The notes under the pieces were generated by a model that made no database searches, had not been told where the DNA came from, and saw only the letters and a list, made by a program, of their open reading frames with translations. From a virus: a stretch of 32,019 bases of DNA. The stretch lies in IMG/VR virus record IMGVR_UViG_3300043395_002173, positions 1 through 32,019 of that record; one strand, 5' to 3'. The position numbers and the translations under genes were made by a program. Below, piece by piece: positions 1-32,019 of this stretch. Every line of letters begins with the position of its first letter. The first letter of the stretch is position 1.

Positions 1-1835
1 TGGAAGCCAGCGAGCTGCGTAATCTGGTTCAGCGTCGAGACATACTGTTGGATCGAGACCATCGGGTTATTCGGTCCATACTGCTGAAGGATCTGCTCCT
101 GCTTCGCGGCGATCTGCTGCAAGAACATCATCCGTTGCTCATCTGAGCCACGGCCCAAGGCAATATTGACCACCATATCCATATCGGCTGTCCAGCCGCG
201 TGGATCGATGGGGACAAACTTATTACGAAGACGGATAATCTTTGGCTTATCCTGATGCTGTACAACGAGATGCAGCAAACCCTTAAAGCAACGTTTCAAG
301 CCATCACCAAAGAGACGCGCGATCATCTCGATGCGCTCTTGCGATGAGGAGAGCTGCGCCTGTACTGCGGCGCGGGTCGTGGACTGAAGCGCTTCTGCAT
401 CCAACCCCTGCGAAGCGCGCGAGATACCTGTGCGCTGCGTCTTAATCTCGTCAAGATAGCCCATAACACCAAGCGCCGGTTGACCGACAAACGGTGTTGC
501 AAAAGGAACAATCGCACCAGGTGAACGCATACGGATCAGCGCGCCTGTCTCGTTGTTCATCAAATCGTCTACGTTGACCTGACCCTCAACAAAACCTGTG
601 CGCGGATGGATCGACTGAGCCAACGAGTCAAGCGTATTACGCATGATGCTAGACTTGATCAGTTGCAGGTCCATCGTCTGATCAGCAATCGACTTACCGA
701 AAATCGTGTGCGGTGTCGGATCTGGCGACAGCGTCGCAAACGGGATCTCTGTAACTATTTCTTGGTGGACGATATAACCGCCATTACCGACTGTGCAGAC
801 TTTATGCAGTTCGGCGATACCGTCGCCATCTTTGTCGATGCGGATATAGGCTTCAACGTAATAGACTTTGTCTGTGCTTTCGTCGTTTCCATTTGCCACC
901 CCAAAGAACGACTGGTCAGCAGGATTACGGACCAGAGTTTCCATATTCAATTCAAAGCCACCAGAACCGGCATTCATCTCAACGATGTCTTTGTCGTAGC
1001 CCATCGCCACCAACTCAGACACTGTTGCGAGCTTGCGCCGACCGGCGATCAGAGCGTCATCAATGCTCGTTGCCTGATTGTCGATCAAGAATTGCTCGAC
1101 CGGAATACATTCAACGATATAGCGAGGCTCGCGGATGACGCGCTTCACGCGCATCGAGAAGACACGCGGTGTCATGTTCATGTCTGGCGACATCGTCACG
1201 ACATTCGTTTGCGCTGTAAAGATTTGCTCTTCCTGCAACTCAAGAACAGTCACTTGCGGATCTTGCGCAATCAGTGCTGCTTCTTCTTGAGACAGACCGG
1301 AATACGAATACTCTTCGACAGTCTCTTTGTCCTGCTTATACCAAGTAAGCACACCCTCTTTCAGAATAAGCGCATCTTTCATCGCGTCATGGAGAATGCG
1401 GAAGCCTGGGTTTTCCTGCATGAAGATGTAGTTGATGAAGTCGGTCATCTGTTCAGCGACTTCGACATCTTCAGCGGTCTTCGGGACGAACTCTAGGATC
1501 TTGTCGCCACCCGTAAAGATACGGAGCAACGATGGGAGCATTGCGAGAACAGTATCGCGCACTTCTGTCATAACGACCTGAGAGCGTCCCTGTTCCTCGT
1601 CACCAAACGCGTTGCCCAGATAATAGGACATCGCATTCTCGCGCTCTGGCGCGATATAGGTATCGATATAAACTGCTGCGTCTTCAATCGCCTGACGAAC
1701 GCGAGAGCGGAACTCTTCCTCGTCCATCGGTTGGTCATTTATGCCTGGTGTCAGGATGCCCGTTTCATCGTCATAAGCACGCGGTGCTGAGACGGATACC
1801 GGAATGTTGTCGGGGTCATATCCTGAAATCGCCAT
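1..1835 (-). CDS. Portal protein, P22-like (3' end cut by window edge)
   Basis: Read by hand from the minus strand. An ATG at 1835 opens a frame that stays open for 611 codons to the left edge, so the C-terminus is missing. The protein begins MAISGYDPDNIPVSVS and continues with a charged, mostly alpha-helical sequence typical of P22-type portals: an early block around YLGNAFGDEEQGRSQVV, a segment reading FVPKTAEDVEVAEQMTDFIN, and a later segment with KSIADQTMDLQLIKSSIMRN followed by RTGISRASQGLDAEAL. These are recognisable landmarks of the dodecameric DNA-channel protein at the capsid vertex, which docks the terminase. P22 portal is about 725 residues, so most of the protein is here. It lies downstream of the large terminase in the same orientation, with a methyltransferase and a glycosyltransferase between. 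Scaffold and coat genes would be expected beyond the left edge. Confidence 0.9.
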   Translation of the reverse strand, partial: MAISGYDPDNIPVSVSAPRAYDDETGILTPGINDQPMDEEEFRSRVRQAIEDAAVYIDTYIAPERENAMSYYLGNAFGDEEQGRSQVVMTEVRDTVLAMLPSLLRIFTGGDKILEFVPKTAEDVEVAEQMTDFINYIFMQENPGFRILHDAMKDALILKEGVLTWYKQDKETVEEYSYSGLSQEEAALIAQDPQVTVLELQEEQIFTAQTNVVTMSPDMNMTPRVFSMRVKRVIREPRYIVECIPVEQFLIDNQATSIDDALIAGRRKLATVSELVAMGYDKDIVEMNAGSGGFELNMETLVRNPADQSFFGVANGNDESTDKVYYVEAYIRIDKDGDGIAELHKVCTVGNGGYIVHQEIVTEIPFATLSPDPTPHTIFGKSIADQTMDLQLIKSSIMRNTLDSLAQSIHPRTGFVEGQVNVDDLMNNETGALIRMRSPGAIVPFATPFVGQPALGVMGYLDEIKTQRTGISRASQGLDAEALQSTTRAAVQAQLSSSQERIEMIARLFGDGLKRCFKGLLHLVVQHQDKPKIIRLRNKFVPIDPRGWTADMDMVVNIALGRGSDEQRMMFLQQIAAKQEQILQQYGPNNPMVSIQQYVSTLNQITQLAGF

Positions 1836-1838
1836 ATC

Positions 1839-2393
1839 TTAGACCTTTCTAACGCGCCACCACTTCCAGCCGCTCTCTGAGCCTACCTCGTGCTTGGGCA
1901 GTAATTCTTTCACAGCCTTAGATACACCATCGAACGGGTAATCGTCACCTCCCATGACTCCGCCCCGTTTCAGCTTCGGCATCCATGCCTCGATGTCGGC
2001 CTTCACTTCCTCGTACTCGTGACCGGCATCGATCCACACAAAATCGACAGAACCATCCTCAAACTTGGAAGCGGCACCGGCACTGTCAGACCGAATAGGT
2101 GTCATCTTTAACCCTTCGATCTTCTTCATGTTTGCTTTGAAGATTGAGTACACAGACTTCAGCTCCGGGTCATCTTTGTGGACTTGGTCAGATCCCTTCC
2201 AGTGATCGACGCAGTATAACTGTATGTCTTTGCCAGAGTTGACGATTTCGACACCCAGAAACGCAGACGATCTGCCCTTCCAGCAGCCGATCTCCACAAA
2301 GACCGCACCACTTTTGGGTGCCGCTAGCACCGCATCGCGATACGGTCTTGTGAAGTTGAACCAGCCTTGGATGTCATCAAAAAAGTGGTTCAT
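1839..2393 (-). CDS. Class I SAM-dependent methyltransferase
   Basis: 184 residues with the Rossmann-type methyltransferase layout. Motif I, VEIGCWKGRSSAFLG (about 33-47), binds S-adenosylmethionine. An acidic strand end with an aromatic partner appears at YCVDHWKG, and a later DFVWIDAGHEYEEVKADI block (about 115-133) resembles the Methyltransf_24 group, which often acts on sugars or small molecules. No DNA-methylase catalytic motif (NPPF or DPPY) is visible, so DNA modification is not supported. The gene stops 3 bases before the portal start, and its ATG overlaps the stop of the upstream 57-residue gene (ATGA). Its place beside a glycosyltransferase suggests, as inference, decoration of a virion or host surface component. 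Substrate unknown. Confidence 0.8.
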   Translation of the reverse strand: MNHFFDDIQGWFNFTRPYRDAVLAAPKSGAVFVEIGCWKGRSSAFLGVEIVNSGKDIQLYCVDHWKGSDQVHKDDPELKSVYSIFKANMKKIEGLKMTPIRSDSAGAASKFEDGSVDFVWIDAGHEYEEVKADIEAWMPKLKRGGVMGGDDYPFDGVSKAVKELLPKHEVGSESGWKWWRVRKV

Positions 2394-2563
2394 TTTGACT
2401 TCTTTGTCATACCCGCTTCTGAGAGTGCAATCGCGATGGCCTGCTTGCGGCTCTTTGCCAGCGGTGCCTTCTTCGGGCCTTTCGGATTAACGCCTGCGTG
2501 AAGTTTGCCACGTTTATATTCGCCCATCACCTTAGCTATTTTAGCTGAACCCTTACCCTTCAT
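2390..2563 (-). CDS. Small basic DUF6496-like phage protein
   Basis: 57 residues from ATG at 2563 to TGA at 2390, found by hand. The protein is very basic. It has an N-terminal KIAKVMGEYKRGKLHAG segment and a C-terminal KSRKQAIAIALSEAGMTKK segment, which match my memory of the widespread DUF6496 family of small phage and bacterial proteins. Function is unknown; the lysine/arginine content suggests nucleic-acid contact. The stop overlaps the methyltransferase start by an ATGA junction, so the two are probably translationally coupled. Confidence 0.75.
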   Translation of the reverse strand: MKGKGSAKIAKVMGEYKRGKLHAGVNPKGPKKAPLAKSRKQAIAIALSEAGMTKKSK

Positions 2564-2575
2564 CGCAGATACTCC

Positions 2576-3193
2576 TTAAAGATCAACGTGTTCGTGCATG
2601 AACTCAAGCACACCTATATGTCTTACCTGTTTGCTGAGATCATGGTCAATGTAGACCTTGAACCCTGCCTTCTGAGCCTCGCGGCAGAAGTACATGTCCT
2701 CACCGATAAACGCCTTCCAGTCAGGCGAATACCCGATCTGGAACCACGGCATCGGCATGGCGCGGAACACATCAGCCCTCACCAACATGCAACCCATCCC
2801 TACAGCGTCAACTTCCTCTAACCCTGTAGATTCAACACCAGATGTTACATATTCGAGCTTTTGGAAATTCTTGAAAGCCACAGTTTTGACCGGAAGTCGC
2901 CGTGTTGCGTAATTCGCTGCCACAATCGGCAAACCGTGCTGCATGAGTTGACGCACAGCATTAGCTGGGAAGCGCATGTCACTGTCAAGAAACAACAAAT
3001 AGTCTGCGCCACCCTCTAATGCCATGCGCGCCAACTTCATCCGTTGGTCGGCAATCAGAGTGCCGCTTACCATAAGTATATCCAATTTCGACCATTCTGG
3101 CGCAGCATAGGTTTGAGCTGACAGGACTGCCAGATCTTTGGCAAAACCGGCGTAGACCTCATCTCTAGCCGGTATACAGATCGCTAAGTTCAT
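2576..3193 (-). CDS. GT-A fold glycosyltransferase-like protein
   Basis: 205 residues. The N-terminus MNLAICIPARDE is the usual nucleotide-sugar-binding strand of family-2-like glycosyltransferases. A DxD-type metal/nucleotide motif occurs at D70-S-D72 (LLFLDSDMRFP). A second acidic region, GEDMYFCREAQKAGFKVYID, sits where the catalytic base region of GT-A enzymes lies, followed by HIG near the C-terminus. The start overlaps the stop of the upstream gene (ATGA). It could transfer a sugar to a virion protein or host surface polymer. Such genes are common in environmental podoviruses beside portal or tail genes. Donor and acceptor cannot be read from the sequence. Confidence 0.78.
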   Translation of the reverse strand: MNLAICIPARDEVYAGFAKDLAVLSAQTYAAPEWSKLDILMVSGTLIADQRMKLARMALEGGADYLLFLDSDMRFPANAVRQLMQHGLPIVAANYATRRLPVKTVAFKNFQKLEYVTSGVESTGLEEVDAVGMGCMLVRADVFRAMPMPWFQIGYSPDWKAFIGEDMYFCREAQKAGFKVYIDHDLSKQVRHIGVLEFMHEHVDL

Positions 3194-3702
3194 CCGATCA
3201 ATTTACCCTCAAGCAAACCTGCCCCTTTAGCCATAGGACCGTACTCGTCCTCTGATTCGCCTTCTGATTTATCTTCCTCAGTGTCAGACGAAGAAGACTC
3301 GTCTTCAGCTTCGCTTTCAGTTTCATCAGTGATTGGGCCACCGACGATCCAAGCGTCACAGGTACGCGCTGCGGCGCACTTGAAGTCAAAGATTTCGCAG
3401 AACCCAAGATCGCCTGCATCCACAACATCCATCGCATCTTGCTGGCTTCCATCTTTACCGGCTAACCCATCTTCGATGCACTTCATCATCGCGGTGGTCT
3501 GGACAAATGCCGCGCAGTTCCCGCAACGCTGCGTCTTCGCCTCATCCGGTGATACGTCCCACATCTTGGCTTTCTGCGCCCAGTAGCGGTCGTTTGGCTG
3601 GTTCGGGTCCATTGGACCGTAATGCGCTTTATCAATCGCTTTGCCGCGATTCTGTAAGTTCACTGTGATGTCGCGCGTGGCGACCGGACATGCTTCAACC
3701 AT
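3190..3702 (-). CDS. Cys-rich (HiPIP-like spacing) protein with acidic tail
   Basis: 170 residues from ATG at 3702. I prefer this start to a longer upstream extension because AAGGGAAAG precedes it as ribosome-binding site and the extension is low-quality Arg/Cys-rich sequence that overlaps the next gene out of frame. Six cysteines (C60, C63, C75, C102, C109, C115) lie in the blocks CGNCAAF, MKCIEDG, GFCEIFDFKCAAARTCDAW. The spacing resembles high-potential iron-sulfur or other metal-binding proteins, which is inference. Residues about 125-154 are a nearly uninterrupted Asp/Glu/Ser run. The start overlaps the end of the next upstream gene by 8 bases. A phage family of this type usually sits near portal/terminase genes; function unknown. 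Confidence 0.7.
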   Translation of the reverse strand: MVEACPVATRDITVNLQNRGKAIDKAHYGPMDPNQPNDRYWAQKAKMWDVSPDEAKTQRCGNCAAFVQTTAMMKCIEDGLAGKDGSQQDAMDVVDAGDLGFCEIFDFKCAAARTCDAWIVGGPITDETESEAEDESSSSDTEEDKSEGESEDEYGPMAKGAGLLEGKLIG

Positions 3703-4003
3703 TTTTCTTTCCCTTGTTTCTTGCAGAAATCGCTTTTGCCTTCGCTTTCGCGTCAGCCTTCGACGATGCTCCCCATGCCTTAAGAGACAACAGCAAACGC
3801 GTCGGCTTACCTTTCTCGTCACGCTCTGGCCCTGGCATACCTGCCATGCGAGCGAGGAACGATGCACGGCGAGGATTATCGCCTGACTTGACCGGCGGCT
3901 TCAGGTTCATCCCTTGAGCCTTTGCTGAAGCGCGACCCTTCGCGTTCAACCCACCGGCGGGGTTCTTCCCCTCTTTCCGCTGCCACGCTGGACTTTTCGC
4001 CAT
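3695..4003 (-). CDS. Basic DUF6321-like protein
   Basis: 102 residues from ATG at 4003 (MAKSPAWQRKEGKNPAGGLNAKGRAS). A GTG one codon upstream is possible but less likely. The sequence is strongly basic: about a quarter Lys/Arg, with the landmarks WQRKEGKNPAGGLN, MNLKPPVKSGDNPRRASFLARM and MPGPERDEKGKPTRL, which fit the DUF6321 phage family as I remember it. The C-terminal part is a Lys/Ala helix (KADAKAKAKAISARNK). It overlaps the downstream Cys-rich gene by 8 bases. Role unknown; a DNA-binding or virion-internal protein is possible. Confidence 0.7.
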   Translation of the reverse strand: MAKSPAWQRKEGKNPAGGLNAKGRASAKAQGMNLKPPVKSGDNPRRASFLARMAGMPGPERDEKGKPTRLLLSLKAWGASSKADAKAKAKAISARNKGKKNG

Positions 4004-4014
4004 CACATAAACCC

Positions 4015-4260
4015 TTACGACTTATCTAAATTCCAACCTTCACCGGCTGCTATAACACATGTGCGGCCATCAGGCTCTACAGAAGTCAGCGTCCAGCTCT
4101 TAGGACCACGGTAAAACTGAAGCGCCAGCTTATTGTCTACCATAATCGGTGGCTGCGCTTCCTCGTGGTATTCACTCAAAAGACCTGCGGCTATCGCTTC
4201 CCGTTCGCGGCAAAAGTGCGGCGAGGCAAATATGACTGATGCAAGAAGTAGATGCTCCAT
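4015..4260 (-). CDS. Small hypothetical protein following the large terminase
   Basis: 81 residues from ATG at 4260. The ATG is preceded by CAGGAG with 5-6 bases spacing, so I prefer it to the GTG at 4287 that overlaps the terminase stop. The N-terminus MEHLLLASVIFASPHFC is hydrophobic and could be a weak secretion signal or membrane anchor. The C-terminal half ends in the compact block WTLTSVEPDGRTCVIAAGEGW, which I have the impression recurs in small phage proteins, but I cannot name the family. Function unknown. Confidence 0.6.
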   Translation of the reverse strand: MEHLLLASVIFASPHFCREREAIAAGLLSEYHEEAQPPIMVDNKLALQFYRGPKSWTLTSVEPDGRTCVIAAGEGWNLDKS

Positions 4261-4283
4261 CCGAAACTCCTGTACTTCGGAAA

Positions 4284-5693
4284 TCACACAATACCTTTAA
4301 TAGCACGCTTAATAGGTCTTCCTTTTACCCAAGGTGTCGCTCTTCCGCCAACCAGTGCCGCATTACCGGCAAAGGTCAAACACAAAGAGTCGGCCAAGTC
4401 CGGTGACCGCATACCGCGTTTCTTCATCGAGTCCTTCGACTCTACCACAATCTTGCCAGAAGACGTAAAACCATAACGCGGGGCCACAAGCTCATGCCGT
4501 AACGCCGACTCAGCGGGGATCTTCACGGTGCGGGTCGCAAGCCAATCCTTGACTGCAAGCCACAGCTCATCGCGCAACTTGTTTGCGTTCGGGTTCATGG
4601 CAGACGCTTCAGCGACATTCACATCCCTGACATTGTACCCCATCTCGCGCAGCCGATCCGCAACCCCAGAGCCAAGACCAATCGTGTCAACGCAGATCTC
4701 GACCGGGTTATCTGTGCGCGCCTCGTTCACCACAGCCCCGACGAGCTGCATCAGATCAAGGCCACCCCATGACTTTACCTCCATCACGACATTACCCTTG
4801 CGCTTGCACAGAGCCGATCTGTCAGTGCCAAACCGCGCAACGTCCAACCCGTACACCATGCCGTCTGACACATCAGCCGTGACATCACGCGACATGGCTG
4901 CATCGACCAACTCTGCCGCAATAAGCGTATCATTATCGGCAACGGCAAACTCACCGAGAACGCGTATCCGATACGCATTAGACCCCTCGCCATAGGTTGC
5001 CTTGATCTGCTCAACGAAGTCGCGCGACACCAATGGAATATTGAGACACGAGACGTGCATCGTGTCCCAGTCAGAGGCCAGCTCATGGTGCGTCCGGTAA
5101 AACAACCCGCTATTACGCGTCGGATTCCCGATCAGGATCGTACACGCGCTGTGACCAGACATAGACCCTGCTGCTGCCTCAAACACAGCTTCAGGCACAG
5201 CTGATGCCTCGTCCACAATCAGCAACACATTCTCCGAGTGAATACCGGCAAGTGCTTCCGGTCGCTCTGAGGACGAGGTGCGTGCTGATGCAAAGCTCGA
5301 CTCCGGTGCAGCCTTCAACGAGATGCGGTCACTCAGCACATCAAATGAGTCGCGCAGTACTGGCGGCAACTTGTTCACCTGCGCCTTCAACTCAGAGAAG
5401 AGCGCATCGAACAGCTGCCCCGCAGTCGGCGCAGTCATCACGGCTTTCTGTGGGAACCGCGTACACATGACCCAGACAATAGCCCACGCGCACACAGTGG
5501 ATTTGCCAACGCCATGACCGGCACGCACAGAGATACGCCGCTTACCGGAAGCGATTTTCTGCAACAGCTTCTCTTGCCACGGCAATGGCGACTGGCCCAG
5601 CACATTACGGACAAATTTGACCGGATCACCGCGATACAGCGCAATGAAATCGTCGAACTCTTTACCGTCTGCCTTGACCTGCTTCGCCATCAT
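4284..5693 (-). CDS. Terminase large subunit (TerL)
   Basis: 469 residues with ATPase and nuclease domains in the usual order. The Walker A motif is AGHGVGKST (58-66). A TAPTAGQ coupling segment is near 88-94. Walker B is VLLIVDEA (156-163) with catalytic Glu162. A C-motif-like IGNPTRNSG is at 188-196. The RNase-H-like nuclease domain shows acidic residues at D284 (YGLDVARFG), D336 (CVDTIGLGSG) and D432/D435 (RSPDLADSL). This enzyme pumps DNA through the portal and cuts the concatemer. Two ATGs are adjacent; the first overlaps the stop of the upstream 43-residue gene (TAATG). The small subunit is not adjacent but about 3.1 kb upstream of it. Terminase type (headful or cos) cannot be decided from the protein alone. 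Confidence 0.95.
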   Translation of the reverse strand: MMAKQVKADGKEFDDFIALYRGDPVKFVRNVLGQSPLPWQEKLLQKIASGKRRISVRAGHGVGKSTVCAWAIVWVMCTRFPQKAVMTAPTAGQLFDALFSELKAQVNKLPPVLRDSFDVLSDRISLKAAPESSFASARTSSSERPEALAGIHSENVLLIVDEASAVPEAVFEAAAGSMSGHSACTILIGNPTRNSGLFYRTHHELASDWDTMHVSCLNIPLVSRDFVEQIKATYGEGSNAYRIRVLGEFAVADNDTLIAAELVDAAMSRDVTADVSDGMVYGLDVARFGTDRSALCKRKGNVVMEVKSWGGLDLMQLVGAVVNEARTDNPVEICVDTIGLGSGVADRLREMGYNVRDVNVAEASAMNPNANKLRDELWLAVKDWLATRTVKIPAESALRHELVAPRYGFTSSGKIVVESKDSMKKRGMRSPDLADSLCLTFAGNAALVGGRATPWVKGRPIKRAIKGIV

Positions 5694-5824
5694 TATTTCT
5701 CCAACGGTATCGCTGGAACTCCTGACTGTGTTTTGCGTTGAGTATTTCTAATTGGCTTTACCTTCATGGATGAAGGAATCGGCATGGGTGCGCCAAGAGT
5801 GTAATTAAATTGCGGATATGTCAT
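5693..5824 (-). CDS. Small Pro-rich hypothetical protein upstream of TerL
   Basis: 43 residues, found by hand between two real genes. ATG at 5824 overlaps the previous stop (TGATG) and its TAA overlaps the TerL start (TAATG), so it is stitched into the operon at both ends. The sequence contains GAPMPIPSSMKVKPI and ends GVPAIPLEK, a proline-rich stretch with no fold evident. Coupling at both ends is the main evidence that it is translated. Function unknown. Confidence 0.55.
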   Translation of the reverse strand: MTYPQFNYTLGAPMPIPSSMKVKPIRNTQRKTQSGVPAIPLEK

Positions 5825-6030
5825 CACTCACCCTTACGCAGCAACGCATCTGCTCGCATCGCCAGATCATCCAACGCGGCATAGGTATACCCTAAAGCCA
5901 TGTTATACGCATTACTCTCACCTGTAGAGTCCATCATTGTCGCGACATCTTCTCGCTTCTTCAGTTGATCGATCAGGTTAAAGTAAGAGTGAACAAACAG
6001 CTGCAACAGCACTTCAGCTTCGCTTTTCAT
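5824..6030 (-). CDS. Small helical hypothetical protein
   Basis: 68 residues from ATG at 6030 (MKSEAEVLLQLFVHSYFNLIDQLKKRED). I reject the longer in-frame extension upstream because it is Arg-rich shadow sequence of the preceding gene, whereas this ATG has GGAG about 12 bases upstream and overlaps the preceding gene by 17 bases. The protein is predicted helical, ending in LDDLAMRADALLRKGE. Its TGA overlaps the next start. Family not recognised. Confidence 0.6.
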   Translation of the reverse strand: MKSEAEVLLQLFVHSYFNLIDQLKKREDVATMMDSTGESNAYNMALGYTYAALDDLAMRADALLRKGE

Positions 6031-6232
6031 TAACCGGCGCTCCCCATTTCTGTTCCCCCATCTCCCATCCCTCTGCCCATGCCTTATGCCGGTCAGACCC
6101 AACCTCGAACGGGTTATGGTCAAACGGACATCCTTGACGGAATGAGATCATCGCATCGCCACGCACAGTATCCAGACTGCGAACGAGCTTCTCCCATTCG
6201 TTATTCGGTTTCAGGTTAGTCCAGCCCATCAT
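6014..6232 (-). CDS. Ribosome modulation factor / CrpP-like small protein
   Basis: 72 residues. The central segment SFRQGCPFDHNPFEVGSDRH followed by KAWAEGWEMGE has the pattern of ribosome modulation factor-like and CrpP-like proteins: a GxxxFxxNPF turn, then a W-x-x-GW helix. In bacteria RMF dimerises ribosomes; many phages carry related short proteins of unknown role. The start is an ATGATG pair overlapping the stop of the upstream gene (TGATG). Inference: a host-takeover protein acting on ribosomes or RNA. The resemblance is a motif match only. Confidence 0.6.
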   Translation of the reverse strand: MMGWTNLKPNNEWEKLVRSLDTVRGDAMISFRQGCPFDHNPFEVGSDRHKAWAEGWEMGEQKWGAPVNEKRS

Positions 6233-6402
6233 CTCTCTCCCTTCAAAGCGCTCGCTGCAAACTGTATCGCGTCAGCAATACGAGCCAACCAGCTATCCAC
6301 ATCAAGCAATCTGTCATGGATATTCTGTAAAGCATCACGATACACCAGCACCTCTGCCTCTAACTGCTTCACGCGCTCGGCAGCGCTATGATCGATCTCC
6401 AT
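6229..6402 (-). CDS. Short coiled-coil protein
   Basis: 57 residues from ATG at 6402 (MEIDHSAAERVKQLEAEVLVYRDALQNI), read by hand. The sequence has heptad-like spacing of Leu/Val/Ile and charged residues over its whole length, so a coiled coil is likely. Both ends are TGATG junctions with neighbours. The upstream junction carries the 12-base AAACAGTGATGG that recurs elsewhere in the window. No family recognised. Confidence 0.6.
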   Translation of the reverse strand: MEIDHSAAERVKQLEAEVLVYRDALQNIHDRLLDVDSWLARIADAIQFAASALKGER

Positions 6403-6692
6403 CACTGTTTATCCTTCAACGCGGCGTGTGCTGCCTCAATAAGTGCTTCCCACATGACCGCGCCCTTATAAATGTTTTCATCGTGCTCTTCATACTCAAT
6501 CAGTAGCGTAACAACCTTACGCAACCGCTCAATCTTGGCATCTTGCTTATCGCGGATTTCCATCCATGTGCCTTCGGACTTGCCCCATAGTTTTTCCATA
6601 TTGGCATTTTCCCAACGCAATTTCTCAATCTCGTCGGCGGCTTCTAGTGCAGGGCCCCTAGAATCTTTCCGCAACCGTTCAACAATATCCAT
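6402..6692 (-). CDS. Coiled-coil hypothetical protein
   Basis: 96 residues from ATG at 6692 (MDIVERLRKDSRGPALEAADEIEKLR). The start overlaps the stop of the amidotransferase-like gene (TGATG). A typical arrangement of small phage Ea8.5/Ea31-like or nin-region helical proteins is seen: MDIVERLR, then EAADEIEKLR, then a long charged helix. It ends in a helix ALIEAAHAALKDKQ. Several neighbouring small proteins end with the same AALxxKQ or EKQ type tail, suggesting related or recombined modules. Function unknown. Confidence 0.65.
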   Translation of the reverse strand: MDIVERLRKDSRGPALEAADEIEKLRWENANMEKLWGKSEGTWMEIRDKQDAKIERLRKVVTLLIEYEEHDENIYKGAVMWEALIEAAHAALKDKQ

Positions 6693-7336
6693 CACTTTTG
6701 CCTCATCAGTTTTTTCGTGAACCCCAACAGCAACTCGTGATGCTGACCACCATGCCACCACTTCTGCATGTACGGTTTATCGTACCACTTCTGCTGCGAC
6801 TCTGGGTGGCACCCGATCAGTCCCACCCTTCTCTGTATCACTGCCATCGGATCGCCATTCGCATATCGAGCAACGATCTGGCAGCGCCCATCACCGACAA
6901 ACGTACACCCGTCATAGAAGAACATACGCTCATCACGATTACCCCACGTCACACGCGCAACAGTGCCATAGCTTCTCCGCACATCTGCATCTGGGCGCTT
7001 GATATACTGCACAGGTTCAAGTCCATCGAGCACATCAAAGTATTCGCGACCGGCGAAATATGCGCCCATGCAGATACCCAAATACTTCCCCCCGCGCGCA
7101 ATAAAGTCAGCTATCGCGTTACCCTCGCGCCGCTTAAAGAAATCGTAATATCTTCGAGCGTCGCCAATACCACCAGGGAATGCCACTATATCCGCATCAC
7201 GAAGCACATCATCGAGCACCTCTGTCTCGTCAAATGTGCGGATCTGAAACGCGCCGCTCAACGCCTCGACCATTCCGTCAACGCATTCCTGCGAGCACTC
7301 AGGGTCATGGCGAAAGATGGCGATTATCGGTGTCAC
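6692..7336 (-). CDS. BPL_N / class I glutamine-amidotransferase-like protein
   Basis: 214 residues from GTG at 7336, chosen because GGTGAGGA lies 7 bases upstream and the start overlaps the previous TAG. A TTG at 7360 is the alternative. The fold resembles class I glutamine amidotransferases, in particular the biotin-protein-ligase N-terminal (BPL_N) group: AFPGGIGDARRYYDF (52-66), a nucleophile elbow GKYLGICMGAYFAG with Cys89, and GCHPES with His177 and Glu179. All three members of a Cys-His-Glu triad are therefore present. No synthetase partner is fused or adjacent, so a hydrolase or amidase acting on a peptide-like or small-molecule substrate is possible. It may alter host metabolism or provide a defence/counter-defence function; both are inference. 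Confidence 0.75.
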   Translation of the reverse strand: MTPIIAIFRHDPECSQECVDGMVEALSGAFQIRTFDETEVLDDVLRDADIVAFPGGIGDARRYYDFFKRREGNAIADFIARGGKYLGICMGAYFAGREYFDVLDGLEPVQYIKRPDADVRRSYGTVARVTWGNRDERMFFYDGCTFVGDGRCQIVARYANGDPMAVIQRRVGLIGCHPESQQKWYDKPYMQKWWHGGQHHELLLGFTKKLMRQK

Positions 7337-7554
7337 TACTGGTTCCTCACCATCCCGCAATAGCCATGCGTTGTGCTGTAAGTTACTTCTGGCCTATCTG
7401 CATCTTCATCCCATTTGTAAGATGTACCCCACCGCCACGCCATGCACTCGGAGCCAAGACAAAAGGAATGCTCAAGGTCAATCTTCTGTCCCATACCCAT
7501 TGGACAACGTCGCCACTTTGCAGCTTCATCTAAAATATAATGCGGACTATCCAT
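7336..7554 (-). CDS. Small Trp/Cys-rich hypothetical protein
   Basis: 72 residues from ATG at 7554 (MDSPHYILDEAAKWRRCPMGMGQKIDL). The start overlaps the preceding stop (TGATG). Tryptophans and cysteines are unusually frequent: C17, C33, C38 and C67, with WRRCPMG, CLGSECMAWRW and YCGMV. This could form a small zinc-binding fold. Similar phage proteins with CxGxxCxxWRW are known to me only as hypothetical. Function unknown. Confidence 0.65.
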   Translation of the reverse strand: MDSPHYILDEAAKWRRCPMGMGQKIDLEHSFCLGSECMAWRWGTSYKWDEDADRPEVTYSTTHGYCGMVRNQ

Positions 7555-7757
7555 CACTCACTCCCCTTCACCACATGGTCAACCATCTTGATCAACCGCA
7601 GATTCTCGCGCCGCAAATCCATAAGCACAGTTAGCGCGTTATCTCGCTGCATCTCCGCATCAGCCAAACGCTTACGCAGATCGATCAAGTGATCCATCGT
7701 CTCCATATCTGCATATCTTTTGCGTGATGCTACACGCTTTGAGCGAAAGCCAGCCAT
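7554..7757 (-). CDS. Basic coiled-coil hypothetical protein
   Basis: 67 residues from ATG at 7757 (MAGFRSKRVASRKRYADME). A basic N-terminus is followed by a long helix LIDLRKRLADAEMQRDNALTVLMDLRRENLRLIKM with coiled-coil periodicity. Start and stop both lie in TGATG junctions, and the upstream junction is a copy of AAACAGTGATGG. Probably a DNA- or RNA-contacting small phage protein, but nothing identifies a target. Confidence 0.6.
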   Translation of the reverse strand: MAGFRSKRVASRKRYADMETMDHLIDLRKRLADAEMQRDNALTVLMDLRRENLRLIKMVDHVVKGSE

Positions 7758-7966
7758 CACTGTTTCTCCGTAAGAGCAGCACGGGCTAAATCAACAAAAT
7801 TATTCAACAAGCCAAGCGTCTCACCCTCATCAGGGGGGCCATAACCAATCGCGTGCAACGCTTTTCGCAATCGCTCAATCTCAGTAATTCCTCGATCTAA
7901 AGCGAATATCGCATCTGGGTCATTCGTTTTATCCAACGCCCTTTGCATCAGCTCAATAATACCCAT
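7757..7966 (-). CDS. Small helical hypothetical protein
   Basis: 69 residues from ATG at 7966 (MGIIELMQRALDKTNDPDAIFALDRGITEIERLRKALH). The start overlaps the serine recombinase stop (GGTGATGG). The layout ITEIERLRKALHAI, then a short linker, then LARAALTEKQ resembles the 96-residue protein at 6402-6692, so the two may be distant copies. Function unknown. Confidence 0.6.
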   Translation of the reverse strand: MGIIELMQRALDKTNDPDAIFALDRGITEIERLRKALHAIGYGPPDEGETLGLLNNFVDLARAALTEKQ

Positions 7967-8520
7967 CACCCTATCTCCCTCTCCATAACGCGATACACGC
8001 TGGACCGCGCGATCTTCAGCTGCCGCGCCACTTCAGCCGTGTTCATCCCCGTCTCCATCAGCGCAACTATATCATCACGCTTCGCCTGCGCCGTGGGCTT
8101 CCTGCCCTTGTATTTCCCATCAGCCTTCGCCTTCTGGATACCCTCACGCTGACGCTCCAACATGATCTCGCGCTCAAACTGCGCAACAGCACCAATCATA
8201 TTCAGCATCAGCTTGCCTGTCGGTGTGTGCGTATCGAGATTCATCGCCAGAATACGCAGGCTCGCGCCGCGCCGCTCTATCTCAGCCACGAGCATCACCA
8301 AATCAGCAACACTACGAGCAAGCCGGTCGAGCTTTGTCACGACAAGCACATCGCCATCGCGCAAGTACTGGATCGCCTCGTCGAGCTTGTCACGACGCGC
8401 CACAGATGACACTTGCTCGTCAAAGATGCGCTCGCACCCTGCCGCGGCAAGGTCACGCTTCTGCGCATCGAGGCCCGCGTGCTGGTCATTGGTGGAAGTT
8501 CTGGCATACCCTATAAGCAT
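7966..8520 (-). CDS. Serine recombinase (resolvase/invertase type)
   Basis: 184 residues from ATG at 8520, preceded by CACGGAGATG with GGAG 8 bases away. A longer upstream frame gives only Pro/Cys-rich sequence and is rejected. The catalytic domain shows YARTST with nucleophile Ser9, the TKLDRLARS motif with Arg66 and Arg69, and the long E helix to about 125. The C-terminal 40 residues (KRDDIVALMETGMNTAEVARQLKIARSSVYR) are the helix-turn-helix. Size matches Tn3 resolvase/Gin/Hin-type small serine recombinases, not large phage integrases. It could resolve genome multimers, invert a segment, or be a leftover from a mobile element. No inverted fibre cassette is obvious beside it. First gene of the leftward packaging operon. 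Confidence 0.92.
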   Translation of the reverse strand: MLIGYARTSTNDQHAGLDAQKRDLAAAGCERIFDEQVSSVARRDKLDEAIQYLRDGDVLVVTKLDRLARSVADLVMLVAEIERRGASLRILAMNLDTHTPTGKLMLNMIGAVAQFEREIMLERQREGIQKAKADGKYKGRKPTAQAKRDDIVALMETGMNTAEVARQLKIARSSVYRVMEREIG

Positions 8521-8738
8521 AGCTGCATCTCCGTGTTGCGGTGCTGGATTTTCGGGGGCGGGTTGGCAGCAGCAGGCGCACCCCCCAGGGGGTGGAGACG
8601 GGGGGGGGTCTTGCGGTTTCACGGTCGCCCGATCCGCCTTCCCGCTTCGCGTCGCCGCGTCGCGCCTTCCCGTCTCGTGTTTCGCTGCCAGTGTTTCCCG
8701 ATCCGCTTCTCCGTGTCCCGTTGTTGTCTTAGACGTTG
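8521..8738. other. GC-rich leader with G/C tracts, no gene seen
   Basis: Between the recombinase start and the promoter region nothing codes convincingly. The piece at 8579-8608 contains CACCCCC and GGGGGTG as a 7-bp inverted repeat with a 2-base spacer, followed by a run of nine G. This would be part of a 5' leader if transcription begins near 8780. It could fold into a stable hairpin or a G-quadruplex-type structure, but no family of regulatory RNA is recognised. Confidence 0.4.
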
Positions 8739-8783
8739 TGCGACATGTGTCTCAAAATGTCAAACACAATTTCAATGCGACAC
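8739..8783. promoter_or_regulatory. Paired GCGACA operator-like sites
   Basis: TGCGACATGTGTC (8739-8751) contains an imperfect palindrome, and ATGCGACAC (8775-8783) is an exact reverse complement of GTGTCGCAT at 9375-9383 across the small terminase gene. The second copy covers the end of the -10 and start region of the leftward promoter candidate. Position and repetition fit operator sites for a repressor; no binding protein is identified. Confidence 0.45.
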
Positions 8784-8810
8784 TTCTAGCATGTGGATAA
8801 CTATTGTCAA
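8783..8810 (-). promoter_or_regulatory. Leftward promoter candidate with DnaA box in spacer
   Basis: On the minus strand a perfect -35, TTGACA (8810-8805), is followed after 16 bases by TAGAAG (8788-8783) as a 4/6 -10. It points at the serine recombinase and the packaging operon. The spacer holds AGTTATCCACA (8802-8792), which contains a consensus DnaA box. The operator-like GTGTCGCAT begins at the last base of the -10. Strength is inferred from the -35 only. Confidence 0.5.
8792..8802 (-). promoter_or_regulatory. DnaA box (TTATCCACA)
   Basis: AGTTATCCACA on the minus strand includes TTATCCACA, a perfect match to the bacterial DnaA box TTATNCACA. The same 11 bases recur at 17955-17965. Both copies lie inside promoter spacers, and the window encodes a DnaA domain IV protein, so a regulatory role is more likely than chance. 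Confidence 0.6.
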
Positions 8811-8826
8811 TAGGGCAAGCCCTATT
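8809..8826. repeat. Perfect 8-bp inverted repeat at the small terminase stop
   Basis: AATAGGGC and GCCCTATT are separated by two bases and overlap the TAG stop of the small terminase gene (8822-8824) and the -35 of the leftward promoter. It lacks a following T-tract on the minus strand, so it is either a weak terminator or a protein-binding palindrome. Confidence 0.5.
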
Positions 8827-9295
8827 CGGACACGCTTATGACTTCGCCCTCTATCACGTCGCCGACTGGCAAAGCGCGCGCCGTTTCGTTTAAGCGTTTC
8901 AGCGCGTCTAAATGCAATTGGTGCGTATGCGTCACGGCAACGTCAACGCTTTGGCGGTCACCGTATACCTTCGGCAAAAGCCGTGAAGCCGTCCATTTCA
9001 AACCATCAAGCGCAACGCGGGCAACGTCGGGCGGGACTTCCCCTAAAACAACGCGACGCGTCAAATCAGAAATTTCGTCGGCGTGCGCCATTGCCCGTGC
9101 TTCTATCGCGCGGGCGTACTTAAGAGAGAAGCCCTCTCTCTCATTCATCCATTTCCATATTGTGAAGTCCGACGGCATGTCGTCGTCTTTTGACACGCTC
9201 AAAACGGAACGCCCCGCCGCAATGCGGCGACAAATCTCGTCTTCTAGAGCTTCGGACCATATAGAAGGCCGCCCGTTTTTCTTTTTCTCTGCCAT
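8822..9295 (-). CDS. Terminase small subunit (TerS)
   Basis: 157 residues from ATG at 9295, with GCGGGGA just upstream; a TTG six codons earlier is less likely. The N-terminal part GRPSIWSEALEDEICRRIAAGRS, then DDDMPSDFTIWKWMNE and FSLKYARAIEARAMAHADEI, is the helix-turn-helix and oligomerisation layout of Sf6 gp1-like small terminases. A C-terminal tail (GDVIEGEVISVSE) would contact TerL or the portal. TerS selects the viral DNA for packaging. It is unusually placed: about 3.1 kb upstream of TerL, behind its own likely promoter, and separated from TerL by the recombinase and about ten small genes. A DNA-binding protein of another type is possible but less likely. Confidence 0.82.
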   Translation of the reverse strand: MAEKKKNGRPSIWSEALEDEICRRIAAGRSVLSVSKDDDMPSDFTIWKWMNEREGFSLKYARAIEARAMAHADEISDLTRRVVLGEVPPDVARVALDGLKWTASRLLPKVYGDRQSVDVAVTHTHQLHLDALKRLNETARALPVGDVIEGEVISVSE

Positions 9296-9330
9296 TTTCC
9301 CCCGCAATTTCAACGTGTTTTCCTTTATAC

Positions 9331-9336
9331 ATTATA
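9331..9336 (-). promoter_or_regulatory. Perfect -10 box upstream of the small terminase
   Basis: The minus strand reads TATAAT 36 bases before the TerS ATG, within an AT-rich stretch. No good -35 is seen 15-18 bases upstream, so the promoter may need an activator or be spurious. Confidence 0.35.
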
Positions 9337-9359
9337 AACCCTAAAAGTAAAATTTCCGC

Positions 9360-9388
9360 TTGACGCTTTACAATATGTGTCGCATACA
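9360..9388 (+). promoter_or_regulatory. Rightward promoter candidate with operator-like site
   Basis: TTGACG (9360-9365) is followed after 17 bases by CATACA (9383-9388), a weak -10. TACAAT at 9369-9374 is an alternative -10 without a clear -35. The operator-like GTGTCGCAT (9375-9383) overlaps this promoter, as its reverse complement does at 8.8 kb. It would drive the only rightward gene block in the window. Confidence 0.4.
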
Positions 9389-9404
9389 GGGACACCCTAT
9401 CGGG

Positions 9405-9420
9405 AAACACGGAAACATGG
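9405..9420 (+). repeat. ACACGGAAAC-type leader repeat
   Basis: AAACACGGAAACATGG lies just before the first rightward gene. Related units appear at 9645-9680, 10539-10553, 8527-8537 (minus) and 17863-17889 (minus), always immediately upstream of a start codon. Confidence 0.5.
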
Positions 9421-9439
9421 AAATAACAGGGGAATTAAT

Positions 9440-9643
9440 ATGCGTTATTACATTGAAGTATTGACCAAAACTGTTGGGGATAATGGTTCTATTACTGAAA
9501 ATTGGATAAAAGTCCGCCCGAACAACGGCGCACCATATGTTTTTGATACGGAAAAACAAGCGGAAGCAATTCTTAACATGTGTTACCCGCGCGGAACTCC
9601 CATAAGAGTTAATCAAAAAGTTCGAGTTATTGGGCACCATTAA
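9440..9643 (+). CDS. Small hypothetical protein, first gene of the rightward block
   Basis: 67 residues from ATG at 9440 with AGGGGA 7 bases upstream; the in-frame upstream extension is rejected because it consists of leader repeats. The sequence MRYYIEVLTKTVGDNGSITE suggests alternating beta strands, then KQAEAILNMCYPRGTPIRV suggests a helix and a strand, so a small alpha/beta protein of the type that pairs NxG turns is plausible. It is followed by a repeat-rich leader and the DUF7227-like gene. Not recognised. Confidence 0.65.
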   Translation: MRYYIEVLTKTVGDNGSITENWIKVRPNNGAPYVFDTEKQAEAILNMCYPRGTPIRVNQKVRVIGHH

Positions 9644-9644
9644 C

Positions 9645-9680
9645 TGAAACACTGAAACACGGAACACGGAAACACGGAAA
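9645..9680 (+). repeat. Iterated ACACGG/GAAACA leader repeat
   Basis: Two CTGAAACA-like units are followed by three (A)AACACGG units in tandem, immediately upstream of the 225-residue gene. It supplies the purine-rich leader for that gene; GGAAAGG at its end could serve as ribosome-binding site. The pattern looks like expansion by slippage or repeated duplication of a translation leader. Confidence 0.6.
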
Positions 9681-9690
9681 GGCCAACGCT

Positions 9691-10368
9691 ATGTATCAAG
9701 TCGCCCTAACGCTGAAGTCGCGCAACGAAAAAACGGGACCGATTCCCGTTTCGACCACGACGTTCGAAACATGTCCCGACGCTTGCCCGCTACGGGAAAA
9801 CGGCTGCTATGCCGGGAACGGCCCGCTTTTTATGTTTTGGCAAAAAGTCACGGATAAAAACACGGGCGACGCTTGGGCCGATTTTGTTGCAAAAATACGC
9901 GACTTAAAGCCCGGAACGCTTTGGCGGCACAATCAAGCGGGCGACTTGCCCGGAAACCGTATCAATATTGACGCGGGCGCGTTTACGGCTTTGGTCGTCG
10001 CGAATGAAGGAAAGCGCGGCTTCACTTATACGCATTATGACGTGATACGGAATGAGAAAAATCGCGATATTGTCGCCCGTGCTAACGCTAAGGGCTTCAC
10101 GGTCAATCTTTCCGCTAATAACTTGAAACATGCCGACGCTTTGGCCGACACGAAAGCCGGTCCCGTCGTCGTCGTTTTGCCGTCAAGCGTTTCCGGTCCC
10201 GAAAAAATCACAACGCCAAACGGGCGAAAAGTCACGGTATGCCCGGCAACGTATCGCGACGACGTGACTTGTAAGTCTTGCGGCTTGTGCGCTTTGCAAC
10301 GTGAGACAATTGTCGGCTTTCCCGCTCATGGCGTGCAAAAAAAGCGCGCTGATAAAATCGCGGCTTGA
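9691..10368 (+). CDS. DUF7227-like Fe-S/radical-SAM-like (gp88-type) phage protein
   Basis: 225 residues. The N-terminal cysteines in TCPDACPLRENGCYAG (C28, C32, C39) and the C-terminal cluster VCPATYRDDVTCKSCGLCALQRE (Cys spaced C..C-x2-C-x2-C) together with RETIVGFPAHG are the landmarks of the DUF7227 family, which resembles mycobacteriophage gp88 and is suspected to bind iron-sulfur clusters. The middle contains WRHNQAGDLPG and GFTYTHYD. Reaction unknown: a radical-SAM-like chemistry has been suspected for gp88-type proteins but the canonical CxxxCxxC spacing is not met here (it is C-x3-C-x6-C). It is the largest gene of the rightward block and probably its functional payload. Confidence 0.75.
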   Translation: MYQVALTLKSRNEKTGPIPVSTTTFETCPDACPLRENGCYAGNGPLFMFWQKVTDKNTGDAWADFVAKIRDLKPGTLWRHNQAGDLPGNRINIDAGAFTALVVANEGKRGFTYTHYDVIRNEKNRDIVARANAKGFTVNLSANNLKHADALADTKAGPVVVVLPSSVSGPEKITTPNGRKVTVCPATYRDDVTCKSCGLCALQRETIVGFPAHGVQKKRADKIAA

Positions 10369-10381
10369 TAGGGGGAACTCT

Positions 10382-10480
10382 ATGCATACGCTCACGGCTT
10401 TTGACGGCTTGCTGCTATTCGGTCCCGTCGTTTTGTGTTTTGTGCTTTTCTTTATAGGAAACGCGCTTTGGGGCGAGTGA
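10382..10480 (+). CDS. Tiny single-pass membrane protein
   Basis: 32 residues from ATG at 10382, found by hand. GATAGGGGG lies 6 bases upstream. Residues about 9-27 (GLLLFGPVVLCFVLFFIGN) form one clear transmembrane helix. It sits between two other rightward genes with a 13-base gap to the preceding one. Small phage membrane proteins of this size are often superinfection-exclusion or toxin-like; that is inference only. Confidence 0.55.
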   Translation: MHTLTAFDGLLLFGPVVLCFVLFFIGNALWGE

Positions 10481-10538
10481 AAAGCCGAAACGCGCCTTGC
10501 GGGGCGCGTCTTGCCGTTAGGCGGCAACTGATGAGGCT

Positions 10539-10553
10539 AACACGGAGATACGG
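10539..10553 (+). repeat. AACACGGAGATACGG leader
   Basis: A member of the recurring leader family, here holding GGAG 11 bases before the ATG at 10558. The first ten bases (AACACGGAGA) are shared exactly with the leaders at 8527-8537 and 17863-17889 on the minus strand; the 8527-8537 copy also shares the following T. Confidence 0.55.
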
Positions 10554-10557
10554 AATT

Positions 10558-10806
10558 ATGCGACCGAAAAAAGATTTGACGCACATTTATGCGATAACAA
10601 CGATTAGCGTGATCCTGAATCGCGCTGTCACATGTGTTACGAGTCACGATATCGCTTGGACCGGAACGGGCGGTGGCGACGCGGTATTGTATCACCCCGA
10701 AACGCGTTCCGTGACGGTCGATCCGTTCAAAATCACTGATTTACAGTATTTCGCCATAAAGGGTTTCTGCGACTGTCACGAATTCGCTTTTGACATCACC
10801 GAATAA
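10558..10806 (+). CDS. Hypothetical protein, last gene of the rightward block
   Basis: 82 residues from ATG at 10558; the ribosome-binding GGAG is in the repeat leader. The sequence is MRPKKDLTHIYAITTISVILNR and then HDIAWTGTGGGDAVLYHPE, with a C-terminal GFCDCHEFAFDITE. Two cysteines and a histidine in GFCDCHEF could bind metal. Unrecognised. It is followed 31 bases later by a strong terminator, marking the end of the block. Confidence 0.6.
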   Translation: MRPKKDLTHIYAITTISVILNRAVTCVTSHDIAWTGTGGGDAVLYHPETRSVTVDPFKITDLQYFAIKGFCDCHEFAFDITE

Positions 10807-10837
10807 TGCCCTTCCCCTTACCCCTACCCTTCCCCCT

Positions 10838-10871
10838 AGCGCGGCCCTAATCGGCTGCGCTTTTTCGTTTT
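10838..10871 (+). terminator. Rho-independent terminator of the rightward block
   Basis: AGCGCGGCC (10838-10846) pairs with GGCTGCGCT (10853-10861) over nine positions including one G-U, with a 6-base loop, and is followed by TTTTCGTTTT. This is a textbook intrinsic terminator for the rightward genes. Confidence 0.85.
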
Positions 10872-11180
10872 GAGGCACCCCATGCCCCTAGCTCGCCCCC
10901 CGCCCTAATACCATCGCGGCAATATGTCGCAGTCTATCCAATGCCGAAAACTGCGCGCCCGTTGTGCGGCGACACGGCGACGCGCACCATACGCGGCGAC
11001 CATAACGCGGCGCGTCATGACATGACGCGCGCCCTTGTGCGGTGCAGCGACGCGGTTTTGCGGTGCACCATGACGCGCACCAAAACGAGCTGCCGCCCAT
11101 CCATTTACCCCCAGTTTTACTTTAGCCCATATCGGTAGAGTTGAAATTATTCCTCAAACCGATTTCCCAGCACCCGAAAC
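10872..11180. other. GC-rich noncoding region with repeated GCGCACC/GCGGTGCA units
   Basis: No frame in this stretch looks like a real protein. It contains GACGCGCACCA twice (near 10978 and 11069), GCGGTGCA twice (near 11039 and 11063) and a perfect palindrome at 11010-11030. It lies between two convergent transcription units. A replication origin, a protein-binding region or degenerate sequence are all possible. Confidence 0.4.
11010..11030. repeat. Perfect 10-bp palindrome
   Basis: GCGCGTCATG and CATGACGCGC are perfect inverted arms around a single A at 11020. This is a strong candidate protein-binding site or cruciform within a noncoding region. Confidence 0.75.
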
Positions 11181-11312
11181 TCACCCGGTATGCCGGTTTT
11201 CCGAAAACGCATTAGGAGGCCCGTAGAGCCGTGTACACTGCTCGTAGCTCCGCAATACCGTCTTAGCAGTCCGATTGCCCTGTACGGCCTTCCTAATGCG
11301 TTTACGGGCCAT
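11181..11312 (-). CDS. Possible small basic protein (overlaps the long inverted repeat)
   Basis: 43 residues from ATG at 11312 to TGA at 11181: MARKRIRKAVQGNRTAKTVL, then RSYEQCTRLYGPPNAFSENRHTG. It starts 1 base after the stop of the upstream gene (TAGG-ATG), suggesting coupling, but has no convincing ribosome-binding site. Its first and last thirds are encoded by the two arms of a long inverted repeat, so the open frame may be incidental to a structural element. Basic N-terminus would suit nucleic-acid binding. Confidence 0.4.
   Translation of the reverse strand: MARKRIRKAVQGNRTAKTVLRSYEQCTRLYGPPNAFSENRHTG
11201..11307. repeat. Long inverted repeat with about 64-base loop
   Basis: CCGAAAACGCATTAGGAGGC plus C (11201-11221) pairs with GGCCTTCCTAATGCGTTTAC plus GG (11286-11307) with one mismatch and one bulged base. 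The loop has further short complementary parts. It sits immediately after the leftward 191-residue gene. No T-tract follows on either strand, so it is not a standard terminator. A structured RNA, a recombination site or a hairpin-forming coding gene are possible. Confidence 0.7.
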
Positions 11313-11313
11313 C

Positions 11314-11889
11314 CTAGAACGGCAACTCATCCCCACCGCGCGGCAACGGCTTCCCCGTCCGAGGCCGCTCATCAACCACACTCGCTCCAGGAAACGCATC
11401 CTTGGCCTTCGCCACGCCGGTGCTCTCGTAGCGATTGCGCCAGCAGACCAGCAGCTCCTCGACGCTCACCACGGTGTCCGGCTCGGAGGCACTCAAGGCT
11501 GGCGCATCTGCGTCTTCCCTGACGAGGACCACCGTGTAGGTTCTCCCGCCGCTCTTGGCCTGCCAGATTCCCTCACCAAGCGGTGCGTGTCCCTGCTCCC
11601 CTGCTGTCTTGGCGAGTGCCTGCCATCCCCGCATGAGGATCTCGGCGCGCTTGGCTACAGCGTCAGCGTCCTGCGCCTTGATCGCCTCATCGAGCTTCTG
11701 ACGCGCTGACTCAAACTTCACCGCAAGATCCGGTGAGGCCAGCGACTGGAGACGACGGTAACCCCAAGCGCCTTCCATCTCCCGCGCCAATCGGTCGAGA
11801 GGAGCCAGTGCCGCGTCAACCTGCCTTTGACGCATTTCCCAGACGAGCATCTCGTTCGGGCTATCGATCTCTGCAACTCGTCTTGCCAT
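11314..11889 (-). CDS. Hypothetical protein with helical N-half
   Basis: 191 residues from ATG at 11889, which overlaps the upstream stop (TGATG); a longer upstream extension is the other gene's sequence in another frame. The N-terminal half is helical with coiled-coil character (MLVWEMRQRQVDAALAPLDRL, ARQKLDEAIKAQDADAVAKR). The middle resembles a small beta domain (GIWQAKSGGRTYTVVLV). The C-terminus is Pro/Gly-rich, ending GGDELPF. Such a short acidic-hydrophobic tip recalls SSB-like tails but with few acids. Not recognised; context suggests replication or early function. Confidence 0.65.
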   Translation of the reverse strand: MARRVAEIDSPNEMLVWEMRQRQVDAALAPLDRLAREMEGAWGYRRLQSLASPDLAVKFESARQKLDEAIKAQDADAVAKRAEILMRGWQALAKTAGEQGHAPLGEGIWQAKSGGRTYTVVLVREDADAPALSASEPDTVVSVEELLVCWRNRYESTGVAKAKDAFPGASVVDERPRTGKPLPRGGDELPF

Positions 11890-12191
11890 CAGTTCATCCT
11901 CACCGCTTCCTCGAACTCCCCGCACCAGTCAGACGCGCCGGTGATAGGCCAGCTGCATCCGTAGTGCTGATCCTTGACCGTACCCGTCGCGGTGACTTGC
12001 GGCGGCAGTCTGTGGCACTCGCCTTCAGGCTCAGAATTGGTGTTCTCGTTGAACTCCACCCAAAAGAGACAGCGCTCGCAGCACCCTTTTTTCTGCTGCA
12101 ACTGGGTATCCTCTTCACGCATCACCAGCTGGTACAACTGAATGACGGGACGCTCACCCTCACCGCCATCACCACCCCCGATATTGCTCAT
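11889..12191 (-). CDS. Small Cys-rich (metal-binding) protein
   Basis: 100 residues from ATG at 12191, with GGAGAGAG 3-10 bases upstream. Cysteines occur at GCCERCLFW (37, 38, 41), GECHRLPP (59), YGCSWP (79) and DWCGEF (89). The pattern C-x2-C..G-x-C-x-R..WP..DWCGEF is shared by small phage and bacterial proteins thought to bind zinc or an iron-sulfur cluster. First gene of a short leftward operon downstream of the CGACA site cluster. Function unknown. Confidence 0.7.
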   Translation of the reverse strand: MSNIGGGDGGEGERPVIQLYQLVMREEDTQLQQKKGCCERCLFWVEFNENTNSEPEGECHRLPPQVTATGTVKDQHYGCSWPITGASDWCGEFEEAVRMN

Positions 12192-12247
12192 CGTCTCTCT
12201 CCTCTGACCCGCAACTCACAAGCTGCAACTTAGTCTCAAACTTACAC

Positions 12248-12378
12248 CGACAGAACCAGCCGACACCCGAAGCGACATTGTGGGATACCCCTAAAGGGGT
12301 ATACCCCACCCGACATGTCGCCTCGTGTCGTGTCCAGATGCGACAAACTACGCCATGTCGGGCAATGTCGGCTTGTCG
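12248..12378. promoter_or_regulatory. Dense CGACA/TGTCG site cluster (iteron- or operator-like)
   Basis: Ten copies of the pentamer CGACA or its complement TGTCG occur within 131 bases (at 12248, 12261, 12273, 12311, 12316, 12326, 12341, 12356, 12366, 12374), where a random sequence would have about 0.3. Some are spaced 8-13 bases apart. A perfect back-to-back palindrome CGACATGTCG is at 12311-12320. It lies over the end of the primase-helicase gene and in front of the next leftward genes, a position that would fit either a phage replication origin or an operator array. Confidence 0.6.
12281..12308. repeat. Inverted repeat with ATACCCCT arms
   Basis: TGGGATACCCCT and AGGGGTATACCCCA form 8 perfect base pairs around AA and 4 more after a one-base bulge. 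It sits inside the CGACA cluster, 65 bases after the end of the primase-helicase gene end and 90 before the next start. Terminator without T-tract, or a binding palindrome. Confidence 0.6.
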
Positions 12379-14588
12379 GGTTTTTCTGTAACATGTTGAT
12401 GTTGCTCGGTTTTCCACAAAATGTCGCCTTTGGCGGCTATGATTTTCGCCACACTGAGCGACGCAGCCGCTCTTTGATACGCTCTTTCGCTAAATTTGTC
12501 GTCTCCAGCACACAAATGTCGGAAATAGGCTAACCAATCAGCGCGTCTTATACACAGTTTATCTGGCGGTATTCCGGGTATCCCATAGCGCTTTCCGACT
12601 TCTGAGACTGCTAAGTCAAAGGCTTCCAGCGTGAAGATTTCGCTCTCCGTGAGCTGCTTTTTCTGCTTCTTTTTGCTGTGCTGTTTCTCACTGGGTCTAA
12701 GCCCTAGTGATACGATGTTCGGGTCGACTGGGTCGGTGAGAACCTTGACCATTTCGAAGTGAAACTCGATCCCGTCTTCGCTTTCCTTCTGCTTTGTCGT
12801 GGTCAGTTTTCCTGTGAGGTGTTCCCTGTCTTCCTCGTCTGATGTGCGCACGCATTCGAGTTCTGCGTCCACTGCACCGAGTAGCGCTGACGAGCCACGC
12901 ATACCCTTTGACTCGTCCTTACCGGCATGGTGGACGACGAGCACCGTGCAACCGAGCTGCGCGATGAGTTCGCCTATGACGGCTATGAATTGGCTCATGT
13001 CGCTGGAGCTGTTCTCGTCGCCTACGAAGTTGCGCGCCAGTGTATCCACGACGATGAGCGATGGAGAGATGCCGAGTTCGTGGATCTCCTTGATGAGCTC
13101 CTGCATGTCCTCCAACGTCGAGCTGAGATTCAGGCTTCTCTTAATGAAATAGAGAGGCACAGACGGCTCTATCTCATGGGTGATCCTTGACGCGTCCGAG
13201 CGTTTTTTTAAACCTGCTTGGCCTTCCCCTGCAATGTATAAGCATGTCCCTTGCGCGGTCGGCTTACCGAATGCTGGCTGACCCGCGGCGATCATCTGGG
13301 ATAGGTATATGGCGACGAACGACTTGAAGCTTCCTGGCTTGCCGTAGATCGCCGCGAATGCTTTGGCTGGCACGAGATCCTCGATGAGCCACTGGACTGC
13401 TTCATCCTTCAGCTCATCCATCCGCAGAATTTCGATGCGCTTTTTCGGCGCTGGAGATCGCGTATCAGCGTTACCTGTAACGCTTTGCTGTGTTGCTGCC
13501 GCTGTGTCTAACTGGTGACTGCGGATCTCTGACAGTTGCTCTGTGATGCTCTTTTCGCGTGGCTGTATTGACCGGACGGCGGCAGAGTTATCCCCAGAAA
13601 AATTTGCTATCGCGTATAAAGCGAATGGGTCTACCACTTTCTGAGATAGGGGATCATGCGCGCCGTGATGCGAGTAGGTGACCCAGTCGCCACGGTTCCC
13701 CTTGAACAGCATCACTCCTGCTGTGCCGGTCTGACTCGTCGGCGCAAGGTATCGGTATGCGTCGTTCCGCTTATCGTAATGGCTGAAGCGATAGCCCATC
13801 GATGCAAGTTGCGCTCGCATCCATTCAAGACCGTGCTGCTCATTGAATTGCGAGATCGTTGTGCTGTTCTGCGTCGGCAATGCCACTGGCGCGTGCTTGA
13901 TATGATCGATGATCTGATTTTGTTGCTCTGTCTGGCGCTGCCAAGAGATCGCTGTGTCGATGCTGAAGATGTTGCCGTCGAGGTGATCGCGATGGACAAA
14001 GCGTTCCTTCTCCTCGTCCTTGCTGACGCGTGGGAGAAACCACGGCTGAGACCAGCGGTAATTCTCGTTGACGCAGTTCATCCAGATCTGGCGCTTATGC
14101 AGCTCGGCGATAAAGTAATCGACAGCAGCGGTCAGCTCTTCTTGCGACTGCATCTTGCAGGGGATCAGTATTCTGTATTTCCAGAACGAGACCACGCCAT
14201 CAGAACCCCGATTGCTGTGGCTCGTGTGCATGATGTGCGCGATGTTCATGTCTTTCAGCGCGTCGTGTACGGCATGGAATGACGGTGCGCCTGTGAGGAT
14301 CTCGCCAGTCTCTGGATCGATTGAAGAGTCGCCGTCGAGGATGATCAGCTCTGCTGATTGCAGGTTCTCGTCGGCGCGCTTGCAGATCGAGAGATTACCA
14401 CCACGGATAAGGTATGACCCATCCTTTGGGCCGACACGCACATGCTTTAATCTGTCACTGAGTGCAGCGAGTGTGTACACGCGTGGCTTGAGATCTGTGT
14501 CTCTGAAGCCAGCAGCTGCAAAGGCGAGAGACATCTCATAGGTTGCGCTGTTGCCCATCTCTTTTGTTTCTTGTAGTGTTTCGCTCAC
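12348..14588 (-). CDS. Primase-helicase (AEP-like primase fused to RecA-type helicase)
   Basis: 746 residues from GTG at 14588, with GGAG 6 bases upstream. The N-terminal third matches archaeo-eukaryotic primase logic: an hhhDxD motif ILDGD with D85 and D87, a later THSNRG-like block HTSHSNRG (121-128), and FWKYRILIP (135-143). The middle carries a helical linker. From about 390 the RepA/DnaB-type hexameric helicase domain begins: Walker A YGKPGSFKS (415-423), Walker B SLIVVDTLARN (510-520), and the VVHHAGKD sensor. Primer synthesis and unwinding in one chain implies self-sufficient phage replication. The C-terminal 130 residues are charged and hold no recognised domain. A hairpin precedes the gene. 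Strongest replication marker in the window. Confidence 0.88.
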   Translation of the reverse strand: MSETLQETKEMGNSATYEMSLAFAAAGFRDTDLKPRVYTLAALSDRLKHVRVGPKDGSYLIRGGNLSICKRADENLQSAELIILDGDSSIDPETGEILTGAPSFHAVHDALKDMNIAHIMHTSHSNRGSDGVVSFWKYRILIPCKMQSQEELTAAVDYFIAELHKRQIWMNCVNENYRWSQPWFLPRVSKDEEKERFVHRDHLDGNIFSIDTAISWQRQTEQQNQIIDHIKHAPVALPTQNSTTISQFNEQHGLEWMRAQLASMGYRFSHYDKRNDAYRYLAPTSQTGTAGVMLFKGNRGDWVTYSHHGAHDPLSQKVVDPFALYAIANFSGDNSAAVRSIQPREKSITEQLSEIRSHQLDTAAATQQSVTGNADTRSPAPKKRIEILRMDELKDEAVQWLIEDLVPAKAFAAIYGKPGSFKSFVAIYLSQMIAAGQPAFGKPTAQGTCLYIAGEGQAGLKKRSDASRITHEIEPSVPLYFIKRSLNLSSTLEDMQELIKEIHELGISPSLIVVDTLARNFVGDENSSSDMSQFIAVIGELIAQLGCTVLVVHHAGKDESKGMRGSSALLGAVDAELECVRTSDEEDREHLTGKLTTTKQKESEDGIEFHFEMVKVLTDPVDPNIVSLGLRPSEKQHSKKKQKKQLTESEIFTLEAFDLAVSEVGKRYGIPGIPPDKLCIRRADWLAYFRHLCAGDDKFSERAYQRAAASLSVAKIIAAKGDILWKTEQHQHVTEKPDKPTLPDMA

Positions 14589-14640
14589 AACGAACTCCGT
14601 TGGTTTAGGGATTGCCCCTGAAGGTTCCTCCCGAGACTTA

Positions 14641-14676
14641 AACCCCCGTACTGGTTCGGATTCCGGTACGGGGGTT
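14641..14676 (-). terminator. Strong hairpin between SSB-like and primase-helicase genes
   Basis: AACCCCCGTAC (14641-14651) pairs perfectly with GTACGGGGGTT (14666-14676) around a 14-base loop. On the minus strand only UUUAAG follows, so it is a partial terminator or attenuator reducing transcription into the primase-helicase; on the plus strand CTTTTT follows, so it could also end antisense transcription. Confidence 0.65.
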
Positions 14677-14684
14677 CTTTTTAC

Positions 14685-15230
14685 TTAAAACTCTTCGTCA
14701 TCACTCGAAGATGTCGGTGCCGGTGCAGGAGCAGCACTCGCATCTTCTGCTGAGTACCACTTCTCTTTCGGTGCGAGAGTGAAGTCGATCTGCACTGATG
14801 TGCCTTGACCAACCTTAATGGTTTTGACTGCATCGACGCGCAGAGTTGCGAGCTTGCCAGCAGGGATTGCTCCTGCCTTTTTCGCGACATCTGCAACGAA
14901 TTGCGTCCATGCGCGTGAGTTGCCTCTTGCGCTGCGGAATGGCGCATCTCCGAATGATGCGTCCTTCGAGTAGATCGTTACATCTACTCCAGGCTTATGG
15001 TCTGCTGATGGCGGGTTGCCCCATGCACCGTTGACCTCTTGCCAATCAACACCGGCAGCGCCGACCATCAACCAGCCCTGCTTTGCGTTTGCGATGTCGA
15101 GACCGAATAACTTCCCCTTCATGTCTACGGCAGACTTTTCACCATCCGCTGACGAGACAAAGAGAATGCCTGTGCGTGCGTCGAGACGCGCCCACGGTTT
15201 ACCTGATGCTTGCTGTGGAAAGTTCAACAT
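14685..15230 (-). CDS. Single-stranded-DNA-binding-like protein with acidic tip
   Basis: 181 residues from ATG at 15230 with AAGGAG 5 bases upstream. The body is mostly short strands separated by Gly/Asp turns. The C-terminal 24 residues are a low-complexity Ala/Pro/Ser linker ending SSSDDEEF, the acidic-aromatic tip that bacterial and T7-like SSB proteins use to recruit partners. It lies between a RuvC-like resolvase and the primase-helicase, where an SSB is expected. Sequence similarity to a named family is not recognised, so the call rests on tail, size and context. Confidence 0.7.
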   Translation of the reverse strand: MLNFPQQASGKPWARLDARTGILFVSSADGEKSAVDMKGKLFGLDIANAKQGWLMVGAAGVDWQEVNGAWGNPPSADHKPGVDVTIYSKDASFGDAPFRSARGNSRAWTQFVADVAKKAGAIPAGKLATLRVDAVKTIKVGQGTSVQIDFTLAPKEKWYSAEDASAAPAPAPTSSSDDEEF

Positions 15231-15254
15231 TGTTACTCCTTCAGAGTTACTGAT

Positions 15255-15271
15255 AGGTCAGACCGTGACCT
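15255..15271. promoter_or_regulatory. Inverted repeat in the leader of the SSB-like gene
   Basis: AGGTCA and TGACCT are perfect 6-base arms around a 5-base spacer, 25 bases before the SSB-like ATG. A second pair, TGAGAG/CTCTCA, is at 15280-15300 next to the resolvase stop. These could be an operator and a weak hairpin controlling the SSB-like gene. Confidence 0.4.
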
Positions 15272-15300
15272 TACGCGGGTGAGAGTAATTCCCTCTCTCA

Positions 15301-15774
15301 CTAGGGATCTTGTGTTGCGCCGTACCATGCAATGAGCGCGGCATCGCTTCTTCCATTGTCCTTCACCCGAGAAAAGTGTTGGGCAAAAGCTGGGAAAAGC
15401 TCCTGCGCGCGTTGCCGTGATCCGTCTTTTCCTGCACGCATCCCAGATGCCTTCTGCCACTTCTGCGGTGTGACATAAGAGATTGGCAAGCGTAACGCGG
15501 CGATGATTCCTTCGATTGTCCCCACCGATCTCCCGAACTGGAACATGCTGGAGACACCCTGACCCGGCATTGCTCCGACGCGTTCAAGCCAAACGTGATC
15601 CGGTTGAAGCTCTTCGAGATGCCGTGCAACGAGTTGCGCTGCGATCTCGGTCTTCTTCTTTCCGTTGCGCTCGATTGCGTGCGTCGGCATATCTATCACT
15701 GAGATATACCCCCGCTCGATATCGATGACCGCGATGGCTCCGCTCGCACCAGGATCGATGCCGCAAATCTTCAT
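15301..15774 (-). CDS. RuvC-like Holliday-junction resolvase
   Basis: 157 residues. The RNase-H-like acidic residues are in place: D7 in CGIDPGASGA, E64 in VWLERVGAMPGQGVSS, and D139/D144 in KDNGRSDAALIAWYG. The segment MFQFGRSVGTIEG (77-89) is the DNA-contact helix typical of RuvC-family phage resolvases. Length is close to RuvC (about 170). It would cut branched replication or packaging intermediates. Start overlaps the stop of the HTH gene (ATGA). It ends 70 bases before the SSB-like gene. Confidence 0.9.
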   Translation of the reverse strand: MKICGIDPGASGAIAVIDIERGYISVIDMPTHAIERNGKKKTEIAAQLVARHLEELQPDHVWLERVGAMPGQGVSSMFQFGRSVGTIEGIIAALRLPISYVTPQKWQKASGMRAGKDGSRQRAQELFPAFAQHFSRVKDNGRSDAALIAWYGATQDP

Positions 15775-15977
15775 TCTTGCACCGGCACTGGTATCACCAC
15801 GATGGCATAACCAAGAGCATTAGCTATGCGTTCAAGCGTTCCGAATTCCGCTGATCTTGTTCTGCGAGAGATTTGCCACCAGTGCGTAGGTGTCAGCCCT
15901 GCTCTTACTGACAACTCGCGCTGCGACATGCCTGCTGTAACGCGAGCTTGGTCAAGCTCATCGATAATCTTATCCAT
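15771..15977 (-). CDS. Small XRE/Cro-type helix-turn-helix protein
   Basis: 68 residues. The fold is evident from LDQARVTAGMSQRELSVRAG, then LTPTHWWQISRRTRSAEFGTLERIANALGY: five helices with helix 2-3 forming the Cro/CI DNA-reading unit. It lies inside the replication operon, overlapping both neighbours, instead of at a divergent control region. It is a candidate reader of the CGACA motif sites or a toxin-antitoxin-type antidote, but no target is demonstrated. Confidence 0.85.
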   Translation of the reverse strand: MDKIIDELDQARVTAGMSQRELSVRAGLTPTHWWQISRRTRSAEFGTLERIANALGYAIVVIPVPVQE

Positions 15978-16764
15978 AGTTCTGTATCCATGATGGCACT
16001 GACAGCGTCTCTATCTGCGGCGAGTAGCCCTTCCACGCTGTTGCTGATTTCGTTGCCTTATACGCTTCTGCGGCAAGAGCCATCTGATGGCGACCTGCTT
16101 CAAGCGCGACCATATCGAGATTGTATACGCCAATGGCGTACGGCGCTTCTGTCTCCACTGCGATGAAGATGAAATCTTTCGCTTCAAAGTCAGTGGTATG
16201 CATATACCCATCGAGATAATGCGCGGCTTGAACGTAATACTTCAACCCCGCAAGTGTTTTCGCAAATCCATCAGGCGAAGCGTCCTGCGTGGTCTTCAGG
16301 TCAACGATTGTCGATCCCTGTATTGCGTCCATGCGCGCCTTGCATGGCACACCGTTTTGCTCCCACTTAAACGATTGCTCGACGCTCGCGCCTTTCAAGA
16401 GTTCCTTATATAGATGATGCGAACGGACTGCTTCTGCGACGCGCTGCGCACGCTGAAAGTCATCGAAATCGACAACAGTTTTACCCGCGTTCGTCGCCGC
16501 AAAAAGTTCTGCCTGTTGCTTGCCAGCTGATGTGCGCCGGTCAATCTTTGGCATTGCTGCGAAGTCTGTGTCGATTGTCTCTGGCTCCAACACCATTGCA
16601 TGAACGAGTGTACCGAATTTCATTGCAGGTGTTGGCTCGCGCTCATTCTCTTTCGCTGCGAGATAGTGAGCTGGCGATCTGAGTAATTGCTTCGCTCCAG
16701 ACGCTGATAGCGCATCCCACGAATGGTATTCCGTCGCTGGAATATTACTGAGTTGCTGTGGCAT
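15970..16764 (-). CDS. PD-(D/E)XK exonuclease, RecE/exonuclease VIII-like
   Basis: 264 residues. The start MPQQLSNIPATEYHSWDALSASGAKQLLRSPAHYLA is typical of the DUF3799/RecE C-terminal nuclease family. Key points: H55 in FGTLVHAM, the metal site D146 (ARMDAI) and D155-L-K157 (VDLKTT), and a YYVQAAHYLDG helix (176-186) with the conserved Gln and Tyr. This enzyme degrades one strand of duplex DNA to give 3' ends for annealing. No separate annealase (RecT/Redbeta) was recognised, although the SSB-like protein could serve. Overlaps both neighbours. Confidence 0.9.
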   Translation of the reverse strand: MPQQLSNIPATEYHSWDALSASGAKQLLRSPAHYLAAKENEREPTPAMKFGTLVHAMVLEPETIDTDFAAMPKIDRRTSAGKQQAELFAATNAGKTVVDFDDFQRAQRVAEAVRSHHLYKELLKGASVEQSFKWEQNGVPCKARMDAIQGSTIVDLKTTQDASPDGFAKTLAGLKYYVQAAHYLDGYMHTTDFEAKDFIFIAVETEAPYAIGVYNLDMVALEAGRHQMALAAEAYKATKSATAWKGYSPQIETLSVPSWIQNYG

Positions 16765-16954
16765 GGAGTTCTATGTCCTCTGCGTCGTCAGCGACTGCTG
16801 ACAGGGCTGATGTAAGCGTCCAGTGATGTGTAAGATGCCCATCGATTGTCAGCGCGCGGTATTTCTTGTCTCGTGCCATCTGCACCCATCCTGCGACAGC
16901 ATGATCTTTAAGAATAACGTATTCGTTTTCACCGTCTGGTCTAACTTCAACCAT
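16745..16954 (-). CDS. Small hypothetical protein
   Basis: 69 residues from the second of two nearby ATGs (16954), since AGGGGAG is 5 bases upstream; the other ATG at 16960 is almost in contact with that site. The sequence MVEVRPDGENEYVILKDHAV then GWVQMARDKKYRALTIDGHL suggests an antiparallel beta protein with a short helix. It overlaps both neighbours (8 and 20 bases). Not recognised. Confidence 0.6.
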   Translation of the reverse strand: MVEVRPDGENEYVILKDHAVAGWVQMARDKKYRALTIDGHLTHHWTLTSALSAVADDAEDIELHATATQ

Positions 16955-17291
16955 TTCCATCTCCCCTAAGAGCTTCGTTGAGGTTTGCCTGTACCTTTTT
17001 CACTGCGAGATCGAGCACAGCCTGCGGTGCATCTTTGCCTGTAAACTCTGCGCAGAATGCCATATAGTTGATGCCGTCTACCCATGAGTCATGGTGTTCT
17101 GGGCTGTGGGCAAGCCGTGAAAGTTTCACTGCAAGCATTGCTAGCGAGACATCGTATGCCGAGAACTTCTTCCCAGACAGAACGCTGAGTAAAGTCGCAG
17201 CTCGTTCGAAATTCTCTTGCGCAGCGCCGTAAGAGTTACCGCGTTGCGATAGAAGCGACTGCGCTTCTTTGAGTACATCCCTATGGTCCAT
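16947..17291 (-). CDS. DUF6378-like protein
   Basis: 114 residues from ATG at 17291, overlapping the DnaA-like gene's stop (TGATG); the long upstream frame is that gene's shadow. The sequence EAQSLLSQRGNSYGAAQENFERAA, then KFSAYDVSLAMLAVKLSRLAHSPEHHDSWVDGINYMAF, follows the DUF6378 pattern, an all-helical phage family with conserved RGNxYG, DV..mm..KlaR and HxDsw.D blocks. The conserved His/Asp/Glu would suit metal-dependent nucleotide hydrolysis (MazG-like), which is inference. Its place in the replication operon agrees. Confidence 0.8.
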   Translation of the reverse strand: MDHRDVLKEAQSLLSQRGNSYGAAQENFERAATLLSVLSGKKFSAYDVSLAMLAVKLSRLAHSPEHHDSWVDGINYMAFCAEFTGKDAPQAVLDLAVKKVQANLNEALRGDGNG

Positions 17292-17755
17292 CACTGTTTC
17301 CCCAATGCTTTCTCGTATTCCTTCACACCGTAGAGCACACTGGTGTGGTCCTTGTTCAACTTCTGCCCGATCTGGGAAAGACTCATCCCCAGCTCTGTTC
17401 TGAGCCGCCAGTACACTTCTCGGCGACACTTTACCAAAGGCGCTTCTCGCGAGTTGCCAGTAACTGCTTCTGGGTGGATCTTGTGCTTTGCGCATACGTC
17501 CCTCAGAATTTCCTTCCACCGTGCGAGCGGCGAGATGCGAGCAGCACGCAACAACTGATGCGCTTCCGTGAATTGCCGTGCCACGATTGGCGGCAGCGGT
17601 GCGGGTTCTGGCTCGACATGTACCACTTCTGGTACAGGCTCCGGCTCTGGTGCAGGTGGCTCCTCAACCTTGATCTTAACGATGTTGCGTTGCGGTGCAG
17701 CACGCAGTCGCAAGCGCACATCTTTGTAGTGCGAGTTCCAATCAACGCTGGTCAT
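17291..17755 (-). CDS. Stand-alone DnaA domain IV-like DNA-binding protein
   Basis: 154 residues. Residues about 80-150 match DnaA domain IV: ILRDVCAKHKIHPEAVTGNS (83-102), then KCRREVYWRLRTELGMSLSQIGQKL and the signature KDHTSVLYG (135-143), which contacts DnaA boxes. The AAA+ ATPase domain is entirely absent. In its place is an N-terminal 60-residue tail rich in Pro/Glu (PAPEPEPVPEVVHVEPEPAPLPP). It can thus bind DnaA boxes but not form the origin-melting filament. A perfect DnaA box lies in its own operon's promoter candidate (17955-17965) and another at 8792-8802, so self-regulation or competition with host DnaA is plausible. Second gene of the operon. Confidence 0.85.
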   Translation of the reverse strand: MTSVDWNSHYKDVRLRLRAAPQRNIVKIKVEEPPAPEPEPVPEVVHVEPEPAPLPPIVARQFTEAHQLLRAARISPLARWKEILRDVCAKHKIHPEAVTGNSREAPLVKCRREVYWRLRTELGMSLSQIGQKLNKDHTSVLYGVKEYEKALGKQ

Positions 17756-17865
17756 TGCAGGTGTCCATCAACGATATACGCAAGACCAAATACGATAATT
17801 GAGAAAAGAGTTATGGCAAGCAAATTTATGAGCAGCCGTACAACTCTTGGGTCTGGATCTGTCAT
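17752..17865 (-). CDS. Small membrane protein at the head of the replication operon
   Basis: 37 residues from ATG at 17865, read by hand: MTDPDPRVVRLLINLLAITL then FSIIVFGLAYIVDGHLQ. One transmembrane helix spans about residues 11-31. The leader is AACACGGAGACACGGAAAC, a member of the repeat family. Its stop overlaps the next start (ATGA). It is the first gene after the promoter, which for phages often means an early host-takeover or exclusion role, but this is inference. Confidence 0.65.
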   Translation of the reverse strand: MTDPDPRVVRLLINLLAITLFSIIVFGLAYIVDGHLQ

Positions 17866-17889
17866 GTTTCCGTGTCTCCGTGTTTCTCA
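17863..17889 (-). repeat. ACACGGAGACACGGAAAC leader
   Basis: On the minus strand the sequence GAGAAACACGGAGACACGG precedes AAACATG, combining the two versions of the leader repeat (ACACGGAGA and ACACGGAAAC) found at the rightward genes. Confidence 0.55.
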
Positions 17890-17940
17890 GCCCATCGCTG
17901 ATTTGCTCACCCTATCTGACTAATACGATAGACACAAGCC

Positions 17941-17968
17941 ATATTATTATTTCCTGTGGATAACTCAA
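17941..17968 (-). promoter_or_regulatory. Leftward promoter candidate of the replication operon
   Basis: On the minus strand TTGAGT (17968-17963) is followed after 16 bases by TAATAT (17946-17941). The spacer holds the DnaA box TTATCCACA, in nearly the same position as at the 8.8 kb promoter. The -35 overlaps the T-tract of the terminator just upstream, so the end of the late genes and the start of the replication operon are back to back. Confidence 0.5.
17955..17965 (-). promoter_or_regulatory. DnaA box (TTATCCACA) in replication-operon promoter
   Basis: AGTTATCCACA on the minus strand is identical over 11 bases to the copy at 8792-8802 and contains a consensus DnaA box. It sits 90 bases upstream of the operon that encodes the DnaA domain IV protein. 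Confidence 0.65.
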
Positions 17969-18009
17969 AAAAAAGTTGGCCCCCATGCCTGATGGGAGAC
18001 ACGGGGGCC
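17967..18009 (-). terminator. Rho-independent terminator of the late genes
   Basis: On the minus strand GGCCCCC (18009-18003) pairs with GGGGGCC (17984-17978) and is followed by AAC and eight T. A second hairpin, CTGCCC/GGGCAG, is at 18012-18033. This ends the late transcript after the HNH gene. Confidence 0.85.
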
Positions 18010-18072
18010 GTCTGCCCAGGGGAGGTCGGGCAGTGCGGAGCAAGCTCAACGCATTGAAATAGTATCAGTTTT

Positions 18073-18561
18073 TCACTTTGGGAGAAACCGCTTGCCGGTT
18101 ACATGTGACCACGTCTTGCCGAGTTTGATCTGGCTGATGCTCGACTTGTGTAACCCATAGGTCTTAGTGATTTGGCTATACGGTCGCTCATCGAGGAAGA
18201 TTTTCTTAGCTATCGCAGCTGTGATTTTCGACTGGCCGTTACCTTCACCCTTGGCAGACCGATTGCGCAACACGCGATCCATCACGTTGTCGGCTGTTGT
18301 TCCAGTCTGTAGGTGATACGGATTAACGCAGAGCGGAGTATCGCATCGATGTCGCACGACAAGCGTTGGCGGTATTGGTCCGTGGAATACCTCATACGAG
18401 AAACGATGAGCGCGAATCGATTTCCCGTTGATCGAGAAAGTGCCATACCCATCGGCGGTAGGCACTGTCCCGTTAATCAGCCAGCAGTCATCTCTTTTTC
18501 CTACATCGACCTTCGAATAGAAGCGCGCAATGTCGAGTATGTCGTACTTATGCTTAATCAA
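18073..18561 (-). CDS. HNH homing-type endonuclease with C-terminal HTH (TTG start)
   Basis: 162 residues. No ATG or GTG fits; a TTG at 18561, four bases after the upstream stop, is the only reasonable start. HNH motif: VVRHRCDTPLCVNPYHLQTGTTADNVMD (HNH_3 type), where the first His, the central NPYHL and the last Asn form the catalytic pocket, with CDTPLC a zinc knuckle. The N-terminal GYGTFSINGKSIRAHRFSYEVFHG block is usual for this family. The C-terminal SKITAAIAKKIFLDERPYSQITKTYGLHKSSISQI is a DNA-binding HTH. Free-standing homing endonucleases spread between phage genomes. It is last in the late operon. Confidence 0.85.
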   Translation of the reverse strand: MIKHKYDILDIARFYSKVDVGKRDDCWLINGTVPTADGYGTFSINGKSIRAHRFSYEVFHGPIPPTLVVRHRCDTPLCVNPYHLQTGTTADNVMDRVLRNRSAKGEGNGQSKITAAIAKKIFLDERPYSQITKTYGLHKSSISQIKLGKTWSHVTGKRFLPK

Positions 18562-18564
18562 TTA

Positions 18565-20343
18565 CTACTTTGATGGCTCTGTTGCGAGGAGACCGCCCAT
18601 CGTTCCATAGCGAGCGAAAGACGGTATTGCTCTTTCTAGTGGCGCTGCTGCTTGGTTCAACAAATAAGATCGAACCAATGGGTTATTGTAAGCAAGATTT
18701 GCGGCAACTGGTGTCCCAAGATAGCCAACAACTGCTCCAGGTAATCCGCCAATACTATAACCCAAAGCACCACCTGCACTTTGAACCATTGTCTGAGGTG
18801 AGAGAAGACCTTGCAGATATGTTCTTTCAGCTGTTCCAGAAGATGGCGGATTTGCAATAATACCACTAATGCGTGAAAGCTCTTCGAGCTGACCGCCGCG
18901 GCCTCGCGCATAACCAACACGATCTCTGTTTGAGAGTACATTGGCGATGTTCTTCAATGACACGTTGCCAGCTTGCGCTTCTGCTCCCGTTCCAAGAGAT
19001 TGTGAAACAATATTTAGATTGCGGTATTGGTCACGAGCAGTCCGAAGAGCTTCTGCTTCAGCTGCGGGTAGAGAGCGTTCGATTGCATCGTCCACAGACT
19101 CGCGCAAACGAGATATTGCCGCGTTGAGTTCTGGATCATCTTTCTTTGTTCTCTCAAGACGAGACAGAGTGCTTCTGATTTTTTGGAGATCATCACCAGA
19201 AGTCTGTGGAGCAAGTTTGAGAAGCCCCTTCGCCTGATTCACTAAAATAGGCTTAATGTTCGCATCAATAGTTTTGCTGTACTCATTGAGAATCTGCTGA
19301 ACTTCACTCTTGAAGCCAGCACCTGTGTCGATTGTTTTATTTTGAGTAAATGTATCAAACTGTTTCCCGAGAGACTTAAAGCTATTATCGATAACTTCAG
19401 GAGTGATCTCTTCCGCAGTAGATCCAAATGTCGAAGCGACCTCGCGATTGATGGCAGTCTGCTGTGCAGCGCGTGGAGAAATGCCTGAAATGTTTTCAAG
19501 TTGGCTTTCCAAAAATCGCAATGGACGAGCCTGTAACTGCTCTCCAGGTGTTAGCGGGATGCCTCTTGTTTTCGCTACATCAATCGCCGCTTGCTGTGCA
19601 GCAGTTGCAGACGAACGAAGCGGAGATATTGCACGAGCAACTGTTCCAACTGCTGCTGGAAGAGCTGCACCAATAATACCACCAGTTGTTGCGCCTGCTT
19701 GAACGTCTTGATCACGACCGGTTGCCTCGAGAGCACCAAGTCCTGCGCCTTCAACTGCACCAAGACCAATGTTTCTCGCAAGACCTGAAAGTGTATTTGC
19801 AGCGCTACCAAGACGTGCTGTCAGAGACACAGGTGCCATAGCCATAGCACCGGCAACAGCTCCACCTGCTTGAGCTAGTGGAAGAGCGCTACCAAAGGCT
19901 TGTTGTGCTGCCTGTGTCTGAGCACGCTCTTCTGCAAGACGCTTCTGATAATCACCAGTACCCATTGATGCAGCAAGTTTATCTGCGTACCCAAATGTTG
20001 CAGCATCAGCGAGGACGCGTGCAGCAGTATCCGCACCACGACCAATCGTTGAGAAGGTCTGCTTCATCTGCTCCGCATAAGACATAGGCGCAGTCGTAGG
20101 CACAAATGTCATTCCACCAGTGGCAGCACCAGATGCAGGGTCATACTCAGGAACATACGTTCCTTCCATTTGCGGCTGTGGTGTAACTTGTGGTTGTACC
20201 TCTAACTTAGGTGCTTCAGCTTTTGGAGCCGTTTCTTTTGCCTTCATATCTCTAGCAATTTGAGCAAGCCTTTTTGCATCCTCTACATTGCCAGATGCAT
20301 CGGCATTACGCAGTGCTTGGAGAACTTGCTCATAAGTAGCCAT
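18565..20343 (-). CDS. Putative DNA ejection / internal virion protein
   Basis: 592 residues. The N-terminus has the short helical repeat EQVLQALRNADASGNVEDAKRLAQ common on phage ejection proteins. There are two very hydrophobic Gly/Ala segments, ALPLAQAGGAVAGAMAMAPV near 154-173 and GGIIGAALPAAVGTVARAI around 220, and a third near 550 (GALGYSIGGLPGAVVGYLG), that could insert into the host envelope. Between them are amphipathic helices. In P22/T7-type phages such proteins leave the capsid first and build the DNA channel. The exact homologue is not recognised. Confidence 0.65.
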   Translation of the reverse strand: MATYEQVLQALRNADASGNVEDAKRLAQIARDMKAKETAPKAEAPKLEVQPQVTPQPQMEGTYVPEYDPASGAATGGMTFVPTTAPMSYAEQMKQTFSTIGRGADTAARVLADAATFGYADKLAASMGTGDYQKRLAEERAQTQAAQQAFGSALPLAQAGGAVAGAMAMAPVSLTARLGSAANTLSGLARNIGLGAVEGAGLGALEATGRDQDVQAGATTGGIIGAALPAAVGTVARAISPLRSSATAAQQAAIDVAKTRGIPLTPGEQLQARPLRFLESQLENISGISPRAAQQTAINREVASTFGSTAEEITPEVIDNSFKSLGKQFDTFTQNKTIDTGAGFKSEVQQILNEYSKTIDANIKPILVNQAKGLLKLAPQTSGDDLQKIRSTLSRLERTKKDDPELNAAISRLRESVDDAIERSLPAAEAEALRTARDQYRNLNIVSQSLGTGAEAQAGNVSLKNIANVLSNRDRVGYARGRGGQLEELSRISGIIANPPSSGTAERTYLQGLLSPQTMVQSAGGALGYSIGGLPGAVVGYLGTPVAANLAYNNPLVRSYLLNQAAAPLERAIPSFARYGTMGGLLATEPSK

Positions 20344-20353
20344 ATCGTAAACC

Positions 20354-21595
20354 TTACTGGTTCAAGTATTTATTGATCAATGCGTCATCAGATGCCGGTG
20401 CAGCTTCAGATTTTTTCCCACCAATAGGTGAAAGATCTGCAACTCCACCACGACCTTGAGTCATTGACTTCCTCATATTGGTAAGAGTTTTTGTCATCGC
20501 ATCATATTTTTGCTTGATCGTTTTTTCACTGTCTGTTGCTTGTGGCAAATATTGAGAGGCATAATTATCTGCTTCTGAAATTGCCATCCCAGCACCAGTC
20601 AAAACACGGCGGATTGCGTCCTCACCTTGCTTGAAGATGCGGTTGATTTCACCCATTTGTCCAACATTTGTAGCAAGAGCCATGCGACCAGTAATGTTTT
20701 TATCGGCAAAATCACCTGCCTTAATCGCATCATCAATCGTAGGCGCTCTTTCAAAGAACGTGTCAATGATTGCAAGTTTACCTGATACTTCAGCAGGTAG
20801 TTGCGTTGCTGGACCACCAGCTACAGGAACAAGTTCACCGACATCATCTGGTCCCATTGTCCCAGGTTGACGAGACCAAGCAAATCCTGATGGAGCTTGA
20901 GGAGCACCGCCCTTAAGAACAACAGGTCCACTCTTTGTCCATTTTGCCGATGTACCTAAAGGAAGGTTGTATTGCTTAAGTTCTTCAGGTGTTAATGGGC
21001 GACCCTCTTCAGACTTCTCTGTAACAGGAACCCATTTTTTACTTGTTCTATCATACTGCTGAAGAACACCATTTACTTCTTTCGTAATTGGTGTCTCTAG
21101 ATCTATCATAGCTTTTTCTAACTGCGCCGCCGCAAGAGCGGCTTGCGTTGGATCGCGCGACAGCTTTGCCACTGAAATTTGCTTCAAAGCGCCACCGATT
21201 TCACTTGGACTTAACCCAGTGAACTGACCTAAGTCATAACCTGTAACGCTTTTGAATGCCGCAGGATCTTTCATCAGATCGCGAATCTTGTTGGTATCGG
21301 CAAGCTCTGCCTGCTTCTCGGCAAACTGCGCTTGCATCAAGCGCCGCTGTGCTGCGTTATAGATGTCGGTTTGCATACCGCTCAACTGAGGACCGATTTG
21401 ACCGAGCAACTGGGCGCGCTGTGCACCGGTCATCGGTTGCCCTGCTGCGATCAACAGAGATCCGATATTGCCAAGAGCACCGAGCTGCGCTGAACGCACA
21501 TCGGCATACGGTACGCCGGTCGATGGGTCGATAGCATTAGGGCTACCGTACACACCGGTGCCTGACATCCAATCGCTGAGAAGACCGTTAGCCAT
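20354..21595 (-). CDS. Putative internal virion / structural protein
   Basis: 413 residues from ATG at 21595, with AGGAG upstream of the ATG at the previous gene's end. The N-terminal MANGLLSDWMSGTGVYGSPN and the repeated Gln/Ala helices (AQRAQLLGQIGPQLSGMQTDIYNAAQRRLMQAQFAEKQ) are typical of the Ala/Gln-rich middle ejection proteins of podoviruses. The C-terminal third is helical (FFERAPTIDDAIKAGDF, MTKTLTNMRKSMTQGRGG). No catalytic motif is evident. It is flanked by the transglycosylase and the 592-residue protein, consistent with one ejection complex. Confidence 0.6.
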   Translation of the reverse strand: MANGLLSDWMSGTGVYGSPNAIDPSTGVPYADVRSAQLGALGNIGSLLIAAGQPMTGAQRAQLLGQIGPQLSGMQTDIYNAAQRRLMQAQFAEKQAELADTNKIRDLMKDPAAFKSVTGYDLGQFTGLSPSEIGGALKQISVAKLSRDPTQAALAAAQLEKAMIDLETPITKEVNGVLQQYDRTSKKWVPVTEKSEEGRPLTPEELKQYNLPLGTSAKWTKSGPVVLKGGAPQAPSGFAWSRQPGTMGPDDVGELVPVAGGPATQLPAEVSGKLAIIDTFFERAPTIDDAIKAGDFADKNITGRMALATNVGQMGEINRIFKQGEDAIRRVLTGAGMAISEADNYASQYLPQATDSEKTIKQKYDAMTKTLTNMRKSMTQGRGGVADLSPIGGKKSEAAPASDDALINKYLNQ

Positions 21596-21604
21596 TATGC
21601 GCTC

Positions 21605-23158
21605 CTAAGAGAAAATTCCGCGTATCGTAGGACCGATAAGCGGTGCTTGTACCATTGGCATACCATAGTTTTGCGGAAGACGGTTATAGTATTGCCGCCA
21701 GAGATAGGGGCTACGCGACAACTCTTCCGCTGTAGGTATGCCTGCAAATTGTTGTGTTGGTTGTGGCGCTGCTGCGGGGGCTACTGGTGCTTGTGCAACA
21801 GGTGCCAGTTGTGCTGCACCGCCGCCACCATATTGCTGACGATATTGCTCCGCTGTGAGGTTGCCGTAAGGCCCATAATCAGCACGAGGAGTGCCACTGA
21901 AAAGATTTCCGAAAATACTGCCAGGTGCGATAGCTGAACCGCCATACGCTTCATTTGGACCGCGTACTGCTTGATCACGAGAACCTCCAAACAGGTTGCC
22001 GATCCCACCGAGCAACCCACTGATAGCTTCCCCTGCAACGTCACCGAGATCCTTAACGTAATAGTCCACCACTGGCCCTTGGCCAAAATCAACAATGCGC
22101 GACTTCACCTTACTGACATCACCACCAGCAAATTCATTTGCGTATGCCTGTTTAGCGTAAGCAGCACTTTGGTCGGGATATGTTGAAGTCATGCCAGCTG
22201 CTTCAAGATCAGCGATGCGCTGATTCAGTGCCGGTTGACCGCCAAAAATCTGATCGAGAAAACCAGCAGGTTTTGCTGCTTCAACTTGCGGTGGAGCGAA
22301 TGTGCTTTCTCCAGGCTTATACCCATACCGAATGCTTGGAGTTGCTGTGCCAGCTGCCGCAGCGCCAGCAGCAGGAGCACTGGCAAACATTTTGTTCGAG
22401 GCCCACTGAGCTACATCTGCCGCAGTACGATCACCGCCCAAGATACGCTCGTTTGCCTTAATAGCGCTTTCACCAACAAGATTGCTGATGGGCGTATCAG
22501 GAGACGCGCGTAACACATCTGCCGCTGTGCCTGCACCCAAGAAGTGCGAGAGATAGAGCGACCCTTCGTTCACAGGAAGACCGCGTGACTCAAGATAGTC
22601 AGCATTCTCTCGTGCAAGATTACCGGCCATCTCTGTCGATAACTCTGGATCAGTCCGTAACGCCAATACCTCTTGCTTCGTCCGACCTTCCAAAAGGTCT
22701 GGGCGATAGGTCTCGATCATCTTCGTCCAAGTACCCTTGGTGAACTGATGCAAACCTGTCGCTGACGAGAGCGGGTTCTTCGCTGTGGCTACACCGCCTG
22801 ACTCGGCGATTGCAGTGTTGCGCACAAAGTCATTGATTAACTGATTGCGGCGAGCGATCTGAGCAGCCACGACCGCGGGACCACCACGCGTTGCAGGGCC
22901 AGTGGCAGGCTGAGATGCGATATAGGCTTGCTGTGCGGCGGCTTGCGCACGAGCGGCTCCAGCGGCTCTGTTAGCGGCTTCTGTAGCCATGACAGACGCG
23001 TCACGACCACCACCGCCACCACCGCTTAAGAGACCCCCTGACGAGCCATACCCACCACCGCCACCAACAGAGCCACCGCCACCCGTGCCAAAGCCCGGTG
23101 TGTCACCCGCGCGCGGATTGCTTACAGTTTCGCGATACCTCTGTGTATCTTCGGCCAT
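21605..23158 (-). CDS. Virion-associated lytic transglycosylase
   Basis: 517 residues. The N-terminus is Gly-rich and flexible (GTGGGGSVGGGGG to GLLSGGGGGG). A lysozyme-like (SLT-type) domain follows at about 105-220: FVRNTAIAESGG with catalytic Glu119, then LSSATGLHQFTKGTWTKMI, then GSLYLSHFLGAGTAADVL. It would cleave peptidoglycan locally during DNA entry. The rest is Ala/Pro/Gly-rich with FGGG-type segments. It is one of four consecutive large late genes and probably part of the ejection machinery. The glycosidic mechanism is inferred from the ES motif and the GLHQF block. Confidence 0.75.
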   Translation of the reverse strand: MAEDTQRYRETVSNPRAGDTPGFGTGGGGSVGGGGGYGSSGGLLSGGGGGGRDASVMATEAANRAAGAARAQAAAQQAYIASQPATGPATRGGPAVVAAQIARRNQLINDFVRNTAIAESGGVATAKNPLSSATGLHQFTKGTWTKMIETYRPDLLEGRTKQEVLALRTDPELSTEMAGNLARENADYLESRGLPVNEGSLYLSHFLGAGTAADVLRASPDTPISNLVGESAIKANERILGGDRTAADVAQWASNKMFASAPAAGAAAAGTATPSIRYGYKPGESTFAPPQVEAAKPAGFLDQIFGGQPALNQRIADLEAAGMTSTYPDQSAAYAKQAYANEFAGGDVSKVKSRIVDFGQGPVVDYYVKDLGDVAGEAISGLLGGIGNLFGGSRDQAVRGPNEAYGGSAIAPGSIFGNLFSGTPRADYGPYGNLTAEQYRQQYGGGGAAQLAPVAQAPVAPAAAPQPTQQFAGIPTAEELSRSPYLWRQYYNRLPQNYGMPMVQAPLIGPTIRGIFS

Positions 23159-23168
23159 TGTGTTGCCT

Positions 23169-24311
23169 TTACGCGTTGCTCATCATGGGACCGAAACCGA
23201 GATTTACAGCCAGTTTTCCGCCGACCTTCTTCACTTGTTCGGGATACTTTTTCGCGATCTCTTGCGCCATCGGGCCAACCACTTTCGGGTAGCTCTTCGG
23301 GTCACCCTTGTACCGGTATGCGTACATCGTGAGACCGCTTTCCTTGTCCTTGCCTAGCTTCTCGATGTCGGTCTTCATTGACTGGTCTGAGAGAAACGCG
23401 GCGAGCGTCCCAAGACCAGCACCATAACCAGCACCAAGGCCAGGAATGAGACCGCCGATCTGAGCACCGAGACCAGCGCCACCGAGAGCCGTGAGACCAA
23501 GATTGCCACCACCGCTTGTCGTCGAGGATGTGGTCGTGGAGTAAGGTACCCCAGTCAAACCTGCTTGACGGATACCGAGTTGCGTCAACGGGTAGTTACG
23601 CTCTTCCGCATAGCGACGGTAAGCCTCATCGAGAAGCGCCTGTTGCTGTGCCTGCTGCGCTTTGCCTGCCGCTTCGAGAGCACCGGCTTCGCTCGTAAGC
23701 GCCTGCTGACCAGCACCGGCAAGAGCGCCGATTTGACCGGCACCGGCAAGACGCAACTGAGCTGCTGCTGCCTGACGCGCTTGGTCCTGAGCCATAAGAT
23801 CTGCCGCTGTGCGGAAACCTTGCGAGCGGATACCGGCAGACGTTTCACCGGCAATTCGCATAGCTTCTGCGTTAGCGAGCGCTTCTTGCACACCTTGGCG
23901 CGATCCACCGAAAGCACCGGCTGCGCGAGCGCTTTGGCCGATCTGGTTTTGTGCGAGCTGCCGCTGCCGCTCAATCGCCGCAAGCGCCCCTTGCTCAACT
24001 TGGGCTTGGTACGGGTCTTGGTATGTCTGCAACGCTTGTGCTGAAAACTGACCGGGCTGGTACTGGGCGACACCTTGCGCTGATTGCAGAGCAGAGGCAT
24101 AGGCAGGCTGATACGCGCCAATGTTCTGGCGCAGCATATTGTATGCCGCCTGCTGGTCAGGGGTCATCGCCGCAACTGTCTCGCCAGAGTAAGCCTGATA
24201 TGGAGTCTTGGCGATGTCTTTCGCCATCTGGACATTCTCTTGCCCGAAACTCTCTACCCAAGCAGGGACAGATGAAGTCTGTGTTGTTGTTGGTCCTGAT
24301 CCACCGCTCAT
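23169..24311 (-). CDS. Structural protein with C-terminal S74-type chaperone/autoprotease domain
   Basis: 380 residues from ATG at 24311, one base after the stop of the upstream gene. The long N-terminal part is Ala/Gln-rich helix (AIERQRQLAQNQIGQSARAAGAFGGSRQGVQE) and a Gly-rich hydrophobic hinge (GAQIGGLIPGLGAGYGAGLG). The C-terminal 73 residues, starting LSDQSMKTDIEKLG, are peptidase S74-like, with Ser308 and Lys313 in the S-x4-K dyad spacing used by intramolecular chaperones of phage tail spikes. The family excises itself after trimerisation. Whether cleavage happens here is unknown. S74 on an ejection-type protein rather than a fibre is uncommon but seen in podoviruses. Confidence 0.72.
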   Translation of the reverse strand: MSGGSGPTTTQTSSVPAWVESFGQENVQMAKDIAKTPYQAYSGETVAAMTPDQQAAYNMLRQNIGAYQPAYASALQSAQGVAQYQPGQFSAQALQTYQDPYQAQVEQGALAAIERQRQLAQNQIGQSARAAGAFGGSRQGVQEALANAEAMRIAGETSAGIRSQGFRTAADLMAQDQARQAAAAQLRLAGAGQIGALAGAGQQALTSEAGALEAAGKAQQAQQQALLDEAYRRYAEERNYPLTQLGIRQAGLTGVPYSTTTSSTTSGGGNLGLTALGGAGLGAQIGGLIPGLGAGYGAGLGTLAAFLSDQSMKTDIEKLGKDKESGLTMYAYRYKGDPKSYPKVVGPMAQEIAKKYPEQVKKVGGKLAVNLGFGPMMSNA

Positions 24312-24312
24312 C

Positions 24313-24678
24313 TCAATTCTCCACATCGAAGAACATAACAGTTTGAGCCTTGCGCCATCCTGCTTGTTCCATTGGTACTACCAGACCGGGGCGAACGTAA
24401 GCTCGACCCATTGTGCAATTCTGTTCTTTGGCGAACTCGACGAGCTTTGACTTTAGGTTCATCACTTCATCAAGAACACCGGCACACCATAAAACCTCTA
24501 GGACGCGCTTCTGAGGGAAATCTACCACTTGCGTGATCGCGAGTGCCCCATCGTTTAAGAAAGCCTGCATATGGCCGTCTTTAAGCGCATCAACTATGTC
24601 TTTTATGCTGTGCGTATAACCGCCTTTCTTCATCCCTGACTCAAGGAGCTTCAGGATTTGCTTTTCATCGAGACCCAA
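24313..24678 (-). CDS. GNAT-like phage protein (TTG start)
   Basis: 121 residues. The best start is TTG at 24678, since MGLDEKQILKLLESGMKKGGYTHSIKDIVDALK completes an N-terminal helical part. An ATG at codon 16 is the alternative. The pattern LWCAGVLDEVMNLKSKLVEFAKEQNCTMGRAYVRPGLV...GW resembles the GNAT-like family of tail-region phage proteins, usually without the acetyl-CoA loop. It overlaps the upstream gene by 14 bases. Probably an assembly or host-adaptation factor; activity not supported. Confidence 0.6.
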   Translation of the reverse strand: MGLDEKQILKLLESGMKKGGYTHSIKDIVDALKDGHMQAFLNDGALAITQVVDFPQKRVLEVLWCAGVLDEVMNLKSKLVEFAKEQNCTMGRAYVRPGLVVPMEQAGWRKAQTVMFFDVEN

Positions 24679-24880
24679 GGGGCACCGCCGTCGTTACGAG
24701 ATTTCCTGCGTTGTCCACAGTCAACTTATACACCGATCCGTCTGGACTTTGAAGGAGTATGCCTGCGACCGCTTCTTCGGTCGAAACAGCAAAAGTCATA
24801 GCTCTTTTGATGGTGTCAAAGATCGTCGCAAACGGCGAAGGGTTATAGGCAGGTGGCGGGTTCGGGATGAAGATATTCAT
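24665..24880 (-). CDS. Small hypothetical protein
   Basis: 71 residues from ATG at 24880 overlapping the stop of the stabilization gene (ATGA). The Pro-rich N-terminus MNIFIPNPPPAYNPSPF is followed by ATIFDTIKRAMTFAVSTEEAVAGILL and a beta hairpin SPDGSVYKLTVDNAGNLVTTAVPLG. Such a hairpin repeats in tail-fibre proteins. Role unknown; likely structural given the late position. Confidence 0.6.
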   Translation of the reverse strand: MNIFIPNPPPAYNPSPFATIFDTIKRAMTFAVSTEEAVAGILLQSPDGSVYKLTVDNAGNLVTTAVPLGSR

Positions 24881-26610
24881 CGCCCACCTCGCGGCACCAG
24901 ATCCAAGCGCGTCTCACCAATCGACCAAGGGGCATCCTGAGTTGACTCTAGCCTGATGCGCATTTCGCGTCCTGAAACACGGACATCCGTATATCCGTTT
25001 GACCGCGGGTTATAGACTGAAGACAGTGTCTCTGTGCCTTCTGGTGTGTAGGAGGTGTAAAACTGCAACGCGGTTGAGTCGTAACCGTAGCCGCTGTCTG
25101 TCAAAGCCTGTTTGACCATCAAAACATTGTTACCCTGTTGCAGATTAAGAGATCCGCTTTCGACCCAACGCTCACCTACAAGGGATGCGCCGTTATTGGT
25201 CCATCCGTTCTCGTGATAGAAAAGGTCGTTCGTGTTATCTGCCGCAATCGGGTACGGGAATACGCTTGCTCCGCAAGAAGCTGTGCGTGTCATTGAACCG
25301 ATAGACCACCATCCCTCGGCGTAATTGAAAATCACATACTGATCTGGGACCGCTGAACCAACAGACGGGTACCAGAACCATGCCTCTGGGAATAGGCCAC
25401 TTTCTGCGCCATGCGTATAAAGATTACCAGCTGTTGGGTCCATGTTTGTGACAACGTACTCGTTTACGTCGCACGGCAATGGCTTCACATAACCACCGTC
25501 ATAGATCCAGAAGTTCTCGCGCCCCATCCAGATGCAGCGACCGCCGAATGTTGCAAAAGATCTAGGCGCAATAAGACCGCATCCAAAACCGATACGCTCA
25601 AAGCCGTAGATGTATGGCAACCCTACATACCGCATGAGCCATGCTTCATCTTCAGTCCAGATCAGAGTTCCTTCGCGAACAGCACACGCCATGATGATGC
25701 GCGATTGCGTATCAAGATCGAAGAAACCAGCAGTCGTTGTGGCTGAAGCAAAATCCCACTCAGCGTAGTCTTCTGCATCAGACCATCCAACACGACGGGG
25801 ATTTCCGTTCATACCAAAAAGAACACAGTGCCGCTCTGGTGTTACGATTACACCGCGATTCTGTGTTGGTGTGCCTGGATGCGTTGCAGTGCCCCCAGAA
25901 GATGTGGCATTGGTACCGCTCTGAGCATAGGTAAAAGTATTTGCCGTTGGTGTTGCAGTTATAGTGAATGTGCCATTGAATGACGTTGTTGTAACGCCTG
26001 CAATAATAACACTCTGACCAACATTAAATGTGTGATCAAGTGATGTTGTAACAGTAACGACGTTACTTGTTCTGTTGATCGAAGAAATGTCTGCATAGCC
26101 AACAATACCGGCTTCTGCATCATTAGGGTGATAGATGAACAGTCGCCCATCAGATGATGCCACTGAAAGCACATCTTCGCCCCAGTTATCCATTGTCCAT
26201 GTGAACGACGGAACACTCAACTGGCTTGGTGGGCGCGGGTATGTCGGGTCTGTGTCATCACCGTAAAGCTCTGCGCCATAAAAGTATGCGCCGTAGCCGC
26301 CGACAAGACCGCTTTCAGCAGGCACGAAACCTGTCGGAGTAATATCTGTGTAAGTTGATGCTTCACCGGCATAGAGCTTATCTTCGCAGCCGATCATCAA
26401 CCAGCTAGACCCATCATTCGCCATGACTGGAAACAGCGCACGCACAGTGCTTGCTAATGGTGTTTCTGTAATTCTCTGCCAACCGCCGACAGGCAGCAAT
26501 TTGTTAGACCGCCACCGGATCAGGTTTGCATCCCAATAGCGTCCCTTAGCCAAAAGCGGGGTTGCCGGTTTGACTACGCCTGGTGGGATAGTGAGCGGAA
26601 CTAACGGCAT
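24877..26610 (-). CDS. Packaged-DNA stabilization protein (P22 gp10-like) with inserted beta domain
   Basis: 577 residues. The opening PLVPLTIPPGVVKPATPLLAKGRYWDANLIRWRSNKLLPVGGWQRI is typical of phage stabilization proteins that close the portal channel after packaging, and the rest shows propeller-like repeats (YGWSD-type, RIIMACAVREGTLIWTEDEAWLMRYVG, GGRCIWMGRENFWIYDGG). At about 178-243 there is an extra beta-sandwich repeat, VVTVTTSLDHTFNVGQSVII and FNGTFTITATPTANTFTYAQ with SGGTATHPG, a unit I associate with phage adhesins. That insertion interrupts the propeller. It is the tail-hub factor of P22-type virions. Confidence 0.82.
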   Translation of the reverse strand: MPLVPLTIPPGVVKPATPLLAKGRYWDANLIRWRSNKLLPVGGWQRITETPLASTVRALFPVMANDGSSWLMIGCEDKLYAGEASTYTDITPTGFVPAESGLVGGYGAYFYGAELYGDDTDPTYPRPPSQLSVPSFTWTMDNWGEDVLSVASSDGRLFIYHPNDAEAGIVGYADISSINRTSNVVTVTTSLDHTFNVGQSVIIAGVTTTSFNGTFTITATPTANTFTYAQSGTNATSSGGTATHPGTPTQNRGVIVTPERHCVLFGMNGNPRRVGWSDAEDYAEWDFASATTTAGFFDLDTQSRIIMACAVREGTLIWTEDEAWLMRYVGLPYIYGFERIGFGCGLIAPRSFATFGGRCIWMGRENFWIYDGGYVKPLPCDVNEYVVTNMDPTAGNLYTHGAESGLFPEAWFWYPSVGSAVPDQYVIFNYAEGWWSIGSMTRTASCGASVFPYPIAADNTNDLFYHENGWTNNGASLVGERWVESGSLNLQQGNNVLMVKQALTDSGYGYDSTALQFYTSYTPEGTETLSSVYNPRSNGYTDVRVSGREMRIRLESTQDAPWSIGETRLDLVPRGGR

Positions 26611-27146
26611 CAGGAATCTCCGCGACGCGCAAGGTCGAGTGACGCTATATTTACCTCAGAAACGCGTTTGCTCCAACCCTTACCGAAATGCTCAAAGGTC
26701 GGCAGTGCTTGGAGAAAGCGCAATCGCGCGTCGTTATACTCTTCAATGAAATACCGCACACCTTCTTCGTCACAGATGCGCTTAATTGCGGCAAGAGACG
26801 CAGGCCCTATCGCGCCATCCTGCGCCACACCGCAGATCTTCTGGGCGATCTTGGCTGCGCGTCCCGTGCCAGAATTGATCGCACAGTCAAACACAGAACT
26901 GTCTACGCCAGAAGGAAGCTCGTCGCCCTGCACTGCATCCCAGTATCTCTTCTTGTATAGCGGTGCCACGTCAGCGACAGTGAGTGCGCGTATATCGTCC
27001 TTAGTCACCTCGTGACCGACCCACTCTTCCCAAACCTTTTTGGTGCAACCGAGATTGGTAGCTCCGCCAGGGTCTTTTGGATGGTCAACGTAACCGCCTT
27101 CGTGCTTCAGCACTGCTGCAAGGCATTGGTCAAAGTTCTCGCGCAT
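26610..27146 (-). CDS. Endolysin, GH108 N-acetylmuramidase
   Basis: 178 residues from ATG at 27146, overlapping the holin stop (TGATG); a GTG one codon earlier is not needed. The catalytic block VLKHEGGYVDHPKDPGGATNLGCTK (about 13-37) is the glycosyl hydrolase 108 signature with the catalytic Glu, and the C-terminal part DGAIGPASLAAIKRI (about 110-124) is the peptidoglycan-binding-3 segment that accompanies it. No signal peptide is visible, so release depends on the holin. The enzyme cuts peptidoglycan glycan chains at the end of infection. Confidence 0.92.
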   Translation of the reverse strand: MRENFDQCLAAVLKHEGGYVDHPKDPGGATNLGCTKKVWEEWVGHEVTKDDIRALTVADVAPLYKKRYWDAVQGDELPSGVDSSVFDCAINSGTGRAAKIAQKICGVAQDGAIGPASLAAIKRICDEEGVRYFIEEYNDARLRFLQALPTFEHFGKGWSKRVSEVNIASLDLARRGDS

Positions 27147-27643
27147 CACTTGCCATCCGTGTGGCGATGGGCTGATCCGAAATAGTAAGACAGGACAAGC
27201 ATCAGCGCGCCATCAAGAGTACCGAGAACACGGGCGATCAACTCGCGCATCGATGCCTCGATCACATTGTGCAGCATGAACCACTGAACGCATCCCCATG
27301 CCACGACAACGATAACCGCCAAGACACGCGGTGTAAGGTCGTGAGTCATAATTGCGTAGTTTCTGGCGCTATCTCTGTCAGAGGCAGCGATGCGCTCCAA
27401 GTCGATGTCGAGAGACTTCATCTGCACCTTGAAGTCAGCGTCAACCTTTTTCAGCGCTGCTAATTGCTCCGCTGTAGGGTTTGCCAGTGCGAGTTTGATC
27501 TCTTCGTCAGAGGCATCCTGATGACCAAAAAGCGCGCCAGAAAGGGCTTTCACCGCCATGCCTGCAACTGGGCCGCCCATAGCTGTGGCAAGAGTTGGTG
27601 CGACAGAGTTAATCAGTGGACCGAATGTTTTGAGAAAATCCAT
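27146..27643 (-). CDS. Holin, GTA-type 3TM family
   Basis: 165 residues with a hydrophobic N-terminal region (SVAPTLATAMGGPVAGMAVKALSG), a charged middle (MKSLDIDLERIAASDRDSARNYAIMTHD) and two C-terminal membrane helices (about 107-125 VLAVIVVVAWGCVQWFML; about 139-156 VLGTLDGALMLVLSYYFG). The SDRDSAR..T.D.tPR.L motif before the first C-terminal helix is typical of the 3TM holin of gene transfer agents and phages. It perforates the inner membrane to let the GH108 enzyme out. Starts TAATG after the next membrane gene. Confidence 0.85.
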   Translation of the reverse strand: MDFLKTFGPLINSVAPTLATAMGGPVAGMAVKALSGALFGHQDASDEEIKLALANPTAEQLAALKKVDADFKVQMKSLDIDLERIAASDRDSARNYAIMTHDLTPRVLAVIVVVAWGCVQWFMLHNVIEASMRELIARVLGTLDGALMLVLSYYFGSAHRHTDGK

Positions 27644-28113
27644 TAGTGTGCTCCCCTGAGTACTAGGATAAGACCGATTACACCCATAGCTAAAATCAGA
27701 CCGCCGACGATTGATGAGACAAGGATGATGTCTTTCTTTGCCTCTTCCGCGGCTTCAGCTTCAAGTCGTGCCTGACGAGCTGCTTCTTTGCGCATCTCAG
27801 TAACCTCTTTCTGAATCTGCTCCCACGATGCAACTCCGTGCTGAGAGATAAAGAGATTCTTCGCCTCAAAAGCTAGGGTCTGCGCTTTTTTCTTTGCTGT
27901 GAAACGCTGTATCGCTTCTGCTTCATAGTCAGCAGTAGACTGGAATAGCTTTTTCTTGTGAGGAAGAGAAACAATCTGGACAACTTTAGCCACCTCGGAC
28001 ATGAGATTGCCAACTCGTCTTGCAGTATCAACTACATCTTCGCCAGTGCTGACAGCAGACTTCAGCCCGTTATAGATCGCAGTTGCGCCTGCAAGGATTG
28101 TAAACGGGTCCAT
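27643..28113 (-). CDS. Membrane-anchored coiled-coil protein
   Basis: 156 residues: an amphipathic N-terminus MDPFTILAGATAIYNGLKSAVST, a long charged coiled coil (KKAQTLAFEAKNLFISQHGVASWEQIQKEVTEMRKEAARQARLEAEAAEEA, about 75-126) and one C-terminal transmembrane helix (about 129-152 IILVSSIVGGLILAMGVIGLILVL). The shape resembles a family seen in cyanophage and pelagiphage lysis/tail regions, without a fixed function. A spanin- or Rz-like role is possible but there is no lipobox and the anchor is at the wrong end. It sits between two other membrane genes. Confidence 0.6.
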   Translation of the reverse strand: MDPFTILAGATAIYNGLKSAVSTGEDVVDTARRVGNLMSEVAKVVQIVSLPHKKKLFQSTADYEAEAIQRFTAKKKAQTLAFEAKNLFISQHGVASWEQIQKEVTEMRKEAARQARLEAEAAEEAKKDIILVSSIVGGLILAMGVIGLILVLRGAH

Positions 28114-28317
28114 TCATCGACCTAACGCTTTAAAGACCAAGTCAACGAAAAACCCAAACACTACGCCGATAAGAGCGAGAAGCGCACCGGCACCCTTCCA
28201 CCTGTTCATGGCAGAAGCGATAGATTTAACCTCAGTCTTAAGCTCGCTCATGTCACGATGAAGCATCTCGATTTGAGCTTCCATGCGCCCTATTTGCTGA
28301 TTCAGATCATCGGACAT
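28114..28317 (-). CDS. Small coiled-coil plus one-TM protein (XhlA-like)
   Basis: 67 residues: an N-terminal coiled coil (MSDDLNQQIGRMEAQIEMLHRDMSELKTEVKSIASAMNRW) and one C-terminal transmembrane helix (GALLALIGVVFGFFVDLVFKAL). This matches the layout of hemolysin XhlA-like and other accessory phage lysis proteins. It ends flush against the start of the next gene. It may tune the holin; that is inference from position and shape. Confidence 0.65.
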   Translation of the reverse strand: MSDDLNQQIGRMEAQIEMLHRDMSELKTEVKSIASAMNRWKGAGALLALIGVVFGFFVDLVFKALGR

Positions 28318-28329
28318 GCGTAACTCCTA

Positions 28330-28776
28330 TTACACTGCTGGAGCGTTTGGGTCTTGGGGCCAATCTAGCGAAGTTGCTGCCGCGATGAAAGCCTCTATCG
28401 TGGTAGCCGCGTTTAATGCAGCCTTATGCTCGGCAGCCTTAGTGCGAATCGCAGCGCGATAGGCAACCCAGTCAGCGGGAATGTCTGTGCCAGCCTCGGC
28501 CTTACGGACTACCATCCAGTCGCTAGGCAAGAGCATGGTGTAGGCCATGTTATCGACCTGTTGGTTCCATGACTTCTTGAGATCAGCTAAATCTTTAGGA
28601 AGACCGAAGTTCCAATAAAAACGGTCATCATACCGTTCTGGATCAGGAACCTCTGTGATGCCGATAGCTTCTTTCTCGGCAAGAGTTGTGAGCCGAAGCC
28701 AGTTGCTAGGATAAGAAATTCCATTGTAGCTAAACGCTACATCGACTTGAAGTGGTGAACCGTTGAGAAGAAACAT
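28330..28776 (-). CDS. Tail-fibre assembly chaperone-like protein
   Basis: 148 residues. The N-terminal half FLLNGSPLQVDVAFSYNGISYPSNWLRL carries the short fibre-related segment, and the C-terminal half, WVAYRAAIRTKAAEHKAALNAATTIEAFIAAATSLDWPQDPNAP, matches the phage tail assembly chaperone (APC) region. It probably helps the neighbouring fibre protein fold or attach. Its start overlaps the HNH gene's stop (TAATG). HNH and fibre gene separate it from the rest of the fibre cluster. Confidence 0.7.
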   Translation of the reverse strand: MFLLNGSPLQVDVAFSYNGISYPSNWLRLTTLAEKEAIGITEVPDPERYDDRFYWNFGLPKDLADLKKSWNQQVDNMAYTMLLPSDWMVVRKAEAGTDIPADWVAYRAAIRTKAAEHKAALNAATTIEAFIAAATSLDWPQDPNAPAV

Positions 28777-29258
28777 TATACATACTCCGGTTTAAACGTG
28801 TTGTGCTTTTTCATATTTTCCTTTGCAGGTAAATATTGAAGATTTGTTTCAATGTGCAGACCGCTAACGTATTTTCCTCTTAACGGTATGATATGATCTA
28901 CGTGATAACCTTCTGGACAGTTGGCATATATTTCTCTAATCTTCGCACGATTAGCCCACTTTGGTGTTTGGCAAGACTCAGCAATTTCACGTAATCTACT
29001 GTGATAGCGTCTATATCCTTTTGTTCTTGATAAACCATGCTTTAAATTTTCTTTGCCTTGTTTAGCAGCAGTTACTTTTGCTCGATAGCAACCGCATGAT
29101 TTAGTATGACCTGATCTTAATTTTTTTCCTTCAACTACAGTAAAGTTTCCGCAAACACATTCGCAGTTCCAAGCGGCTCTAGTGCCACTATTAGAAGCAC
29201 GTGACCTTACTGTTAGCCACCCATGAACCATTCCAATAGAATCTATCAACTTACCCAT
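28776..29258 (-). CDS. HNH endonuclease inserted between fibre and chaperone genes
   Basis: 160 residues. The N-terminal zinc-ribbon-like part has WNCECVCGNFTVVEG and HTKSCGCYRAKV, and the C-terminal HNH is GYHVDHIIPLRGKYVSGLHIETNLQYLPAKENMKKHN, with the first His-Asp-His and terminal His/Asn of the bba-metal nuclease. Both ends are stitched by overlap (TGATG with the fibre gene, TAATG with the chaperone). The nucleotide sequence is visibly more AT-rich than the genes on its left. It is likely a free-standing homing endonuclease that entered the fibre cluster. Confidence 0.88.
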   Translation of the reverse strand: MGKLIDSIGMVHGWLTVRSRASNSGTRAAWNCECVCGNFTVVEGKKLRSGHTKSCGCYRAKVTAAKQGKENLKHGLSRTKGYRRYHSRLREIAESCQTPKWANRAKIREIYANCPEGYHVDHIIPLRGKYVSGLHIETNLQYLPAKENMKKHNTFKPEYV

Positions 29259-31627
29259 CAGCGACCTCTGCTGTATTTAAACGGATTTTCGCTAAAACAA
29301 GCATACACATAGGTTCCTCCGGAAGCGTTAAATCCACCTCCTGTATCTCTAATTTTGAAACCGTTTGATAGAAAATCAATAACAGCCGCAGTTGATTCGG
29401 CGTTAGATAAATTAGCAATCAAAAGGCTATTCATTACATTGTATGTATTTCTTGATGAATCGTATATATACCATGAATCTATTGAATCAGTTCGTTTTAT
29501 TAAAATCCAACGCGGACGGAAATTGGTGAAAATAAACGTACCATCCGTGCTGCCATTACCCGTGTATGAGCCAAATGCACTATAGCCAGAGACAGCGGCG
29601 AAGCAGTAGGCGACAAATGGCAATGTAGAGCCATTGGTATCAGCGTTGGTTCCAACACTAAACACAGATGACGTAGGCGCGGTGCTGTTAAATGCTCCAG
29701 GGTTAGAACCTTGAGCAGATGTAGATTGCAAATTGGTCGTATAAGCCCAACTTGTTTGACCAACGTGTCCTACCGCCCAACCATACGTTCCATTAGTACG
29801 TGATTTGATGATAATCATAGACGGTGCAACGCCTAATCCATGACCGACAGTCGCGTTTGCACCTGTGCCTGTATATGTCACAATACTAAAACCAGCCGTA
29901 GGATTAGCCGACACGGTAGATGTGATGGTGCCAGAGTTGTTAGTTACGCCTGTGCCGCCAGCTTTCCAATTCCAAGCAACAATAGACCCACTAGATCCGT
30001 TTACTTCATAGTTACCTACAGAATCGTCGGTAACGCTAAAACCATTGCTGTTAAACGCTGTTACACCATAACCGGGGTAAGATAATTCAGCAGTTGTAGA
30101 ATTAGACCGAAGATACTTTGATACACCGCGTAAGGTATCAAACAAATCATTGTTATATGCTTGATTGCGATATTTTACCCATACAAAATCGGGTGCAAAC
30201 GTAGTGCCTAACGTATTGTTTCCACCGTTGCTTACTGACTGCGTAGACCCATTACCAGTATAAGTCGTAGCCGCCATATACTGTGCGCCATTGGTAATAG
30301 ATGGCGTCGGGAGATTGGCTGTATTCAGCGCAACATAACCAGATGGCGGGGTGTAGGAGAATGGGCGTTGGCCGAAGTTGGCATTTCCTACATTTGATAC
30401 GCCGCCGCCACCGCTATAAAACGCTGAAGCATTAGTAATAGAAGCGCCGCTTAATGCGATAGAACCTTGGCTTGCGTTGTTTTTATAAAACGTAACAGTT
30501 CCGCCGCCAATATCTAAAGCAACACCAATGACGTCTCCGTTTGTGTAAGTTGCTCCATAAGCAGTCGTTGTTCCAGCTACAACTTTGTCTCCAGTATTTT
30601 GGTAAATAATTGAATTAACAAATCTTCCTACCGAACCAGCTTGATGAACGCCAACTCCATTTGAAGTAGCCCCGATTGTATTTTCCCAATACCATTTGCC
30701 AGAAGATACAGCCATTGTTGTATCTGCCGAACCGCCGTTACCAACTGAATATGATAAGTTAGCATTTGTCCAAGTGCTAGTTGCGGCTGTGTCATTGTAT
30801 AAAGGATTACCTACGCAATAATTACTTGCACTCGCACCCACCGTAGGCGAGTCAATCATGCTGTCGTATGTCGTGCCAGCAGTCAGCGAGATGTTGTTAG
30901 GTGTCCAGTTGTTACCGTTGCCAGACGAGTCTTGCACAAGAGTAGTCGTGCTAGTCGTATTGCTGAACGGCAGATAGAATCCATTAGTGCCGTATGTGCC
31001 AGTGTATTTCTTTGGTTGCCATACGCCGTTAGTGTCGTATGCACCAAATGAGGATGGCGTGAGGGCTTGACCGTCAATGAAGTTTACTTCAGCAAGGTAG
31101 CCGTCGAAATAAGCTGAACCACGGCGGCATATATAGTGAGGAATTGTAGTATTTACAGCGGTGTTAAAGTTTAAACTTGGATATGTTGCTGTTCCAAATG
31201 ATGTGATTTGAACGCCGTTTACATAGAGTTTTACACGATTAGACGCAGTGGCTTGCGTTGTGTCAACAGCATAAAGAATATGATACCAAGCAGAAGGATC
31301 ACGATAGACAGCCGTTGTAATTACGTCCCAATTAGTAGAAACACCTGCAATGCTGTCAGCAATTCTTAAAGTGTTATCGCTTTGAAATTCAATTACTGTT
31401 TCTTGTGTTCCGACTGAACCGGTATATGCTTGATATAATCCATATTCAACTGATAATACGCCGCGTTTTACCCATCCACTCCAAGTCCATATTTTTTGAT
31501 TAGATGCACTTGCTGGCGTTCTATTTAGATAAGCACTTGCAGATGAGCGGAAGCGCAGACTGCGGCTGATTTGATAGCCTCCAACTGCACCCATCATTAA
31601 ATTATTTACTTCGACAGGTAATCCCAT
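29258..31627 (-). CDS. Large tail-fibre/adhesin with LamG and SPRY-like domains
   Basis: 789 residues. A concanavalin/LamG-like domain covers about 40-210 (WTWSGWVKRG, WYHILYAVDTTQATASNRVKLYVNGVQI, FDGYLAEVNFIDGQAL). A SPRY/B30.2-like domain follows (about 300-430: GKWYWENTIG, GVGVHQAG, GDVIGVALDIGGGTVTFYKN). The C-terminal half has two to three DUF7483-like repeats (FAPDFVWVKYRNQAYNNDLFDTLRG, GVAPSMIIIKSRTNGTYGWAVGH, FRPRWILIKRTDSIDSWYIYDSSRN). Such modules bind cell-surface glycans or proteins. No protease or sugar-cleavage motif is obvious. Likely the main host-range determinant. Nucleotide composition is more AT-rich than the replication operon. Confidence 0.78.
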   Translation of the reverse strand: MGLPVEVNNLMMGAVGGYQISRSLRFRSSASAYLNRTPASASNQKIWTWSGWVKRGVLSVEYGLYQAYTGSVGTQETVIEFQSDNTLRIADSIAGVSTNWDVITTAVYRDPSAWYHILYAVDTTQATASNRVKLYVNGVQITSFGTATYPSLNFNTAVNTTIPHYICRRGSAYFDGYLAEVNFIDGQALTPSSFGAYDTNGVWQPKKYTGTYGTNGFYLPFSNTTSTTTLVQDSSGNGNNWTPNNISLTAGTTYDSMIDSPTVGASASNYCVGNPLYNDTAATSTWTNANLSYSVGNGGSADTTMAVSSGKWYWENTIGATSNGVGVHQAGSVGRFVNSIIYQNTGDKVVAGTTTAYGATYTNGDVIGVALDIGGGTVTFYKNNASQGSIALSGASITNASAFYSGGGGVSNVGNANFGQRPFSYTPPSGYVALNTANLPTPSITNGAQYMAATTYTGNGSTQSVSNGGNNTLGTTFAPDFVWVKYRNQAYNNDLFDTLRGVSKYLRSNSTTAELSYPGYGVTAFNSNGFSVTDDSVGNYEVNGSSGSIVAWNWKAGGTGVTNNSGTITSTVSANPTAGFSIVTYTGTGANATVGHGLGVAPSMIIIKSRTNGTYGWAVGHVGQTSWAYTTNLQSTSAQGSNPGAFNSTAPTSSVFSVGTNADTNGSTLPFVAYCFAAVSGYSAFGSYTGNGSTDGTFIFTNFRPRWILIKRTDSIDSWYIYDSSRNTYNVMNSLLIANLSNAESTAAVIDFLSNGFKIRDTGGGFNASGGTYVYACFSENPFKYSRGR

Positions 31628-31630
31628 ATC

Positions 31631-32019
31631 TCACCCGATATTGGTAAGGAGTTGTGCCGCAATGCTTGTAGAAGAACGAACCGTGTAAACCAGAACATCA
31701 ACCGCATTGGCTGTCGTTGTCAGCGTTGGAGCCGTGCCATTCGGGAAGTCCCAATAGGACGAGTAAGCCAATGTGCGCGATCCGGTTCCATCTTGCGTAA
31801 TGAAGATTACACCAGACTGACCCGCTGTAAGGTTCGTCGGGTTGCCGAGCGTCCGGTTGCCACCAAGCGTAACCGAGAAGTTGTTCCCGACTGACATATC
31901 AACCGCGATTGTCGAGGCATCTGTCAGTGCGTCGATTGCCATGTAAGCATTGCCAGTGGCAGACATCGTTCCGCTGAATGCTGCGGTTCCGCTAACACTT
32001 GGAGACGCGATAGACGGAG
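31631..32019 (-). CDS. Tail-fibre or structural protein, C-terminal part (5' end cut by window edge)
   Basis: At least 129 codons; the frame is still open at the right edge, so the visible ATG at 31966 is probably internal. Sequence such as SIASPSVSGTAAFSGTMSAT, then NNFSVTLGGNRTLGNPTNLTAGQSGVIFITQDGTGSRTLAYSS shows the beta-helix/pyocin-knob style repeats of phage fibres. The DGTGSRTLAY and WDFPNG type motif is common in the C-terminal domain of short tail fibres. It precedes the LamG fibre by 3 bases. Confidence 0.7.
   Translation of the reverse strand, partial: PSIASPSVSGTAAFSGTMSATGNAYMAIDALTDASTIAVDMSVGNNFSVTLGGNRTLGNPTNLTAGQSGVIFITQDGTGSRTLAYSSYWDFPNGTAPTLTTTANAVDVLVYTVRSSTSIAAQLLTNIG

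Follow-up and report, generated by a model that had tools for sequence, protein, structure and literature searches.

Two conserved DnaA boxes, a replication operon and a res-like site in a phage encoding a motor-less DnaA domain IV protein

The window, a 32,019-nt IMG/VR virus contig (IMGVR_UViG_3300043395_002173, positions 1 to 32,019), contains two exact and conserved DnaA boxes, and it encodes a stand-alone DnaA domain IV protein, termed here DnaA-IV. One box is located upstream of the promoter of a replication operon. The other is located between sites I and II of a res-like site that adjoins a serine recombinase gene. The reading that we favor, tentatively and with somewhat less than even confidence, is that a DnaA-type protein, from the phage and/or its host, binds both sites and regulates the replication operon as well as the resolvase and its res site.

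A DnaA domain IV protein without a motor domain

The 154-residue phage protein (17291–17755, minus strand) is DnaA domain IV without the motor domain, an assignment made by Pfam, a PDB profile search and an AlphaFold model. Residues 82–145 match PF08299 (Bac_DnaA_C) with an E-value of 7e-12 and 45.6 bits, against a curated cut-off of 31.5, and Pfam finds neither an AAA+ domain III nor any other match, domain I included, in the 154 residues. The initial annotation had described a 154-residue open reading frame with the signature KDHTSVLYG and domain IV but no AAA+ domain, and the ORF list and the Pfam matches bear this out. It had also described a Pro/Glu-rich tail, which is wrong, since the Pro/Glu-rich part is a linker that precedes domain IV (about residues 31–55). 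The protein thus begins with a W..HYK.VR.RL motif, continues through this linker and ends in the DnaA-box-binding domain (residues 82–147). The N-terminal motif is also present in the distant members L091 and MW202711.

A PDB search with a profile of ten DnaA-IV relatives returns DnaA chains only (3pvp, 8btg, 1j1v and others); phmmer with the single DnaA-IV sequence returns zero matches in the PDB. The single-sequence AlphaFold model is of poor quality, and the nine-sequence model is moderate (domain pLDDT about 71–85) and good for fold recognition only. The best PDB matches of the model are all DnaA, including 3pvp, 1j1v and 8btg, at ~2 Å over ~75 columns for isolated DNA-binding domains. Five residues that are invariant among the DnaA-IV relatives, R103, R111, D136, H137 and T138, align with R399, R407, D433, H434 and T435 of E. 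coli DnaA. The position of E. coli P423 is occupied by Ser. As the aligned DnaA residues are kept, the protein is predicted to bind DnaA boxes.

Box occurrence in the window and its relatives

The 11-mer AGTTATCCACA occurs exactly only twice in the whole 32,019-nt window, at 8792–8802 and 17955–17965, both on the minus strand. Both occurrences, which the initial annotation had already reported, are intergenic and conserved; by the gene list, only 4519 of the 32,019 bases are non-coding. A scan with the consensus TTATNCACA adds one match, TTATACACA at 12548–12556 (plus strand), within the primase-helicase gene. Shuffling the window yields 0.19 exact copies of TTATCCACA on average and at least two copies in 3 of 300 shuffles (1%). 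Conservation across relatives is stronger evidence for the boxes than the bare count.

The two longest relatives, G003 (38.8 kb) and G017 (37.8 kb), contain exactly two TTATNCACA sites each, at the orthologous places, and no other TTATCCACA beyond these. The promoter box is also kept in G018, which has TTATCAACA at the place of the second box, and in G022, which has TTTTCCACA there and one TTATGCACA elsewhere. The DnaA-IV gene and the promoter box are both present in all four near-complete relatives. The two intergenic TTATNCACA boxes of the window are conserved beyond their surroundings, as the alignments of each locus described below illustrate.

Box 1, its promoter and the replication operon

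Box 1 (17955–17965, minus strand) is found in all 19 records of the clade. It is part of an invariant 13-mer, AGTTATCCACAGG, which extends to 17953 and lies 206–216 bp upstream of the DnaA-IV gene in these records. The 13-mer is unchanged across 14 distinct upstream regions with a mean identity of 0.80 and a minimum of 0.63, and it stays intact among relatives in which the DNA that follows it has been replaced.

Alignment identifies a conserved putative promoter for the DnaA-IV and replication operon at 17909–17937 (minus strand), consisting of TTGTGT (17937–17932), a 17-bp spacer and TAGGGT (17914–17909). The form TTGNNN-N16/17-TANGGT is retained in relatives whose remaining sequence has turned over, and it is followed by an invariant ribosome-binding region, CACGGAGACACGGA. 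The distance from box 1 to the conserved -35 element is 17 nt in all records but L149, where it is 10 nt. A different promoter proposed in the initial annotation, TTGAGT-16-TAATAT (8/12), is present in the window and fails a consensus promoter scan; its -35 becomes TCGAGT, TAGAGT, TCTAGT or CAAAGT in relatives with the box intact.

Between the conserved promoter and DnaA-IV lies an ORF for a small predicted membrane peptide (MTDPDPRVVRLLINLLAITLFSIIVFGLAYIVDGHLQ; 17758–17866, minus strand), whose reading frame is conserved in the alignment. DnaA-IV then heads the replication operon (12348–17755, minus strand), which is defined by gene calls and Pfam and whose unity we infer from gene orientation. 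The operon also comprises genes for DUF6378, an exonuclease VIII-like protein, an HTH protein, a RuvC-like resolvase, an SSB-like protein with an acidic tail, and the primase-helicase.

Several other features are found in and around this region. The spacer of the 17909–17937 promoter contains an inverted repeat, CTATC..GATAG, with CGTATA..TATACG or CATATA..TATATG at the L007 and L142 equivalents. This repeat turns over and covaries between clades, and it is perhaps a candidate repressor operator within an early promoter. Directly before box 1, positions 18065–17965 (minus strand) contain what is probably the gene of a small RNA, about 85 nt long, with an extended -10 (TGATACTAT / TGCTATAAT), a hairpin and then a strong terminator. 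The hairpin has an invariant CCTCCC loop, similar to that of alphaproteobacterial anti-Shine-Dalgarno RNAs, and a compensated stem (CTGCCC..GGGCAG / CTGCTC..GAGCAG), with double changes at 6 of 31 predicted pairs. Elsewhere in the window, a sub-threshold match to the alphaproteobacterial suhB/mmgR RNA (14608–14689, plus strand; 25.7 bits against a gathering threshold of 41) ends in a strong terminator, and a similar match occurs in relative L025 (1886–1967, minus strand; 25.4 bits). A match to the type II hammerhead ribozyme (10483–10545, plus strand; 36.4 bits, gathering threshold 37, E 5e-4) is located just upstream of a small ORF and is not found at the loci of four relatives.

Box 2 within a res-like site

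The gene downstream of box 2 encodes a small serine recombinase of the gamma-delta/Gin type (7966–8517, minus strand, ATG start), which matches PF00239 with an E-value of 3.4e-42 and contains HTH_7. Its PDB matches are gamma-delta and Tn3 resolvase and Gin-type invertases. A GTG-started version of the same ORF, with 218 aa, is probably too long.

The interval between terS and the recombinase gene contains six similar half-sites (consensus TGTCCCAATAGG) that form three inverted pairs. Site I (8803–8832, minus strand; 28–30 bp) overlaps the 3′ end of terS and was delimited by half-site alignment and by a leave-one-genome-out scan, in which the matrix is built without the genome being scanned. 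Site II (8748–8782, minus strand; 35 bp), with inverted half-sites TGTCGCATTGAA / TGTCTCAAAATG, is the best match of the 32-kb scan, and site III (8714–8745, minus strand; 32 bp), with TGTCGCACAACG / TGTCCCGTTGTT, joins sites I and II among the four best; all three rank high in relatives too. Across 11 genomes, the six half-sites score 84–108 for similarity to one another, compared to 45 ± 6 in random sets, a level reached by 0 of 20,000 random draws in each of the 11. When the res geometry is slid along the whole window, the single best score falls exactly at this locus. The central TT of site I is invariant, which is what would be expected of a crossover site.

Judged from sequence, the anatomy at box 2 is that of a Tn3-type res: three inverted dimer sites beside a resolvase gene, with a conserved central dinucleotide. 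Resolvase would be expected to bind and recombine at this res-like site. A Gin/Hin-type invertase with two inverted crossover sites was also considered and rejected, as one site alone has the TT core within the 32-kb contig. A further single site that is conserved, at 9407–9378, has a variable center that does not match. This fourth resolvase-type site (9378–9407, minus strand; 30 bp), the second-best match in the window, lies in the divergent region upstream of terS and is found in the scanned relatives, conserved at 30 bp. Because its central dinucleotide varies, it is probably regulatory, which suggests that the resolvase may also regulate terS and the divergent promoters.

Box 2 itself (8792–8802, minus strand) occupies the 22-bp spacer between sites I and II. 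Comparison of 13 distinct sequences finds the box exact in nine and with one mismatch in four. Its columns are 77–100% conserved, seven of nine at 100%, and most of the neighboring spacer columns are at 31–77%. The spacer measures 22 bp in 10 of these sequences and 21 bp in 3, and a gap of 2 to 5 bp separates the 28-bp site I from the start of the box, so that the box slides 3 bp inside a spacer fixed at 21–22 bp.

Alignment also identifies a conserved putative resolvase promoter (8735–8763, minus strand) that overlaps sites II and III, with TTGACA (8763–8758), a spacing of 17 and CACAAC (8740–8735). The form TTGACR-17-NAYAAN is retained in most relatives, 27–29 nt after box 2, and the -10 is weak in the window itself. 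The promoter first proposed for this box, TTGACA-16-TAGAAG (10/12 without its final T), fails the consensus promoter scan; its TTGACA coincides with the right half-site of resolvase site I and is replaced by GTGCGA, TTGGGA or other hexamers in relatives.

The idea that the boxes lie inside the spacers of leftward promoters therefore does not hold at either locus. The hexamers on which it was based are unconserved, and the conserved promoters start 17 and 27–29 nt beyond the boxes. The genome-wide scan that the initial annotation had proposed finds exact AGTTATCCACA at two intergenic places only, neither of them within a conserved promoter spacer. The res-like site around box 2 had been overlooked.

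Relatives outside the clade and the host

One sequence outside the clade, the 92-kb contig G026 (L037, about 8008–8130), encodes a recombinase with 55% identity and carries a module of box plus site I, TAGGGCTTGCCCTATTGGAAAGTTATCCACA. Within the module, the relative orientation of box and site I is the same and the spacing is similar. The module as a whole has the opposite orientation with regard to sites II and III and the resolvase gene, which places the box on the outer side. G026 has no PF08299 match and so no DnaA-IV. This single case suggests that box 2 goes with the crossover site and may be readable by host DnaA.

No exact box was found upstream of the nine other distant recombinases inspected, and in distant phages (MW202711, G032 and others) the DnaA-IV gene has no consensus box upstream of it. 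A viral scan with TGTGGATAAN{10,18}CAAGSYCTA returned 82 stretches, which have resolvase neighbors only in this clade and G026. In genome contigs searched for a named host, the pattern scan gave apparent chance matches, with a resolvase ORF at none of the checked loci, and the protein scan gave no relative. The distant relatives G032 and G033 (L119 1501 / L101 796) have TTATCCACA reversed, between the exonuclease and RuvC genes, where it adjoins TTGCGTCTAGCRCGCAAGGCRTT, a motif found upstream of the G032 DnaA-IV gene as well. The terminase large subunit of the window (4284–5693) is 68–75% identical to those of two Manatee Spring phages and Sinorhizobium phage phiM5, which points to an alphaproteobacterial host.

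Comparison with known systems

The DnaA initiator shares with the phage protein the C-terminal box-binding fold, an RDHT-type signature and the consensus box TTATNCACA. In contrast to full-length DnaA, DnaA-IV is without the AAA+ domain III and without a domain I match; in their place it has the short W..HYK.VR.RL motif and the Pro/Glu linker. Motor-less DnaA proteins have a scattered distribution across phage genomes. PHROG 27829 ("DnaA-like replication initiation protein") and the annotated phage DnaA-HTH proteins (MW202711, MW202483, MW202496 and that of Microcystis phage Mae-JY35) are also stand-alone DnaA C-terminal domains, but in all of these distant members, unlike in the window phage, the gene lacks an upstream consensus box. 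DnaA can both activate and repress, and it promotes transcription of phage lambda ori, likewise a case in which DnaA controls the replication promoter of a phage (PMC8203912). The window phage differs from lambda in its single perfect box upstream of the -35 and its second box in res, and lambda is not known to encode a DnaA domain.

The res-like site has in common with Tn3/gamma-delta res a small serine recombinase and three inverted dimer sites, and the I–II spacer of Tn3 res is also 22 bp. The window differs in the conserved DnaA box that fills this spacer and in the fourth site upstream of terS. The res-like site totals about 119 bp, and the complete Tn3 res 114 bp (PMC9943657). In Sin res, HU binds between sites I and II and can be replaced by IHF (PMC2428073, PMC9943657), and a site for a host-type DNA-binding protein is thus likewise placed between sites I and II. 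Sin, however, has non-specific HU and two sites, while the window has a sequence-specific DnaA box and three recombinase sites.

A proposed common control of the two boxes, and other readings

Under the favored reading, the two high-affinity DnaA boxes would be phage control elements, with the motor-less DnaA-IV encoded near the start of the replication operon. As the conserved promoters lie downstream of the boxes, both boxes can be regarded as upstream elements, centered roughly at -57 (box 1) and -68 (box 2) from the starts expected from the hexamer positions, which would fall some 7 nt past TAGGGT and CACAAC. Box 1 is just upstream of the operon promoter, so a DnaA-type protein bound there could set the transcription of the replication genes, including that of DnaA-IV itself (autoregulation). 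Box 2 precedes the resolvase promoter and is flanked by crossover site I and accessory site II, so that binding of the same protein to it could govern how much resolvase is made and/or how accessible site I is. Replication and multimer resolution, with the packaging genes downstream, would then answer to one signal, the balance between phage DnaA-IV and host DnaA. In vivo binding by DnaA-IV and/or host DnaA is inferred, as is recombination at the res-like site, and the bound protein might either activate or repress. Helical phasing was considered as proof of activation and set aside: the spacings of 17 and about 28 nt are 11 bp apart, and L149 breaks the pattern. A class-I-type activator site would keep the box on one helical face upstream of its promoter; with box-to--35 distances of 10 nt (L149), 17 nt and 27–29 nt, phasing is non-uniform.

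The initial annotation had proposed the phage protein as a promoter regulator. Two near-exclusive conserved boxes upstream of two transcription units agree with such regulation, but its link to the phage protein may not be a necessary one. Besides the unequal distances, three findings count against the favored reading, namely the mismatched box 2 in 4 of 13 sequences, the distant DnaA-IV phages that are boxless at the gene, and G026, with box and site I but no DnaA-IV. The last two suggest that host DnaA may be the binder. A stronger version, in which the DnaA box is a working part of res and DnaA or DnaA-IV beside site I both gates resolution and controls the replication operon, seems to us rather doubtful.

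It is possible that host DnaA alone reads the boxes and makes phage transcription and resolution depend on the replication state of the host, with DnaA-IV acting elsewhere (e.g., at host oriC) or as an antagonist. This combination would account for the boxless distant phages and for the module retained by G026 without a PF08299 match, and host DnaA controls lambda ori transcription (PMC8203912). We nonetheless consider it unlikely, if a serious contender, given that every near-complete clade genome with boxes encodes DnaA-IV and that G026 is a single case. An architectural role for box 2, in which a DnaA-type protein bends the I–II spacer like HU in Sin and resolution requires bound DnaA or DnaA-IV, is compatible with the favored reading of box 1. 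The spacer stays at 21–22 bp while the sequence around the box changes, HU occupies the I–II spacer in Sin and IHF can substitute for it (PMC2428073, PMC9943657), and box and site I co-occur, even inverted, in G026. However, the sliding of the box by 3 bp argues against a rigid architectural role, as IHF in Sin needs an exact center, and the three-site Tn3-type res binds no architectural protein (PMC2428073). With the G026 box outside the I–II interval and box 1 left unexplained, we regard this role as improbable.

Box 1 and its AT-rich 3′ flank could instead form a replication origin, with a single R1-like box and an unwinding element, bound by DnaA-IV or host DnaA. The GTTATCCACAGG at box 1 is similar to the R1 core of E. 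coli oriC, which has AT-rich DNA on the same side; ATATAAAAAAATATAT comes after box 1 in many relatives, and the DnaA-IV gene heads the replication operon. An oriC-type origin has several clustered DnaA boxes next to an AT-rich element, but here the box is single, with no second one at 2 or fewer mismatches in 17750–18300. The AT-rich stretch coincides with the spacer of the conserved promoter-like sequence, L149 lacks it, there is no clear GC-skew turn at box 1, and box 2 is left unexplained, all of which make an origin quite improbable. Finally, the boxes might be chance matches inherited without function, since two exact matches occur in as many as 1% of shuffled windows and the bare count is not overwhelming. 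Set against the 13 bp invariant at box 1 and the selective conservation of box 2, in relatives down to 63% identity, this explanation is hardly credible and appears already largely refuted.

Novelty and implications

Phages with stand-alone DnaA domain IV proteins are already known, as are phage promoters under the control of DnaA. The placement of a DnaA box within res appears to be new: we are aware of no other example, and of 5.39 million open-access papers searched in full text, a single one, a plasmid genome description, mentions a resolvase, a res site and a DnaA box together. We also know of no established role for motor-less DnaA proteins. With two discrete conserved candidate targets per genome in one lineage, the role of DnaA-IV becomes directly testable. 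The DnaA box in res, if true, would connect the control of replication with site-specific resolution in a way that is, to our knowledge, new, and the paired boxes suggest that one control may act over both the replication of phage DNA and the separation of joined DNA circles.
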